NCBI GenBank assembly: GCA_021777225.1
Contig: JAJYDQ010000003.1
Location: forward strand, 1 to 64,000
DNA: 64,000 bases
Direction: 5' to 3'
DNA from: Deltaproteobacteria bacterium
Lineage (GTDB): Bacteria > Desulfobacterota > Desulfomonilia > Desulfomonilales > Desulfomonilaceae
Shown: positions 1-64,000 of the stretch, in pieces
Layout: each line of letters opens with the position of its first letter
How positions within the stretch are numbered: the stretch's first letter is position 1
Notes under the pieces: model-generated
Told to the model about the DNA's origin: nothing
Databases searched by the model: none
The model's input: only the letters and a program-made list of their open reading frames with translations
Position numbers and translations under genes: made by a program

Positions 1-204
1 ACGTAAAACCTGGTCCCTCCAATGATCCAGAAGCACCATGTGGTTGGCTTGCATAAACTCCTTCGATTCCACGCACTGCTTTTCCTTAGTTCCAACCTCA
101 AGCTTAGGAGCCTGCGAACTCTTGCCAAAATCATACCAAAACGGTGAGGTAATCAGGGCGAGAAATATAACGATTAATACTATAATTTTTCCAGCGTTAT
201 ACAT
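1..204 (-). CDS. dsrJ: DsrJ, triheme cytochrome c subunit of the DsrMKJOP complex (N-terminal part only)
   Basis: The reverse strand from the ATG at 202-204 to the window edge encodes 68 residues starting MYNAGKIIVL, with one membrane-spanning stretch at about residues 5-23 and then a conserved-looking segment with Cys44 and the motif ANHM. This is the usual start of DsrJ, a periplasmic cytochrome c anchored by its N-terminal helix. The heme-binding CxxCH motifs lie beyond the edge. It begins one base after the dsrK stop, so dsrM-dsrK-dsrJ are clearly one transcript, as in other sulfate reducers. The rest of the gene, and the expected dsrO and dsrP, must be outside the window. The call rests on the N-terminus plus gene order. 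Confidence 0.85.
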   Translation of the reverse strand, partial: MYNAGKIIVLIVIFLALITSPFWYDFGKSSQAPKLEVGTKEKQCVESKEFMQANHMVLLDHWRDQVLR

Positions 205-205
205 T

Positions 206-1825
206 CTACTCGTCCTCCTCTTCATCGCCTAAAGGTTCGCCACGTAAATCAACGGTCCGGTCCTTTTCACCATTCATGATTAGAGCATTGGCCACGAGTT
301 CATGAATCCCACCGACCATAACATCCGGGGCCCAATAGTGAGTCAGCGCCGTGAGGGTAGCGCGGTCAATGGCGCACATGCACAGAAGGCGATTAACATC
401 GTGTTTCGCCACCACATGATTTAGGGCGCTAGCGCGTGGGAACGCGCCTCGCATACGCATCTCGATGTTCTCGTCATTTCCAAGACCCGCTCCGCCGCCG
501 CAACAGAATGTCTGTTCACGGATGGTATTTTCCGGCATTTCGTAGAAGTTGTTCACCACATTCTTAATGACGTACCGAGGCTCTTCCAATAGTCCTGCCG
601 CACGAGCCGGGTTACAGGAATCATGATAAGTGGCGATGACCTTATCGTTACGGCTCGGGTCCAGCTTTAGCTTGCCATTCTTGATGAGGTCCGAAGTAAA
701 CTCGGTTATGTGGACCATCTTCGTCTGCTTAGCGTTTTCAAACTTAGTGCCAGTGATCGGGGAAACCGGCTCTTCCAAAAAGTCCGCCGGACCATTCATT
801 GTCTCCATATACTGATGAACAACCCGCCACATATGGCCGCATTCGCCCCCAAGAATCCACTTCACCCCAAGTCTTTTAGCTTCAGCGTAGATCTTCGCGT
901 TTAGACGTTTAATCATTTCGTGCGAGGTGAAAAGCCCGAAATTGCCGCCTTCGGAAGCATAAGTACTCCATGTGTAGTCGAGACCCAACTCGTGGAACAG
1001 CATCATGTATCCCATGCAGGTGTAGGTCCCGGGATCTGCGAAATAGTCGCCTGACGGAGTAACGAAAAGAATCTCGGCTCCTTTTTTGTTAATGGGCAGA
1101 TTTACTTTGATTCCTGTTATGTCCTCAATGTCATCCGCCATGAATTCCCACATATCTATCAGGCCGTGGGGCGGAATACCGAGATGGTTTCCAAATCGAT
1201 AGCAGTTCGCGACAGGTTCCATAACCCAGTTAATGTTCAGGCCGACCAAATTAAGTAATTCCCTGCCTATCATCGTGACTTCGGCAGTGTCTATCCCGTA
1301 CGGACAGAAAACTGAGCAGCGTCTGCATTCAGTACACTGGAAGAAGTAATAAAACCATTCTTTCAGCACATCTATGGTCAATTCACGACCACCACCAAAA
1401 CGGCCAAGCATCTTTCCAAGTAGAGTAAAGTCGTTTCGATAAACGCTCCGGATCAGTTCGGCCCTTAGAACCGGCATGTTTTTGGGATCACCGGACCCGA
1501 TGAAGAAATGGCATTTGTCCGCACATGCGCCACATCGGACACAAATATCCATAAATAGTCGGAATGACCGGTATTTTTCGAGTCGTTCTTTCATCCCCTT
1601 CAGTATGATTTCTTGCCAATTGTCCGGTAACTTCCAGTCTTGGTCAGTAGGCGCCCATTCACGCGGATTGGGCATACCGAGTCTCTTGAGATTCTTGCCT
1701 GCCGCGGGGTAACTGTATGTGCCATCCCTGAAAACAGCGGGATTATCCATCCATCCTGTTTCCGGAGGCTTGTTCAGGTTTATATTCATCAAATCCTGAG
1801 GTTTCGGTAAATCGTGTAGATCCAT
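206..1825 (-). CDS. dsrK: DsrK, cytoplasmic iron-sulfur subunit of DsrMKJOP (HdrD-like)
   Basis: 539 residues, the normal size for DsrK. Two ferredoxin-type [4Fe-4S] motifs are visible at Cys95/98/101/105 and Cys164/167/170/174, followed by a C-terminal CCG-type domain with HDSCNPAR and FCCGGGAGLG and a final CMC. This matches the heterodisulfide-reductase-D fold, whose noncubane cluster is thought to handle a thiol/disulfide substrate, in sulfate reducers the DsrC trisulfide or disulfide. It sits on the cytoplasmic face with DsrM. The start at 1825 has a good ribosome binding site, AAGGAG, six bases upstream. It follows dsrM by two bases and precedes dsrJ by one base, so the three are cotranscribed. 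Confidence 0.96.
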   Translation of the reverse strand: MDLHDLPKPQDLMNINLNKPPETGWMDNPAVFRDGTYSYPAAGKNLKRLGMPNPREWAPTDQDWKLPDNWQEIILKGMKERLEKYRSFRLFMDICVRCGACADKCHFFIGSGDPKNMPVLRAELIRSVYRNDFTLLGKMLGRFGGGRELTIDVLKEWFYYFFQCTECRRCSVFCPYGIDTAEVTMIGRELLNLVGLNINWVMEPVANCYRFGNHLGIPPHGLIDMWEFMADDIEDITGIKVNLPINKKGAEILFVTPSGDYFADPGTYTCMGYMMLFHELGLDYTWSTYASEGGNFGLFTSHEMIKRLNAKIYAEAKRLGVKWILGGECGHMWRVVHQYMETMNGPADFLEEPVSPITGTKFENAKQTKMVHITEFTSDLIKNGKLKLDPSRNDKVIATYHDSCNPARAAGLLEEPRYVIKNVVNNFYEMPENTIREQTFCCGGGAGLGNDENIEMRMRGAFPRASALNHVVAKHDVNRLLCMCAIDRATLTALTHYWAPDVMVGGIHELVANALIMNGEKDRTVDLRGEPLGDEEEDE

Positions 1826-1827
1826 GG

Positions 1828-2832
1828 TTACTCCTTGTCCACAGGGATGCCGACTTCTTTCATCTTCTCCCTGAAATCATCTTCATATTCTTCATAAGTA
1901 TGAACCTTCACCGGATAATTCCACGGATTCACATAACGCTCACTTCTGTTAACGTTGGCCATGTTGCGTGTGGGGCTCAAGAATACTCCACCAGCATGCA
2001 TCAGTTTTGAGAAAGGGAAATAAGCGATCAGCACGCTTACCAAAAACAAATGCACGTAGAAAATCGGATGAATCCCTGGAGGCGCTACCGGATGCAAAGT
2101 AAACAAACCCATAGCAAGACTTTTGACACCCAACAAATCCACCTTGAAAAAATTCCTCATCAAGACTCCGGAAATTCCTATACCCAATATGAGAAACAAG
2201 GCGAAATAATCTGCGGGTAGAGAAATATAGCGTAGTTGAGGTAAAGTGACCCTTCTTAGGAAGAGAAGTGTCACTGCGGCTAGAAAAAGGATGTCTGTAA
2301 TGAAAAAGGTTGGAACCATGATCTGGAAAAACCCGTCCACAGATGTGATCGTTTGCACAAATGAGGGAATCGGTTCCATAAAAAGTCTCAAATGACGTAC
2401 GATAATTATTAGAAATGAATAGTGAAACAGGATGCCGAAAAGCCATAGCCACTTTGCGGACGCATAGGTGACCCGCGGCCCCTCTCTTAACTCAGCCTTG
2501 GAGTTTCTGAAAAGAGATCGAAACAAGAACACTTCCAGAAACATTCTGCCGATTACACCCCATGTGTTGTAAGGACAATCCAGGTTGTCGGCTTTTATCC
2601 ATGGCAGAGATTTGCCCTGACCACAAGTTGTTGGAATACGAAAAGGGACTGGGACCCTAGCCCAATCCACAATTCGGTAAACAACCCCGATAACAAATAT
2701 GGCTAACGCTATGTAAGGGATGATAACTCCAAACACAGAGTCAAGGCCTATCGCCTCGACCCCGAACCAGGAGACCACCACCAAAGCTACCACAGCTATC
2801 AGGGCCGAAACTAAAGAAAACAATGCGTTCAT
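1828..2832 (-). CDS. dsrM: DsrM, cytochrome b membrane subunit of DsrMKJOP
   Basis: 334 residues with several hydrophobic helices and a fold resembling the NarI gamma subunit of nitrate reductase. The stretch HYSFLIIIVRHLRLF carries paired histidines of the kind that bind heme b. DsrM is the quinone-reactive integral membrane subunit that exchanges electrons between menaquinone and DsrK. The ribosome binding site GAGGTGG lies just upstream of the ATG at 2832. It is the first dsr subunit gene of the operon and is preceded at 49 bases by an RsbRD-like gene, an order seen in other sulfate reducers. The presence of a complete menaquinone operon in the same window agrees with this role. Confidence 0.95.
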   Translation of the reverse strand: MNALFSLVSALIAVVALVVVSWFGVEAIGLDSVFGVIIPYIALAIFVIGVVYRIVDWARVPVPFRIPTTCGQGKSLPWIKADNLDCPYNTWGVIGRMFLEVFLFRSLFRNSKAELREGPRVTYASAKWLWLFGILFHYSFLIIIVRHLRLFMEPIPSFVQTITSVDGFFQIMVPTFFITDILFLAAVTLLFLRRVTLPQLRYISLPADYFALFLILGIGISGVLMRNFFKVDLLGVKSLAMGLFTLHPVAPPGIHPIFYVHLFLVSVLIAYFPFSKLMHAGGVFLSPTRNMANVNRSERYVNPWNYPVKVHTYEEYEDDFREKMKEVGIPVDKE

Positions 2833-2881
2833 TCGACCACCTCAATTAACTTAACACTGTTTTATCGCCAACTAAGGGACG

Positions 2882-3406
2882 CTACCAATCGTGAGGCGCC
2901 CCGTATTTCATGCACGCTCTTTCCAGAATTCGCGATGTCCTGTTCCTGATTTCCATAGCCCTCATTTCGAAGAGCTTCTCACGACATTTCATATAAATGT
3001 CAAAAGACGTGAGAGCAAGAGAATCTATTCTGGATTCCAGTTTTAAAAGTTCACTAAACAGATGCCGATCATTCATCATGTTTTCCGGAATCGATTCCCT
3101 AAGACTCCTTTTTAACAAAAAGAGGAAACTCAACGAATCCGAAGCCGAGAACTGCTGAACTGCACGAATCCTGACTATGTCATCCAAACGCCTGATTAAA
3201 TCCGGAGAATAGTCCTTACTACCACCAACAACCCAGTCAAAAAGCGCCTCCGCCCCATTAACGATGGCTGCCCCAACGGGATTGGCAAACGGATCCTTCT
3301 GTTTTCTCATGAAGGAGCCACCTTCCGGAGGATACGTGTCAAAAGTAAGATCAGTCCAGTTTTTAATGATTGTTCTTTTATTTTCCAAGATAAAGTCTAC
3401 TAACAT
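2882..3406 (-). CDS. RsbRD N-terminal-domain protein upstream of dsrMKJ
   Basis: 174 residues, largely helical, beginning MLVDFILENKRTIIKNW and rich in charged helices. It resembles the N-terminal sensor domain of RsbRD-type stressosome co-antagonists, without the C-terminal STAS domain. Proteins of this type are found directly upstream of dsrMK in several sulfate reducers, but their role there is not established to my knowledge. It may sense redox state or the folding state of the complex, which is inference. No transmembrane segment, no Cys cluster and no DNA-binding motif are visible. It shares its strand with dsrM, 49 bases away, and is probably the first gene of the dsr transcript. Confidence 0.75.
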   Translation of the reverse strand: MLVDFILENKRTIIKNWTDLTFDTYPPEGGSFMRKQKDPFANPVGAAIVNGAEALFDWVVGGSKDYSPDLIRRLDDIVRIRAVQQFSASDSLSFLFLLKRSLRESIPENMMNDRHLFSELLKLESRIDSLALTSFDIYMKCREKLFEMRAMEIRNRTSRILERACMKYGAPHDW

Positions 3407-3921
3407 TATCGTTTGTATTCTCCATTTTTCAAATCCCGATCAATGACTCTGATGTCGGCGACATAACGCTGCCGGACATCTCACAGAAGTGGCGTACCCA
3501 ATCGACTCCTTGTTATTAACTGAAGGGTCCTGCCAAGTGACCTATTCAAATCTTTCAGCCGCTCCGAACTCTAGCTTGTAGCCCAACCATTCAGCTAAAT
3601 GAATCCTTATCACTTCTGATTTCGGATATCGGTGGCTACGGATTTTAGTGTTCTATTAAACACTTGGCTTACAGCCCCGGTCGGGTTTAGCCATGTCAAG
3701 GTAAGAATTTTAAGGTTATACGCGTACACTTTTCAGGCTGAATTGTCAAGTTTTTTGCCGTTTTTTTAGAACTGTCCTTGACTTTACGTTCTCGAGGAAT
3801 TAAGGGCTCACACTGTTTTTGGAAGTTTTAAACACATGATGTAATTTATTGCTAGGCGCCACTAACGATTTTTTTTAGCCTCAGGCGCTTCGTTGACATT
3901 AAAATTACAAGGAGCCGCTTT
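3407..3921. promoter_or_regulatory. Divergent intergenic control region between dsr operon and VOC gene
   Basis: 515 bases with no convincing gene. For the minus strand there is a perfect TTGACA at 3744-3749 with only a weak -10 at 17 bases. A 6+6 inverted repeat, AGTGTT-N6-AACACT, lies at 3647-3664 between that element and the dsr genes, a geometry like that of CRP/FNR-family operators, though the half-site is not their consensus. For the plus strand, TTGGAA at 3819-3824 and TAATTT at 3842-3847 are separated by 17 bases and could drive the VOC gene. The 5' untranslated region toward dsr would be about 300 bases. Confidence 0.4.
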
Positions 3922-4515
3922 ATGATCAAGTTCAATGGAATAAATCATCTCGCCATGGTTACTTCGGACATGGACAAAACTATCCGTTACTGGCGAGACC
4001 TTCTCGGATTACGATTAGTGGCCGGTTTAGGCGCGCCCGGATACAGGCATTATTTCTTTGAAATATCGCCCACTGATCTCATTGCTTTCTTTGAATGGAC
4101 CGGAGCCGAACCAGTCATCGAGAAAGACCATGGAGCGCCCGTCAAAGGTCCGATCATATTCGATCATGTGTCTTTTGGTGTTGAAAACCTTGATGATCTC
4201 TGGGAATTACGTGACAAACTTGCAGCCGCCGGGTTCTGGGTATCGGAAATGGTGGACCACGGCTTTATTTATTCCATTTATTCCTTTGACCCTAACAACA
4301 TCCCTGTAGAATTCAGCTTTTCGGTTAGGGGAGAAGAGATAAGACTGAACCCTAAAGTCATTGACAAGAGACCATCCGGCGTCACGCTGGAGGGATCGGA
4401 GCCCCAGCCTGCCAAATGGCCAGAACCAACTCCGTCAAGTGATGAAAACAAGCAAATCTATCCAGGCGCAGGAAGTGAGTTGTTTCATGGAATTAGAAAA
4501 ACCTCTAGCGGCTGA
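3922..4515 (+). CDS. VOC-family (glyoxalase/dioxygenase fold) metalloprotein
   Basis: 197 residues. The first 135 residues form one vicinal-oxygen-chelate domain with two beta-alpha-beta-beta-beta repeats. The four likely metal ligands are visible as His9, Glu58, His82 and Glu130, the His/Glu/His/Glu pattern of this superfamily. The last 60 residues are Pro- and charge-rich and probably disordered. Substrate cannot be inferred: the fold serves lactoylglutathione lyases, extradiol dioxygenases, methylmalonyl-CoA epimerases and others. The ATG has AAGGAG 7 bases upstream. Its 3' end overlaps the convergent DUF362 gene by 11 bases, and no terminator separates them. Confidence 0.8.
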   Translation: MIKFNGINHLAMVTSDMDKTIRYWRDLLGLRLVAGLGAPGYRHYFFEISPTDLIAFFEWTGAEPVIEKDHGAPVKGPIIFDHVSFGVENLDDLWELRDKLAAAGFWVSEMVDHGFIYSIYSFDPNNIPVEFSFSVRGEEIRLNPKVIDKRPSGVTLEGSEPQPAKWPEPTPSSDENKQIYPGAGSELFHGIRKTSSG

Positions 4516-5650
4516 TCCGCGACAGGACACGTCCCATGAAGGGTTCCAGGACCCGAACGGCGTCATTCTCGCAAAGTTCCTGACAACAGAAGCATGAAAT
4601 ACACTTTTTGCGGTCTATCTGAAATAACCCATCTTTTTCAGAAATGGCTGACGCCGGACAGTGACTCATACAGATACCGCATTTCTTGCAACACGTATGA
4701 TCGATTAACGGTCGAGTAATCATGTGGTTTTCGAGAAATCTTCTGACCGGGTTCCAATATGAGAGATTCCAGGCCATGGTAACTGACTTGGCTTGTCTGA
4801 AATCAGTTATCGGAAATTCATCGAATTCATCTCCCACTGTCATTATCCGAGACAAATCAGACACGCCAATTCCCAATTCTTGCCCTATGACGCAAGTACG
4901 CATCAAATTCGGGGGAAAATTCACAAGCGACGCCAATACGGCGTCCAGAGCCACTGCGTCCACGCTTGCGGCCACAAGACCTATGAATCGAGGCGCGCCA
5001 TTATTGGGGCCGTTTCCCTCCATGCCTAGTATGCCATCGACAATTGAAACCGCCGGTCTCACCTGTTCAAGAATCTGTACTAGGACTGTAGCGAAATGGT
5101 CAATGTTTTTGCCTGCTCGCAAATGCCACGACGCCTTGTCAGTTCCCACAACCGCGCCAAAAAGGTTTTTCACGGCTATAGTTAATCCCATCTGTGTGTG
5201 AGTTTTTAGCTTGGGCAGATTTACGATCCGGTCAAATTCGAATATTTCTTCAGCCAGTTCAAGGCGCCGAAAGACTCGTCCTTCAGAACAATCCAGACTT
5301 CTCTTCCGAGTAAACGGACAGGACTGGATGTTCATTTTTCGCATGAAATTTTCGTAACCAGACTTGGAAAGCACTCTATTAAGGTTTCCCAATGGAGGAC
5401 TATCTCCAATAAAAACACTGGCGCCATGATCAATGATCAGTGACGCTACCGCTTCCACAAATGCCGGATGCGTCACAACCGCCCTTTCCGGGACTGCCGA
5501 CATTAAAAGATTGGGTTTTATCAGGACTTTATCAGACCTACCTACGACCGTCGCAAATCCTCCGATGTCCTCAATACGCTTATGGATGTTTTCTTTGAGT
5601 CTCGCGACGTCGTAATCCTGGGCTTTCCCCACACTAACTAGAGGTTTCAT
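4505..5650 (-). CDS. DUF362 protein with C-terminal 2[4Fe-4S] ferredoxin domain
   Basis: 381 residues. Residues about 1-300 match the DUF362 family, with KVLIKPNLL near residue 43 and FDRIVNLPKLKTH in the middle. The C-terminus carries two ferredoxin motifs, CCKKCGICMSHCP and CISCFCCQELC, with extra cysteines beside the usual four each. Such proteins are common in anaerobes; the reaction is unknown, and an electron-transfer role is suggested only by the clusters. It is transcribed alone toward the VOC gene and overlaps its end by 11 bases. Confidence 0.85.
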   Translation of the reverse strand: MKPLVSVGKAQDYDVARLKENIHKRIEDIGGFATVVGRSDKVLIKPNLLMSAVPERAVVTHPAFVEAVASLIIDHGASVFIGDSPPLGNLNRVLSKSGYENFMRKMNIQSCPFTRKRSLDCSEGRVFRRLELAEEIFEFDRIVNLPKLKTHTQMGLTIAVKNLFGAVVGTDKASWHLRAGKNIDHFATVLVQILEQVRPAVSIVDGILGMEGNGPNNGAPRFIGLVAASVDAVALDAVLASLVNFPPNLMRTCVIGQELGIGVSDLSRIMTVGDEFDEFPITDFRQAKSVTMAWNLSYWNPVRRFLENHMITRPLIDHTCCKKCGICMSHCPASAISEKDGLFQIDRKKCISCFCCQELCENDAVRVLEPFMGRVLSRISR

Positions 5651-5780
5651 TACATATCCTGAAGCGAATATTCTAGGCCGTTTAAGGCGCTATGCGGATC
5701 AGCCGGAACAATAGCTGAATATTGGACCGTTTTCAATCGTGAGAATTTGTCGTAACAGCGATTTCTGCCGCAATTTGCGC

Positions 5781-5808
5781 TTGACCTGATCAGGAATCTC
5801 GTTATACT
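5781..5808 (+). promoter_or_regulatory. Sigma-70-type promoter of the panCD transcript
   Basis: TTGACC at 5781-5786 and TATACT at 5803-5808 are separated by 16 bases. Both hexamers match consensus at five of six positions. Transcription would start near 5815-5818 and give a leader of about 140 bases before panC. This is among the best promoter matches in the window. Confidence 0.65.
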
Positions 5809-5817
5809 AAATTTAAT

Positions 5818-5954
5818 GGGTCTAGAGTACCTCTATGAGGGACCTGGAACACATTGATTAAAACAATAAGAATCCGCTTGGATCGTATTGACCGGGACGG
5901 AAGGAAATAAGTAGTAGCGCTGTACGCCTTCCCTTGTTCGGGAAGGCTTTTTTT
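5818..5954 (+). ncRNA. Structured leader RNA of panCD, candidate pan motif
   Basis: About 137 bases between the promoter and panC contain several possible hairpins. TAGAG at 5823-5827 pairs with CTCTA at 5831-5835, and the flanking GGTC (5819-5822) pairs with GACC (5841-5844). A second helix can form between CAATA and TATTG around an ATCC/GGAT stem; an alternative uses TCCG with CGGA and leaves a bulged A. The leader ends in a terminator-like hairpin. The pan RNA motif is known upstream of pantothenate genes in Deltaproteobacteria, Firmicutes and Chloroflexi and is a hairpin with bulged adenosines, so this leader is a good candidate. I cannot align it to the covariance model here. Confidence 0.5.
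5926..5954 (+). terminator. Terminator-like hairpin in the panC leader, overlapping its ribosome binding site
   Basis: GCCTTCCC and GGGAAGGC form an 8-bp stem with a TTGTTC loop, followed by a run of T directly before the panC ATG at 5955. The 3' arm contains GGGAAGG, the only good Shine-Dalgarno sequence, eight bases before that ATG. The hairpin could therefore stop transcription, hide the ribosome binding site, or both. Confidence 0.75.
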
Positions 5955-6830
5955 ATGGTTGGATCAATGGACACCATTACTTCAGTTCGCGAAATGATTG
6001 AGTGGTCAAGATTTCAAATTTCCTGTCGCAAAGACACGGGCTTTGTTCCAACCATGGGATACTTGCATGATGGTCATTTGAGCTTGGTAAACAGGGCGCG
6101 CTCTGAAAATGATTCTGTCGTAGTAAGCGTGTTTGTAAATCCCACCCAATTCGGTCCCAACGAAGACCTCAGCGTTTATCCCCGTGATCCTGATGGAGAC
6201 TCTGCAAAACTTGAAGCGGCCGGCATAGACGTGCTGTTCGTGCCTGAGGCTGGAGAGCTATACAGTCCAAGCCATGAAACCTTCGTGGAATTGGAAAGAT
6301 TGTCCCGTCATCTTTGCGGCAAATCCCGACCGCTTCATTTTCGCGGGGTCGCAACGATTGTCCTGAAATTGTTTAATATTGTTCTTCCCACTAATGCTTA
6401 CTTTGGCAGCAAGGATTATCAGCAATTACAGGTGATCAAGAATATGGTCAGGGACCTTAACGTGAACACCATGGTTATCGGTTGTCCTACCATCAGGGAA
6501 CATGACGGGCTCGCTATGAGTTCTAGGAACTCTTATCTATCCCCAGATCAAAGGAAACAGGCGATCTGTCTTTACGATGCCCTTATGATTGCCAGGAGAT
6601 TGTTTGCGGCACGGGAACCCGACCCCAACGCCTACCTTCAGGCCATGAAGAGCAGAGTTCTGTCTGAACCTGACGCCTTGCCGGACTACATAAGTCTAGT
6701 CCATCCGGAAACTCTGGAGAACCTTACAACTGTAAACTACAACGCTTTGGCTGTAATGGCCGTAAGAATTGGGAAGACCAGATTGATCGACAATATGCTG
6801 CTGGCCGAACCGGCCTCAAGAAATCAATAG
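5955..6830 (+). CDS. panC: Pantothenate synthetase
   Basis: 291 residues from the ATG at 5955; the family usually has about 280-290. The enzyme joins pantoate and beta-alanine using ATP in the cytoplasm. Visible signature motifs are PTMGYLHDGHLSL (nucleotide-binding, HIGH-like), FVNPTQFGP, FGSKDYQQL and MSSRNSYLS. The start at 5955 is chosen because GGAAGG lies eight bases upstream; an in-frame ATG at 5967 (MDTITSV) matches the family N-terminus slightly better and remains possible. A TTG at 5934 lies inside the terminator hairpin and is rejected. panD follows after 78 bases, so the two steps feeding pantothenate from aspartate are in one transcript. Regulation by the leader RNA is likely. 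Confidence 0.95.
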   Translation: MVGSMDTITSVREMIEWSRFQISCRKDTGFVPTMGYLHDGHLSLVNRARSENDSVVVSVFVNPTQFGPNEDLSVYPRDPDGDSAKLEAAGIDVLFVPEAGELYSPSHETFVELERLSRHLCGKSRPLHFRGVATIVLKLFNIVLPTNAYFGSKDYQQLQVIKNMVRDLNVNTMVIGCPTIREHDGLAMSSRNSYLSPDQRKQAICLYDALMIARRLFAAREPDPNAYLQAMKSRVLSEPDALPDYISLVHPETLENLTTVNYNALAVMAVRIGKTRLIDNMLLAEPASRNQ

Positions 6831-6908
6831 ATCGAACCTAAGGAAATCGAGAAGTAATAATTTACGAAGACGAAATCCTCGAGATCTTACAAATCCGGGA
6901 GAATTCAC

Positions 6909-7265
6909 ATGCAAAGGACAATGCTGAAATCGAAAATACATCGGGCGACAGTGACAGGCGCTTGTGTTGATTATGAAGGAAGCGTCACAATTGATTCCCG
7001 TCTACTTGACGCGTCGGACATTCTTGAGTACGAACAAGTCCAAATTTACAATGTATCAAACGGTGAGCGTTTCGCGACGTACGTGATCAAAGGGGAACCT
7101 GATTCCGGCGTGATTTGCCTGAACGGAGCCGCGGCGCGCAAGGTTTCCGTGCGTGACCTCGTCATAATATGCTCCTACGTAAGCGTTGATGACGCTGAAT
7201 GCAAGAACCACAAGGCCACAAATATCTTTGTGGATAAAGATAACAAAATAGAAAGGATGCATTGA
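6909..7265 (+). CDS. panD: Aspartate 1-decarboxylase, pyruvoyl-dependent proenzyme
   Basis: 118 residues, a normal size for PanD. It decarboxylates aspartate to beta-alanine, the second substrate of PanC. The self-cleavage site Gly24-Ser25 is present in YEGSVTID, which would give the pyruvoyl group on the new N-terminus. The KSKIHRATVT segment near the start is the family hallmark. GGAG lies seven bases upstream of the ATG at 6909; a second ATG at 6921 is less likely because MQRTMLKSK resembles other PanD starts. It is followed by a strong terminator at 7347. Confidence 0.96.
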   Translation: MQRTMLKSKIHRATVTGACVDYEGSVTIDSRLLDASDILEYEQVQIYNVSNGERFATYVIKGEPDSGVICLNGAAARKVSVRDLVIICSYVSVDDAECKNHKATNIFVDKDNKIERMH

Positions 7266-7346
7266 TTAACTGCCATATTTTATATATTTATCATTACAAT
7301 ATGTTAATTACATAGGCTTTTGTACACTAAAATACAAATAAGTAAT

Positions 7347-7372
7347 GTTCACATGTTAGTGTGAACTTTTTT
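7347..7372 (+). terminator. Intrinsic terminator of panCD
   Basis: GTTCACA and TGTGAAC form a perfect 7-bp stem around a TGTTAG loop, followed by six T. It lies 82 bases after the panD stop and closes the operon. The remaining bases up to 7555 hold no further gene that I can support. Confidence 0.85.
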
Positions 7373-7555
7373 AGCTTAGTCGTAGCTCATCTCGATTCCC
7401 CAGCATAAAATATCATTATTCGACGCCGCTGTTTTGTCGGACATGTGAACAAGAATGGGGCGCTACTCGTCCTAATTGGCTCCAAGAGATTCTAAGGCCA
7501 ATTCCATTAACGATTTTGGCCATCATGAAATCACAAGTAGTCTCAGGATTCCAGA

Positions 7556-8482
7556 GTGTTGTTAATCCTCAACAGTTTGCTCCCAATATTTGCCATCATA
7601 GCCCTTGGGACCGCCCTAAAACGAATTGGGTGGACCGATGATTTCTTCATTAGATCATCTGACAAGTTAATTTACTACATATTCTTTCCGTGCTTGCTTT
7701 TTTGGAAAATCGGAAAACCCTCACCAGCGGCAGGCATCGAGTGGGCTTTTATCTTAGGGGTATTGTGTGCGGTCTTTCTCGTTTTCTTGATGAGTCTACT
7801 TTTTGTGAAGCTATTTCGAGTTCCTGATTATGAAGTGGGTTCGTTTTCCCAGAGTTGCTATCGTTTCAGTTCCTATATTGGAATAGCGATAATACTTTCA
7901 GCGGTTGGAGAAGATGGGGTCCGGCAGTTCGGGATCCTTATAGGGTTTGTGATTCCCTTTATTAACGTTCTGGCCGTCTCAAGCATGATTTGGTATTCAC
8001 GCGAGAGTCGTTCAAAAAAACACCGAACGACCATCATGGCAAAAGCCATTGTCTCAAATCCCTTGATTTTGGCATGTCTGGCAGGGATTTTTTACTCGAA
8101 ACTCGGGATACCGTTTCCTACTTTCGTCGCAAAAACTTTCGAATTGACCTCGTTACTCTCCTTACCCCTAGCTCTGATTTCAATCGGTGGAAGCCTGACC
8201 TTTTCGAGGTCTAAGGATCATTTAAGCAATGCATTAATGGCAGCCCTGTTCAAGTTGATCGTCCTGCCGATGGTCGGTTATGTGTTGCTTAAAGTATTTC
8301 AAGCGCCGCCTACGCCTTTTAAGGTAGCGATGATATACTTCGCTTTGCCAACTTCGCCCCAAAATTACATTCTTTCATCTCAACTAAACAGCGACGTAGA
8401 CCTTGCCACCACGAGCATAGTAGTATCAACATTGCTGTCCACAGTTTCTCTTTCCGTCATTCTGATGGCTTTTGCCCAGTGA
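7556..8482 (+). CDS. AEC-family (auxin efflux carrier type) membrane transporter
   Basis: 308 residues, strongly hydrophobic throughout, with about ten transmembrane helices arranged as two similar halves, the usual AEC architecture. The opening LNSLLPIFAIIALGTALKRIGW and the C-terminal ALPTSPQNYILSSQ are typical. Bacterial relatives move small organic acids such as malate or malonate; the substrate here cannot be told. The start is a GTG at 7556 with AGGA seven bases upstream. It stands alone, with the panCD terminator before it and a convergent dehydrogenase after it. Confidence 0.85.
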   Translation: MLLILNSLLPIFAIIALGTALKRIGWTDDFFIRSSDKLIYYIFFPCLLFWKIGKPSPAAGIEWAFILGVLCAVFLVFLMSLLFVKLFRVPDYEVGSFSQSCYRFSSYIGIAIILSAVGEDGVRQFGILIGFVIPFINVLAVSSMIWYSRESRSKKHRTTIMAKAIVSNPLILACLAGIFYSKLGIPFPTFVAKTFELTSLLSLPLALISIGGSLTFSRSKDHLSNALMAALFKLIVLPMVGYVLLKVFQAPPTPFKVAMIYFALPTSPQNYILSSQLNSDVDLATTSIVVSTLLSTVSLSVILMAFAQ

Positions 8483-8578
8483 AGGCTCTCCTGATTGTAA
8501 AGCGAGGGACCTTCATCCATTTTTCTGAGGGAGCGGCCATATTCTGAAATCGCAGGTCTTTGTTAAAGGCCAGGCGAC

Positions 8579-8602
8579 AAAAAAAGCCCCCATTAGGAGG
8601 CT
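8579..8602 (-). terminator. Intrinsic terminator of the dehydrogenase gene
   Basis: Read on the minus strand, AGCCTCC pairs with GGGGGCT (one G-U pair) around a TAAT loop, followed by seven T. It lies about 50 bases beyond the stop of the dehydrogenase at 8651. Confidence 0.75.
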
Positions 8603-8650
8603 AATTGTTGAAACAAAAGTATTTTAAAACTTGAGAAAAAATAAGGCTAA

Positions 8651-9769
8651 TCAGAAATCAGGCGTGAGGACCAATCTCTTCATGAGTCCGCCTGTGTGGG
8701 CTTCTTCAAAGGCCTGCTGAATTGTTGACATAGGACGAGTCTCAAGCAATGGGTCGATTTGTATCTTCCCCGATTGAACCATCTCCAAGACTTTCGGGTA
8801 GTATTTTGGCAGACAGCCCCATGTGCCTATAATCTCGGCGTCAAAAGCCATGAGCCTGGACATACTGTAGGTATTCTTCTGCATCCCGAAACCCACTATA
8901 ATTAGTTTTCCTATGAATCCCAGAAGTCCCAGCGCTATGTCCTGAGCAGCTCCCACCCCAGTACATTCAAAGATTTTCCATCCCACGTTATGTTTTACTT
9001 TGGACTGTTTAGCTATGGCTTTGAATTCTTCCTGGATTGATTTGAAATCCTTGCCTTTGGTATCGATTACATGGTCCACACCAAGAGACAACGCCCTTTT
9101 TAGCTTTTCTTCACTACGGGCCATTCCAACAATCGGACTGGCGCCCATCGCTTTAGCGACTTGCGCCATGTACACGCCTACACCGCCAGTGACTCCAGTA
9201 ATCAATACAGGATCCCCGGCTTTCAGGTCAGCCCGAATCGCCGCCTGATAAGGAGTCGTAGCCGCGTCGGCGATAACCGCAAAATTCTCCAGCGGTCTGC
9301 CTTTTAAATCTTGTATCACGCACAGATCCGCTGCTGGAACAGGAATATGGCTTGAGAAACCGCCATAAATACCCAGGGAGTTACCGGGCATTTTTTGAGC
9401 AAGGCAACGATTCCCTCGGTTTTTGGAGCAAATATCACAGGAGTTGCATGGCATTACCGCAGGGACTATCACGTTTTTGCCAATCCAGGATTCAGACCCA
9501 GAGCCGGCCGCAACAACAACTCCTGAAATTTCGTGTCCTAATGTCAACGGTGGTTTCGTAACGGTAGGCACACCATCATAGAAATAAGACATGTCCGTGT
9601 GACAGACCCCGCAACCGGCTATTTGAACCAGGACATCACCAGCAGCAAGTTCCGGAACCGGAATCTCTGTTTTTTTCAATTCTCCTGGAGCGGTGACTTT
9701 ACGAGCCTCAGCGTCGTAGGTCGGCCCCTTAACCATTTGCCAAGTTAGTATTTTGTCCGGCACGCTCAC
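8651..9769 (-). CDS. had: Zn-type alcohol dehydrogenase, likely 6-hydroxycyclohex-1-ene-1-carbonyl-CoA dehydrogenase
   Basis: 372 residues from a GTG at 9769. Medium-chain dehydrogenase features are clear: GCGVCHTDMSY and LGHEISG (catalytic zinc site), a structural-zinc-like loop PCNSCDICSKNRGNRC, and the nucleotide-binding GVTGGVGVYMAQVA. The sequence, including VPAVMPC and QKMPGNS, is most like Had enzymes of anaerobic benzoyl-CoA degradation, which oxidise the 6-hydroxy group with NAD. A generic alcohol dehydrogenase is the alternative. The longer ORF to 9808 is rejected because AGGAGGT lies six bases before 9769. A promoter and a terminator of its own frame it, so it is monocistronic; no other benzoyl-CoA pathway gene is in the window. 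Confidence 0.7.
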   Translation of the reverse strand: MSVPDKILTWQMVKGPTYDAEARKVTAPGELKKTEIPVPELAAGDVLVQIAGCGVCHTDMSYFYDGVPTVTKPPLTLGHEISGVVVAAGSGSESWIGKNVIVPAVMPCNSCDICSKNRGNRCLAQKMPGNSLGIYGGFSSHIPVPAADLCVIQDLKGRPLENFAVIADAATTPYQAAIRADLKAGDPVLITGVTGGVGVYMAQVAKAMGASPIVGMARSEEKLKRALSLGVDHVIDTKGKDFKSIQEEFKAIAKQSKVKHNVGWKIFECTGVGAAQDIALGLLGFIGKLIIVGFGMQKNTYSMSRLMAFDAEIIGTWGCLPKYYPKVLEMVQSGKIQIDPLLETRPMSTIQQAFEEAHTGGLMKRLVLTPDF

Positions 9770-9860
9770 GCAAATACCTCCTGATTCCGTCTCTGGAATA
9801 TTGGCCACCCATCTTGGGAAAGATGACCAGTGTTTTGGATAAGTAATAGAACTAAAATGT

Positions 9861-9890
9861 AAGATATTGCGATGCAGTGACTTCTGTCAA
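9861..9890 (-). promoter_or_regulatory. Promoter of the dehydrogenase gene
   Basis: On the minus strand a perfect TTGACA (9885-9890) is followed after 18 bases by TATCTT (9861-9866). The predicted leader to the GTG at 9769 is about 85 bases. The 9891-10030 stretch beyond it is very AT-rich, with no gene. Confidence 0.5.
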
Positions 9891-10030
9891 GCGAAATTCT
9901 GCAGGAAAGCATAAAGTTGCTTTATTATGATAACTACTTATTAATGTTTATTTATTATTCTTTAATCAATAAATTTATGACGACTATACTGTTCACAATA
10001 AGGAACTTTATAGTCGTTCATGCCCAAGGC

Positions 10031-10897
10031 TCAATATGTGCGAACATATTCATTCAGGATATTCATCACCTTCCTGGTCACAGGACCAGGCTTGCCCGAT
10101 CCAATTACCCTGTCGTCAAGCTTGACGAGGGGGAGAACGTTACGGGTTGTAGAAGCCAGAAAAGCTTCTTCAAAATCATGAAATTGATCTAGGGTAACTG
10201 GTGTTTCGGTCATGATGATGTCTCTGTTGTGGGAAAGCAATTCCAGTATTACGCGTCGAGTTACACTGTCGAGTATTCGGCCATCCATAGGTGGAGTAAC
10301 TATTTCACCACCTTTTAGAATAAAGAAGACGCTAAAAGTGGAACCCTCGAGGATGGTTTTGTTATCCTGAGGGCAAATAAACAAGGCATCGTAGGCGTTA
10401 TACTTCGGAACAACCGTCTGATTGGCAATGACGGCTCCGATGTAATTGAGCAGTTTGACCCCCGGCAACATCCGTTGATGGGAAAATGTGGCCAAAGCTA
10501 CACCGTTGTCATAAAATTCCTGTGGCGGAGAGACCATGGGTTGCGCTACGATATATAAGTGGGCTCCTTTACCCGACTGTTTCATGGTCTCTCCCTGGAG
10601 TCCTCCACTGAAAATTATGTCAATTACTTGTTCTTTTTTGGTTTCCCGTCGATTGCGTTCCACGAGGTCCGAGAGTATTTGCGTAAGTTCATCCCTGGAA
10701 CACGGTGGTTGCATATAGATTTGCTTGGCTGAGCTGTATAGACGGTTCAGGTGATCTTCGAGCCTGAATATCCTGCCATTTACTGTCCCGCATGCGGTAA
10801 ATATGCGATATCCACGCAAGGTACCGCTTATATCGTCAAAATATGGAAACACCAGATCTTCAGAATCGACAAAGTGATCACGTTGAAAAGAGAGCAT
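10031..10897 (-). CDS. Class IV PLP aminotransferase (branched-chain / D-amino acid / aminodeoxychorismate lyase fold)
   Basis: 288 residues from the second of two adjacent ATGs (10897); GGAG lies seven bases upstream of it. The longer ORF to 11020 runs into the end of secA and is rejected. The PLP lysine is in PGVKLLNYIG, and the phosphate-binding region EGSTFSVFFILKGG and the IL-DSVTR segment are typical of fold-type IV enzymes. Without alignment I cannot decide between branched-chain or D-amino acid transamination and 4-amino-4-deoxychorismate lyase. It follows secA by about 60 bases on the same strand and may be read from the secA transcript. Confidence 0.8.
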   Translation of the reverse strand: MLSFQRDHFVDSEDLVFPYFDDISGTLRGYRIFTACGTVNGRIFRLEDHLNRLYSSAKQIYMQPPCSRDELTQILSDLVERNRRETKKEQVIDIIFSGGLQGETMKQSGKGAHLYIVAQPMVSPPQEFYDNGVALATFSHQRMLPGVKLLNYIGAVIANQTVVPKYNAYDALFICPQDNKTILEGSTFSVFFILKGGEIVTPPMDGRILDSVTRRVILELLSHNRDIIMTETPVTLDQFHDFEEAFLASTTRNVLPLVKLDDRVIGSGKPGPVTRKVMNILNEYVRTY

Positions 10898-10958
10898 CAT
10901 ATTTCTCCAACTTATTGACTTTACAACAGTTTTATGCCGCAATCTAATGGATGCGGGT

Positions 10959-13604
10959 TCAGGCGGCTTTGCCACAGCATTTTTTGTATTTTTTCCCCGA
11001 ACCACAGGGGCATGGCGCATTGCGACCCACTTTTTCCGCAGTCCTATGGGTCGGACCGGCTCCGGATTCAGGGCCTGTAAGATTTGAATGAACCGCCTGC
11101 AATTCCCTTTCCCTAGACTCGTTTAACTCTTCCAATTCATTCTGAATGGCCAACTTCACCAGCAACAGGTTACGAACCGTTTCTTCTTTTATTCTCGAAC
11201 TCATATCCAGGAAGAGTTCATATCCTTCCTTTTGGTACTCCTTAAGCGGGTCCCTCTGACCATAGCCTCTCAGGCCGATACCTTCTTTTAAGTGGTCCAT
11301 GCTCAGGAGGTGATCTTTCCATTGAGAATCCACGGCCTGCAGCATCATGAACTTTTCCAGTTCACGCATGATCTGTGGGGTGATTTCCTTTTCTTTCTCT
11401 TCATACTGGGCCTTGACCATCTCGACAACATGATCGACTATTCCAAGCTGGGTCTGCTCCAGCTCAGGAAGTCGTTCCAATTCAAAATTGATTCCAAACT
11501 GGGCGTACAATGCATCGGAGAGGGCCGTTATGTCCCAGTCTTCGAAATGTGTCTTCTCGTTGGTGAAACGTCTTACAATATCATCCCCAAGGTCCTCAAT
11601 CATTTCAAAAACCGTGAGCTTCAAATCAGACCCGGAGAGGATGAATTTACGTTGTGAGTAAACAACTTCTCTCTGCTTGTTCATTACATCGTCGAAATCG
11701 ATGAGATGTTTACGAATTTCAAAGTTGTGGGCTTCAACCTTCTTTTGCGCGTTTTCAATTGCCTTTGATGTGTATTTATGCTCGATGGGCTCGCCATCCT
11801 GCATACCGACCCGCTCCATGATCATCTTTACACGATCCCCGCCGAAAATTCGCATAAGATCATCTTCGAGGCTCACATAAAAACGGCTGGACCCTGGGTC
11901 ACCCTGACGACCAGATCTGCCTCGCAACTGGTTGTCTATCCGCCGGGACTCGTGACGCTCAGTTCCAAGGATGTGCAGTCCTCCCGCTTCAATTACCTTT
12001 GCTTTCTCCCCTTCGCATTTCTCTTTGAACTCTTTCAGCAATTGATTGAATTCTTCGGAATCTTCACCTTTTCTGGATTTTGAGCGGGCAAGAAAGGTGG
12101 GGTTTCCGCCCAGGATTATGTCAGTTCCTCGACCAGCCATGTTCGTTGAAATCGTGACGCCCTTGAAACGCCCAGCCTGAGCCACTATCTCGGCTTCGAG
12201 AGCGTGGTTCTTAGCGTTTAAGATGTTATGAGGAATTCCCAGTTTTTTTAAACGCTTGGAAAGATACTCTGATTTCTCAATAGAGATAGTGCCAACCAAC
12301 ACTGGCTGTCCTTTTTCATACAACTCCCGGATTTCATTTATCGTAGCTGAGAATTTCTCCTCTTCGGTCTTGTAAATCAGGTCCGTAAAATCATTTCGTA
12401 TCATGGGAAGATTCGTCGGAATGATTACAACTTCAAGCTTATATATTTTGTGAAATTCCGCCGCTTCCGTGTCGGCCGTTCCGGTCATCCCAGCTAGTTT
12501 GTCATACATACGGAAGTAATTCTGGAAGGTTATCGTTGCAAGAGTTTGATTTTCATTTTCAATTTTCACACTTTCTTTTGCCTCCAAAGCCTGGTGTAAA
12601 CCGTCGGAATAACGACGACCCGGCATGAGCCTTCCAGTGAATTCGTCGACAATTATGACCTGCCCATCCTTTACGATGTAATCGACGTCTTTTTTGAAAA
12701 GAGTGTGAGCCTTAAGTCCCTGATTAACGTGATGCAGTATTTCCATCTGCGCCGGGTCATAAAGATTACCGACTCCAAGGGAGCGTTCAACCCTGGCAAC
12801 GCCTTCTTCAGTCAGGACAACACTTCTGGCCTTTTCATCAAGCGTGTAATGAACATCCTTTTGCAGTCCAGGGATTACCCTGTTGATCTTATAATATCTA
12901 TCAGTGTTCTCGTGGGTTGGACCTGATATGATTAATGGGGTTCTAGCCTCATCTATCAAGATACTGTCAACTTCGTCAACTATCGCATAATGAAGGTCAC
13001 GCTGAACGTAGTCCTCCAGCGCAAATTTCATGTTATCCCTAAGATAATCAAAACCAAACTCATTATTTGTGCCGTATGTAACATCACAATTGTAGGCTTG
13101 GCGTCTCTCTTCGTCGCTGAGATCGTGAACAATCACCCCCACGGACAAGCCGAGAAATTTGTAGATCTCTCCCATCCATTCGGAGTCTCGTTTAGCAAGA
13201 TAGTCATTCACCGTAACAACGTGGACTCCTTTATCCGTGAGTGAATTCAGATACACAGCCAGAGTCGCTGCCAAGGTCTTGCCTTCACCTGTCTTCATTT
13301 CGGCAATTTTACCCTGATGCAGAACCAGGCCACCAATTAACTGGACGTCAAAATGCCGCATGCCCAATGATCTTATGGAGGCTTCCCTAACTAGAGCAAA
13401 GGCCTCGGGAGCGAGATCATCCACTGTCTCTTGCCCGGATTTGAGCCGTTCCCTTAATTCATTTGTCCTGATCGGGAATTCCTCGTCGCCAAGGGCTTTC
13501 ATTTTGGGTTCGAGTTCATTGATCGCCGTGACTATCGGATCAATCCTTTTTAATTCTCTATCGTTTTTACTGCCGAAAAGCTTTCGAGCTAGTGAAGAAA
13601 ACAT
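10959..13604 (-). CDS. secA: Preprotein translocase ATPase SecA
   Basis: 881 residues, full length. SecA drives unfolded proteins through SecYEG. The N-terminal nucleotide-binding domain has [15 protein letters not shown] (Walker A) and [18 protein letters not shown] (Walker B and the following conserved stretch). [15 protein letters not shown] and [12 protein letters not shown] mark the second ATPase domain. The last residues carry the zinc-binding SecB/lipid contact motif [17 protein letters not shown] lies eight bases before the ATG. A promoter about 190 bases upstream leaves a long leader. Confidence 0.98.
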
Positions 13605-13922
13605 TTTAAAATCCTGACCTTTTAATCAATCGCCGGTACTGTAAATTGACGATCGACGGTTTGACAGTTCGTAGTTCTAGTAGTCAACCATTCGAGAACA
13701 TCTGTTTCAATATTTGAGTATTTTTCCCATTTTCTATTACCCAGGAGGCAGGTAAGCCCCAGCCTCGTTTCAACCATTAGGCTAAAAATCAAAAGATGAT
13801 CTATCACAGGGTAATAGGGGTGTCAATCAGCCGGATTTTGGGTCCTTGGGCACTTCCTATGGACAAACACCGGTTTCCGGCCACTTTCACAACCAGGTTC
13901 TAACGCCGGATCAACCCATCTG
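13605..13922 (-). promoter_or_regulatory. secA upstream region with promoter and long leader
   Basis: 318 bases without a supported gene. On the minus strand a perfect TTGACA (13821-13826) is followed after 17 bases by TAGATC (13798-13803) preceded by TG, an extended -10. The resulting leader to secA is about 190 bases. A reading frame of up to 61 codons fills much of the leader, but its GTG lies in the promoter itself and it lacks a ribosome binding site, so I do not call it a gene. Confidence 0.5.
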
Positions 13923-15482
13923 TCATACAGGCGTTTTTGCTTTAACATAGTGACTCATTAGCGCCTTTATCAATCCATCAATAGTATATTCCCGGGCTTC
14001 TATAGAAGCCTTTAAACCATGACGGCCAAGCGTGTTCGAAGTAATTGGACCAATAGACGCTATAAGTGTTCCTGAGAGCAATTCCTTGATGTCGGAGCCT
14101 TCAAACACTTCCATGAAATGGTTTACTGTAGACGAAGACGTAAATGTTACGGCGTCAATCGATTTACCAAGAAATGAATTTTTGATGGATTCGACGTCCG
14201 CTCTTGAGGGACGCAATGTTTGGTATGCTGGCGTAACCTCTACCAGGGCCCCTTTATTTTCAAGACCCTCGGGAAGAACATCGCGGGCTTTCTCTGCCCT
14301 GGGTATCAAAAAGCGTCGTCCAGTTAAGTCCTCACCCTCAAAAACTTTGAGAAGACCCTCAGCCAAAAATTCCTTTGCAAGCATCTCAACTTTTATGCCC
14401 GTGGAGGCAATAGCATTAGCGGTCACTGGGCCAATTGCGCCAAATTTTGGTCCAGCTAGTTCCCTGATGTCTCTGCCAAGATCAAAAAAACGTTTGAAAA
14501 AACGTTTAACTCCATTTTCGGAGGTAAACAGGATCCAATCAAATTCAGACGCTCGTGAGATGGCGTCATCCAGAGGACCGTAATCAGTCGGAGCCGCAAT
14601 TTCTATAGTGGGAAACAGGATCGGTTCCCCGCCATTAGCAGAGATCTTTTCCGCCATTTTCCGCGATTGTTCTCTTGACCTGGTTACAATTATTCTCTTC
14701 CCAAACAGGGTCTTTTTCTCATACCACGAAAGAGCGCCTCTCAGACTGACTACCGAACCAACAATGAGCACGGCCGGGGCCGCTAGGCCTCTTAACTGAC
14801 ATTCCCCCGCTATGTTAGTCAAATCTGACGTAACGGAGATCTGACTCGGAGTAGTGCCCCATCTAACAAGAGCTGCGGGCGTGCTGGGATCCATGCCATT
14901 GGAAATCAGTTTCCTGGTTATAAACTCTATATTTTTGACGCCCATTAAGAAAACGAGCGTCCCTGTATTCTTTCCAAGGACAGACCAGTCGATCGCCGAG
15001 TCCTCCTTTGCGGGGTCTTCGTGACCTGTAACAAAAGTAACCGAAGAGGCGTGATCCCTATGAGTAACTGGGATTCCGGCATACGCCGGGGCCGCTATCG
15101 CGGAAGTTATTCCTGGGACCACCTCGAAAGGAATACCGGCGGCAGCCAATTCTTCCGCTTCTTCGCCACCTCTACCGAACACATAGGGATCGCCGCCTTT
15201 TAACCTAACAACAGTTTTGCCTTCACCGGCCTTTTTTACAAGTATCTGGTTAATGTCAATTTGTTCGACTGTGTGTCTTTTTCCGCTCTTGCCGACATAT
15301 ATTAGTTCAGCAGAGGGCTTTGCTTTATGAACAAAATTGTGTCCCGCTAAGTAGTCGTAAACGATAACATCAGCCTCAGCGATTTTCTCGGCGGCTTTCA
15401 GCGTTAGCAGACCTGGGTCCCCAGGACCTGAACCGACAAGGTAAACTATTCCCTCTTTTTGTTCGTCATCCGTGTATGACAT
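13923..15482 (-). CDS. cobA-hemD: Uroporphyrinogen-III C-methyltransferase / uroporphyrinogen-III synthase fusion
   Basis: 519 residues in two parts. Residues about 10-250 are a SUMT methyltransferase, with YLVGSGPGDPGLLTLKA, VRLKGGDPYVFGRGGEE and VVPGITSAIAAPAYAGIPVTHR; it adds two methyl groups from SAM to give precorrin-2. Residues about 260-519 are uroporphyrinogen-III synthase (HemD), with KRIIVTRSREQS and the conserved TFTSSSTVNHF. The fusion channels hydroxymethylbilane through uro'gen III to precorrin-2 and is common in anaerobes that use siroheme. It is the last gene of the minus-strand tetrapyrrole block, 127 bases after hemC. Confidence 0.95.
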   Translation of the reverse strand: MSYTDDEQKEGIVYLVGSGPGDPGLLTLKAAEKIAEADVIVYDYLAGHNFVHKAKPSAELIYVGKSGKRHTVEQIDINQILVKKAGEGKTVVRLKGGDPYVFGRGGEEAEELAAAGIPFEVVPGITSAIAAPAYAGIPVTHRDHASSVTFVTGHEDPAKEDSAIDWSVLGKNTGTLVFLMGVKNIEFITRKLISNGMDPSTPAALVRWGTTPSQISVTSDLTNIAGECQLRGLAAPAVLIVGSVVSLRGALSWYEKKTLFGKRIIVTRSREQSRKMAEKISANGGEPILFPTIEIAAPTDYGPLDDAISRASEFDWILFTSENGVKRFFKRFFDLGRDIRELAGPKFGAIGPVTANAIASTGIKVEMLAKEFLAEGLLKVFEGEDLTGRRFLIPRAEKARDVLPEGLENKGALVEVTPAYQTLRPSRADVESIKNSFLGKSIDAVTFTSSSTVNHFMEVFEGSDIKELLSGTLIASIGPITSNTLGRHGLKASIEAREYTIDGLIKALMSHYVKAKTPV

Positions 15483-15609
15483 GTTATGTCTTTTTACCTC
15501 TATTAATGTTGAAAACGGCTAATGTCCGTCCGCACTGAAGTGACGACCGCTGTTGAACATGAACAACAATTCCGCTAAATCATTCATGAGTGATTTTGGC
15601 GCCAGGAGG

Positions 15610-16560
15610 TCATATCATGTTCCCTACTGGAACAGGCTTCCAATCAGATGACAGCACCGACTTAAGAACCTGGTCCGCGCCTCTGTCGATAAGTTTGTCA
15701 GCCATCATGACTCCGAGTGAAAAGTCTTCAAGCGGACCGATATAACAATCCCTGTAAATCGGTTTTCCGTCGGGATGAGTCACAGCGGCTTCCAGCTTCA
15801 CCCCTCCAGCATGTGGCTCACAATAAGCGGCCATCGGGACTTGGCAACCCCCGCCGAGCCTCATTAGAAAAGCCCGTTCAACCATTACGCACCTTCTGGT
15901 TTCCGAATCATCCAAGCTTGCCACGAGATCCGACAACCCACTGTCATTCTTGCGTATTTGAACCCCTATCGCCCCTTGCCCGATGGCGGGTATCATTTCA
16001 TCCACAGTCATGAAGTGTTTGATTTTTCCTGCAAAACCCATCCTGATTATTCCGGCAGCGGCCAACAAGGCTCCGGCTAGATTCTCTGTTTCGATTTTCC
16101 TTACACGAGTGTCTACGTTTCCTCGGATTGACACGACTTCAATCCCAGGGAATTGGTGTAGCAAAAACGCTCTTCTTCTTAGACTCGAAGTCCCTATCTT
16201 CTGTCCATCGGCGAGTTCATGAATTGATCTGTCGTCGCGAGAGATAAAAACATCCCTGGGATCTTCCCGCTTCAAGATAGCGCCTAATATCAAATCCTTC
16301 GGCATTTCCGTAGGGACATCTTTCATTGAATGCACTGCAATATCAATAGTCCGGTCGAGCAGGGCGTCCTCAATCTCTTTTGTAAAGAGCCCTTTACCGC
16401 CAATTTTGGCGAGGGGAGCGTCCAGAATCCTGTCACCCTGAGTCTTTATGATTTTCAACTCAACGTCTATCCCGGAATCAAGTGTAGCCAGCAAACCCGC
16501 CACATGGCGGGCTTGCCACATGGCTAGAGCGCTTCCTCTAGTTCCTATGATCAATTTCAT
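15610..16560 (-). CDS. hemC: Porphobilinogen deaminase (hydroxymethylbilane synthase)
   Basis: 316 residues from the ATG at 16560 (MKLIIGTRGSALAMWQA), which matches the family start; the longer ORF to 16641 is rejected. The enzyme polymerises four porphobilinogens. Visible motifs are DIAVHSMKDVPTE, SLRRRAFLL and GQGAIGVQ. The dipyrromethane cofactor cysteine is in GGGCQVPMAAY. The first codons overlap the end of hemA by 23 bases, which suggests translational coupling. Confidence 0.96.
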   Translation of the reverse strand: MKLIIGTRGSALAMWQARHVAGLLATLDSGIDVELKIIKTQGDRILDAPLAKIGGKGLFTKEIEDALLDRTIDIAVHSMKDVPTEMPKDLILGAILKREDPRDVFISRDDRSIHELADGQKIGTSSLRRRAFLLHQFPGIEVVSIRGNVDTRVRKIETENLAGALLAAAGIIRMGFAGKIKHFMTVDEMIPAIGQGAIGVQIRKNDSGLSDLVASLDDSETRRCVMVERAFLMRLGGGCQVPMAAYCEPHAGGVKLEAAVTHPDGKPIYRDCYIGPLEDFSLGVMMADKLIDRGADQVLKSVLSSDWKPVPVGNMI

Positions 16561-17881
16561 ATTCTGAAGTCTTTGCTTCCTCCGGTTCGTTTCCTGAAAC
16601 AAATTCATCCAGTCCGAAAACTCTTTGAACAAAATCGACATGCTGATTGATTTTCTTTGTCTTTATTGACTGCTTCATGAAAGCGATGGGACCATGGGCG
16701 ATTTTATTTATTATGGCTTTGGTGAGTATCTCAACGGCGTCCTTTTCAGCTTCGTTCAGGGACCCAAGTTTCCCGTTCATTTTAGCCATCTCGTTAGTTC
16801 TTATCTCCTCGAATTTTTCTTTCAACGAGACTATTGTTGGGGCCCATTCAAGAGATCTGGTCCAGTTGATGAACTTGTTTACTTCCTGATCCACTATCCT
16901 ACCTGCCTTTTCAGCCTCCAGGCGGCGTTCTCCCATATTTTCGTCCACAACAGACTGTAAATCATCTATGTTATACAGATAAACCCCGTCCAAATCATTA
17001 ACTTCGGGTTCAATGTCCCTGGGCATGGCGATATCTATCATAAAGATCGGCTTGTGCCGTCTGCGACGCATGACCGTCTTCATTTGCTGGAATCGAATTA
17101 TTGGTTCGCAACTCCCAGTTGAGCTTATGACCATATCCGCCATCGCCAGAGCATCATCAAGCTTTTCCATTGAATCCGCGGTCCCTTCGAATTGTGAGGC
17201 CAACTCGCAAGCATTCTCAAAAGTCCTGTTGATAATTTTTATTGGCTTTTTGACAAGGCTCGCAAGGTGCCGGGCTGTGAGTTCAGCCATTTCTCCCGCT
17301 CCAACCAATAGAGTCCGCCGCTGTTCTAATTCTCCCAAAATCTTTTTGGCAAGTTCTACGGCGACATACGCGATGGACACTGCCGAAAGGGCCACACCCG
17401 TCTCGGTGCGTACTCTCTTGGCCGTGAAAAAGGCCCTGTGCATAAGCCTGTTCAAAAGCGGTCCGGTTGTATTCGCCGAGGCGTCACGTCTGAATGCTTC
17501 TTTTACCTGCCCTACGATTTGGGGTTCCCCCAGAACCATTGAGTCCAGGCTCGACGTTACACGAAAAAGGTGCCGTACAGCTTCCTGACCCTTCTTAATA
17601 TAGAAGTAGGGTCCTATTTGATCCTGGTTCAATCCATGAATTTCAGAAATCAGACGGATAAGATTCTCAACGGACGAATCAGGGTCTTTAGTAACGGCGA
17701 TAATTTCAGACCTATTACAAGTCGAAAGAATTATACACTCCAGCAGATCTCCGGTTTGGGTGAGAAATCTGGTAATAGACCCATCATGATTTCCGGGAAA
17801 AGACACTTTCTCGCGAATTAACACCGGGGCGGTGTTGTGATTTATTCCCAAGACCAGAAAATCATGAGTCAGGCAGATCAT
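16538..17881 (-). CDS. hemA: Glutamyl-tRNA reductase
   Basis: 447 residues from the ATG at 17881 (MICLTHDFLVLGINHNTAP). It reduces the glutamate on tRNA-Glu to glutamate-1-semialdehyde, the first step of tetrapyrrole synthesis by the C5 route; hemL for the next step is at 52207. The catalytic cysteine is Cys55 in ILSTCNRSEI, and LLVGAGEMAEL is the NADPH site. The longer frame to 18109 lies inside the ccsA-like gene in another frame and is rejected: hemA starts with an ATGA overlap of the ccsA-like stop (17878-17881), the expected coupling. Confidence 0.97.
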   Translation of the reverse strand: MICLTHDFLVLGINHNTAPVLIREKVSFPGNHDGSITRFLTQTGDLLECIILSTCNRSEIIAVTKDPDSSVENLIRLISEIHGLNQDQIGPYFYIKKGQEAVRHLFRVTSSLDSMVLGEPQIVGQVKEAFRRDASANTTGPLLNRLMHRAFFTAKRVRTETGVALSAVSIAYVAVELAKKILGELEQRRTLLVGAGEMAELTARHLASLVKKPIKIINRTFENACELASQFEGTADSMEKLDDALAMADMVISSTGSCEPIIRFQQMKTVMRRRRHKPIFMIDIAMPRDIEPEVNDLDGVYLYNIDDLQSVVDENMGERRLEAEKAGRIVDQEVNKFINWTRSLEWAPTIVSLKEKFEEIRTNEMAKMNGKLGSLNEAEKDAVEILTKAIINKIAHGPIAFMKQSIKTKKINQHVDFVQRVFGLDEFVSGNEPEEAKTSEYEIDHRN

Positions 17882-18723
17882 GCTGGGACCACCCGGAGGG
17901 CTAAACTCACGAAGGAATGATGGCCGACAAATAACAAACTGACTCCAATGAATGTGAACATGACGAGCGCAAACCCGGCTAAAGCGAGCATCGCAGCTTT
18001 CTTGCCCCGCCAGCCAAGGGCCAATCTCTGATGAACCATCGCTGCATAGGCGAACCATGTGATTAGGCTCCACGTCTCTTTGGGGTCCCAGTTCCAATAA
18101 GAACCCCATGCGCTACTCGCCCAGAGCGCTCCGGAAATAATTCCCAGAGTAAGAAAAAAGAAGCCTATTGGGAGGGCTTGTCGGTTCAATTTATCTAGTG
18201 TTTCCAACGATGGTAGTATTCGGTGGAACCTTCCAATTTTCTTTCTTTTTATGAGGCGTTCCTGAAAAATGTACATGGCGCCGGCCATCGCCATGATTGT
18301 AAAAACAGCGTTGCCTGCCAGGGCAAAAGACACATGAATGGGTAACCACCAGCTTTTAAGAACAGGCACAATCGGTTGGGTGATCTGGTAGGAAAACGTA
18401 GAAGCGATCAACATCAGCACCGTGGCTATTGGGGCGGCCATTGCGCCAAGGACGGGGTTGGGGTCCCTAAACTGTATGGTTGTATGTATTGCCACGACCA
18501 GCCAGGCAAAAAGTGACAACGCGTCAAAACCGGTCGCCATGGGGAAAAATCCCTGAGCGACAAAAAGGTGTACAATCGAAACTGTATGTGCTACCAAGCC
18601 TGCTAAAATGAATGCGAAACCATACAAACACTTGGAATTCTCGGACCGCAGGAGAAACGTCACGTATACAATTGACGCAAGCAAATAGAAAATTGCCGCT
18701 ATTTTGAAAAAAATTAGGTGCAC
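17878..18723 (-). CDS. CcsA/ResC-type cytochrome c assembly protein next to hemA
   Basis: 281 residues with about eight transmembrane helices. The tryptophan-rich WWD motif WGSYWNWDPKETW is intact, with nearby conserved histidines, which marks the heme-handling subunit of the system II cytochrome c synthase. A HemX-like role is the alternative, since HemX-type proteins are also encoded before hemA, but they usually lack a full WWD motif. It starts at a GTG with AGGA seven bases upstream and overlaps hemA by four bases. c-type cytochromes are needed here, for example for DsrJ. No ccsB/resB partner is visible. Confidence 0.85.
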   Translation of the reverse strand: MHLIFFKIAAIFYLLASIVYVTFLLRSENSKCLYGFAFILAGLVAHTVSIVHLFVAQGFFPMATGFDALSLFAWLVVAIHTTIQFRDPNPVLGAMAAPIATVLMLIASTFSYQITQPIVPVLKSWWLPIHVSFALAGNAVFTIMAMAGAMYIFQERLIKRKKIGRFHRILPSLETLDKLNRQALPIGFFFLTLGIISGALWASSAWGSYWNWDPKETWSLITWFAYAAMVHQRLALGWRGKKAAMLALAGFALVMFTFIGVSLLFVGHHSFVSLALRVVPA

Positions 18724-18745
18724 CTATAAGTCCTGCAACTGTCGT

Positions 18746-19423
18746 TCATAGCCTATTTTCCGCTATTGCCCCGTCAATGTCGATATCCTTCGGCAATATT
18801 TCCTTTAAAATTTTCAGGGCCCTTTTGGTGTCACTCTCGCGCAGGGCCGCCAGAAGTTCTGAGTCGACCAATTCTGAAAAGAGTTTGCGATTCTTGTCTG
18901 AGTCGGTCCCAACATTCAGGACATGTTTCCTAAGTTCCCCCATTAATCTTGTCATTCTGCCGTATTCAGGCCCGAATTGTTTTTCAAGTTCCTCTCTGAT
19001 GCGTCTTGCAAGCGCAGGAGATGATCCCCCAGTGCTCACAGATATGATTAAATCTCCCTGAGAAATTACCGCAGGTACAATAAACGAACAAAGATCTGGA
19101 ACGTCAGCGATATTGCAAGGGACTTTTCTTTTGTTAGCAGCCTCATAAATCTCTAGGTTAGTCTCACGGTTATCAGTGGTTCCGAAAATTAAAACCGCAT
19201 CCGGAAACTGATCCAATGCTTCATCGTGAAAGGGCGATTCCACCCAATCAACCCTGGATTCATCTTTTAGCTGAACCATCTCTCGTACAAGTTTCGGGGA
19301 TATTACAGCGACCTTTGCGCCGCTTTCCAAAAGACCTAATGTCTTGCGCAAAGCCACTCGTCCCCCGCCAATGACTATCGCGCGTTTATTTTCGAGATTC
19401 AGCATTACCGGGTACGGTCTCAT
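18746..19423 (-). CDS. Precorrin-2 dehydrogenase / sirohydrochlorin ferrochelatase (SirC/Met8/CysG-N type)
   Basis: 225 residues from ATG 19423 (MRPYPVMLNL), which matches the family start; a GTG at 19438 with AAGGGA just upstream is an alternative that adds five residues. The NAD-binding motif AIVIGGGRVALRKT and the segment STGGSSPALARRIRE are characteristic. It oxidises precorrin-2 to sirohydrochlorin and, in the Met8 type, inserts iron. It follows cobA in the pathway and makes siroheme for sulfite reductase and, through the Ahb enzymes, for heme. It lies 22 bases upstream of the ccsA-like gene in the same operon. Confidence 0.92.
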   Translation of the reverse strand: MRPYPVMLNLENKRAIVIGGGRVALRKTLGLLESGAKVAVISPKLVREMVQLKDESRVDWVESPFHDEALDQFPDAVLIFGTTDNRETNLEIYEAANKRKVPCNIADVPDLCSFIVPAVISQGDLIISVSTGGSSPALARRIREELEKQFGPEYGRMTRLMGELRKHVLNVGTDSDKNRKLFSELVDSELLAALRESDTKRALKILKEILPKDIDIDGAIAENRL

Positions 19424-19594
19424 TGAAAACAACCACACTATCCCTTTAATGAAGTCACAAATTTAATAGAGTTTTTTATCACTTTTAGACAGATTCTTAA
19501 ATAGTCAGTCAGCAAGTACTGAAGATCCAGACTTTTAGAATTGCCCCGATTAAGGCAGGATCGATACTGTTACATGAACTTGACCTTGCCTATT

Positions 19595-20722
19595 CTATTT
19601 TGTCCACAACTCCATAAGTAGATTGTCATCACAATGATCACCATTGGGAAGGCATATCCTAAATATAGAGCCTTTTCCAGGGATTGAATCAAATTGTATT
19701 CTGCCTCCATGTTCATGGACGATCCTCTCTGTAACGACCAGCCCCATACCTGAACCGTGGACCTTTGTTGAGAAAAAAGGGTCAAACACGAATTCACGAT
19801 CCGCATCCTGAATTCCTACTCCATAATCTTTCACCCCAATTATGGTCTCGTGCTCACTTTCATGTACAAAGACTTCAACTACCGACCCGTTAGATGAAAA
19901 GTCCACAGCGTTGCGCAAAAGGTTGTTAACAGCAATTTTTATTAACCTAGGATCAAATCTCGATTTACCATACGTTGTTTCCAATTTTTGGAACAAGATG
20001 TGGATACTGCGTTCTGCCGCATGGGGTCCCAACTCCTGGATGCTTTCAAGTATGACTTCCATTATGGATCCAGTAACCAATTTTATATCCGGTAAATTGG
20101 CGCAATTTTGGACCTCTTCGACAATGAGTTCCAATCTCTGTGTCCCTTCCAGAATATTTTTTACGTATGACTTGGCTTCCTCGGAGATATTGGAGCCCTT
20201 CATAAGTCGAGTCGCAAATCCACCTATCATCACAACCGGATTTCTGATTTCGTGGGCAACCCCCATGGCCAGCCGACTTAGGCTTCTCACTTTGCCACAA
20301 GCAATCCTGTCCCTATCTTCCAGCAATTTCTTTTCTTTCTGACGCAACATAAAAACTTCGGTTATATCTCTAAAAATCATAATAAAGCCAATGAACCGGT
20401 TATTTTCTTCATCCAGTTCACGCATATACGAGGTGGTAACTACGAGGCGCTTCTTTAAACCTTCCGGGTGATAATAGTCGACTTCGCTATAATCTTTGAC
20501 GGTCTTGTTCCATACTGCATTAATAAGTATCTGATTAAATTCATAGTTTTCATCTCTGACAAAGAACACTAGTCCCAATCCCTTTCCCTTTAAATCTTCA
20601 AAGGAATAGCCCAGGATTTCCTTAGTGTTTTTATTTGCGTACAATACATCGCCATCACCATCGATAACGACGAGACAATCACTCATGCTGTCCAGAATAT
20701 TTGTGACAATTGTCGGGTCCAT
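19595..20722 (-). CDS. Cytoplasmic PAS-domain sensor histidine kinase
   Basis: 375 residues with no membrane segment. Residues about 5-120 form a PAS domain (MSDCLVVIDGDGDVLYAN). The HisKA domain has the phospho-acceptor His157 in GVAHEIRNPV. The ATPase domain shows the N box (VNNLLRNAV), the G1 box DYGVGI, FFSTK and GSGMGL. Everything needed for kinase activity is present, but no response regulator lies beside it on this strand. It sits between an AAA ATPase gene (31 bases upstream) and the siroheme gene (about 170 bases downstream). The signal is unknown; a cytoplasmic redox or small-molecule cue is inference. GGAG lies seven bases before the ATG. Confidence 0.88.
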   Translation of the reverse strand: MDPTIVTNILDSMSDCLVVIDGDGDVLYANKNTKEILGYSFEDLKGKGLGLVFFVRDENYEFNQILINAVWNKTVKDYSEVDYYHPEGLKKRLVVTTSYMRELDEENNRFIGFIMIFRDITEVFMLRQKEKKLLEDRDRIACGKVRSLSRLAMGVAHEIRNPVVMIGGFATRLMKGSNISEEAKSYVKNILEGTQRLELIVEEVQNCANLPDIKLVTGSIMEVILESIQELGPHAAERSIHILFQKLETTYGKSRFDPRLIKIAVNNLLRNAVDFSSNGSVVEVFVHESEHETIIGVKDYGVGIQDADREFVFDPFFSTKVHGSGMGLVVTERIVHEHGGRIQFDSIPGKGSIFRICLPNGDHCDDNLLMELWTK

Positions 20723-20753
20723 TAGCCGGCTCCAAAGTCATGACTTGAAGACA

Positions 20754-21491
20754 TTAGGACCGATAAGCGCCCTCAGGGTCATCTATGAAGTTTTTATATA
20801 AATTGTAGACATCTGTGTTGCAAAAACTAGTTGAGTTTATACCGGTCTCGCTGAAGCTGAATATTTGAGCTTCAGGGCAGGCCAATATTATAGGCGATAA
20901 CGTAGCTATAAAGTACTGCTTGTTTGAAGATTCCACGTTGCGCCTCAATATCTTTACAAATTCAACTTGACTACGTGGCGACAAAGCTGACTCTGGCTCA
21001 TCTACAAGGTACAACCCATCAATATTGAAGGAGTAGCTTTGAAAAAAAGTCAAGAATGATTCTCCGTGAGATTTCGCGTTCAAAGAACCTCCGCCGAAAT
21101 ATTGCTTCCTTTCAGGATCGTCCAGCAAGATGTCGTCAAGTGAAGACGCAAAGTTAAAGAATACTTCAGCCCTGAAATGGAACCCATACTTTGGCCGCGC
21201 CTTGAAATCGAGTTTGATAAAGTGGGCAAGTTGTGTTTCGTAGGGATTTGAATGGGACCTGTGAGTTTTACTTCCGCCCCAGGGCATAAAGCCGCATTTT
21301 CTGGCTATGGCGTCAAGCAGCGCAGATTTGCCAACGCCGTTTTCTCCGGAAAAGAATACTATTTTTGATCTAATTTCGAGATCTTGGTTTGTCTGGAACG
21401 CCTTTATGTTGAAAGGAAACGTGTTGTAAACTGGAAACTTTTCACTGTTGATTTTGATTCGTTGCAGATACATTTGATCGCCGCGTTTCAC
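20754..21491 (-). CDS. Small AAA/ABC-type predicted ATPase
   Basis: 245 residues. Walker A is FFSGENGVGKSALLDAIA at about residues 47-64, and Walker B is GLYLVDEPESALSP, followed by a histidine-free switch region. The layout is that of stand-alone predicted ATPases (COG3910-like) with an ABC-type nucleotide-binding fold and no membrane or helicase domain. The start is a GTG at 21491, preceded by GGGAG at six bases; an in-frame ATG at 21473 is the alternative. It lies between the DUF6125-like gene (28 bases upstream) and the PAS kinase. Function is unknown; no nuclease or toxin partner is visible. Confidence 0.8.
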   Translation of the reverse strand: MKRGDQMYLQRIKINSEKFPVYNTFPFNIKAFQTNQDLEIRSKIVFFSGENGVGKSALLDAIARKCGFMPWGGSKTHRSHSNPYETQLAHFIKLDFKARPKYGFHFRAEVFFNFASSLDDILLDDPERKQYFGGGSLNAKSHGESFLTFFQSYSFNIDGLYLVDEPESALSPRSQVEFVKILRRNVESSNKQYFIATLSPIILACPEAQIFSFSETGINSTSFCNTDVYNLYKNFIDDPEGAYRS

Positions 21492-21519
21492 GGCTAACTC
21501 CCTTAGCAGTTAAAAATAA

Positions 21520-22023
21520 TTAGTCCTTTATTGTAAATCGCCACTGACAAAATCTTTCAGGCGGGTGTGGATCAAGAGGAGCGTGGACGCAATCTACCAG
21601 TATTTTCGGATCAATAACTTCGGCAAATGCTTCAAACTCTCCCCGGTGCATTTCCTTGCATGCGTACTCACCCAGATTTCTTTTCAACCTCGAGGATTGG
21701 GTTGGGCAGTTGGGAACAGAAATTAAGACTTCTCTTTCTTTAATCTCTATCTCATACCCAACAATTATCCTCCATGGGAAATACTCGAGAGCTTTGACAA
21801 ATCCTTCCAGGCCCTTTTCCTTTACATCGAATCTATTAACTATGTCTTTGGCCGCCATTCCGGCCACGCGCCTCCAGACCTTCTCATTTATCCGGTTCGC
21901 TTCATCTGTCCCGTGATCTTGTTCTATAAATATGTACCAAAAAGAATCTACTACGCGGTAATGCCAAAAAAGAAAATCCAGATACTTTTCTGACTTCTCA
22001 CCTTTTATACATTCCAGCGTCAT
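21520..22023 (-). CDS. DUF6125-like protein with conserved Cys/His motif
   Basis: 167 residues, soluble. The C-terminal half has [22 protein letters not shown] and [11 protein letters not shown], then a final FCQWRF, a pattern I associate with DUF6125 and with the L-2-amino-thiazoline-4-carboxylic acid hydrolase-like family of anaerobes. Four Cys and several His could bind a metal or cluster, which is inference. A ribosome binding site AAGGAG lies upstream of the ATG. It is the first gene of the minus-strand run that continues with the ATPase and kinase; the gene upstream is divergent. Confidence 0.6.
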
Positions 22024-22172
22024 TCCAGGATTCTCCTTTCCAGGACTGATGGTAACATGAGATTGTGTATCATGGTCAATAATAAGTCAACGTCGCTACT
22101 AAACTTGCAGCGCTTTACAATCAGCTGCGGCATGGTAAGATTATACGAGTTCCGACATAGAGGTGGTCACTA

Positions 22173-22529
22173 ATGCTAAAAAAAATCCCTGTATTGGTAG
22201 CTTTCCTTATCCTTTTCTCCCAATGGCCTGCTCACACTCAACAAAGTTTCACGCTTCCCGACGTATCCAAAATGAAACTGCTCACGACTCAGTGGTCAAG
22301 CCACGCTTCCGATATTCCCGGCAAACAGACAAGGATGGATTTCTATTCTACACCTGAAGGCCAAATAATTACGGTTTATTCGTACAAAGGCAGATCGATT
22401 GCGTTTAGTGTTCACTCGAACAGCGACGTTCAAAAAAGTTACAGGCTATTTATTGACCCAACAGGCAACCGTCTGTTTCAGGAGATAAACCCCGGGCTGC
22501 ATTGGGAGATCCCCAATTGGGCTCGATAG
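22173..22529 (+). CDS. Small secreted protein of unknown function
   Basis: 118 residues. The first 22 residues form a signal peptide (MLKKIPVLVAFLILFSQW followed by an AHT-Q type cleavage region). The mature part is short and probably beta-rich, with no cysteine and no recognisable domain. GAGGTGG lies eight bases before the ATG, which supports translation. It is divergent from the DUF6125-like gene and 66 bases upstream of hypA, with which it may be cotranscribed. Confidence 0.65.
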   Translation: MLKKIPVLVAFLILFSQWPAHTQQSFTLPDVSKMKLLTTQWSSHASDIPGKQTRMDFYSTPEGQIITVYSYKGRSIAFSVHSNSDVQKSYRLFIDPTGNRLFQEINPGLHWEIPNWAR

Positions 22530-22595
22530 ATTTTTCCCCATTACTGTGCTGTTTGCGTTTCCAAGATTGATCAATTGGCTTAGGACTGATTTTAA

Positions 22596-22940
22596 ATGCA
22601 TGAGTTAGGAATAGTTCAAAATATTATTGATATAATTGAAGAGCAGATGAAAATCCATTCTGCCAAGCGCCTTGTTGGAGTTGAACTCGAATTCGGCGCC
22701 ATGACAGCAGTCATGCCTGACGCGATTGAATTCGCTTTCACCGCTCTCACCAAGGATAGTCCTCTTGAAGGCGCTGGACTTTCAATTACCATTATACCGA
22801 TTAAAGCTGTCTGTTTGGATTGCGGACACGAGCCTGTGCTGGATACTTTTATTCCATTTTGTCCCATCTGTTCTTCCGGTGTCCTGAGTATTGTTGAAGG
22901 CAAAGACGAAATGAAAATAGTTTCCATTGAAATTGAATAG
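22596..22940 (+). CDS. hypA: Hydrogenase nickel incorporation protein HypA
   Basis: 114 residues, the standard HypA length. The N-terminal MHEL with His2 is the nickel site, and four cysteines (Cys73, Cys76, Cys89, Cys92) form the structural zinc site. HypA with HypB delivers nickel to the large subunit of NiFe hydrogenases, such as the one at 49216. No hypB, hypC, hypD, hypE, hypF or maturation protease is near; those must be elsewhere. It lies alone between a small secreted protein gene and the pyr genes. Confidence 0.95.
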   Translation: MHELGIVQNIIDIIEEQMKIHSAKRLVGVELEFGAMTAVMPDAIEFAFTALTKDSPLEGAGLSITIIPIKAVCLDCGHEPVLDTFIPFCPICSSGVLSIVEGKDEMKIVSIEIE

Positions 22941-23055
22941 TCTGTGGTAATAACTGTCACGTTGAGTAACAGGACGCTGAAATAGGATTAACAAACAAAA
23001 AGACTTCCCTACCGGTTGATGACATGTACACTGAAAATCCCTGTTGAAAAGTTCA

Positions 23056-24390
23056 ATGAGTGAAAAATCATTTTCATATTTGTCTGTTTTTCCCGATGGA
23101 ATAAGGCCGACTCGAGTTGTCGTCGACTTACATTCGGGGAACATTGAATCACTGCTTCCGGAGTCCGGCCCCGTGGAGCAATCGTGTTTGCTTTTCCCTG
23201 GTTTCGTGGACATCCATGTCCACGCTAGAGAGTTTCCTAAACCTGCGACTAAGGATAACGAACTGATCAAAAAATGGGAGTCGACATGCGACAAAGAGAT
23301 GTTCGCCTCCGCAGGAGACGCTGCCCTAAATGGTGGAGTTACATGCTTTGCTGCTATGCCCAACGATCCAATTCCCCCAGATAACAAGACCACATATGAT
23401 CGGAAACGATTGCTAGTAGGGCAATCTAGATGTCCCGTAATCCTCTTCGCCGCCGTCACTGAGCGTTCCGAGCCTTGGGCTGATTTGCCCTACAAGTTGT
23501 ATTTGGACTCGAATCCAAATCAAGTGACCTTCTCAGACTGGCGAAAAGTCCAAGACGCTTTGAGTCGCTATAAAGGAAACAGACTGTTTTTTCACGCTGA
23601 AGACCCTGAGATATTAAGAAAAAACGAAGGTCAGACAGAACATTGGGAAAAACGTCCTCCGGAAGCCGAGGTTCGAGCTGTAGCGAAAATTCTGGAGTTC
23701 ACTCACAGATATCATCTTGTCACCCACATATGTCACGTTTCTACGGAAGGAGCCGTAAACCTCATACGGGAATACAACGCAACAGCATCAACAAAAGTTA
23801 CTTGCGAAGTCACTCCTCATCACCTCTTTTTCAGTGTTGATCAGGCTGGATATCGGGCTGATGGGAGAAAAACCGATATTCCAGGTTATATCCTCAATTG
23901 CAATCCACCGCTAAGATCGGAACACCACAGGCAGGCAATGATAGAAGCTCTACGATCGGGCTTGATTCAAACACTGGCGTCTGATCACGCGCCTCATTCT
24001 CTTGCAGAGAAGAAGCTTGGGGTTTCAGGCATGCCACATCTCGACACTCTTGGTCCATTCGTTGGATGGCTTATTAAAAGTTGTGGTTTTGATCCCATGC
24101 TGGTAGCTAAAATACTTTCCGAAGAGCCGTTCAGAATCATTACGTCGAATCTGAATCAGAAATTTGGTCGTTTACAGAAAGGGGACGGGGCTTCGTTCAC
24201 TGTAATTGATTTTGGCCAAAAAACAGAAGTAGGACATGCGGACGGCCGTGCGCCAAACCGAAGACTGTTTACCCGCTGCGGTTGGTCGCCTTTTGAGTAT
24301 ACATCTTTACCGGCCTACGTCAGGTCCACCGTTATTAACGGCGTCGAGTTTAATTGTGGTCAAGCGCGTTGCCGTCGGGAATCGGACTAA
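23056..24390 (+). CDS. pyrC: Dihydroorotase-family amidohydrolase
   Basis: 444 residues from the ATG at 23056; a TTG at 23044 is rejected. The metal-binding HxH is in GFVDIHVHARE, and further ligands are in FFHAEDPE, THICHVST and SDHAPHS, as in dihydroorotases and allantoinases. The pathway assignment rests on its position 31 bases before pyrB and pyrI: dihydroorotase cyclises carbamoyl-aspartate, the product of PyrB. The sequence after HVHARE (FPKPATKDNE) departs from the common class I pattern, so assignment by similarity alone would be weaker. Confidence 0.88.
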   Translation: MSEKSFSYLSVFPDGIRPTRVVVDLHSGNIESLLPESGPVEQSCLLFPGFVDIHVHAREFPKPATKDNELIKKWESTCDKEMFASAGDAALNGGVTCFAAMPNDPIPPDNKTTYDRKRLLVGQSRCPVILFAAVTERSEPWADLPYKLYLDSNPNQVTFSDWRKVQDALSRYKGNRLFFHAEDPEILRKNEGQTEHWEKRPPEAEVRAVAKILEFTHRYHLVTHICHVSTEGAVNLIREYNATASTKVTCEVTPHHLFFSVDQAGYRADGRKTDIPGYILNCNPPLRSEHHRQAMIEALRSGLIQTLASDHAPHSLAEKKLGVSGMPHLDTLGPFVGWLIKSCGFDPMLVAKILSEEPFRIITSNLNQKFGRLQKGDGASFTVIDFGQKTEVGHADGRAPNRRLFTRCGWSPFEYTSLPAYVRSTVINGVEFNCGQARCRRESD

Positions 24391-24421
24391 TTTTGCGAAT
24401 TGGGGAATAAAGGTGAGCACT

Positions 24422-25360
24422 ATGAACTTTCAAGGTCGCGACATCATTTCCATGAATGATCTGACCCGCGAAGAAATCAATTACATTCTGTCAAAGGTCC
24501 CGGAGGTTCAGAATTATCCTAACAAAGCCTCATTATGCAATGACAAAGTTTCAGCGATGCTTTTTTTTGAACCTTCCACAAGGACCCGTACGTCGTTTGA
24601 AGTCGCAATGCGCAATCTCGGAGGTAAAATAGGCGGGTTTTATGACGCGAACATTACTTCGTCAGTCAAGGAAGAATCTTTGTGGGACACTGTCAAAATG
24701 CACGATGGGTACGGATTTGACGTGATAGTCATCCGACACCCTCTAAAAGGGGCTGCAAGGGTTGCGGCCGAAGCGGCCGACATTCCCGTAATCAATGCCG
24801 GGGACGGTCCAAACCAACATCCGACGCAAACTTTGCTGGACCTGTATTCGATACGGGAAACTCAAGGGCGTCTGGACGGTATCTCGATCGCAATGGTTGG
24901 CGACCTCGTTAATGGAAGGACAGTTCATTCTTTGACGGAAGCGCTTTTGAAGTACGAAAATTGTCGTCTCATATTTATATCCCCAAGGGACCTTGCCATG
25001 CCGCGTTCAATAATTGACAAATGCGCCAGGGCCTCCATTGACAGAGGAGTTACGTTTGTTGAGGCAGGGCGAATCGAAGACCACATAGGGCAAGTTGATG
25101 TACTTTACATGACAAGGATTCAGATGGAGAGACTTCAAGAACGCGCCCTGGCTGAGAAATTTCGAAGCATATACCGGTTGGAAGCCGGTATGTTAAGCGA
25201 GGCCAAACCCAATATGAAAATAATGCATCCTTTGCCGCGCGTTACGGAAATTGCGCAGGATGTCGATGAAACACCATTCGCCTATTATTTCCAACAGGCC
25301 AAAAATGGTCTACTGGTTCGTGAAACATTACTTGCCCTGATACTTGGAGCTATAACATGA
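24422..25360 (+). CDS. pyrB: Aspartate carbamoyltransferase catalytic chain
   Basis: 312 residues from the ATG at 24422, with AAGGTGAG just upstream; the longer ORF overlaps pyrC and is rejected. It forms carbamoyl-aspartate, the first committed pyrimidine step. The carbamoyl-phosphate site FFEPSTRTRTSFE is at residues 48-60, HPTQTLLDLYSI is the second hallmark, and MHPLPRV lies near the end. The regulatory chain gene follows with a four-base ATGA overlap, so an allosteric PyrB6-PyrI6 enzyme is expected. Confidence 0.97.
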   Translation: MNFQGRDIISMNDLTREEINYILSKVPEVQNYPNKASLCNDKVSAMLFFEPSTRTRTSFEVAMRNLGGKIGGFYDANITSSVKEESLWDTVKMHDGYGFDVIVIRHPLKGAARVAAEAADIPVINAGDGPNQHPTQTLLDLYSIRETQGRLDGISIAMVGDLVNGRTVHSLTEALLKYENCRLIFISPRDLAMPRSIIDKCARASIDRGVTFVEAGRIEDHIGQVDVLYMTRIQMERLQERALAEKFRSIYRLEAGMLSEAKPNMKIMHPLPRVTEIAQDVDETPFAYYFQQAKNGLLVRETLLALILGAIT

Positions 25361-25833
25361 AAGATAGGCCAATCACGATCGCAAAAATCGACTCCGGAAT
25401 TGTCATAGACCATATTCCGGCGGGTAAGGCTTTCCTTATTTCTCAAGTGCTGGGACTGAACGCGCTAGCAAGAAAAACGGGTGACATTATAGCGATTGGT
25501 ATAAATTTCGAATCTCAATCTCTGAAAAAAAAGGACATCATCAAGGTCGAAAACTTGAGTTTGACTCGAAACATGCTCAACGTTGTGGCGTTGATAGCTC
25601 CGATGGCTACTGTAACACGAATTGAAAATGGGAAGGTTACGGAAAAACACAAAGTAGATGTCCCGGATTCTGTGGGTGACATTGTAATGTGTCCTGACCG
25701 TTTCTGTATAACCAACCACGAACAGGTGCCATGTAAATTTGTGATCGTAGGGAAAAGCCCTTTGACAATGCGGTGTCACTATTGCGAAACCGAATTCTTT
25801 GGGCCGCTAATAAAGTATAAAGAAAAGAACTAG
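25357..25833 (+). CDS. pyrI: Aspartate carbamoyltransferase regulatory chain
   Basis: 158 residues. PyrI binds ATP, CTP and UTP and tunes PyrB. The N-terminal nucleotide domain includes GIVIDHIPAGKAF, and the C-terminal zinc domain has CPDRFC and CHYC, the four zinc-binding cysteines. It overlaps pyrB by four bases and ends just before a bidirectional terminator. PyrI is patchily distributed among bacteria and more common in Gammaproteobacteria and Archaea. Confidence 0.96.
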   Translation: MKDRPITIAKIDSGIVIDHIPAGKAFLISQVLGLNALARKTGDIIAIGINFESQSLKKKDIIKVENLSLTRNMLNVVALIAPMATVTRIENGKVTEKHKVDVPDSVGDIVMCPDRFCITNHEQVPCKFVIVGKSPLTMRCHYCETEFFGPLIKYKEKN

Positions 25834-25854
25834 CAAGATTGTTTCGAAAAAACA

Positions 25855-25887
25855 AAAAGGCGACCGGACAATCCGATCGCCTTTTTT
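25855..25887. terminator. Bidirectional terminator between pyrI and groEL
   Basis: AAGGCGA and TCGCCTT form the outer stem, with an inner CGG/CCG pairing around ACAAT. Five A precede it and six T follow it, so it can serve both converging transcripts. Confidence 0.85.
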
Positions 25888-25911
25888 AGTTTCCGCTGAG
25901 ACGGAAATTGA

Positions 25912-27564
<1,653 letters not shown>

Positions 27565-27614
27565 TTAAATTGTTAATAAATTGCAGATGATTGACAGGAT
27601 CTTGGGCCAAACGA

Positions 27615-27905
27615 TTAAGATTCGACCAGCCCAAGGATGTCGTCTTCACGCATAATAAGTAATTCTATGCCTTCGACTTTGATCTCAGACCCGGAATACT
27701 TATTGAATATAACGGTATCGCCTTCCTTGAGTTCAAGAGGAATAACCTTACCATCTTCGGTTTTTTTACCTTTACCCACGGCGATGATTTTGCCTTGCTG
27801 GGGTTTTTCCTTGGCAGAGTCGGGCAGAATTATACCGCCCTTGGTCACTTCCTCTGATTCGACCCTCTCGACGAGGATTCGATCATAAAGAGGACGAAAT
27901 TTCAT
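27615..27905 (-). CDS. groES: Co-chaperonin GroES
   Basis: 96 residues with the family opening [15 protein letters not shown], the mobile-loop region after [12 protein letters not shown], and [12 protein letters not shown]-like residues near the end. GGAGG lies before the ATG at 27905. It is the first gene of the groESL operon and is controlled by the CIRCE element 60 bases upstream. Confidence 0.99.
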
Positions 27906-27964
27906 GATATAACCTCCAAATGCTTTCTTTTTAGTATAAAACTATGTAGAGCGCTAGACGCTTG

Positions 27965-27991
27965 TTAGCACTCTCTACATATGAGTGCCAA
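27965..27991. promoter_or_regulatory. CIRCE operator of groESL (HrcA binding site)
   Basis: TTAGCACTC, nine bases, then GAGTGCCAA: the CIRCE inverted repeat with one mismatch in the right arm (consensus GAGTGCTAA). A minus-strand TTGACA at 28005-28010 lies just upstream, so bound HrcA would cover the promoter. I could not pick a convincing -10. Heat-inducible repression by HrcA is the known role of this element. Confidence 0.93.
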
Positions 27992-28044
27992 TCATCGATC
28001 AGTTTGTCAACCCCTTCACCTACAAAATTTAAAGGAAGGCAAAA

Positions 28045-28494
28045 ATGAAAACCGAATTGATTTGCCCCAGATGCGGTTTCGTAATGTCAATCTACAAAAA
28101 TCCACTACCAACAGTAGACATCGTGATAAGCAATCAAGGCGGGATAGTCCTCATAAGCAGAAAAAACGCTCCATTTGGTTGGGCATTACCCGGAGGGTTC
28201 GTCGATTATGGCGAATCCGTGGAAGAGGCGGCCCTCAGAGAAGCTAAGGAAGAAACATCTCTCGATATACATAATCTGAAATTACTGGGAGTTTATTCCT
28301 CAAAGGACAGAGACCCAAGACATCACAGCATTTCTACAGTATTTTCAGCACAAAGCGATGGTATTCCCTGTGCAGGAGACGATGCGGCGAGAGTTCAGGT
28401 CTTTCAAAAAGACAATCTCCCCCAAAAACTGGCTTTCGATCATGCGGAGATTATCGTGGACTATTTTCGATCATGCTCGGATTTTCTATCATGA
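28045..28494 (+). CDS. NUDIX hydrolase
   Basis: 149 residues. The Nudix box is complete: GGFVDYGESVEEAALREAKEET at residues about 51-72, with the catalytic REAKEE. An N-terminal CPRCG suggests a small zinc knuckle, as in NADH- or ADP-ribose-type Nudix proteins, though the second cysteine pair is not visible. The substrate cannot be determined. It is divergent from groESL and starts with a purine-rich ribosome binding site (GGAAGG). Confidence 0.85.
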   Translation: MKTELICPRCGFVMSIYKNPLPTVDIVISNQGGIVLISRKNAPFGWALPGGFVDYGESVEEAALREAKEETSLDIHNLKLLGVYSSKDRDPRHHSISTVFSAQSDGIPCAGDDAARVQVFQKDNLPQKLAFDHAEIIVDYFRSCSDFLS

Positions 28495-28538
28495 TAGCGT
28501 TTTTGAGCCAATTTGGATCAAGCCTTTGCGCTTCGGAG

Positions 28539-28567
28539 TTGCAAGATTGTTAATCACTGTCTAATAT
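28539..28567 (+). promoter_or_regulatory. Candidate promoter of ahbC
   Basis: TTGCAA at 28539-28544 and TAATAT at 28562-28567 are 17 bases apart, each matching four of six consensus positions. The ahbC ATG is about 30 bases downstream. Confidence 0.4.
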
Positions 28568-28598
28568 CTCCAGTATTGTATCCATTAGGAGTCACTTA

Positions 28599-29783
28599 AT
28601 GATCGGAGTATCAAAGCTTTACTGTGGCGCTGTGGAGGCGTCGGACCCTTTACGCTATGGACGAATGTCCAAGGACCTGCCTTCACACCTGCTTCAGTTT
28701 TCCAAGGATAAGAAGCCGGTAGTAGTCTGGAATGTCACTCAACGGTGTAATTTGAAATGTGTTCACTGTTATTCGCGTTCTGAGGACAAGAAATATTTGA
28801 ATGAACTTTCTACCGATGAAGGTATTCAACTGCTTGACGATTTAGCTCGATTTGGTTCTCCTGTAGTTCTCTTTTCCGGGGGTGAACCGCTGATTCGGCC
28901 AGACATTCTGAAGTTGATTCAGCACGCTACGGTTTCCGGCATGAGAGCGGTTCTCTCAACCAACGGGACATTGATCGATGAGCGTATGGCCACCAAACTC
29001 AAAGATATTGGATTATCATACGTGGGAATAAGTCTGGACGGCCTGCAAGAGGTTCACGACTCATTCAGGGGTGTAGCAGGGACGTTTGAACGCGTCTTGA
29101 GGGCCATAAACAACTGCAAGGCTGCTGGGCTTAAAGTAGGGCTTAGGTTCACAATCAACAAAAGAAATTTTCAGGAAATCGACGGGATATTCAATCTTGT
29201 GGATGACCTTCAGATCCCCAGAATCTGTTTTTATCATCTAGTTTATGCGGGTAGAGGCGCAGATCTCATGAAGGAGGACTTGGACCACGAGCAAACCAGA
29301 AAAGTGGTCGATCTGATAATTGATAGGACTATGGCTCTTCACGGGAAAGGTATGAACGTTGAAGTTCTGACAGTGGATAACCACGCTGATGGACCTTATA
29401 TTTACCTTAGACTCTTAAAAGAGAACCCTGATCGCGCCGGGCAAGTCCTTGAGTTACTCCAGATGAATGAGGGAAACAGTTCTGGCCGAGGGATTGGCTG
29501 CGTGTCTTGGGATGGAACCGTCCACGCTGACCAGTTCTGGAGACATCACAGTTTTGGCAATATTCGGCATAGCCCGTTTAGCAAGATTTGGACAAACCCA
29601 AACGATGAACTCATGCAGAGGCTCAAACAGAAAAAAAATTTTGTTCGTGGGCGTTGCGCGTCATGTAAATGGCTGGATATTTGTGGTGGAAATTTCAGGG
29701 TTCGGGCAGAAGCCGCTCTAGGGGATCTCTGGGCGCCGGACCCGGCATGTTACCTGACTGATAAAGAAATTGGAAATAATTAG
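28599..29783 (+). CDS. ahbC: AhbC, 12,18-didecarboxysiroheme deacetylase (radical SAM)
   Basis: 394 residues. The opening IGVSKLYCGAVEASDPLRYGR followed by LPSHLLQFSKDKKPVVVWN is characteristic of AhbC from sulfate reducers. The radical SAM motif is CNLKCVHC, followed by the SAM-binding FSGGEPL. A C-terminal set of cysteines (CASCKWLDICGG and neighbours) would hold an auxiliary cluster. AhbC removes two acetate side chains from didecarboxysiroheme to give iron-coproporphyrin III in the siroheme-dependent heme route. AGGAG precedes the ATG. It lies away from the other tetrapyrrole genes, between a NUDIX gene and an isomerase gene. Confidence 0.9.
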   Translation: MIGVSKLYCGAVEASDPLRYGRMSKDLPSHLLQFSKDKKPVVVWNVTQRCNLKCVHCYSRSEDKKYLNELSTDEGIQLLDDLARFGSPVVLFSGGEPLIRPDILKLIQHATVSGMRAVLSTNGTLIDERMATKLKDIGLSYVGISLDGLQEVHDSFRGVAGTFERVLRAINNCKAAGLKVGLRFTINKRNFQEIDGIFNLVDDLQIPRICFYHLVYAGRGADLMKEDLDHEQTRKVVDLIIDRTMALHGKGMNVEVLTVDNHADGPYIYLRLLKENPDRAGQVLELLQMNEGNSSGRGIGCVSWDGTVHADQFWRHHSFGNIRHSPFSKIWTNPNDELMQRLKQKKNFVRGRCASCKWLDICGGNFRVRAEAALGDLWAPDPACYLTDKEIGNN

Positions 29784-29855
29784 CGCGTAATTTGTCGTTG
29801 GTACGGTCCCAGACCGAGGCTATTACATTTTGTTCCTGAACATAAGGAAATATCT

Positions 29856-30617
29856 ATGCTGCTGGGTGGTCACGTCCGAAAGTCAGATGACATAGTATTC
29901 CTCAAAGAAAATGGATTTGACTTCGGAGAAGTGGTCCTGAAAGACATTGATGCCAGGCATTACTGGAGCGGCCTGGACGTTCATCAACTTACAGGGCCGG
30001 ATTTCAGGCTTATCGCTCATGGGCCTCGCGAGGGAGACCCAACCAGTTTGACAAACCTTTGGGAAAATTACCATCCTGCTCTGAGAGCGACCATTGACAC
30101 TACGGCCCTGATCAACGCGAATTTTTTAACGGTGCATCTTTGGATGGATCCGCGTTACGTTTCAGGACATCAAATCATAGAGAAAAAAAAAGCATTCAAG
30201 GATCTTTTTCTATACGCTGGGAGCAAGGGGATTACATTGAGTCTGGAAAATCTGTCTGAAACTGCCTCCAACCTCGCCTATGCGCTTGATGAAATTCTCA
30301 GCCCCTCGATTACACTGGACATTGGTCATGGACAATTGTTGACACTGTCGAACACATCATTTGAAATTATTGCTCAACTTTCCGGAAAAATTCAGCATGT
30401 TCATGCACACGACAATTCAGGCGGTAAAGGTGTAAAAGATGACCTGCATTTGCCGATTGGTGATGGTATCATCGATTTCGAAGCTGTTTTAAAGGCGCTT
30501 CTAGCTTCCGGCTATAACAATACAATAACCCTGGAACTGAAACGCCACGAATTGCTTGTCTCCAGACAGCGACTGGTAAGTATCATTGAACGAGTCGTGG
30601 CGAACTTGGCTACATGA
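29856..30617 (+). CDS. Sugar-phosphate isomerase/epimerase-like TIM-barrel protein
   Basis: 253 residues. Metal-ligand candidates of the xylose-isomerase / AP-endonuclease 2 fold are visible: Glu in SLENLSE, Asp and His in LDIGHGQ, His in HVHAHDN, Asp-x-His in DDLHLPIGDG and Glu in TLELK. The fold serves sugar isomerases, epimerases and Endo IV. The substrate is unknown. It follows ahbC by 72 bases and may share its transcript; I see no functional link. Confidence 0.78.
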   Translation: MLLGGHVRKSDDIVFLKENGFDFGEVVLKDIDARHYWSGLDVHQLTGPDFRLIAHGPREGDPTSLTNLWENYHPALRATIDTTALINANFLTVHLWMDPRYVSGHQIIEKKKAFKDLFLYAGSKGITLSLENLSETASNLAYALDEILSPSITLDIGHGQLLTLSNTSFEIIAQLSGKIQHVHAHDNSGGKGVKDDLHLPIGDGIIDFEAVLKALLASGYNNTITLELKRHELLVSRQRLVSIIERVVANLAT

Positions 30618-30667
30618 TATGGCTTTAGCTGATGTTACGGTTCTATCGATTCGGAAAGAGGGATCAC

Positions 30668-31201
30668 ATGAAATTGGAGAAAAGTTTCAAGGAAATGACG
30701 ATATCGGGTCTGGCCTCGGATTCTAGAAATATGCAGCCTGTTGTTATCCTCCGTGAAAAGGGAGGGGATCGGGAATTATATATCTGGATTGGTCCTGTCG
30801 AAGCCATGGCGTTGCAAAGAGCCATTTCCAAAGAAGTTTTTCAACGGCCCTTAACCCATGAATTACTTCGAAATGTGATCGAAAAAACCGGATCGCACAT
30901 CGAACACATAGAAATCGATGATTTGAAGGAACATACATATTATGCGACGATTTATATCAAGACCGCCGATTCAAAGTTGATTACTGTAGACGCCAGACCT
31001 TCTGATTCACTGGTTCTGGCGACCTGGGCCGGGGTTGCTATATTTGTCAACGAAGAAGTCATAGAAGGAATGTCCGATTCCGAACAGATTGATGAACCCA
31101 AAACTAAATTAGTACTCACTCAGGATGATGTTGAACGAACAGATGAAGAGCTTACCAAGATTTTGGAACGAATGAACCCTGATGACCTTGGCAACGCTTG
31201 A
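30668..31201 (+). CDS. Bifunctional nuclease family protein (DUF151)
   Basis: 177 residues from the ATG at 30668, which has GAGGG upstream; the longer frame to 30632 is rejected. The DUF151 region is plain: PVVILREKGGDRELYIWIGPVEAMAL, then RPLTHELL and DARPSDSLVLA. In plants and Thermotoga members of this fold are nucleases; in bacteria the role is mostly unknown. The C-terminal 40 residues are acidic and unlike the core. Confidence 0.85.
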   Translation: MKLEKSFKEMTISGLASDSRNMQPVVILREKGGDRELYIWIGPVEAMALQRAISKEVFQRPLTHELLRNVIEKTGSHIEHIEIDDLKEHTYYATIYIKTADSKLITVDARPSDSLVLATWAGVAIFVNEEVIEGMSDSEQIDEPKTKLVLTQDDVERTDEELTKILERMNPDDLGNA

Positions 31202-31365
31202 ATATCGGGTTTTTTTAGTTTCTTTTTCGATCAGAGTGTTTTCCGCGCTTGACATGTTCCAGAAAACCAGTCCACATTTCTCGCCAATCATGACAACCTT
31301 GTCTGCAAAATCAAAGAAATTGAAACGCGTTGACAGACTAATGACCTTAGTAGAATCTGAAAGTC

Positions 31366-32820
31366 ATGTTGGGCGTTAAACCCAAATCGACGGCCAAAAG
31401 ATCAGCAGGCATAGGCGCTGGTCCGTTTAGGCTTCTGAAATATTTCATCCTTTCAGGTTTTACGGTCATTGCCGTCGTCACGCTATTATTGGGCGCGTTT
31501 TTGTACACCCGTAGCGTGGACACTCTTCTTAAAGGGGCGGAAAATTACGCTCGCCTCCTTGCAGAGAATCTCAATTACAATATTTTCGTAGGATTTTATG
31601 CCCCGCTAAAAGCTCGGGGATTGAGCATGGACCTCAGAAAATGGGACCAATTCGGCGCACTTGATTCATTGATTAAGGACTTCACTTACGGGCTTCGCAT
31701 TGATCGGATAAAGATCATCGATAAAAACAAAAAAATCGTATACAGCACTGATTATGATTTGATTGGGAAATATGAGCCGGAAAATCAGGCTGTCGACGAA
31801 GCTCTGCTCAATGGAAAAGATCAGACCAGGATCAGGCGGGGAAAAAGATCGGCGACGAACTGGTACGGCGTCTGGCAGGCTGACACATATTACCCGTTAA
31901 GAGAAGGGACCGGAAACTATTGGATGTTGGGGGCCATATACGGAGTCATCCAGATAACTCAAGACGTAACCGACCAGTACGTAAATGTTCAGCGCTATGT
32001 CGTGATCATTCTCCTTGTCGCGAGCGGTCTTATGGCGTTTCTTTTTGTGACTCTCACCCTGATCGTCCGGCGTGGAGAGCGGATTCTCATAGAGAGAGCC
32101 GAAGAGCAGAAGTTTCTTGAGGACAAGTTACAGCAATCGGAAAAGCTAGCCTCTATTGGCCAAATGGTTGCGACTATCGCGCATGAGATACGTAATCCAT
32201 TGGGAATTATAAGATCGTCTGCGGAAGTTCTAGCCAACAAGGCGAACCCGGATGTAACCAAAATCAGGAGATTCTCTAACATAATTCTGGAGGAAGCTAC
32301 ACGGCTTAGTTTAATCCTGACGGATTTCCTGGACTTCGCAAGGCCAAAATCTCCCGCGTCTAATCCAGTAGACGTAAGAGATATTGTGGCTCGTGTCAGG
32401 AATATTCTCGAACACGAAATCGTATCTCGAAAAGTTTCGTGGTCGGAAGCCTTTGAAGAATCGAAATATGAGCCTATAGTTATTGGTGACTCGGACCTCC
32501 TGTATCAAGCGTTTCTTAACATTATCATGAATGCTTTTGAGTTCATGGATGAGGGAGGCTCCTTTGAGATAACCATTAAAACGGACGAATCGACTGTTGA
32601 GATAACTTTTGCGGATGATGGGCAGGGAATAAAAAAGGAAAATTTGAACAAAATATTCACACCTTTTTTCACCACTAATCAGATGGGAACAGGTTTGGGT
32701 CTTGCCGTAACGCATAACATTGTTACAGCCCACAACGGTGAGATTAAAGTATCCAGCCAGGAAGGAGAAGGAGCGATCTTTACAATCGTTCTTCCCAGAG
32801 AAGTCAACAGCCGGGATTGA
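31366..32820 (+). CDS. Membrane sensor histidine kinase
   Basis: 484 residues. Two transmembrane helices, at about 27-47 and 211-235, flank a periplasmic sensor region of about 160 residues that is probably Cache-like. A linker coiled coil follows, then HisKA with phospho-acceptor His273 (IAHEIRNPLG), the N box (FLNIIMNAFE) and an ATPase domain with DDGQGI and GTGLGLAV. An NtrC-type regulator gene follows after 24 bases, so the two form a two-component pair. TTGACA and TAGAAT lie just upstream but would leave almost no leader, so the exact start or promoter is uncertain. Confidence 0.9.
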   Translation: MLGVKPKSTAKRSAGIGAGPFRLLKYFILSGFTVIAVVTLLLGAFLYTRSVDTLLKGAENYARLLAENLNYNIFVGFYAPLKARGLSMDLRKWDQFGALDSLIKDFTYGLRIDRIKIIDKNKKIVYSTDYDLIGKYEPENQAVDEALLNGKDQTRIRRGKRSATNWYGVWQADTYYPLREGTGNYWMLGAIYGVIQITQDVTDQYVNVQRYVVIILLVASGLMAFLFVTLTLIVRRGERILIERAEEQKFLEDKLQQSEKLASIGQMVATIAHEIRNPLGIIRSSAEVLANKANPDVTKIRRFSNIILEEATRLSLILTDFLDFARPKSPASNPVDVRDIVARVRNILEHEIVSRKVSWSEAFEESKYEPIVIGDSDLLYQAFLNIIMNAFEFMDEGGSFEITIKTDESTVEITFADDGQGIKKENLNKIFTPFFTTNQMGTGLGLAVTHNIVTAHNGEIKVSSQEGEGAIFTIVLPREVNSRD

Positions 32821-32844
32821 ATCCAGTTTCCCCGAGGTTAGAAT

Positions 32845-34209
32845 ATGCCAAACGTCCTTATAGTGGATGATGAGAGAAATTATCTTTTCGTGTTGGAGGA
32901 CCTGCTCACTGATGAAGGTTATAATGTTTTTACGGCGTCATCAGGAACTGAAGCGTTGGAACTTTTGAGGGACCAGCAGATAGACACCATACTTTCGGAC
33001 ATTAAAATGCCTGGTATGAACGGCATAGAACTCCTAGAAAGGGTTTTTGCCAGCGACCCCGGATTGCCTGTGATTCTAATGACCGCGTTCGCAGAAGTTG
33101 ACCAAGCCGTCTCTGCAATGAAAAAGGGGGCCGTTGATCACATACAGAAACCATTTGATAACGACGACATTAAGCGTGCCGTAGCAAGGGCCATTCAAAA
33201 AAGGAGCTTGGACAAAAACCTTCGGCGAATTGACTCTACTCAATACGATCCCGTATGGGGAGCCATAATCGGCGAATCCGAGGCTATGGATCGTGTCTTC
33301 CAGATAGTGAAAAGGGTTGCCGACACATCAGCTACCGTGCTGATCTCCGGCGAGTCTGGGACTGGAAAGGAAGTCATAGCCAAGGCTTTGCACAAGGCGT
33401 CTTCAAGAGCTTCAAAGGCGTTTGTCTCGATTAATTGCGCAGCAATCCCTGAGACTCTGCTAGAATCAGAGTTGTTCGGTTATGAAAAAGGCGCGTTTAC
33501 CGGGGCGGTGTCAACCAAACAGGGTAAGTTCGAAATTGCCGATAGTGGGGTCCTTTTTCTTGACGAAATAGGAGAAATGTCTCTCAACTTACAGGTAAAA
33601 TTGTTGCGAGTCCTTCAGGAACAGGAATTTCAAAGAGTTGGGGGAAACCGCGATATCCGTGTTGATGTACGGCTGGTCGCCGCAACCAATAAGGACCTGC
33701 GCACACAGGTAGACGCTGGATTGTTCAGGTCCGACCTGTTTTTTCGTCTAAACGTTGTGCATGTGCCAATGCCTCCATTGAGGGAACGTATGACCGACAT
33801 TCCACTCTTGATTACATACTTCCTAAAAAAATTCTGTACCCGTCTGGGAAGGCAAATGCTGGAAATTCAGCCGGAAACGATGAGAGTCCTTTGTTCTTAT
33901 TCATGGCCGGGGAATGTTAGGGAATTGGAAAACGCGATAGAATACGCTATTCTAATGTCTCGAGGGCACTCGATCACAGTTGAGGACCTGCCAAATCAAA
34001 TTAGATCACACAAGACGCCGGATTCGAATGTTGAACTCAACTTGGAAAAAAATACCGGGCTTATGGACGCGTTGGACGCCATGGAAGAAAAGATGATCAG
34101 AGACGCTCTAAGAAAAGCCGGCGCAATCCAGGCACAGGCGGCCAAGATTCTTGGGATCTCGAGAAGTAACTTGCAGTATAAGATGAAAAAATATGGGCTT
34201 CTTCAATAA
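32845..34209 (+). CDS. Sigma-54-dependent NtrC-family response regulator
   Basis: 454 residues in three domains. The receiver domain (1-120) has the acidic pair DD at 8-9 and phospho-acceptor Asp52 in LSDIKMPG. The AAA+ domain has GESGTGKE (Walker A), GAFTGA (sigma-54 contact) and FLDEIGE (Walker B). A C-terminal Fis-type helix-turn-helix ends with [17 protein letters not shown]. It should activate sigma-54 promoters on phosphorylation by the adjacent kinase. I found no matching -24/-12 site in the upstream regions I inspected. Confidence 0.95.
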
Positions 34210-34236
34210 TTCACATGACACCAGGATTTATGTTGG

Positions 34237-34265
34237 TTGACACCATTTATGAATTACTTTATAGA
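34237..34265 (+). promoter_or_regulatory. Sigma-70-type promoter of the L,D-transpeptidase gene
   Basis: A perfect TTGACA at 34237-34242 and TATAGA at 34260-34265 are 17 bases apart. The start point would be near 34272, about 55 bases before the ATG at 34328. It separates the envelope genes from the two-component pair upstream. Confidence 0.6.
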
Positions 34266-34327
34266 CAATGTGATTTCAAATTGATGCGTTAGTTTTCTCT
34301 GAAATCATGGAGAAGAGGATCTTAACC

Positions 34328-35323
34328 ATGCGGAATCTTATCAAATACGGAGTATTTATTATTTTAAGCGTAGCTGGCGCCACGTTAGCTCAAGGGCAGT
34401 ACTACGATGACGGTTACTATCAGGATGGTTCCAACGGTTACATGGAGGCGCAACAACCTTATTCTGGAAACCCGAGTCAGGGAGCTTCAAGATATCAGCA
34501 ACAGCCCAATACATACCCTTCCCCAAACTTGCAATATGATTCCAGAGACGCAGAGCGTATATTGCGCGAACAGATGGCGCGCACCACGGAATCCGACAAT
34601 TCCGGGAACAATTCCCAGCAACCGGAGATTTACGACAATTATTACGGGCACCGTATGCAGGATGAGGGACAAATTCAGGGAGTTCTGGCCGACGCTCGAA
34701 ACATAGGCTCTTTTATAAGGAACAAAAACGGCAAAGCGTTCATCATTATAGATAAGAGGAATTTCCAATACTATCTTTATGATAGGGAAGGTCGATTATT
34801 ACGCATAGGACCGGTTGCGATAGGCAAGGGGAAAACCAGAACAGGGGCATTTGAAACACCGGTCGGTATATTTCCTATCAAGAGCAAAGTTGCAGTGGCT
34901 GACTGGGTTAGGCCAGACTGGTACTTCCTTGAGGAAGGTGAACCTATACCATCCAGGTGGGAAGATCGAAGAGTACCTGGATTCTTTAGATATAAACTGG
35001 TGTTTGACGGTTCAAGATATATTCATTATGCCGAAGCTACCGGAGGTAGACTAACTCACGGCTGTCTAGGCCTCGATTGGCAGGATGCCGAAGCCGTGTT
35101 CCATACTCTTTCCGTGGGCTCCTATTGCATAATCGTTGACCAGGGACTCCTCACCAGACTTGCTCGCGGCGAGTTCCCACTCCCGAAACCGGCGGCGAAA
35201 CCTCTTGGGCCTGAAGAAGAACCTACCTTTACAGCAAGGGCGGAGCCTCTGCAGCCCACATCAGTCGGGGTTTCACAAGCTGTTGACAATGCGCCGCAAA
35301 AGCCCATACCCAATCTCTGGTAG
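34328..35323 (+). CDS. L,D-transpeptidase (YkuD/ErfK family)
   Basis: 331 residues from the ATG at 34328, with AGAGGA upstream; the ATG at 34307 lacks a site. A signal peptide (MRNLIKYGVFIILSVAGATLA) is followed by a Tyr-, Gln- and Pro-rich low-complexity stretch of about 60 residues. The YkuD domain spans about 130-280, with the catalytic HGCLGL. It crosslinks or anchors peptidoglycan in the periplasm. The C-terminal tail is Pro- and Ala-rich. It begins a run of envelope genes on the same strand. Confidence 0.9.
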   Translation: MRNLIKYGVFIILSVAGATLAQGQYYDDGYYQDGSNGYMEAQQPYSGNPSQGASRYQQQPNTYPSPNLQYDSRDAERILREQMARTTESDNSGNNSQQPEIYDNYYGHRMQDEGQIQGVLADARNIGSFIRNKNGKAFIIIDKRNFQYYLYDREGRLLRIGPVAIGKGKTRTGAFETPVGIFPIKSKVAVADWVRPDWYFLEEGEPIPSRWEDRRVPGFFRYKLVFDGSRYIHYAEATGGRLTHGCLGLDWQDAEAVFHTLSVGSYCIIVDQGLLTRLARGEFPLPKPAAKPLGPEEEPTFTARAEPLQPTSVGVSQAVDNAPQKPIPNLW

Positions 35324-35389
35324 TAGTTCCACTTTTGGGGTCGCCTTGAATTTTGCCAGCTTGATCCACATTAAACGGGTGTTCCACAA

Positions 35390-35860
35390 ATGACCCTTTC
35401 TTCAAAAATGTTTGGATTTGCTATTTTACTCTGTCTTGCAGCGGTTTGCTCTTCCTGTCTTACCGCGTCTATGCCGAAGAGTGCTCGTATGGATGATGAG
35501 GCCCAGTCCGGTCCTGAAATATCCGGGCCTTCCGCAGGCAATTCAGACAATAGCGTCGTTGGCAAATGGGAACTACTGTATCAAATTAATGACAAGGGTG
35601 AACGTCAGAACCCCAAAGACCAGACGAAAACCCAAATTGAATTCACTAACAATAGACAGGTAATATTCAACCGATTTGATAATGAAAATTCGGACAGCAT
35701 GAAAAGCAGGACAGGCAAATATTCGGTTGAAAAAAACCAGATCAGCATTACTGATGACGCCGGTAATACTGTGAAGTGGCCATTTCAGATATCCGGCGAC
35801 TCATTGATTATCTCCATGCCTGAAGTAAACAAGAAGTTTCATTGGAGTAGAGTCCGTTGA
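35390..35860 (+). CDS. Predicted secreted lipoprotein-like protein
   Basis: 156 residues. A hydrophobic N-terminus ends in AAVCSSC, where the last Cys could be a lipidation site, though the -3 position is atypical. The mature part has VGKWELLYQIND and later strands like small lipocalin-type or DUF5640-like beta barrels. No enzyme motif is visible. It overlaps the next gene by four bases and lies 66 bases after the transpeptidase gene, so all are likely cotranscribed. Confidence 0.65.
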   Translation: MTLSSKMFGFAILLCLAAVCSSCLTASMPKSARMDDEAQSGPEISGPSAGNSDNSVVGKWELLYQINDKGERQNPKDQTKTQIEFTNNRQVIFNRFDNENSDSMKSRTGKYSVEKNQISITDDAGNTVKWPFQISGDSLIISMPEVNKKFHWSRVR

Positions 35861-36591
35861 AAAGGTCTTCCTCAGTTTGTTTGAGCCTGTTGTTGTCTGT
35901 GGGACTAATTCTGACGACGTATTCCGCTTGGGCAAAGGAGCGGAGCGAAATTCTGCGATATGAGGTTTCATGGAATGGAGCAAAGGCCGGGCATGGCGAT
36001 ATAACAATGAAATGTGACGCCAAAAAAATGTCCGTCACTGCTCAGGCCGTATCCGACGGCGCTCTTAAAACCATACTGGAACTTTGGAGTCGAGTTCAAG
36101 CCACTTTTTCCGCAAATACATTCCAACCGGAATCATACCGCTTTCATCTCAAGTCGAATCTGTTACGATCCGAGGTTGTAGATCTTTCATTTGACAAGAA
36201 AACTCAAACTGTTCAAGTGAACAAACAAAGGGGAGACGAAATAGAAATTCACTCCGAGAACGCCTTGGGGCTCCGTGACCCAATAAGCGCTATTTATCTG
36301 TTGCGAAACCGCAAGGATCTCGGTAAACCTTTGTCGGTGGATATCTACGATGGAAAAGACAAAGCCAGGCTTTTTGTTTATCCAGTGGGGCCTGAAATGA
36401 TCAATATCAGAGCCGGATCATTGTCGGCCATGCGCATGGATTTACGTCTGGATAAACTCGGGCGCGAACCCATGGAAATTGCCAAGGGTAAGCTGTGGAT
36501 TTCTAATGACGAGAGGAGGATTCCTCTGCTCTTAACTTCCTCACCAATTGTCGGGACTGTCCGGTTTGAACTTGTTCAGGCTCAGATGTAG
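35857..36591 (+). CDS. DUF3108 periplasmic protein
   Basis: 244 residues. A signal peptide of about 26 residues ends in AWA. The rest, with LRYEVSWNGAKAGHGDITM and a beta-rich body, matches DUF3108, whose molecular function is not known. It starts with a TTG at 35857 that overlaps the preceding stop; GGAG lies nine bases upstream, so coupled translation is likely. It belongs to the envelope cluster between the transpeptidase gene and cca. Confidence 0.75.
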   Translation: MKRSSSVCLSLLLSVGLILTTYSAWAKERSEILRYEVSWNGAKAGHGDITMKCDAKKMSVTAQAVSDGALKTILELWSRVQATFSANTFQPESYRFHLKSNLLRSEVVDLSFDKKTQTVQVNKQRGDEIEIHSENALGLRDPISAIYLLRNRKDLGKPLSVDIYDGKDKARLFVYPVGPEMINIRAGSLSAMRMDLRLDKLGREPMEIAKGKLWISNDERRIPLLLTSSPIVGTVRFELVQAQM

Positions 36592-36644
36592 CCAACCACT
36601 CTTGAATCTCTCACTTCAAATATCCAATACCCTTTATTAGACAA

Positions 36645-38123
36645 ATGCATCCGGCACATTTCTTTGACGAACCACTGGCGCAGCAGATTCTTCAGATTTC
36701 GCTTAGTCTATGCAACGAAAGTTATTTGGTTGGTGGTAGCATTCGCGACATCCTTCTCGGCGGGCGCCAAATTTCGGACCTCGACATCGCAGTGGAAGGC
36801 AACGGTTTTGAAATAGCCCGTGAAGTCGCTAACAGACTTACGGTAAAATCATCATTTGTAGCATTGGACAAAGACCGGCGCACCGGCAGAATCGTTGTGT
36901 CTGAACCTACCAACATGACTGTGGATATCTCCTCTTTCAAAGGTCCAGGCATAACCCAAGATCTTTACCACAGGGATTTCACGATTAACTCAATCGCTGT
37001 GCATCTGTGGGACATAATCGGTGGAAGAGTCTCCGAGGCCATAATTGATCCACTAGGTGGTCGAGAGGACCTTAAACGAAAAATAATTCGTATGTCCTCT
37101 TCAAACTCTTTTACTGAAGATCCGCTTAGGATGCTCCGAGCGTTTAGGTTTTCTTCGCAATTGGGCTTTGATATTTGTCCGGAAGCGCGGCTTGGGATTG
37201 AAAAATCTGCGACACTCATCCAAAATGTTTCTGGTGAGCGTATTAGGGATGAACTCGAGATCGTATTTCGTTCAAACCGATCAGCCAAAATTGTAGAACA
37301 AATGGCCGACACTTCACTGCTCTGGGAAATTTTCCCCGAATTGAGGCCGTCGCGAGGATTCGAGCAGAATGCGTTTCACCATTTGGACGTTTGGGGCCAC
37401 ACTGTTGATGCCCTGGAAAACCTTGAAACCATAATTGACAATTTGCCGGTTTTTTTGGGTCTTTTCTCTGAAAAGGCGTCTAACTATATTTGTGAACAAC
37501 CCGTTACAGGTAGATCCCGGCAGTGGCTGTTAAAGTTAGCTGTTTTGTTTCACGATTCAGGGAAACCATTTTCCCTACATGTGGACGAAAACGGCAGACG
37601 CAGATTCATTGGCCATGAAAAGGTCTCCAAAACCTTATTTCTTGTGGCCGGAACCCGACTGAAACTGGGTTCCAGGGAATTGTCGGAAGTGTCGTCGTGG
37701 ATAGAGGGTCACATGAGACCTTCAATACTCACATTGGGAAATCCCTCACAAAGGGCCATAGTGAGGCTCGTTCATCGATTCGGGACACACATCATGGGCT
37801 TGGTCATCTTGTATCTGGCGGACTTGCTTGCGGCTAAAGGACCGGCAAGAGACCTGTCTGACCTTCAAAGAGCCAAACATGGAGTCAGAAGAGTCATAGA
37901 ACTTTTCCTTAAAGAGGAAGAAACACCCATCATTCCGTTATTGGATGGGTTTGATATGATGTCAGAGTTCGGCCTTGAGCAGGGTCCTCATTTGGGATCT
38001 ATCATAAGATGGTTGGTTACCGAACAGTCTTTAGGCTTGACGCGGAACCGCGAGCAGGCCAAAGAGGCCATCCGGCGATATCTCAAGCAAAATCCAGTCA
38101 CGCAAAAAAAAGAGAGGACCTAA
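36645..38123 (+). CDS. cca: CCA-adding tRNA nucleotidyltransferase / poly(A) polymerase family with HD domain
   Basis: 492 residues. The N-terminal nucleotidyltransferase domain has YLVGGSIRDILLGG and DLDIAVEG (metal-binding DxD), and HRDFTINSIAVHL and EDPLRMLRAFRF follow. A C-terminal HD-type domain has LAVLFHDSGKP. It adds or repairs the CCA end of tRNA; some relatives only add A or CC, and sequence alone cannot decide. Its last codons form part of a strong hairpin that serves the opposing rpsA transcript. Confidence 0.88.
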   Translation: MHPAHFFDEPLAQQILQISLSLCNESYLVGGSIRDILLGGRQISDLDIAVEGNGFEIAREVANRLTVKSSFVALDKDRRTGRIVVSEPTNMTVDISSFKGPGITQDLYHRDFTINSIAVHLWDIIGGRVSEAIIDPLGGREDLKRKIIRMSSSNSFTEDPLRMLRAFRFSSQLGFDICPEARLGIEKSATLIQNVSGERIRDELEIVFRSNRSAKIVEQMADTSLLWEIFPELRPSRGFEQNAFHHLDVWGHTVDALENLETIIDNLPVFLGLFSEKASNYICEQPVTGRSRQWLLKLAVLFHDSGKPFSLHVDENGRRRFIGHEKVSKTLFLVAGTRLKLGSRELSEVSSWIEGHMRPSILTLGNPSQRAIVRLVHRFGTHIMGLVILYLADLLAAKGPARDLSDLQRAKHGVRRVIELFLKEEETPIIPLLDGFDMMSEFGLEQGPHLGSIIRWLVTEQSLGLTRNREQAKEAIRRYLKQNPVTQKKERT

Positions 38124-38142
38124 TCTTGTAATTAGGTCCTCT
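38104..38142 (-). terminator. Terminator of the rpsA transcript, embedded in the end of cca
   Basis: AGAGGACCTAAT (38113-38124) pairs perfectly with ATTAGGTCCTCT (38131-38142) around a six-base loop. On the minus strand it is followed by eight T, a classical terminator for rpsA. The stem includes the cca stop codon (38121-38123). On the plus strand the following bases have no T run. Confidence 0.85.
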
Positions 38143-38274
38143 TGTGTCGTTTCATATATTTGGTCTACTATACCGAAAACAAGTTCAAATTTATTCGGCT
38201 ATCGACAACCTGTTCCCTGGAAGCCAGGAGCAGACGAGGCTGGCAATTTGAGCGAAAACAAACGCTCAAAAAAC

Positions 38275-40008
38275 TTACTCTTTACCCAATGACGCCCCCA
38301 GATTTTCTTTGAGTAGATCACCCAGGTTCGAGGCTACCACATCCTGACTCCCGCCATAACTCTTTTGTTCGTAATCAGGGACCCTCTCAAGGCTCTTTAT
38401 CGAAAGGGCAATTTTCTTGTCCTTTTTGTTGACCTTTAACACTACGGCGGTAAGTTCGGCTCCCTCTTTGGTGAAGTCATGAGGAGAACTTACTCTTTCT
38501 TTGGACAATTCGGAAACGTGAATCATCCCCTCGATACCTTCCTCGATTTCAAGAAATACACCGAAATCTGTGATGGAGGAAACCTTACCGACAACTTTGG
38601 AGCCAGGAGGATATCGATCGGGAACAGTTTCCCAGGGATCTTCCATCATCTGTTTGATACCCAGAGAGAACCGTTCATTCTCTTTGTCGATGTTTAATAC
38701 AACAGCTTGAACAGTTTGTCCTTTTTTGTAGAACTCTCCAGGATGCTTGATCCGCTGAGTCCAGGATATATCAGATATGTGAACCAAACCGTCTATACCC
38801 TCGTCAATTCCAACGAATATTCCAAAGTCGGTGACATTCCTGATTTTTCCCTCAATCTTCGTACCTTCAGGATAACGCTCGGCAATTACGTCCCACGGAT
38901 TGGACCGCAATTGCTTGATCCCCAACGAAACCCTTTTCTGTTCTTTGTCCACGTTCAGAACTATGACATCAATTTCTTCACCGATGTGGACCATCTTGGA
39001 TGGATGCCTCGGTTTCTTGGTCCATGCCATTTCTGACACATGGACAAGACCCTCGACCCCAGTCTCAAGTTCCACGAAGACGCCATAATCAGTAATGCTG
39101 ACGACTTTACCAGACCATTTCGACCCAATGGGGTAAGTTTGGTCAACGGTTTCCCAAGGATCAGGTGTAAGTTGCTTCATGCCTAGCGACACCCGTTCCT
39201 TGTCGTTGTCAAACTTTAGGACCTTAACTTTAATCTCGTCCCCGACCTTGATCATATCAGCGGGGTGATTGATCCGACCCCAGGACATGTCTGTTATATG
39301 AAGCAGGCCATCAATGCCGCCAAGGTCTACAAATGCGCCATAGTCGGTAATATTTTTAACGACACCGTTAAACACTTCTCCACTTTCCAGGGCATTGGAA
39401 ATAAAGTCCTTGCGTAAATCACGAGTCTTGTCGAGAAGTGGCCGACGGGAAAGCACTATGTTACCGCGTTTACGATTATATTTTAGTACATTGAATTCGA
39501 ATGTCTCGCCAATATATTTGTCAAAATTCCGGACGGGTTTTAGATCGATCTGAGAACCTGGAAGGAACGCTGGGACTCCAATATCTACCTGCATACCGCC
39601 TTTAACGCGCGCGACGATCTTGCCTTGAATCGTTTTTTCAGTTTCACAAATCTGTGCGACCTCATCCCATATCTTAATTTTGTCAGCTTTGGTTTTCGAT
39701 ATCCTGACGCCGCCACTATCGCCCATGTCTTCCAAAAAGACTTCGACTTCGTCACCAACTGCGACAGTCAGTTTACCTTCACTGTTCATGAACTGATCAA
39801 TGGGGATTTGCCCTTCAGATTTCGACCCGACATCAACCATTACGTGTTCGGGAGTAATCTGAACGACTACACCTTTTACGATCTGGCCTTCCTGGGCTTT
39901 GTGAAAACTGCTTTCGACGAGTTCCGCGAAATTTTCCTCTTTGGTGGTATCCTGCCCCTCTTCTTCGTTGGTTAAATTGTCATTAGATTGGGTTTCCAAA
40001 TTTTCCAT
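38275..40008 (-). CDS. rpsA: 30S ribosomal protein S1
   Basis: 577 residues from the ATG at 40008 (MENLETQ); the longer ORF starts at a TTG and is rejected. Six S1 RNA-binding repeats are visible, opening with GQIVKGVVVQI, IQGKIVARVKGG, FNGVVKNITDYGAF, WSGKVVSITDYGVF, IEGKIRNVTDFGIF and VVGKVSSITDFGVF, the normal number for the long form. S1 loads mRNA onto the 30S subunit. It follows cmk on the same strand, a very common pairing. Confidence 0.97.
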   Translation of the reverse strand: MENLETQSNDNLTNEEEGQDTTKEENFAELVESSFHKAQEGQIVKGVVVQITPEHVMVDVGSKSEGQIPIDQFMNSEGKLTVAVGDEVEVFLEDMGDSGGVRISKTKADKIKIWDEVAQICETEKTIQGKIVARVKGGMQVDIGVPAFLPGSQIDLKPVRNFDKYIGETFEFNVLKYNRKRGNIVLSRRPLLDKTRDLRKDFISNALESGEVFNGVVKNITDYGAFVDLGGIDGLLHITDMSWGRINHPADMIKVGDEIKVKVLKFDNDKERVSLGMKQLTPDPWETVDQTYPIGSKWSGKVVSITDYGVFVELETGVEGLVHVSEMAWTKKPRHPSKMVHIGEEIDVIVLNVDKEQKRVSLGIKQLRSNPWDVIAERYPEGTKIEGKIRNVTDFGIFVGIDEGIDGLVHISDISWTQRIKHPGEFYKKGQTVQAVVLNIDKENERFSLGIKQMMEDPWETVPDRYPPGSKVVGKVSSITDFGVFLEIEEGIEGMIHVSELSKERVSSPHDFTKEGAELTAVVLKVNKKDKKIALSIKSLERVPDYEQKSYGGSQDVVASNLGDLLKENLGASLGKE

Positions 40009-40096
40009 CCAGTAAGCACCCCCAGACTCTTTTGTCCGCCATCGGTATTTCAACTAAACTGCGTAATCTAGTACGTATATATGTTTCTCCAAATCA

Positions 40097-40822
40097 TTAC
40101 AAGAAAAACTTGGATGGACGATCTAGTTTTTTTGCGGCAGTCTCCTGTTTCAACAGATCCAGCCTTGATTTTATCAACTTTAACATTGTTCCGAGGATTT
40201 GATCCGGGGTCAAATTTGTCGTGTCCACGATCGTGGCGTCCTTTGCTGGTACCATAGGGGCAAGGGCACGGGTTTCATCACGATGGTCCCGGGCGCGCAT
40301 TTCCAAAAAAACCTCGGAATATGAAGGTTGGGCACCTTTTTGTAATAGTTCCTCGTATCTACGTTTGGCCCGCTCCTCGGCGCTTGCGGTCAAAAAAAAC
40401 TTCATCTGAGCAAAAGGAAACACCACCTCGCCCATGTCACGACCCTCAGCGACAAGATCACACTGTAGCGCTACTGATCGCTGGATGCCGAGCAGCTTGC
40501 GCCTGACCTCCGCCTTTGCAGAAAAAACTGAAGCCGCTACACCAACGTATTCCGACCTGATTTCCGAGCTTACGTCTTCTCCGTCAAGCGAGATTTGCAT
40601 ACTCCCGACCGCTGGCTCAATATCGATGTTGATGGATTTGAGCAGATCATCCGGAATGATTTCGTCGTTGGGAATTATGCCTGCTCTGAGCAAAGCTAAT
40701 GCCACTGTCCTATATAGAGCCCCACTGTCGAGCATACAGAATCCCAGTTGTTTGGCAAGTTTTCGCGCAATTGTCGTCTTTCCGGCCCCAGCAGGACCAT
40801 CCACTGTAACAACAACGAACAT
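40097..40822 (-). CDS. cmk: Cytidylate kinase
   Basis: 241 residues from the ATG at 40822; a GTG at 40855 with GGAG upstream is an alternative that adds eleven residues. The P-loop is DGPAGAGKTTIARKLA, and DSGALYRTVAL and GRDMGEVVFP are family hallmarks. It phosphorylates CMP and dCMP. The order hisC-cmk-rpsA resembles the common aromatic/cmk/rpsA cluster. Confidence 0.95.
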   Translation of the reverse strand: MFVVVTVDGPAGAGKTTIARKLAKQLGFCMLDSGALYRTVALALLRAGIIPNDEIIPDDLLKSINIDIEPAVGSMQISLDGEDVSSEIRSEYVGVAASVFSAKAEVRRKLLGIQRSVALQCDLVAEGRDMGEVVFPFAQMKFFLTASAEERAKRRYEELLQKGAQPSYSEVFLEMRARDHRDETRALAPMVPAKDATIVDTTNLTPDQILGTMLKLIKSRLDLLKQETAAKKLDRPSKFFL

Positions 40823-40911
40823 CGGCTCCTTGAAATTGTTCGGTTTATGAGTCACGTTTCTCCAGATTTACTATTAACAAATTCATTGCAGATTGATCAT
40901 TCATTTGATTT

Positions 40912-42039
40912 TTAACTCGATAGGCCCTCAACAGTCTTTTTCAAGGCGTCTACAAACTTCCTGTTCTGGTCTTCCAAACCTATGGTAACCCGTATATAAT
41001 CAGGAAGTCCGAAACTCTTCAGATGCCTTACAATTACTCCTTCCTTTAATAACGCCAGATACAGGGCTTCGGCGTCACAACCAGCCCTGAAAGTAATAAA
41101 ATTGGCCTGAGTGGGCACTGGGTCTAAACCGAGGGAACTCAGGCTATCGAAAAGTAGTTTCTTCCCCAGAGAATTTGTCTCCCGGGACCTTGTGATGTGA
41201 TCGTTGTCCAGTAGAGCGGCGGCAGCGGCCTCTTGGGCCAAGAGGTTGACGTTGAATGGGGGCCTCACTCTGTTGAGTAATTGAATCAGCCAAGGCTGCG
41301 CAATTCCATACCCAATTCTCAGTCCGGCCAGGCCATATATTTTGGAGAAAGTACGCAAGAAAATCAGATTCTCCGATCGATCGACGTGGTCAACACCCGT
41401 TGGACAATCATCCCTATCAACATACTCACGATAGGCTTCGTCCAAGACAAGTATGACACCTCGCTCTCTTGTAACATCGAGCAACTCCTTAAACTCCGAA
41501 TTTCGGATGGTTGTCCCTGTTGGGCTGTGTGGATTTGACAGAAACAACATTCTAGTCTTATCAGTTATCGCTCTTGCCATTGCATCCAGGTCGAGATGAA
41601 AAGCCTTTAGTGGGATCTTCACGGAGCGGCCGCCGAAAAGCCGTGTGACGATTTTATACATGGAAAACGCGTTTTGCGGCATTATGACTTCATCATCCAT
41701 CCCTACAAAAACGTGAGTGAGCATCTGCATGATTTCATCCGAGCCATTTCCCAGGATGACTTGATTGAAAGAAACACCGTAGTGTTCAGCAAGCGCTTTC
41801 CGCAATTCCGGACCGCTGGATTCGGGATAGATGTTAGTCATCCCGATGTTTTTCATTATTGCTTCCATCGCCTTTGGAGATGGTCCCAAGGGGTTCTCGT
41901 TTGACGCCAGTTTTATGGCGCTGGAGATTTTAAACTCCCGCTCAAGTTCCGCAACAGGTTTTCCTGGAACATATTCGGGGATAGATAACACGTACGGCAT
42001 CACGTGTATGCCGGCCCAATCCGGAATTTCTGCGCCCAT
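40912..42039 (-). CDS. hisC: Histidinol-phosphate aminotransferase family (HisC)
   Basis: 375 residues, fold-type I PLP enzyme. SNENPLGPSPKA, NGSDEIMQ, SNPHSPTGT and DEAYREY are typical. The PLP lysine is in RTFSKIYGLAGLR. HisC catalyses a histidine-biosynthesis step, but related paralogues act on phenylpyruvate, tyrosine or arogenate; the position before cmk-rpsA favours an aromatic role, which is inference. A good promoter lies 75-105 bases upstream. Confidence 0.88.
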   Translation of the reverse strand: MGAEIPDWAGIHVMPYVLSIPEYVPGKPVAELEREFKISSAIKLASNENPLGPSPKAMEAIMKNIGMTNIYPESSGPELRKALAEHYGVSFNQVILGNGSDEIMQMLTHVFVGMDDEVIMPQNAFSMYKIVTRLFGGRSVKIPLKAFHLDLDAMARAITDKTRMLFLSNPHSPTGTTIRNSEFKELLDVTRERGVILVLDEAYREYVDRDDCPTGVDHVDRSENLIFLRTFSKIYGLAGLRIGYGIAQPWLIQLLNRVRPPFNVNLLAQEAAAAALLDNDHITRSRETNSLGKKLLFDSLSSLGLDPVPTQANFITFRAGCDAEALYLALLKEGVIVRHLKSFGLPDYIRVTIGLEDQNRKFVDALKKTVEGLSS

Positions 42040-42114
42040 TGTTAAATTGACCTCTCATTTTCAGGACCGCTCTTGTCATTCTTTGACAAAAGCTAGAAGA
42101 ATCATGGAAGGATT

Positions 42115-42143
42115 TTTATAACTTTCTCCTCAACATAGGTCAA
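42115..42143 (-). promoter_or_regulatory. Sigma-70-type promoter of hisC-cmk-rpsA
   Basis: On the minus strand TTGACC (42138-42143) is followed after 17 bases by TATAAA (42115-42120). Both match consensus at five of six positions. The leader to the hisC ATG is about 70 bases. Confidence 0.6.
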
Positions 42144-42182
42144 CTCCACGTTCAACAGTCATAGTTTTCTGTTATCGTTTTC

Positions 42183-42211
42183 TTGTATTTTTCGAACAGT
42201 CGGTCTAAATT
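42183..42211 (+). promoter_or_regulatory. Weak candidate promoter of the menaquinone operon
   Basis: TTGTAT (42183-42188) and TAAATT (42206-42211) are 17 bases apart, 45 bases before the ubiD-like ATG. The hexamers match consensus at three and four positions, so this is tentative. It is divergent from the hisC promoter. Confidence 0.3.
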
Positions 42212-42255
42212 TTAAATAACTAATTCATTTTATGAAGGAACATCATAAGTAATCC

Positions 42256-43698
42256 ATGCCGTATAAAAATTTACGTCAATTTGTTGAAGCTCTTGAAGCA
42301 GCGGGTGAACTGCGTCGAATAAAGGCCGAAGTCGACCCTGTGCTGGAAATATCGGAGATTGCCGATCGGGTTTCAAAGACAAACGGTCCCGCTTTACTTT
42401 TTGAAAACGTAAAAGGATCTACATACCCTCTTCTGATAAATGCCTTAGGTAGCTACGGTCGAATGAGACTGGCCCTCTCGTGCGGATCGTTTGATGAAAT
42501 TGCTGCCCGGCTAGAAGCCAGCATGAAAATTCGTCCTCCTGAGGGGTTCGTGCAAAAGATCAGGATGCTTTTCGCTTTAAAGGAAATGGCCAATATCATC
42601 CCCAAAAAGGTTAAGAATGGGCCCTGTCAGGAAAAAGTCCTTTTTAGCGGTCCCCTTCTGGATAGTTTACCAATCCTGACATGCTGGCCCAAAGACGGCG
42701 GGCCATTTATAACACTTCCGATAGCAATTTCAAAGGACCCTGACACAGGGATTCAGAATGCCGGTATGTATCGCATGCAAAAATATGACAACAACTCAAC
42801 TGGTATGCATTGGCAATACAACAAGGACGGCACTCGCCATTTTGACAAGTACAAATCCCGGGGCCAACGTATGGAAGTGGCGGTTGCCCTCGGCGGGGCG
42901 CCTTCAGTTACATATGCCGCTACTGCCCCTCTTCCACCTGATATTGATGAACTTGTATTCGCGGGCTTTCTGGAATCCAGGCCAATAGAGATAGTCAAAG
43001 CCAAGACGGTCGATCTCTATGTGCCTGCCGAATCTGATTTCGTGCTTGAAGGCTATGTAGATCCGTGTGAAGAATTTCTTGAAGGTCCATTTGGAGACCA
43101 CACCGGTTTTTATTCCGCCGCCGACTTATACCCGGTATTCCATGTGACAGCGTTGACGTGCAGAAATGACGCAATCTACCCGGCCACAGTCGTTGGAAAA
43201 CCACCGATGGAAGACTGCTTTATGGCAAAAGCCACCGAAAGAATTTTTCTTCCGATGTTAAAATTTCTGATACCTGAGATCGTGGACATGGAACTTCCTA
43301 TTGAAGGGGTGTTTCACAATTGCGCGCTGGTTTCAATAGACAAAAAATACCCCGGGCAGGCCAAGAAAGTCATAAACGCGCTCTGGGGACTCGGCCAGAT
43401 GGCTTCGACAAAATTCATAGCTATATTTGACAAGGATATGGACCTGCGCGACACAAGCACTGTGGTGTGGAAGTTACTTAACAATGTAGATCCTAAAAGG
43501 GATCTGCTAATTTCTGAAGGTCCCCTTGACGCCCTTGATCATTCGGCGTCATATTTTAATTTCGGTGGCAAAATGGGGATCGACGCCACTAGGAAGACAA
43601 GAGAAGAAGGAATGGGCAGGGACTGGCCCGAGGAAATATCAATGTCCCAAAAAATCAAAGATAAAGTTGCAACACGATGGAAAGAATATGGACTTTAA
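42256..43698 (+). CDS. UbiD-family decarboxylase of menaquinone synthesis
   Basis: 480 residues. The opening YKNLRQFVEALEAAGELRRI and the central GGPFITLP, ARTAG-independent GVHRY-like MYRMQKYD and PFGDHTGFYS segments match UbiD, which uses prenylated FMN. In the futalosine pathway a UbiD-type enzyme (MqnL) removes the carboxylate after prenylation, and its position before the prenyltransferase and mqn genes supports that role. The flavin prenyltransferase UbiX, which makes the cofactor, is not in the window. The prenyltransferase gene overlaps it by 11 bases. Confidence 0.88.
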   Translation: MPYKNLRQFVEALEAAGELRRIKAEVDPVLEISEIADRVSKTNGPALLFENVKGSTYPLLINALGSYGRMRLALSCGSFDEIAARLEASMKIRPPEGFVQKIRMLFALKEMANIIPKKVKNGPCQEKVLFSGPLLDSLPILTCWPKDGGPFITLPIAISKDPDTGIQNAGMYRMQKYDNNSTGMHWQYNKDGTRHFDKYKSRGQRMEVAVALGGAPSVTYAATAPLPPDIDELVFAGFLESRPIEIVKAKTVDLYVPAESDFVLEGYVDPCEEFLEGPFGDHTGFYSAADLYPVFHVTALTCRNDAIYPATVVGKPPMEDCFMAKATERIFLPMLKFLIPEIVDMELPIEGVFHNCALVSIDKKYPGQAKKVINALWGLGQMASTKFIAIFDKDMDLRDTSTVVWKLLNNVDPKRDLLISEGPLDALDHSASYFNFGGKMGIDATRKTREEGMGRDWPEEISMSQKIKDKVATRWKEYGL

Positions 43699-44530
43699 GA
43701 AGTTCTCTTCTCTGATACTTTTTGAGCAAACTCTGTTTGCTCTACCTTTTGCATATCTAGGTGTGCTATTTGCGAATGGGAGACATTTCTCAACCTGGGT
43801 GCTTGTTACCGTAGCATTTGTGGCGGCTCGAACGGCGGGGATGAGTTTCAACAGGGTTATAGACGCTGAAATAGACAGCAGGAACCCTCGCACAAAACAT
43901 CGTCTTGTTCCCAGCGGTGAGGTCAAAAGGATTGAAGTGTGGCTAATCGGGTTGATAGCTTGCCTGATGCTTGTTGGCGCGTCATTTCTGTTAAACACCC
44001 TTTGTTTCTACCTATCATTCCCGGCAATTGTTTTGTTGTTTACCTATTCGTACTTTAAGCGTTTCTCTTCATCGTCACATTTTTATTTGGGACTTGTTGA
44101 AGCGGTGGCCCCAATCGGTGGGTATATTGCCGTAACGGGTAAGTTTTCCCTCGTCTCCATTCTCCTGGGTGTCGCAATCTTGCTATGGATCGCCGGTCTT
44201 GACATAGTGTACGCTGTCCAGGACTTGGATTTCGACCGAAAAGAAGGACTCTATTCGTTTCCGTCAATATTCGGACAAAATGCGTCGCTCATAGTCTCTG
44301 AAGCCTGTTATGTCCTGTCTATGTGCGCAATGGTTACAGCCGGCGTAATTACTGGGAAGAGCATACCCTATTGGATGGCTTTGGCTTGCGTCGCGTTCAT
44401 TTTCATTTATCAGCAAATGGTTGTAAAAAGTGGCGACATGTCACTGGCCCTAAAGAAATTTTTTTATGCCAATCTGTATGTGTCGCCCTTTCTATTGATC
44501 GGCACATTGATTGATGTGTTTTTAACATGA
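43688..44530 (+). CDS. mqnP: UbiA-family prenyltransferase (MqnP-type)
   Basis: 280 residues from the ATG at 43688; the longer frame runs through ubiD and is rejected. About eight transmembrane helices are present. The two Asp-rich motifs of the UbiA superfamily are in NRVIDAEIDSRN and YAVQDLDFDRKEG, which bind the prenyl diphosphate through magnesium. It attaches the polyprenyl tail to 1,4-dihydroxy-6-naphthoate. It is coupled to ubiD upstream and may be coupled to a 44-codon ORF downstream. Confidence 0.9.
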   Translation: MDFKKFSSLILFEQTLFALPFAYLGVLFANGRHFSTWVLVTVAFVAARTAGMSFNRVIDAEIDSRNPRTKHRLVPSGEVKRIEVWLIGLIACLMLVGASFLLNTLCFYLSFPAIVLLFTYSYFKRFSSSSHFYLGLVEAVAPIGGYIAVTGKFSLVSILLGVAILLWIAGLDIVYAVQDLDFDRKEGLYSFPSIFGQNASLIVSEACYVLSMCAMVTAGVITGKSIPYWMALACVAFIFIYQQMVVKSGDMSLALKKFFYANLYVSPFLLIGTLIDVFLT

Positions 44531-44661
44531 CTACCCTTTTCTTTACTGATGAATGCTCTCTTCAATTGGTACAGTCAATGATCCAGCATCCACAGGACAC
44601 CATTAGAGCTAGCGAAACATTGCCAGTTTTGAAGATGGGTCTTGATCCGAAATTTAAATAG
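44527..44661 (+). CDS. Candidate 44-residue protein coupled to mqnP
   Basis: An ATG at 44527 overlaps the mqnP stop in an ATGA and opens 44 codons ending at TAG 44661, filling most of the gap before mqnE. The product starts MTTLFFTDECSLQLV and has no signal peptide or known motif. The overlap is the kind used for translational coupling elsewhere in this window (pyrB-pyrI, ccsA-like-hemA), but no strong separate ribosome binding site is seen, and chance is possible for so short a frame. I do not recognise it. Confidence 0.3.
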   Translation: MTTLFFTDECSLQLVQSMIQHPQDTIRASETLPVLKMGLDPKFK

Positions 44662-44676
44662 TTTTATGGGCTTGCA

Positions 44677-45780
44677 ATGAATTTTTCCGATTTTCCAGAT
44701 TCAGTCACAAACAAGAGGCTTCGGACAATCGCGCAAAAGGTCTATGAAGGCATACCGGCTTCGAAGTCAGACGCCAATTACATGCTCACGACAAACGACA
44801 TTTTAGACCTCGGGAAAATCAGCGACTTTGTCAGAACAAGACTTCACGGTGACATCGCCTATTACGGCGTAAACATGAACCTCAATTTCACCAATATATG
44901 CGAACTCCGATGCCCGCTCTGCGCATTCTCTCGTGACGAAGGCGACAAAGACGCTTTCGTACTCTCTCTCGACCAGATTGAAGCACGTGTTCAGGCGGCC
45001 GTCAAATCGGGCATAGATGAAGTTCATATAGTTGGAGGACTTAATCCAGAACTTTCAATCGACTATTTTGAACAGATGATAAGGCGAATCAAAAAAATTA
45101 AACCTGAAATCTTTGTCGTTGCCTTTACCGCTGTTGAGATAGACTACTTCGCAAAAAAGGCAAAGATATCAGCCAAGGAAACCTTGAAGCGATTAATGAA
45201 AGCCGGCGTTGGAGCAATGCCCGGTGGAGGCGCAGAAATATTTTCACCGCAAATAAGACACATCATAGCGCCTGCAAAAATCTCAGGCAAAAGATGGCTT
45301 CAAATAATGCGATCAGCCCATGAATTGGGTTTAAAGACAAATGTCACCATGTTGTACAATCATAAAGAGGGAGTTGAAGATATTACCGACCATCTCGCCA
45401 GAATACGGAAACTTCAGGACGAAACTCATGGGTTCAAGACATTTGTTCCACTATTGTTTCATGGAGAAAACACCAATATTGAAGCAAAACGCAGAACTTC
45501 GACCGGATATGACGATATTAGAATTTATGCTACGAGCCGGATATTTCTGCACAATGTTTTGCATCTCAAGGCCCTGTGGATGTATCTCAGCGACAAGATG
45601 GCCCAGATTCTGCTTAAGTTCGGAGTTGATGATTTCGCAGCTACATATCAAAATGAAAAGGTCGTTCACGCCGCAGGCGCAAAAACACCCGATTATGGAT
45701 CGGAATCCTTCCTGAAAAGACTGATAGAGAACGCTGGACTCAAACCTGTCAGGACCACCGCGAATTACTGGATTCAATGA
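44677..45780 (+). CDS. mqnE: Aminodeoxyfutalosine synthase (radical SAM)
   Basis: 367 residues. The radical SAM motif is CELRCPLC, and EVHIVGGLNPE and MPGGGAEIFS are typical of MqnE. It joins the MqnA product to S-adenosylmethionine to give 6-amino-6-deoxyfutalosine. It ends with an ATGA overlap with mqnA. MqnC, the other radical SAM enzyme of the pathway, is distinguished by its own conserved segments. Confidence 0.94.
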   Translation: MNFSDFPDSVTNKRLRTIAQKVYEGIPASKSDANYMLTTNDILDLGKISDFVRTRLHGDIAYYGVNMNLNFTNICELRCPLCAFSRDEGDKDAFVLSLDQIEARVQAAVKSGIDEVHIVGGLNPELSIDYFEQMIRRIKKIKPEIFVVAFTAVEIDYFAKKAKISAKETLKRLMKAGVGAMPGGGAEIFSPQIRHIIAPAKISGKRWLQIMRSAHELGLKTNVTMLYNHKEGVEDITDHLARIRKLQDETHGFKTFVPLLFHGENTNIEAKRRTSTGYDDIRIYATSRIFLHNVLHLKALWMYLSDKMAQILLKFGVDDFAATYQNEKVVHAAGAKTPDYGSESFLKRLIENAGLKPVRTTANYWIQ

Positions 45781-46610
45781 AATTGGAGATCCTCAAAATG
45801 GAAATTGGTTATATAGATTATTTAAACTGCTATCCTTTTTACTACAAAATGTTTGAAAAGGAACCTTTAGAACACGTAAAGGTCGTACCTGGGCTCCCCA
45901 CACAATTAAACAGGATGATGACGGAAGAGGCTCTCGATTTGAGCCCGATATCGGCGGCCACTTACGCTGGCATCCAGGACGATGTTTTTCTTTTGCCACA
46001 ATTCTGTTTGAGTTCGGTTGGTTACGTAGGGTCTGTACTTCTTTGTAGCAGATTTCCAATTAATGAGTTGCACACCAAGAAAGTGGGGATGTCAAGCGCT
46101 TCGCATACATCCCAAGTACTTCTTAAAATTCTCATGAAGAAATTTTTCCAGATTGAACCATCTTATTTGATATCAAGGCCTTATGAGGATTTGAGTAAAT
46201 ATGACGCAGCGCTAATAATTGGAAATGACGCTATGACAGAGGCCGTTGACGCAGCGCCTTATAAATATGACCTAGGTGAACTCTGGCTCCAGAAGACCGG
46301 GTTTCCGATTGTTTTTGCAGTATTTGCGGTCAGAAAAAATGCTGTCAAGAACAACCTCCCAGGGGTAAAAGCTGTAATCAATTCCTACGCTTCTTCCATA
46401 GAGCTTCTTGAGAAGGATAAAGAAACGGTAATTATCAAGGCCAAGCAGAAATATCCAAATATTTTATACGATGTGGATAGTTACTATCACACACTGCAAT
46501 TTGAGTTTACCGACAACCTGAAGAACGCATTCAGGTACTATCTGTCAACAGCGGAAGACCTCGAGCTGCTGGAAGGTGTTAAGTCTCTAAATTTTATGCA
46601 TGAATTCTAG
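45777..46610 (+). CDS. mqnA: Chorismate dehydratase
   Basis: 277 residues from the ATG at 45777, which overlaps the mqnE stop; a second ATG at 45798 with GGAG upstream starts the family-like MEIGYIDYLNCYPF and may be the real start. It removes water from chorismate to give 3-enolpyruvylbenzoate, the entry to the futalosine pathway. The periplasmic-binding-protein-like fold is suggested by SPISAATYAGI and CLSSVGYVGSVLLCS. Confidence 0.93.
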   Translation: MKLEILKMEIGYIDYLNCYPFYYKMFEKEPLEHVKVVPGLPTQLNRMMTEEALDLSPISAATYAGIQDDVFLLPQFCLSSVGYVGSVLLCSRFPINELHTKKVGMSSASHTSQVLLKILMKKFFQIEPSYLISRPYEDLSKYDAALIIGNDAMTEAVDAAPYKYDLGELWLQKTGFPIVFAVFAVRKNAVKNNLPGVKAVINSYASSIELLEKDKETVIIKAKQKYPNILYDVDSYYHTLQFEFTDNLKNAFRYYLSTAEDLELLEGVKSLNFMHEF

Positions 46611-46644
46611 GTCAATTTCATGATACGAGTACAAATGTGAGAAA

Positions 46645-47721
46645 ATGGACCAACCATTGAGCAAAAAGGATCTCAAACGCAAGATTCATTCTGGAAGCAG
46701 AGTTTCCCCTGAAGAAGCCGTTAGCCTTTTTTCATGGGACTTGATAGAACTCGCTGAAGCGGGCGACTCCAGAAGACTGATTGCTTCACCCGTCAATGAA
46801 GTCGGGTTTATAATAGACCGTATAATAAATTACACCAACATCTGCGAAGCAGCATGCGATTTTTGCGCATATCACGCCAGGGCAAACCTTATAGATCCCT
46901 ACGAACTTTCCAACAGTGAAATCCTGGAGAAAGTCGAAGAGCTTGTATCTATCGGGGGAACACAGGTCATGCTTCAGGGAGGGCTCCATCCGGATTACAC
47001 TCTCAACAAATATGTTGACATGGTGACAAACATAAAAAGGCATTTCCCCCAAATATATCTTCACTCGTTTTCGCCTTCGGAAATCGTCCACATATCCAGA
47101 AAGAGTTCTATACCTCTAGGCAAAGTCGTATCAGCGCTAAAAGACTCCGGCCTCGATTCCGTGCCCGGCGCATCCGATTTGCTAGTAGACGGTATACGTT
47201 CAAAAGTGAGTCCGAGGAAAATCAACAGAGACACTTGGGCGGATGCTATATTTGCGTTGCATCAGCATGGAATGAAGTCCTCGGCGACCATGACCTATGG
47301 AATGGGAGAAACCAATGAGGATAGAATCGAGCATTTGAATTTCGTGCGTGGAATCCAGGACAAAACCGAAATTTTCAGGGCCTTCATACCATGGTCTTTT
47401 TCTCCCACCAATACTGGCCTCAAAGACATAGAACCCGCCACGGGGCTTGATTATCTGAAGATAGTAGCAATCTCACGCATCTTCCTTGACAACATCACTT
47501 TTATTCAGGCTGGATGGCTCACAGAGGGACTTAAACTGGCGCAAATCGCCCTTACCATGGGAGCGAATGATATGGGCGGAGTCTTGATGGAGGAGAAAGT
47601 TGTGAAAGCTACGGGCATTGAGACCAGGTCGGGTGTAGACGAATTTATTGATATCATCAAGAACGCCGGCAAGACCCCTTACCTTAGAAACTCTGAGTAT
47701 AAAAAAATAGCAACATATTAA
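46645..47721 (+). CDS. mqnC: Cyclic dehypoxanthinyl futalosine synthase (radical SAM)
   Basis: 358 residues. The cluster motif is CEAACDFCAYHA, followed by VMLQGGLHPD and the SAM region, with FIPWSFSPTNT downstream, all typical of MqnC. It cyclises dehypoxanthinyl futalosine into the naphthoate skeleton precursor. mqnD follows after one base. Confidence 0.95.
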   Translation: MDQPLSKKDLKRKIHSGSRVSPEEAVSLFSWDLIELAEAGDSRRLIASPVNEVGFIIDRIINYTNICEAACDFCAYHARANLIDPYELSNSEILEKVEELVSIGGTQVMLQGGLHPDYTLNKYVDMVTNIKRHFPQIYLHSFSPSEIVHISRKSSIPLGKVVSALKDSGLDSVPGASDLLVDGIRSKVSPRKINRDTWADAIFALHQHGMKSSATMTYGMGETNEDRIEHLNFVRGIQDKTEIFRAFIPWSFSPTNTGLKDIEPATGLDYLKIVAISRIFLDNITFIQAGWLTEGLKLAQIALTMGANDMGGVLMEEKVVKATGIETRSGVDEFIDIIKNAGKTPYLRNSEYKKIATY

Positions 47722-47722
47722 G

Positions 47723-48523
47723 ATGACTGAACTATCATTAGCCTTTTCACCATGTCCCAACGACACTTTTATATTTGACGCTTTGCTTCACCGTCGTATA
47801 GACACGTGTGATTACAGTTTCACCTCGCATATTGATGATGTAGAAAATCTCAATCGAAAGGCCTTCAAACAAATATTTCAGATCACGAAACTTTCTTATT
47901 ACGCATACCTGCTCTTGAAAGAACGATACGAACTGTTAGATTCCGGTTCGGCTCTAGGTTTTGGATGCGGACCTCTACTGGTATCGCGAGAGGGAAGTTC
48001 CTTTTCTCCAAGCGCCAGAATTGCTATTCCTGGGACATACACCACCGCTTTTCTTCTTCTGCGTCTTTGGAACCCAGAAATCACGAATGTAGAGGTAACC
48101 AGATTTGATAGAATCCTCCCTGGAGTGTGTTCCGGCGAGTATGACGCAGGCCTTATTATTCATGAAGGAAGATTTGTTTATCAGGATCATGATTGCCAGA
48201 AGATTATAGATCTTGGCGAATGGTGGGAAAAGGAAACAAACTCTCCTATCCCACTTGGTTGCATAGCAATCAGGAAAGACGCGAATACAATCATCCACAA
48301 AAAAAAGGTGGAACAGATTATCCGGAATTCCATACACTTCGCAACTGAGAACAGGGGTGTTTCCCGTGATTTTATTTTGGAACATGCTCAGGAATTGGAC
48401 AAAAAGGTCATAGACGGACATATCAACTTGTATGTCAATAATTTCACATTATCGTTGGGTGAAACAGGTGAAAAGGCGATCCAAACCCTAGACGAAATGG
48501 CCAGATGGAAAAAAATCCTTTAA
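47723..48523 (+). CDS. mqnD: 1,4-dihydroxy-6-naphthoate synthase
   Basis: 266 residues. SFSPCPNDTF-like LAFSPCPNDTFIFDAL at the start and LGFGCGPLLV with PGTYTTAFLLLRL are characteristic. It converts cyclic dehypoxanthinyl futalosine to 1,4-dihydroxy-6-naphthoate. It overlaps mqnB by 19 bases and starts one base after mqnC, so these are tightly coupled. Confidence 0.95.
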   Translation: MTELSLAFSPCPNDTFIFDALLHRRIDTCDYSFTSHIDDVENLNRKAFKQIFQITKLSYYAYLLLKERYELLDSGSALGFGCGPLLVSREGSSFSPSARIAIPGTYTTAFLLLRLWNPEITNVEVTRFDRILPGVCSGEYDAGLIIHEGRFVYQDHDCQKIIDLGEWWEKETNSPIPLGCIAIRKDANTIIHKKKVEQIIRNSIHFATENRGVSRDFILEHAQELDKKVIDGHINLYVNNFTLSLGETGEKAIQTLDEMARWKKIL

Positions 48524-49122
48524 AATGTCTGATCATGGCTACCCTGCTTGAGGCGCAGCCATTCATTGAGGGCCTTTCATTAATAAGGAAGACCAAAGAA
48601 CATGTACCTATTTACGGAAATGATAACTATATCCTGGCCATTTCTGGAATCGGTAAAACAAACTCAGCTATAGCCTGCGCTTATTCCTGCCTTCAATTCA
48701 GCCCTTCCTGCATTTTAAATTTGGGGGCGGCGGGCGCTACGGACACTACTCTTGCACTTGGCATGAATCTTCATATCGTAAGAGCGATCGAATATGACAG
48801 GCCTCGATTTAAATCAAAGAGTCCCCATGTTCACACTCCGAATTTCTTTGAAGGATTTCTCTCTGCCAGAGTTGCGACATTAGATAGGCCCGTGCTTGAT
48901 CCCTCCGAAAGACAGAGACTTTCGTTAATAGCGGACCTAGTTGATATGGAAAGCGCTTCTGTGATTCAAACATGTAAGAAATTCAAAACAAAGTGCTTTC
49001 TTTTTAAGTATGTCAGTGATACCGCAAACCATACCAAAGATAGTGATATAGTAGAAAACATAAAGATTTATAGAGATTCTTTTTTTAGATTCTTCCTTGA
49101 ATCCGTGGCGCCTCTGCTCTAA
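48505..49122 (+). CDS. mqnB: Futalosine hydrolase-type nucleosidase
   Basis: 205 residues, a nucleoside phosphorylase/MTAN fold. The start at 48505 is kept because residues 7-14 form the first strand of the fold. SGIGKTNSAIA, NLGAAGATD and VDMESASVI are recognisable, with the catalytic Asp in YVSDTANH. In the operon it cleaves adenine or hypoxanthine from the aminodeoxyfutalosine or futalosine intermediate. Which intermediate is used cannot be told. It is the last gene before a strong terminator. Confidence 0.85.
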   Translation: MEKNPLKCLIMATLLEAQPFIEGLSLIRKTKEHVPIYGNDNYILAISGIGKTNSAIACAYSCLQFSPSCILNLGAAGATDTTLALGMNLHIVRAIEYDRPRFKSKSPHVHTPNFFEGFLSARVATLDRPVLDPSERQRLSLIADLVDMESASVIQTCKKFKTKCFLFKYVSDTANHTKDSDIVENIKIYRDSFFRFFLESVAPLL

Positions 49123-49165
49123 AAACTTCGCGTACATTGTTGTACTTATTGATTCACTCTGTTAG

Positions 49166-49200
49166 AACCAAAAAGCGGCCATTAAGACCGCTTTTTGGTT
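49166..49200. terminator. Bidirectional terminator between mqnB and hydrogenase large subunit
   Basis: A 13-bp perfect stem of AACCAAAAAGCGG with CCGCTTTTTGGTT encloses a nine-base loop. The T-rich right arm serves mqnB, and the A-rich left arm serves the minus-strand hydrogenase transcript. Confidence 0.85.
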
Positions 49201-49215
49201 TCAAAAGTGTCTAGA

Positions 49216-50880
49216 CTACGACACTTTAAACTCGTAAACTTCATTTGTCTTCGGATCAATAACGTGAACAGCGCAAGCGATACAGGGATCGAAAGAATGC
49301 ACTGTTCGAAGTACTTCAAGAGGCTTTTTTGGATCAGCGACAGGTGTGCCGATCAAAGCGTTCTCAACCGCGCTCTTTTGACCCTGCGCATCCCTGGGGC
49401 CGAGATTCCAGGTAGAAGGAACAACTTGCTGATAATTTTTGATCTTGCCTTTTTCAATGTTGACCCAATGTCCTAGAGAGCCTCTAGCGACATCGTTAAG
49501 CCCCATGCCTTGACCGTTAACCGTTTCATCAAGTTTGTATTCGGTGAACGTGCGTGTATCACCCTTCTTAATGTTTTCCACAAGCTCCATGGTCCACTTC
49601 TCTGCCGCCTTTGCGTTTACGAGACACTTTATGGCTCTTGCTCCGATTCGGCCAAGCGTTGACATCAAAGCTTCGGGACCTATTCCGAGTTTCTTCATGA
49701 CCATGTCGGTAGTTTCCTTAATCTCTTTGTTGCCACCGACATAGGACACAAGACACTGAGCCAACGGGCCAACTTCCATAACTTTGCCCTCGTATCTGGG
49801 GGCTTTCATCCAGGAATATTTCCCATCTTTGGAGCTGGTATCCGGGACGGCGCCTTTGAGCGCGTCTCCAGAAAGAGGTTTGGTGACTCCAACCGCAGGA
49901 TAAAGTGGCGCGCCGTTTTCATACCACGCCCTAGTCACGTCTTCAGTGATCTTTGTGGGGTCAACCGGAAGGGCCTTGAGCTTGCCATCAATTATCATGC
50001 CTCTTGGGAAGTAGAAGCTCTCAGGTTCTTTATCACTCTGCGGGAAATCACCATAGGCCAGGAAGTTCTTGTTTCCGCCGATTTTTGTCCAATCCTTATA
50101 GAAGGACGCTACCGCAAGCACATCAGGAATGTAGACGTCCTGTATGAATGCTATCTGTTCCTTCAACATATATAGATATTTGGCTAAACGATCGGCATCT
50201 AGCTGACCAACAACTGTGACACCACCCGGAAGATGGCCTTGAAGATGAGGGTTCTTGGCGCCCCAGATGGCGGTCATCTGAGCCGCGTGGACCTGCTGTC
50301 TGAGGTTGTCAAGATAGTGACCAACCGCCATCAGGTTCGCCTCAGCGGGGAGTTTGTATGCGGGATGACCCCAATATGCGTTCGCGAAAGGTCCCAACTG
50401 ACCGGAATCGACAAACGCTTTAAGTTTGGCTTTAAGGCCTTCATAATACTTCTTCGACTGCGGCCTCCCACTCACAGCGTTTGATAGATCGGCGGTCTTG
50501 CCTGCATCCGCGGATAAGGCTGAAACAACATCAACCCAGTCCAGTGCACATAGTTGATAGAAATGAACCGGGTGATCGTGCATGTTTTGCGCCGCGTGCG
50601 TTAGATTACGAACTATTCTGGCGTTAGGTGGAATCTTGATTTTTAGAGCGTCTTCGACCGCTCTGACTGAGGCAAGGGAATGTACTAAAGTACAGACACC
50701 GCAGGACCTCTGGGTGAGCAAGTGGGCGTCACGCGGGTCGCGTCCCTGAAGAATGATTTCAAGTCCCCGGAAAAGCGTACCGCTGCTCCAGGCGTCCTTG
50801 ACCTTGCCATTCTCTACTTCAACTTCTATGCGTAGGTGACCCTCAATTCGGGGAATTGGGTCAACGACGACTCGTGCCAT
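49216..50880 (-). CDS. NiFe hydrogenase large subunit, periplasmic type
   Basis: 554 residues. The active-site cysteines are Cys60 and Cys63 in the L1 motif RSCGVCTLVH and Cys533 and Cys536 in the L2 motif DPCIACAVH. A 15-residue tail after His539 is the propeptide removed by a maturation protease. Motifs HLQGHLPGG and PIPRIEGH are also typical. It oxidises H2 in the periplasm and travels with the Tat-signalled small subunit. No cytochrome b subunit or maturation protease gene adjoins it. Confidence 0.97.
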   Translation of the reverse strand: MARVVVDPIPRIEGHLRIEVEVENGKVKDAWSSGTLFRGLEIILQGRDPRDAHLLTQRSCGVCTLVHSLASVRAVEDALKIKIPPNARIVRNLTHAAQNMHDHPVHFYQLCALDWVDVVSALSADAGKTADLSNAVSGRPQSKKYYEGLKAKLKAFVDSGQLGPFANAYWGHPAYKLPAEANLMAVGHYLDNLRQQVHAAQMTAIWGAKNPHLQGHLPGGVTVVGQLDADRLAKYLYMLKEQIAFIQDVYIPDVLAVASFYKDWTKIGGNKNFLAYGDFPQSDKEPESFYFPRGMIIDGKLKALPVDPTKITEDVTRAWYENGAPLYPAVGVTKPLSGDALKGAVPDTSSKDGKYSWMKAPRYEGKVMEVGPLAQCLVSYVGGNKEIKETTDMVMKKLGIGPEALMSTLGRIGARAIKCLVNAKAAEKWTMELVENIKKGDTRTFTEYKLDETVNGQGMGLNDVARGSLGHWVNIEKGKIKNYQQVVPSTWNLGPRDAQGQKSAVENALIGTPVADPKKPLEVLRTVHSFDPCIACAVHVIDPKTNEVYEFKVS

Positions 50881-50942
50881 TTTTCGCTCCTTCTTTTTGG
50901 GTTATCTAATTGATTTGTAACAGCTTGGATATTTTCTCTAAA

Positions 50943-51878
50943 CTATTTCTGAACATAGAATGGGCTCATATCGTCCCAGAACTTGGGCTCACTGCAACCA
51001 ATGCAAGGATGGCCAGCCCTGATCGGCCAATTGGTGCCTTGATTCCATTGTATTATTGGACAGTTGTTGTAGGTTTCAGGCCCAGCGCAACCGACTTGAT
51101 ACAGGCACCACCCTTTGGCTGCGCCTTCATCTCCAAACTGTTTTACGAATTCCTGGTTCTCAAAGTGGCCCCTTCTCGGGCAGTTGTCGTGGATTAGATA
51201 ACCATAAGCGAACAGAGGGCGCCCCTTATCATCCAACGCTGGAAGTTTGCCGAGCAGTAAATAATGGACAATCGTAGCGACCATGTTGTTAGCGTTGGGA
51301 GGACAACCTGCGATATTTACAGTTTTCAGCCCTGTAGCAGCCGCGACGCTTTTTGCTTCTGTGGGATTAGGTTTGGCGGCCTGCACACCACCATCGCACG
51401 CACAAGCTCCCACGCAAATTGTAGCCGCAGCGTTCTTGCATACGTGATTCGCCAGTTCCAGGAAGGTTTTCCCGTGAACCTTTCCATAAACACCATTATC
51501 TTTAGTAGGAATCGCCCCTTCAGCGATACAGATGTATTTCCCCTTATGGTCCTTAACTGTTTTCTCAAGAATTTCCTCGGCCTGATCACCCGCAGCGGCC
51601 ATAATGGTTTCATGATAGGCTAGGTCAATGACATCGAGGATGATGTCGGCGGCCCAAGGATAGGTTGTCCTAATAAAAGATTCCGTGCAGCCAGTGCATT
51701 CAGCAAAATGCATCCATACAACTGTGGGTCTCTTTTTCTCCATGGCCTCGGCGATTCGCGGAGCGAAGGACATGGGTAGACCCAGGACCGTCGCCATCAG
51801 ACCGCAAAACTTCATGAAGTCGCGGCGCGAAACCCCCTTAAGGGCCAACCTTTCGTTCAAATCGACGTGATTGTCCAT
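50943..51878 (-). CDS. NiFe hydrogenase small subunit with Tat signal
   Basis: 311 residues from the ATG at 51878, preceded by AAGGAGG at about seven bases; the longer frame is rejected. The twin-arginine signal is SRRDFMK at residues 17-23, followed by a hydrophobic stretch. Iron-sulfur ligands are in ECTGCTESF, GACACDGG, GCPPNANNM, CPRRGHFE and HPCIGCSEP. It carries electrons from the NiFe site, probably to a periplasmic cytochrome c. It precedes the large subunit by 62 bases. Confidence 0.97.
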   Translation of the reverse strand: MDNHVDLNERLALKGVSRRDFMKFCGLMATVLGLPMSFAPRIAEAMEKKRPTVVWMHFAECTGCTESFIRTTYPWAADIILDVIDLAYHETIMAAAGDQAEEILEKTVKDHKGKYICIAEGAIPTKDNGVYGKVHGKTFLELANHVCKNAAATICVGACACDGGVQAAKPNPTEAKSVAAATGLKTVNIAGCPPNANNMVATIVHYLLLGKLPALDDKGRPLFAYGYLIHDNCPRRGHFENQEFVKQFGDEGAAKGWCLYQVGCAGPETYNNCPIIQWNQGTNWPIRAGHPCIGCSEPKFWDDMSPFYVQK

Positions 51879-52206
51879 TATTATCCTCCTTGCATGGACT
51901 CTTTGATCTGACTCGATATGTCGTTCTCTCAAGAGTTTCTCGGTCTCCGTTAACGTCACCATTAACCTTGACTGAGATTTGGCAACTCCGAAGAGTTATA
52001 AAATAAACATCATTCCCAATGGGATTATCCCAAGGCAATAACCCTCAGAATACTATGAAGAAAAATCAAAATCAAGGCAGTAAAGTTAACAAAATTAGAG
52101 TGTTACCTAATTAAACTTTGTGCCACCAGCGCAGCCTCTTCTGGCTCACAAAACCACCAAAATGGCAATTAATTCTTAGTTAACTATCTTACAAACACTG
52201 GTCGAC
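51879..52206 (-). promoter_or_regulatory. Hydrogenase upstream region with promoter and repeated TCCCA half-sites
   Basis: 328 bases without a gene. On the minus strand TTGATT (52070-52075) and TATTCT (52047-52052) are 17 bases apart, each four of six to consensus. Just downstream of the predicted start, TCCCA (52014-52018), TGGGA (52020-52024) and TCCCA (52028-52032) form two nested inverted repeats. This is a plausible operator position. I checked for a sigma-54 site: TGGCAC at about 52120 lacks a matching -12 GC. Confidence 0.4.
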
Positions 52207-53484
52207 TCAAATACTTCTTTCCGCACACTCCAGTGTATAATCAATGTCCTCAACGGTATGCGCAATGCTTACAAACCACGATTCAAATGCTGATGGGGCC
52301 AAATAAACCCCCCGATCCAACATTTCACCGAAAAAGGAGTTGAAAATTGACCTATTAGCAGCCATGGCCTCCTCATAATTACGCACAGATTGCGAGTCAA
52401 AGAAAACTGATAACAACGAACCAACACGGTTAATGACAAAATTCAGGCCTTTTCTGGAAAATGTTTTCTCAAGGCCATCTGCTAATCGCTTTGATTTCTC
52501 TTCCAGCAGTGGATATGGGTTATCTCTCTTTAGGATTTTTAAAGTAGTCAGTCCGGCGGCCACTGCCAAAGGATTTCCTGAAAGCGTGCCGGCTTGGTAC
52601 ACGCCACCTACCGGGGCAAGGAATTCCATGATCCGACGTGGGCCCCCAAAAGCCCCCACAGGGAGGCCTCCTCCAATTATTTTCCCTAAACACGTTAAAT
52701 CCGGCGTTACTTTATAAAGCTCTTGGGCTCCGCCAATAGAGACTCGAAAACCACTGATTACCTCATCAAAAATAAGAAGTGCTCCATATTTGGAACAGAC
52801 GTCTCTCAGTCCTTCCAAAAAACCTGGAACAGGAGGAGCGACCCCCATGTTTCCTGCGATCGGTTCTACAATTATCGCCGCGATGTCATTTGGCAACGCG
52901 TCGAAACATTTTTTAACGGGTTCCAGATCATTATAGGGAACCACAATTGTCTCTTCCACCAAAGCTTTCGGAGCGCCCAGAGAATCAGGAATAGAGAATG
53001 TAGCGGCTCCAGATCCGGCCTTCGCAAGCAGGCCATCGCTATGCCCGTGATAGCACCCGGAAAACTTGACTATTTTATCCCGCCCCGTGTAGCCGCGGGC
53101 TAAACGGATCGCGCTCATAGTGGCTTCCGTCCCTGAACTTACCAATCTGACCATTTCAATGGAAGGCACTAGTTCGGCTATCAGTTCCGCCATCTCGATT
53201 TCACGCCTGGTCGGTGCGCCAAATGATGTTCCATTCTTCATGGTCGTGGCAAGCGCCTCCAGGACTTCCTGATGAGCATGGCCGAGGATCAATGGCCCCC
53301 ACGAACACACGTAGTCAATAAATGAATTCCCATCCTCATCTACAACACGGCAACCATTTCCGGACTTTATAAAACGCGGATGAAGCCCTACAGAGCGAAA
53401 GGCTCTCACAGGTGAATTGACTCCACCCGGAATCAACTCCACGGCCCTAGCATAAAGTTCTTCTGAAACAACATTACTTCCCAT
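52207..53484 (-). CDS. hemL: Glutamate-1-semialdehyde 2,1-aminomutase
   Basis: 425 residues from the ATG at 53484, with AGGAG eleven bases upstream; a GTG at 53496 is too close to that site. PGGVNSPVRAF, CSWGPLILGHAH and VSSGTEATMSAIRLARG are typical. The PLP lysine is in LGKIIGGGLPVGAFGG. It makes 5-aminolevulinate from the HemA product. It follows ahbB by about 50 bases and is probably in its operon. Confidence 0.97.
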   Translation of the reverse strand: MGSNVVSEELYARAVELIPGGVNSPVRAFRSVGLHPRFIKSGNGCRVVDEDGNSFIDYVCSWGPLILGHAHQEVLEALATTMKNGTSFGAPTRREIEMAELIAELVPSIEMVRLVSSGTEATMSAIRLARGYTGRDKIVKFSGCYHGHSDGLLAKAGSGAATFSIPDSLGAPKALVEETIVVPYNDLEPVKKCFDALPNDIAAIIVEPIAGNMGVAPPVPGFLEGLRDVCSKYGALLIFDEVISGFRVSIGGAQELYKVTPDLTCLGKIIGGGLPVGAFGGPRRIMEFLAPVGGVYQAGTLSGNPLAVAAGLTTLKILKRDNPYPLLEEKSKRLADGLEKTFSRKGLNFVINRVGSLLSVFFDSQSVRNYEEAMAANRSIFNSFFGEMLDRGVYLAPSAFESWFVSIAHTVEDIDYTLECAERSI

Positions 53485-53535
53485 TAAAAGAATCACTCCT
53501 TGACATCAGAAATCAGTCGACGCCCCAAACGGCAA

Positions 53536-54021
53536 TCAATCGTCAAAATAGGTCATGCTAACCTTCTTGAGTTCGCGTTCGCTGAACAGGATTTCGTATT
53601 CGTGCACACCCACTAATTCGGCCATTTGGGTGATCGTTTTCATGCATTCTTCTTCCGAAGACGAATGTATCATCGTGAAAAGGGTCCCCCCCATTGCATC
53701 AAAGGGAGGTCGTTCATAGCAATGAGACACTTCGGGAAGATTGGCGAACAGAGTCCCCACTTCGTCCATCCGTTCAGGTTCGACCTTCCATACCACCATG
53801 CCGTTGAAATGAATTCCCGCCTCGATATGTCGAATCATCGCACCGATCCTGCGAATTACTCCTGCGTCAACTAAACGGCGGATCCGCTCTAAAACCCGTT
53901 GTTCTGAAACGCCAATGCGGCCGGCGATGGCGGCGTAAGGCTCTGGAGTTCCATCAAGATCACCCTGCAAGGCGGCCAAAATTGATTTATCAATCTGGTC
54001 AAGATTATTACAACTAGACAT
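53536..54021 (-). CDS. ahbB: Siroheme decarboxylase subunit, AhbB-like (Lrp/AsnC fold)
   Basis: 161 residues. An N-terminal winged helix (residues about 8-60, with PYAAIAGRIGVSEQRVLERIRRL) joins an AsnC-type domain with VSHCYERPPFDAMGGTLFTMI. The C-terminus SERELKKVSMTYF fits AhbB better than AhbA. AhbA and AhbB together decarboxylate siroheme to didecarboxysiroheme; they are Lrp-like but enzymatic. Only one subunit is here, next to hemL. A transcription factor role is the alternative. ahbC is at 28599. Confidence 0.75.
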   Translation of the reverse strand: MSSCNNLDQIDKSILAALQGDLDGTPEPYAAIAGRIGVSEQRVLERIRRLVDAGVIRRIGAMIRHIEAGIHFNGMVVWKVEPERMDEVGTLFANLPEVSHCYERPPFDAMGGTLFTMIHSSSEEECMKTITQMAELVGVHEYEILFSERELKKVSMTYFDD

Positions 54022-54072
54022 ACAAACCTTTTACCTTTTATGATTTGATTGAATTATACTTTTACAAATCAA

Positions 54073-54852
54073 ATGAAAAAAGAAAATTATACATTTTGTT
54101 TTGTCTTCCCTATGGGAATTGAAGCTCGCCCTTTCCTCAAACGTGCTGAAACTAAGCGCCGATGGAAAATAGGACATGCTACGCATCGGGAAGTATTCTT
54201 TGAAGGGAACATGATCTTGGTTGTCAGAAGCGGTATTGGTTTTGAAAAGGCCCTAGCAGCGACTAAAAATGTACAGGGACGGCCGACTTTCATGTTGAGC
54301 GCAGGGACATGTGGCGCCCTTGTTCCTGATCTCAGTCCCGGTGACATACTAATCGCCGACGAGACAGTCCTTGAAGACAACCCTAATGAGCGTCTCAAAT
54401 GTGCCGAAGTCCTTATAAAAAGTCTTGAAAGGGCCTGTTCGAGGGCAGGCTTACGATATAAAATCGGTCCAATAGCTACGGCCGCGAAACCAGTTTTCCG
54501 CAGGGCCGAAAGGGAGAAGCTCAGTCACACCTCCGGCGCCTACGCTGTTGACATGGAGAGTCATGCCATAGCCGCAGGCGCTTCGTCAATCGGGTCATCA
54601 TTCGGCGTAATTCGAGTTGTATCAGATGGAATCGAATCTCCGCCGTTGCCGGACCGAAACATCATAAAGAACTGGCGCAGTCAATTCCACAAAATCCCGA
54701 AAAATATTTTTTCTCTAATAAGATGGTGGAACTTTCTGAGGACCTTCAACTCCTCAGTTAAAAAATTGGACAAGCCCCTGGTGGAATTAACGCGCCTCGG
54801 TATCCATCCTGAATCTTACGAACCCCCTGAGGTTGAGTCCAGTCGGCAGTGA
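54073..54852 (+). CDS. Nucleoside phosphorylase/MTAN-fold protein facing ahbB
   Basis: 259 residues from the ATG at 54073; a TTG at 54049 is rejected. LSAGTCGALVPDL, VDMESHAIA and the catalytic-type Asp in RVVSDGIE match the 5'-methylthioadenosine/S-adenosylhomocysteine nucleosidase superfamily. HpnG-like proteins of hopanoid synthesis also look like this. The C-terminal 60 residues are an extension. Radical SAM enzymes such as AhbC and MqnC release 5'-deoxyadenosine, so clearing that product is possible, but this is inference. It starts 52 bases from ahbB, divergently. Confidence 0.72.
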   Translation: MKKENYTFCFVFPMGIEARPFLKRAETKRRWKIGHATHREVFFEGNMILVVRSGIGFEKALAATKNVQGRPTFMLSAGTCGALVPDLSPGDILIADETVLEDNPNERLKCAEVLIKSLERACSRAGLRYKIGPIATAAKPVFRRAEREKLSHTSGAYAVDMESHAIAAGASSIGSSFGVIRVVSDGIESPPLPDRNIIKNWRSQFHKIPKNIFSLIRWWNFLRTFNSSVKKLDKPLVELTRLGIHPESYEPPEVESSRQ

Positions 54853-55106
54853 CTGAAATTTCGGCCACGGTGTCAAGCTCCACGACTTGTGATATAATTA
54901 AGGAGGGACGGCTGGCGCCATTTGGTTTTGTGTTTTTAATACGATGACGGTACTTTTATTTGAACACTCTTCGTTAATTACAAGAGGGCCCTCCGTTTGC
55001 CGCCATTTCGGAAAGTTGCTTATTGATGAATAATTGCAATGAACCGCTCATCGGCCTCAGAAAGTCATTTGAGGTCATGGACGCGTTATGAAAAGAAGGA
55101 GGAAAA
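54853..55106 (+). promoter_or_regulatory. Region upstream of thioesterase gene with a promoter
   Basis: GTGTCA (54870-54875) and a perfect TATAAT (54893-54898) are 17 bases apart, with TG near the -10. The leader to the TTG start at 55107 is about 200 bases. It contains a 29-codon frame (54944-55033) with no ribosome binding site, which I do not call. Confidence 0.5.
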
Positions 55107-55535
55107 TTGGTTAATCAGTCTCTGTTCCCTGCGAACGACCAACGGGAACGTTTTTTTGAATGTTCAGTTTATTATGAAGACACTGATTGCATGAGCGTAG
55201 TGTATCATGCCAATTACTTGAAATTCCTGGAACGAGCCCGTTCCGAGTTTGTTTCCGATCGCCTTGGAACGAGTATCGTCGATTACCACAACCGTGGATA
55301 CCTGTTCATGGTTCACAAGATCGAAATCGCTTACCATTCTCCTGCCAGGTTGGGTGACACCTTAACAATTAAGACATGGATAGAAAAAACTACGACTTTT
55401 AGAATAGTAGTCAAACAGATTGTCATCAAAAAGGGACAGCCTAGAGACTACTTGGTTACCGCGACCGTTACACTGGTAGCCGTAGGCGAGGATGGACAGC
55501 TACGAGCGATTCCCAAGGAATTTCACGAACTCTAG
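55107..55535 (+). CDS. YbgC-type acyl-CoA thioesterase (hotdog fold)
   Basis: 142 residues. VYYEDTDCMSVVYHANYLKFLERAR is the signature, with Asp in EDTD as the catalytic residue. These enzymes hydrolyse acyl-CoA esters such as 4-hydroxybenzoyl-CoA or short-chain thioesters. The start is a TTG with the very strong site AAGGAGG about five bases upstream; no better ATG exists. Confidence 0.88.
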   Translation: MVNQSLFPANDQRERFFECSVYYEDTDCMSVVYHANYLKFLERARSEFVSDRLGTSIVDYHNRGYLFMVHKIEIAYHSPARLGDTLTIKTWIEKTTTFRIVVKQIVIKKGQPRDYLVTATVTLVAVGEDGQLRAIPKEFHEL

Positions 55536-55599
55536 ATCACGCCTCAACTAAATATACCCGATTTCTAAAACTAGCTCTTAGTGGAGTCTTTCAGTTTCC

Positions 55600-56427
55600 A
55601 TGATGCCAAGTAACGTTGCGTTCCGCTCGACATTAATCCTAATTATTTTCATACTTGCCCAATCCTTATCGATTGCTCAAGTCCCGGGATCTCCAATAAC
55701 CAAACTAATACGAATATCCGGCCTGCGCGGTCAACTTGAACATTTAGCGGCGGCGCTTCTGATGACGGTCCCGGACGACCTGTTTCCAGATAATAGAAGC
55801 AGGTCTAATTTCAATTCCCATATGAAGGGCCAAATTAGTACAGAATCACTGGCCAAAGTGTTTGAAGAAACTTTTTCTGAGAATCTGGAGATGGAAAAAC
55901 TTGATAAGGCAATTAAATTCTATGAGTCCAGCTTAGGCAGAAAGCTCGGGCGTATTCAGGGTGACTCGTTGTCATCATACAACATTAAGGCCATTCGTGA
56001 AGCAAGAAGAATGACAACTACCCTTACTGAAGATAGAACTCGCCTCCTCGAGCGGTTGATTCTAAACGGGAATATATACCAGAACAACGTGGCGTTCCGC
56101 AAATTGATAGTCCATCTACTAGGGGCCCCCAATTGGGATGAACATTCCGAGTCCCAAGACAACAGTGGAGCAAAATTGGGTTCTCCGAAAAATTACTCCG
56201 AGGAGGGGCCGGGTTCGCTTCATCAAGCATCCCTAACGTGCTTTGCGTATACCTACAAGTCGTTGACCGACCAGGAACTGGAATCATTAGCTAAATTTCA
56301 GGAAACGGAAGCGGGCGAATGGTTTGAGAATACAGCTTCAAAATGTTTTGAACAGGTAATCATAAAAACTGTAAAGGCCTTAAATAATGGACTGATAGAC
56401 TCAAAAGACGGGTCTACAAAGAATTAG
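55600..56427 (+). CDS. Secreted helical protein of unknown function (DUF2059-like features)
   Basis: 275 residues. A signal peptide ends near AQSLSIAQ. The rest is helical; EKLDKAIKFYESSLGRKLGR resembles the helix pair in DUF2059 proteins. The family assignment is loose. It is followed after 17 bases by another exported-looking gene. Confidence 0.55.
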   Translation: MMPSNVAFRSTLILIIFILAQSLSIAQVPGSPITKLIRISGLRGQLEHLAAALLMTVPDDLFPDNRSRSNFNSHMKGQISTESLAKVFEETFSENLEMEKLDKAIKFYESSLGRKLGRIQGDSLSSYNIKAIREARRMTTTLTEDRTRLLERLILNGNIYQNNVAFRKLIVHLLGAPNWDEHSESQDNSGAKLGSPKNYSEEGPGSLHQASLTCFAYTYKSLTDQELESLAKFQETEAGEWFENTASKCFEQVIIKTVKALNNGLIDSKDGSTKN

Positions 56428-56444
56428 GATGGAAAGATCATATA

Positions 56445-57050
56445 ATGTCACATGAAATTTTGATCATCGCGTTGGTTAACAAAAAAGTTAAAACCGATAA
56501 CGGAAGACTTTACATCTCGTCTATGATTTTAGTCCTGTTTCTTGTGATTTCGATTTTACCATCTGGAAATCTATCAGACGCTTCTGAAACCAGTGCGTTT
56601 AAGACCTACACGGACCCGTCAAAACGATTTTCGATAAAATTTCCCTCTACAATGAAAGTTGAAGAACCAAACCCTGATGAAATTCGAATTTATCACCCAA
56701 ATGCGACTTTCAGGATTAACATATCTATAGAAAATCGGCTCAAAAAGGGACCTCCAGACGCGACAGCTTTTATCAAGGCTTTTAAACAGAACCTTAAACT
56801 GGAGACAAAACAGGCTGAAATTTTGAAAGAAGGCAGTTCAAAGAACATTAAGGGAGCGCAGGCCTATTTGATTTACGCGTTCACCGATAAACGCGGAATC
56901 AGGCTCATGCAGATATGTCAGTATTATGCTACTGAAGATCGTTTCCTCCAGTTGATCATCACAGACAGAATTGAGGGTTTTCGGAATCTGGAAAAAATAA
57001 TTTCTGAAATTCATGAATCCTTCAAAATTTTAAAGCCTAATCTTAAATAA
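56445..57050 (+). CDS. Exported protein of unknown function, PsbP/DcrB-like
   Basis: 201 residues. An N-terminal stretch of about 45 residues includes a hydrophobic core ([15 protein letters not shown]); an internal ATG at 56523 could be the true start of a shorter signal peptide. The body has [20 protein letters not shown], a pattern seen in PsbP and DcrB-like folds. Function unknown. It precedes uvrB by 32 bases. Confidence 0.55.
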
Positions 57051-57082
57051 AAAGAGCGAATTCAATTCCAGGGACCGAAGCG

Positions 57083-59083
57083 ATGGGTGTCTTCGAATTA
57101 GTTTCAGATTTCAAGCCACAAGGTGACCAACCGCAAGCAATTGCTGAGCTGGTTTCCGGGCTTCAGTCAGGGACCAGATACCAGGTCCTGCTAGGGGTAA
57201 CCGGTTCAGGGAAAACTTACACAATGGCTAACGTGATTGCCCAAACAGGTAAAACCGCACTGGTACTAGCCCCCAACAAAACACTCGCTGCCCAACTCTT
57301 CAACGAATTCAAGGCCCTTTTCCCACACAACGCCGTCGAATATTTTGTCTCATATTATGACTATTACCAACCAGAAGCTTATATTCCCCAATCCGACACG
57401 TTCATTGAGAAGGATTCGAGCATAAATGAAACTATAGACAAAATGAGACACTCGGCGACACGATCTCTTCTTGAACGAAACGACGTGATCATAGTAGCTT
57501 CCGTATCCTGTATATATGGCCTTGGTTCACCGGAAGCCTACCAGAACATGCTAGTCCATCTTATACGAACAGAAGAAACCGATCGTGATGAAATACTCAA
57601 GAAACTGGTCGAAATTCAATATAGCCGCAATGACATCGACTTCCATCGTGGGACTTTCAGGGTCCGTGGAGATGTGGTGGAAGTTTTTCCGGCCTATGAA
57701 GAAGACCGCGCTGTTCGCATTGAGTTTTTTGGCGATGTAGTAGATACCATTTCCGAAATTGATCCGCTACGAGGCAAGGTTTTACGGCGTTTGGAAAGAG
57801 TAGCGATCTATCCAGCGAGCCATTATGTTACCGAAAAGTCTCGCTTGATTGAATCTGCGGATCAGATCCTGGAAGAAATGAAAGAACGTGTGGATTTGTT
57901 TAGATCTCGAGGCAAATTTATCGAAGCGCAAAGGATTGAGGAGCGTACCCGCTTCGATGTGGAGATGCTCAAGGAAATGGGATATTGCAACGGGATCGAA
58001 AATTATTCACGTTATTTGACCGGTCGCTCCCCAGGTCAGCCACCCCCCACCCTGCTGGAATATTTCCCTAAAGATTCCCTCTTCATGATCGATGAATCCC
58101 ACGTGAGCGTACCCCAGTTGCGGGGTATGTTTAGAGGGGACCGTTCCCGTAAACAGACCCTTGTCGAATACGGTTTCCGTTTACCGAGCGCGTTGGATAA
58201 CAGGCCCTTGACATTCGATGAATTCGAAGTCCTGGTCAATCAGGCCATATTTGTTTCCGCGACACCCGGCCCGTACGAATTATCCAACGCCGAAGGACAC
58301 GTAGTGGAACAGGTAATAAGGCCTACAGGTCTGACGGACCCTGCAATTGAAATCCGGCCGGCTTCGGACCAGGTAGATGATCTGCTTTTCGAAATCAGAA
58401 AACGAGTGGAAAAGAGTCAACGAGTCCTGGTTACAACCCTGACAAAAAAGATGGCGGAAGATCTCACCGAGTATTACTCAGGTCTGGGAATAAAGGTCAC
58501 GTATTTACATTCTGAGATCCACACGATTGAGAGAATGGAAATCATTCGTGACCTGAGACTCGGCAAATTTGATGTCCTGGTTGGTATTAATCTGTTAAGG
58601 GAAGGACTTGATATTCCGGAAGTTTCTTTAGTGGCAATTCTCGACGCGGACAAAGAGGGATTCCTCAGATCTGAACGGTCTTTGATACAAACAGCAGGAC
58701 GGGCGGCTAGAAATATAGATGGCCTGGTAATTTTGTACGCTGATTCGATTACGGATTCAATAAAGAAAACCGTTGATGAAACCAGTCGTAGGAGAACAGT
58801 TCAGATTCAGTTCAACCTGGATCACAATATTACCCCTGAAAGTGTTAGGAAAGACATAAACGACATACTATCATCAATATCGGAGCAGGATTATGTCACT
58901 GTTGAATCTGTTCCGATCGGAACCAGTTCACAGATCCATCCAAATGAGATCCCCAAACTGATCAAAAAATTGACCAAAGAAATGTTTGCCGCCGCTAAAA
59001 ACCTTGAATTTGAAAGCGCCGCCGAAATTCGTGACAAGATTCGGGAATTAGAGAAAACAGCTATAAAATATGGCGCAGCCTGA
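57083..59083 (+). CDS. uvrB: Excinuclease ABC subunit B
   Basis: 666 residues, full length. Walker A is [13 protein letters not shown], the beta-hairpin segment [14 protein letters not shown] is intact, DESHVSVPQ marks helicase motif II, and QTAGRAARN is motif VI. The C-terminal UVR motif is [20 protein letters not shown]. It verifies damaged DNA with UvrA and recruits UvrC. Confidence 0.98.
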
Positions 59084-59115
59084 GTTAATCACTCCAGTTT
59101 AAAGCTTTGTCCCGT

Positions 59116-59748
59116 TTATGGCAAAATATCTTCAACGCCTTCTACGTCCGGCAATTGTGGCAGGCCGCTCAAGTCATTGAGCCCAAATACTTGAAGAAAT
59201 GTTTTGGTAGTAGCATATAGTAATGGTCTTCCCGGGATGTCATCACGACCAATAACGGCAATCAGCTCCCGTTCCACCAGGTTCTTTATAGGACTTGAAC
59301 TCTCTACCCCCCTTATTTGTTCTATCTTGTTTCTGGTAACCGGCTGATTGTAGGCTACAATAGCCAGTGCTTCCAGCGCGGCTCGACTAAGCCTCCAGGG
59401 CTTTAAATCTTTAAGCGCCTGTATCCAGGGAGCTATCTCAGGGAGGGAACGAAACTGATATCCTCCCTCAACTCTTAACAGGTTAAAACCACGATCCCTC
59501 TCTGAATACTCACGTTCTAATTCATCAATAACGGTTTTAATCGAATCTTTTGGCGCTTCAGGGACGGCTTTTCTGATGGCCTCAATGTTTATGGGGTCTG
59601 AACTGACGAAAATCAAACCTTCAATTATTGATTTGAGTTTGCGGGCGGTCAACTTGTTTGGAGACCTCTTTGAAGAATACGAGCATAGACTATTATCACA
59701 TCTCCACAAATTATAATATTGTGTGAATCCAACTTCATCGTTCAGCAT
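59116..59748 (-). CDS. scpB: Segregation and condensation protein B
   Basis: 210 residues as the longest frame, but family similarity begins near LKSIIEGLIFVSSDP at residue 38, so a later start (for instance a TTG near residue 33) is possible. Two winged-helix domains are expected; VAYNQPVTRNKIEQIRGVES is typical. ScpB with ScpA binds SMC to compact chromosomes. The usual scpA partner is not next to it: the upstream neighbour is on the other strand. Confidence 0.88.
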   Translation of the reverse strand: MLNDEVGFTQYYNLWRCDNSLCSYSSKRSPNKLTARKLKSIIEGLIFVSSDPINIEAIRKAVPEAPKDSIKTVIDELEREYSERDRGFNLLRVEGGYQFRSLPEIAPWIQALKDLKPWRLSRAALEALAIVAYNQPVTRNKIEQIRGVESSSPIKNLVERELIAVIGRDDIPGRPLLYATTKTFLQVFGLNDLSGLPQLPDVEGVEDILP

Positions 59749-59826
59749 TATTTTCTGGGTAGTCGTTTTGTGTTACAATTAATAAAAATATCAGGCGCAG
59801 CGAAAATCCATAGCAAAGGATTCAAA

Positions 59827-61038
59827 ATGAAATTTGTAGAAGATAATCCCAATAGAATTACGAGCGCCGAAATCGTAGTGGGAATACCTTCGCTTAATGA
59901 AGCAGATCTAATATCCTTCCCTACACAGCAGGCTGATCGCGGCCTTGTGAAACATTATCCCGAAAAATCCGCTGTGATCATAAATGTTGATAATCATTCC
60001 CCGGACAATACACACAAGATGTTTATGGAAACTCGGACGCAAACACCCAAAATTTATATCTCAACAGAAGAGGGCGTCACAGGAAAGGGGAACAATTTAA
60101 GAAACCTTTTTGAAAAAGCGCTGGAGCTTGGCGCGAAAGTTGTCGTAGTAATTGACGCCGACCTCAAGAGCATTTCCCCAATGTGGATCAGAAACCTGGC
60201 AGAGCCCATTTTCGAGGGCTATGATTATGTCTCTCCGCTTTACATACGCCACAAATATGACTTTACGGTTACCAACAGCATTGCATACCCACTAACCAGG
60301 GCGCTTTACGGTAGGCGAGTCAGACAACCAATCGGTGGCGACGTGGCGTTCTCCGGCGCAGTTACGCGTTCTTTTGTCGAATCCAACATATGGAACGAAG
60401 CCATAGCCCATTTTGGAATTGACGCTTGGATGACAACAAACGCCGTAAAAACTCATGGCTCAATAATTCAGTCTTTCATGGGAAGGCCAAAAGTTCACAA
60501 AAACCGAGACATAGACGCCCAAGTTGGTCTGATATTTGAAGACGTAGTAGGGACCATTTTTGAACTTATGCTCCATTTTGACTCTTTTTGGAAAGATGTC
60601 AGGTGGAGCAGACCTACAGCGGTTTTTGGTTTTGGACTTGGTGATATCGAGGTGCCACCGCCAGTAGATATAGACACCCATGCGCTATGGGATAAATTTG
60701 TTTCAGGTGTTAGAGGGAAATGGAATGTTTATTCCTCTGCGCTGGAAAGAGAAAATCTTAACAAGCTTGAAGAGGTAATGGATATTCCGGCCATGGGATT
60801 TGAATTCCCCACCGGTCTATGGGCCAAACTTATATATGACTTCGCCGTCGCGTACAAAGGGGTCTCTTTGGATAGGACGGAACTCATAAGAGGTTTAATT
60901 CCGTTACATTATGGAAAAACCCTGTCGTTTGTGATCGAGACCGAGGCAATGAACAATCAACAGGTTGAAGAGTTTATTGAGGACCAGTGTCTTCAATTTG
61001 AAAAAACGAAGCCCTATCTGCTCGACCGTTGGGGTTAG
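59827..61038 (+). CDS. Family 2/81-like glycosyltransferase
   Basis: 403 residues from the ATG at 59827, with AAAGGA upstream; the longer frame overlaps scpB and is rejected. The GT-A fold shows EIVVGIPSLNEAD, the nucleotide-sugar region NVDNHSPDNT, GKGNNLRNLF and the metal-binding DADLKS. It is like glucosyl-3-phosphoglycerate or mannosylglycerate synthases, which make compatible solutes or methylglucose lipids. The substrate is not certain. Confidence 0.75.
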   Translation: MKFVEDNPNRITSAEIVVGIPSLNEADLISFPTQQADRGLVKHYPEKSAVIINVDNHSPDNTHKMFMETRTQTPKIYISTEEGVTGKGNNLRNLFEKALELGAKVVVVIDADLKSISPMWIRNLAEPIFEGYDYVSPLYIRHKYDFTVTNSIAYPLTRALYGRRVRQPIGGDVAFSGAVTRSFVESNIWNEAIAHFGIDAWMTTNAVKTHGSIIQSFMGRPKVHKNRDIDAQVGLIFEDVVGTIFELMLHFDSFWKDVRWSRPTAVFGFGLGDIEVPPPVDIDTHALWDKFVSGVRGKWNVYSSALERENLNKLEEVMDIPAMGFEFPTGLWAKLIYDFAVAYKGVSLDRTELIRGLIPLHYGKTLSFVIETEAMNNQQVEEFIEDQCLQFEKTKPYLLDRWG

Positions 61039-61110
61039 CTCCGATTCTTGCAACTTGAAAACCTGTATCGAACATATAATTTTCCCTGATCCTTTAAAGG
61101 AGCCTTGCAG

Positions 61111-61473
61111 ATGCCCAAGATTCTTATAGTAGACGATGAAGAAGGCATAAGAATGCTCTATTCAATGGAGCTTCAGGATGAAGGTTACGATGTCATCACT
61201 TTGCCTGATGGAAATGGACTGATAGAGGTCATCGAGAAAGAAGGTCCTGATTGTGTGATTATGGATATTAAAATGAAGGAATTTAATGGTCTCGATCTGC
61301 TCCAACAAATCAGGAAACGTTATTACGACTTGCCTGTGATCCTGAATTCAGCATATTCAAGCTTCAAAGTTGACCTAAAAAGTGTGGCTGCGGACTACTA
61401 TGTGGTGAAGAGTTCAGACTTGACTGAACTCAAAGAGAAATTAAAATTAGCTTTGGAAACCAAGATTCCTTGA
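61111..61473 (+). CDS. Receiver-only response regulator
   Basis: 120 residues from the ATG at 61111, with AAGGAG upstream; a TTG at 61105 is rejected. It has the acidic pair DD at 8-9, phospho-acceptor Asp52 in VIMDIKMKE, Ser in NSAYSS and a conserved Lys in YVVKSS. There is no output domain, so it acts by protein contact. No kinase is adjacent. Confidence 0.88.
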   Translation: MPKILIVDDEEGIRMLYSMELQDEGYDVITLPDGNGLIEVIEKEGPDCVIMDIKMKEFNGLDLLQQIRKRYYDLPVILNSAYSSFKVDLKSVAADYYVVKSSDLTELKEKLKLALETKIP

Positions 61474-61594
61474 TCAACCAGATAGCTATGTTCGATTAGT
61501 TACCAAGGATTTCACGTCTTTCTATGAGCATAATGCGAGTTAATTTTTAAATATCTCACTTGCCTTGGATACTGAGGTTCAGGCGCCAGTTTGG

Positions 61595-61623
61595 TTGACC
61601 GTAAATTTGTCCAGGCCTCTAAC
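61595..61623 (+). promoter_or_regulatory. Candidate promoter of the flavoprotein operon
   Basis: TTGACC (61595-61600) and TCTAAC (61618-61623) are 17 bases apart; five and four consensus matches. The start codon at 61690 is about 60 bases downstream of the predicted start site. Confidence 0.45.
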
Positions 61624-61689
61624 ATGTTTCTGTGCCTGCAATCACCAGCTTTTCTTTCTATCAATTGAAAAGCCTCCGAGAGGGGACTC

Positions 61690-63489
61690 ATGATGGCAAA
61701 TGGATTTGCGCCGGAGAAACCAATCGACTCGAATGATGAACATGCAGAACCGAATGTTCTTTATTCGACCGATCCAGCGGATTTTCGCTACATGGCCGTG
61801 AATGTACCGTGTCAATCGGCGTGCCCAGCGCTCACCAACATCCCCGCTTATATCCGAGCGCTTTATGAGAGCAAATTCGGGCTATCCTACGAAATCAATA
61901 GAATAGTTAACCTTTTCCCAGGGACTCTAGGTCGAATCTGCTCTAGACCATGTGAACTCAAATGCAGGCACGGTGAACCTGAATTGGGCAAACCGGTCAA
62001 CATCTGTCACATCAAGCGGGCAGCAGCCGATTTCAGACCTCTCGGACACGCATACCTCAGTCCAAGATTCGCTCCGTCCGGGAAACGAGTTTGCATTGTC
62101 GGATCTGGCCCGGCCGGTCTAGCAGCGGCTCATGACCTTGCGATTCTGGGATTCGACGTCACCATTTATGAAGCGTGCTACGAACCGGGCGGTATGCTCA
62201 GATATGGCATACCCGATTTCCGATTACCACGGAACGTGCTTAGTGAAGAGATTCAGAATGTTTTACGTCTCGGGATTTCTCTTAAAGTCGGGGTAAATAT
62301 TGGCGTCGACATATCTCTTGAAAACCTCATGGGGGACTTCGACGCCGTACTCGTGGCTTCAGGTTGTTACGAATCCATGAAACTTGGCGTTCCAGGCGAA
62401 AACCTACCCGGAGTATTACCCGGTCTCAATTACGTAATGGATATCGCGGCAGGCTACAAACAGTCAATAGGCAAGAAAGTCCTCGTAACCGGCGCAGGCT
62501 TCACAGCCTTTGACTGTTCCCGTCTCGCCCTCAGGCTGGGAGCTGAAGACGTAAGCATTTGCATACGAGGATTTGAGGAAGATCTTCGGGTGACACGCGA
62601 GGAAATTCTTGAGGCTAAACGAGAGGGAATCAAGATAAGATCTCTATCGCTTTCAAAGCAAATTGTTGGATCGAGTAAGGTTGAAGGAATTGAATTTCTG
62701 CGGACGCGGCCGCTTGAGAAGACATCTGGAGGTCGTCGTAAGGTTGAACCGATTGAGGGAAGTGAGTTCGTCATTGCAGCCGATACAGTGATAGTGGCTG
62801 TCGGACAGGCCCCCCGTCCGATCAAAGGTCCAGGGGAAAAGAATGATCGAGGCGTCCTGTTAGCGGACAGAAAGAATTTTCAGTCTTCAACACCAGGCCT
62901 TTACGTCACTGGTGACTATCTCACGGGCCCGACCACAGTAATTGAAGCTATAGCAAGTGGAAGAAAAGCCGCTGAGCGGATCGCTTATGATCTTACCGGA
63001 AGAAAATTTACAGAATGGGCTGTGCAAATTCAAAATTTCCGGATCACTGACAGGGATCGCTCCTGGGATGTGATCCCTCGAATTGAAATGCCTACAGTCA
63101 TGCCTGTTAAGAACCGTTTTCGAAATAATGAAGTTGTGGAGGTTGAATCAGGTTACTCATCTGAGCTGGCCCACGAAGAGTCGAAAAGATGTTACTTGTG
63201 CTATCTGCATTACGAGATAGACGTCGCCAAGTGTATTTATTGCAGATATTGCATAGACAATGCTCCCAGAGATTGTATCAAGCTTGTCAAACAGGTCCTG
63301 CTGGATGAAACAGGCGCTGTTAAAGATCTGGTTGAGACAACCAGGTGGCTCGATGTTAACGCTGTAGTAATCGATAATTCCAGATGCATCCGTTGCGGAG
63401 AGTGTGTAAGAGTCTGCCCGGTCGATTGTATCTCTGTCTCAAGGGTTGAGCTGTTAGAGCGACCTCTAGTTCAGGAGAGTAAAGCATGA
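61690..63489 (+). CDS. GltD-like FAD/NAD(P) oxidoreductase with extra iron-sulfur clusters
   Basis: 599 residues. The N-terminal cluster domain has CQSACPALTNIPAY and CSRPCELKCRHG. A first Rossmann motif, IVGSGPAGLAAAHDLA, binds FAD, and VTGAGFTAFDCSR binds NAD(P). The C-terminus adds two [4Fe-4S] motifs, CIYCRYC...CI and CIRCGECVRVCPVDC. This is the glutamate-synthase small-subunit family, used to feed electrons from NADPH to partner enzymes. A second flavoprotein overlaps it by four bases. GAGGGG lies before the ATG. Confidence 0.88.
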   Translation: MMANGFAPEKPIDSNDEHAEPNVLYSTDPADFRYMAVNVPCQSACPALTNIPAYIRALYESKFGLSYEINRIVNLFPGTLGRICSRPCELKCRHGEPELGKPVNICHIKRAAADFRPLGHAYLSPRFAPSGKRVCIVGSGPAGLAAAHDLAILGFDVTIYEACYEPGGMLRYGIPDFRLPRNVLSEEIQNVLRLGISLKVGVNIGVDISLENLMGDFDAVLVASGCYESMKLGVPGENLPGVLPGLNYVMDIAAGYKQSIGKKVLVTGAGFTAFDCSRLALRLGAEDVSICIRGFEEDLRVTREEILEAKREGIKIRSLSLSKQIVGSSKVEGIEFLRTRPLEKTSGGRRKVEPIEGSEFVIAADTVIVAVGQAPRPIKGPGEKNDRGVLLADRKNFQSSTPGLYVTGDYLTGPTTVIEAIASGRKAAERIAYDLTGRKFTEWAVQIQNFRITDRDRSWDVIPRIEMPTVMPVKNRFRNNEVVEVESGYSSELAHEESKRCYLCYLHYEIDVAKCIYCRYCIDNAPRDCIKLVKQVLLDETGAVKDLVETTRWLDVNAVVIDNSRCIRCGECVRVCPVDCISVSRVELLERPLVQESKA

Positions 63490-64000
63490 GCGTGAAGCGT
63501 TTTGTGATAATTGGAAACGGGCCGGCGGCCAATCATGCCGCTGAGGCTTTACGTGAGAAATCCTCCGAATCAAAAATTACTATGTTTAGCAAAGATCCCT
63601 TTCGAAGTTACCGCGCTCATCTACTACCGGATTTTATCGCTGGGCTTATTGAAGAAGAAGATTTGTACAACAGGCCATATGCCCACTATAACGAAATGGA
63701 TATCACACTGCGTCTCGGACAACGTGTTGTCAACGTCGATTTCTCAAAGCGCAATGTGATTCTGGACCACAAGGAAGTCGTACCTTTCGATGGTCTTATA
63801 ATAGCTACTGGCGGAAAGCCTAGAATTCCTGAACTGTTTCAGTTGTTTGGGGATATAATGATGACTCTTAAAACTCCGTCTGACGCAAGACTGTGGATCC
63901 AGAAACTCAGCTATGTGGATTCAGTGCTAATTATAGGCGGAGATTTGACCTCATTGAGCCTCACAAAGGCGCTGCTCAAACTTGGAAAACGCGTAAAATT
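63486..64000 (+). CDS. NAD(P)/FAD-dependent oxidoreductase (N-terminal part only)
   Basis: An ATG at 63486 overlaps the preceding stop (ATGA) and stays open to the window edge, at least 171 residues. It starts MSVKRFVIIGNGPAANHAAEAL, an FAD-binding GxGxxA motif, and has LIIATGGKPRIPE and a second dinucleotide motif VLIIGGDLTS near the edge. It resembles the flavoprotein part of nitrite reductase NirB and rubredoxin reductases. The tight coupling suggests that the two flavoproteins work together, perhaps with further subunits past the edge, such as archaeal-type glutamate synthase. That is inference. Confidence 0.85.
   Translation, partial: MSVKRFVIIGNGPAANHAAEALREKSSESKITMFSKDPFRSYRAHLLPDFIAGLIEEEDLYNRPYAHYNEMDITLRLGQRVVNVDFSKRNVILDHKEVVPFDGLIIATGGKPRIPELFQLFGDIMMTLKTPSDARLWIQKLSYVDSVLIIGGDLTSLSLTKALLKLGKRVK

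Follow-up and report, generated by a model that had tools for sequence, protein, structure and literature searches.

A 3' strand of the pan RNA shared between hairpin 2 and a predicted antiterminator in the panC leader of a Desulfomonilaceae bacterium

The window analysed here is a 64,000-nucleotide stretch of DNA from a member of the Desulfomonilaceae (Desulfobacterota). It carries panC (TIGR00018) and then panD (TIGR00223), presumably in the same operon. The host panB is on another contig, where it is followed by a ketopantoate-reductase-like gene; no pan match was found at this panB. Upstream of panC lie a promoter, a leader of 137 nt (5818–5954) and an intrinsic terminator whose T run reaches the ATG at 5955 (Table 1). 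These features agree with the preliminary description, which had noted a good promoter, a leader of this length and an 8-bp stem with a T run directly at the panC start. Each of the 20 family leaders with pan has TTGAC at a matching position before hairpin 1, as read from their sequences, and the promoter, the two hairpins, the terminator and their spacing all recur in the leaders of relatives. The folding energy of the leader (z = −1.95) was considered as proof of structure and set aside as not decisive.

Table 1. Features of the panC leader and of the genes behind it, in coordinates of the window.
Feature	Position	Strand	Details
Sigma-70-type promoter	5781..5808	+	TTGACC (5781–5786), 16 nt, TATACT (5803–5808); 10 of 12 consensus positions
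pan RNA (Rfam RF01749), two hairpins	5819..5904	+	cmscan 37.3 bits, gathering score 36.2; full-length model 1–92
pan hairpin 1	5820..5850	+	5821–5825 with 5844–5848 (5 bp); bulged A5826 and A5849; inner pairs 5827–5828 with 5842–5843; outer pair G5820-C5850; seen in the MFE fold
pan hairpin 2	5874..5900	+	CCG 5874–5876 with CGG 5898–5900; 5877–5881 with 5892–5896; bulged A5882 and A5897; 5883–5884 with 5890–5891
Switch strand GGAAGG	5899..5904	+	3' end of pan; part of it is paired in hairpin 2, the alternative being the antiterminator pairing with 5927–5932
Terminator 5' arm GCCTTCCC	5926..5933	+	its CCTTCC (5927–5932) is common to antiterminator and terminator
Intrinsic terminator	5926..5954	+	GCCTTCCC-TTGTTC-GGGAAGGC (5926–5947), 8-bp stem, 6 G-C, 6-nt loop, then TTTTTTT (5948–5954)
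GGGAAGG, terminator 3' arm and putative panC Shine-Dalgarno	5940..5946	+	8 nt to ATG 5955; anti-SD duplex −6.5 kcal/mol
panC, pantoate--beta-alanine ligase	5955..6830	+	TIGR00018, 316 bits, cut-off 213; alternative start 5967
panD, aspartate 1-decarboxylase	6909..7265	+	TIGR00223

The suggestion that this leader is a cis-regulatory RNA of the pan type, made from its place upstream of panC, was borne out by cmscan against Rfam, in which RF01749 is the sole family to reach its gathering threshold within the window. The match has an E value of 1.3 × 10−4 in 1 kb and of 0.008 in the whole 64 kb, and its margin over the gathering score is narrow; close relatives reach up to 48.2 bits. A genome search gave a single pan copy in the host, the one before panC. 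A match to snR40 on the minus strand (15 bits, E = 3.8) was rejected as chance. The two hairpins are built alike: two bulged As, one on each strand, enclose 5 bp, and two inner pairs follow. Both marks of RF01749, hairpins broken by two conserved bulged As and the tandem arrangement that most members have, are found here.

The pairing of the pan tail with the terminator 5' arm is most likely the conserved switching element, which the preliminary description overlooked. This antiterminator (5899–5904 with 5927–5932) is incompatible with both hairpin 2 and the terminator. According to fold predictions, a transcript that extends as far as 5938 adopts the antiterminator fold, and the full-length leader forms both hairpins and the terminator with no ligand needed. 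Constrained folding, with energy parameters that leave kinetics out of account, puts the antiterminator and the hairpin-2 state −3.0 kcal/mol apart in the host leader and −0.5 ± 2.5 kcal/mol apart on average over 20 family leaders. Such near-equal energies of the two folds (mean 0.5 kcal/mol, 20 leaders) are as expected of a switch. In the antiterminator hairpin, the tip would be made by the spacer AGTAGTAGCGCTGTA (5907–5926), which lies between the tail and the terminator and is kept within the genus (L010, L011, L012 and L014).

At E ≤ 0.1, pan was found in all 18 Desulfomonilaceae genomes searched, and in none of 24 genomes of the class's other family at the E cut-off used. In nearly all genomes of the family it lies 50–70 nt before the panC match. 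Two of them (L008 and L013) have, besides the panC copy, a second pan with a terminator upstream of panB. PanC itself is about 60% identical between genera; the pan hairpins, the tail, CCTTCC and the T run are nearly constant across the family, and the linkers vary freely. The terminator is present in 20/20 family leaders and CCTTCC is identical in every one of them, while its purine partners, in the pan tail and in the terminator 3' arm, vary from A to G only. These changes keep G-U pairing, and one tail (L015) has one extra G. An invariant CCTTCC with partners that change from A to G is the pattern expected of a strand with two partners. Within the Desulfomonilaceae the tail-arm pairing rests on conservation and not on covariation, since tail and arm hardly vary, and the significance calculated from this family alone was discarded as weak because nothing varies; for a single locus, unrelated terminators do as well as the real arm in 15% of cases (median) when judged by energy and in 7% when judged by run length.

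For a comparison across three phyla we used 169 pan loci from Desulfomonilaceae, other Desulfobacterota, Desulfuromonadales, Bacillales, Exiguobacterium and Chloroflexota. The RNA was found in 69 of 395 Desulfobacterota genomes. For the order around Alkalicoccus the count was 241 of 300 genomes, and for the phylum around a Dehalococcoidia genome it was 27 of 301. Bacillus subtilis 168 also carries a pan RNA. A terminator-like hairpin stands at most 170 nt behind pan in 159 of the 169 loci; by strict criteria, a terminator follows 145 of them, as against 20 of 517 random windows (3.9%). The mean energy of the tail-arm duplex is −12 to −16 kcal/mol per group, compared with −5.5 to −8.3 kcal/mol for several hundred unrelated terminators from the same loci. 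Arms were registered by best pairing, a step that only the swap control repeats: when arms were exchanged between loci and re-registered, Watson-Crick pairs numbered 4.93 in real and 4.45 in swapped combinations, and none of 500 swaps was as good as the real set. For Desulfobacterota alone, 2 of 500 swaps were as good.

Covariation was evaluated on 40 of the 70 distinct rows; every Chloroflexi row and eight rows with a poor or different register were omitted. In these 40 rows, 98.3% of the cells of hairpin 2 are paired and five of its ten pairs have changes on both sides; for the antiterminator, 92.1% of the cells are paired and five pairs have two-sided changes. Neither covariation score was matched in 500 shuffles. 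The most telling position is column 21 (G5899 in the host), which varies among G, A and C and is paired in 40/40 rows with its hairpin-2 partner (CG 22, UA 15, UG 2, GC 1) and in 40/40 rows with its partner in the terminator arm (GC 16, AU 15, GU 8, CG 1). Examples of tail and arm are CGGAAGG with CCTTTCG, CAGAGGG with CCTTCTG, CGAAAGG with CCTTTCG, and CCAGAAA with CTTCTGG. At the level of sequence, the tail strand covaries simultaneously with its partner inside pan and with the terminator arm. The covariation that the preliminary description had looked to in homologous leaders is present in these rows, for hairpin 2 and for the antiterminator, but not in the nearly invariant tails and arms of the host's own family. 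The Chloroflexi were tried in the same 7-nt register and fitted it poorly, many pairing deeper inside hairpin 2; their pairing is weaker and often runs through the inner part of the same strand.

Loci without a terminator bear on the function of the tail. In Alkalicoccus daliensis (L132) it reads AGAAGGAG and stands 8 nt upstream of the ATG of panB; at L102, from a Dehalococcoidia genome, GGAAGG lies directly before panB. Judged by their sequence and place, both tails are the panB Shine-Dalgarno, a direct translational version of pan. Because the tail is reused in this way where the terminator is absent, the conserved purine tail, which is not part of the hairpin proper, is most readily understood as the strand that carries the output of this RNA.

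Some loci have unusual neighbours. In six from Chloroflexota (L190, L192, L195, L202, L209 and L210) the first gene behind pan encodes a Peptidase_S58 protein (DmpA/BapA-type aminopeptidase), followed by the gene of a DUF2520/Rossmann protein or by panB; two of these loci were confirmed by Pfam. Enzymes of this type can release N-terminal beta-residues, and a role in the supply of beta-alanine for pantothenate is our guess. At locus L207 the gene of a type III pantothenate kinase, coaX (PF03309), begins about 5 nt after pan, so that the pan regulon reaches beyond pantothenate synthesis into CoA synthesis.

Overall, our conclusion is that most pan RNAs act as transcription attenuators and probably as OFF switches, and we consider it likely that an attenuator of this class controls panC-panD in the host. 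In the mechanism that we propose, RNA polymerase would start near 5815 and the two pan hairpins would be made, and an effector from the pantothenate/CoA pathway, a metabolite or an RNA-binding protein, would hold the tandem bulged-A hairpins. With the effector present, the base of hairpin 2 would retain 5899–5900 and invasion by the tail would be blocked, so that the terminator hairpin would form and transcription would stop before panC. With the effector absent, GGAAGG would pair with CCTTCC, no terminator would form, and panC-panD would be transcribed. Read-through would expose GGGAAGG of the terminator 3' arm to ribosomes, with possible co-regulation of translation at ATG 5955. The sequence evidence establishes the pan identity, the terminator and the competing pairings with their conservation and covariation. 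We infer that an effector stabilises the hairpins, that it belongs to the pantothenate/CoA pathway, that termination actually occurs and that a translational layer may be added. The OFF sign we infer from the logic of the two arrangements: a stabilised hairpin 2 would free the terminator, and in the Shine-Dalgarno version it would hide the Shine-Dalgarno.

The preliminary description had named the pan ligand as not known to be established, and none is reported in the open literature searched. We give slightly less than even chances to a dimeric protein, either a regulator of the pathway or one of its enzymes, that binds the pan hairpins with no metabolite involved and leaves the attenuator part of the mechanism unchanged. 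A dimeric protein site was proposed by Weinberg et al. 2010 (PMC2864571) given the simple, tandem hairpins, and the shared geometry of the two hairpins, 5 bp between bulged As on opposite strands, argues for it here. In a strict scan, the hairpin 1 geometry was found in 18 of 20 Desulfomonilaceae leaders (0.2 expected in shuffles), in 30 of 34 from Bacillales and in 20 of 27 from Chloroflexi, with sequences that differ considerably; by chance, fewer than one would be expected in each group. Only 6 of 29 leaders from other Desulfobacterota pass the scan, and the frequency in this group of leaders without a second hairpin of such geometry speaks against the dimeric protein. Inspected by eye, Desulfuromonadales leaders show a hairpin with a slightly altered layout. 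Single-hairpin members of pan seem to exist among the other Desulfobacterota, and hairpin 2 together with the attenuator seems to be the minimal pan unit. In three apparent examples of single-hairpin RNAs (L058, L059 and L064) the promoter sits at the place of hairpin 1.

A metabolite as the effector is a model that we hold tentatively, at clearly less than even chances. Somewhat doubtful in our view is its extension that pan constitutes a metabolite-sensing riboswitch class for pantothenate/CoA, in which the conserved AAGG tail would belong to a common platform, used in most lineages as antiterminator and in a few as Shine-Dalgarno. No CoA riboswitch appears in a 2022 review (PMC10043782), and reviews of that year, this one included, place CoA among the few major cofactors for which no riboswitch is known. 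If the metabolite model were true, pan would be a riboswitch for a cofactor where such switches are conspicuously missing.

The terminator hairpin had also been proposed to control both transcription and translation, which is supported in part. In this alternative to purely transcriptional attenuation, which we rate as possible at somewhat under even chances, the hairpin would also block panC translation, its 3' arm being the Shine-Dalgarno. As claimed, GGGAAGG lies wholly within that arm; with ATG 5955 it makes a good start site by distance and pairing energy (Table 1). The terminator hairpin ends 7 nt before ATG 5955, inside the limit of 10 nt from the start codon published for 'dual' platforms (Barrick and Breaker 2007, PMC2258182), and three close relatives (L011, L012 and L014) have the same arrangement. 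The fit to the 'dual' category depends on the start codon, as the distance suits ATG 5955 and not ATG 5967. The latter is the conserved Met; it is too distant from GGGAAGG, has an anti-SD duplex of only −2.8 kcal/mol and has no good Shine-Dalgarno in the window. Among the 18 panC leaders, an in-frame ATG stands 8 nt behind the arm in four, all of one genus, and a GTG or TTG candidate 6–12 nt behind it in four more; in 10 of them the first in-frame start is at least 13 nt away (13–26 nt or further). A Shine-Dalgarno inside the terminator as a conserved feature is ruled out by these varying start codons. Translational control by the terminator hairpin is possible at this locus and is not the conserved principle.

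Conserved hairpins followed by a constitutive terminator, with no switching and with pan acting as a stability element or as a small RNA of its own, would agree with the full-length RNA forming both hairpins and the terminator without ligand, but this reading is highly improbable in view of the tail-arm covariation, the balance of the two folds, the invariant shared CCTTCC and the terminator-less loci that reuse the tail as Shine-Dalgarno.

The pan motif has been on the list of regulatory RNAs from 2010 onwards, assigned to vitamin B5 synthesis, and the literature searched demonstrates neither a mechanism nor a ligand for it. With the switching strand identified, the attenuator model offers a concrete read-out, terminated versus read-through transcript, and exact compensatory mutants, and candidate effectors become screenable in vitro with the host leader or with other terminator-bearing leaders.

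Taken together, the full-length match over the gathering score, the tandem hairpins with two bulged As and the location upstream of panC-panD correspond to pan as described by Weinberg et al. 2010 (PMC2864571), who report a delta-proteobacterial lineage as one of three for this RNA. The main text of that paper gives no expression-platform mechanism, whereas here the tail is identified as the strand that pairs by turns in hairpin 2 and with the terminator arm, or acts by itself as Shine-Dalgarno. We found no earlier statement of such a strand in what the 2010 paper says on pan or in the other open papers searched, and claim no priority. With 'dual' platforms (PMC2258182) the locus shares, if panC starts at ATG 5955, a terminator 7 nt before the start with the putative Shine-Dalgarno in its 3' side; it differs from them in its uncertain start codon, in a layout kept in few close relatives and in having no ligand assigned. 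The three-state logic and the shared terminator 5' arm are those of OFF-type riboswitches and protein-controlled attenuators, but here, unlike in OFF attenuators generally, the motif's own conserved 3' end is the strand that competes. The locus therefore belongs to the known pan class, to which the family-wide switching strand is a useful addition.
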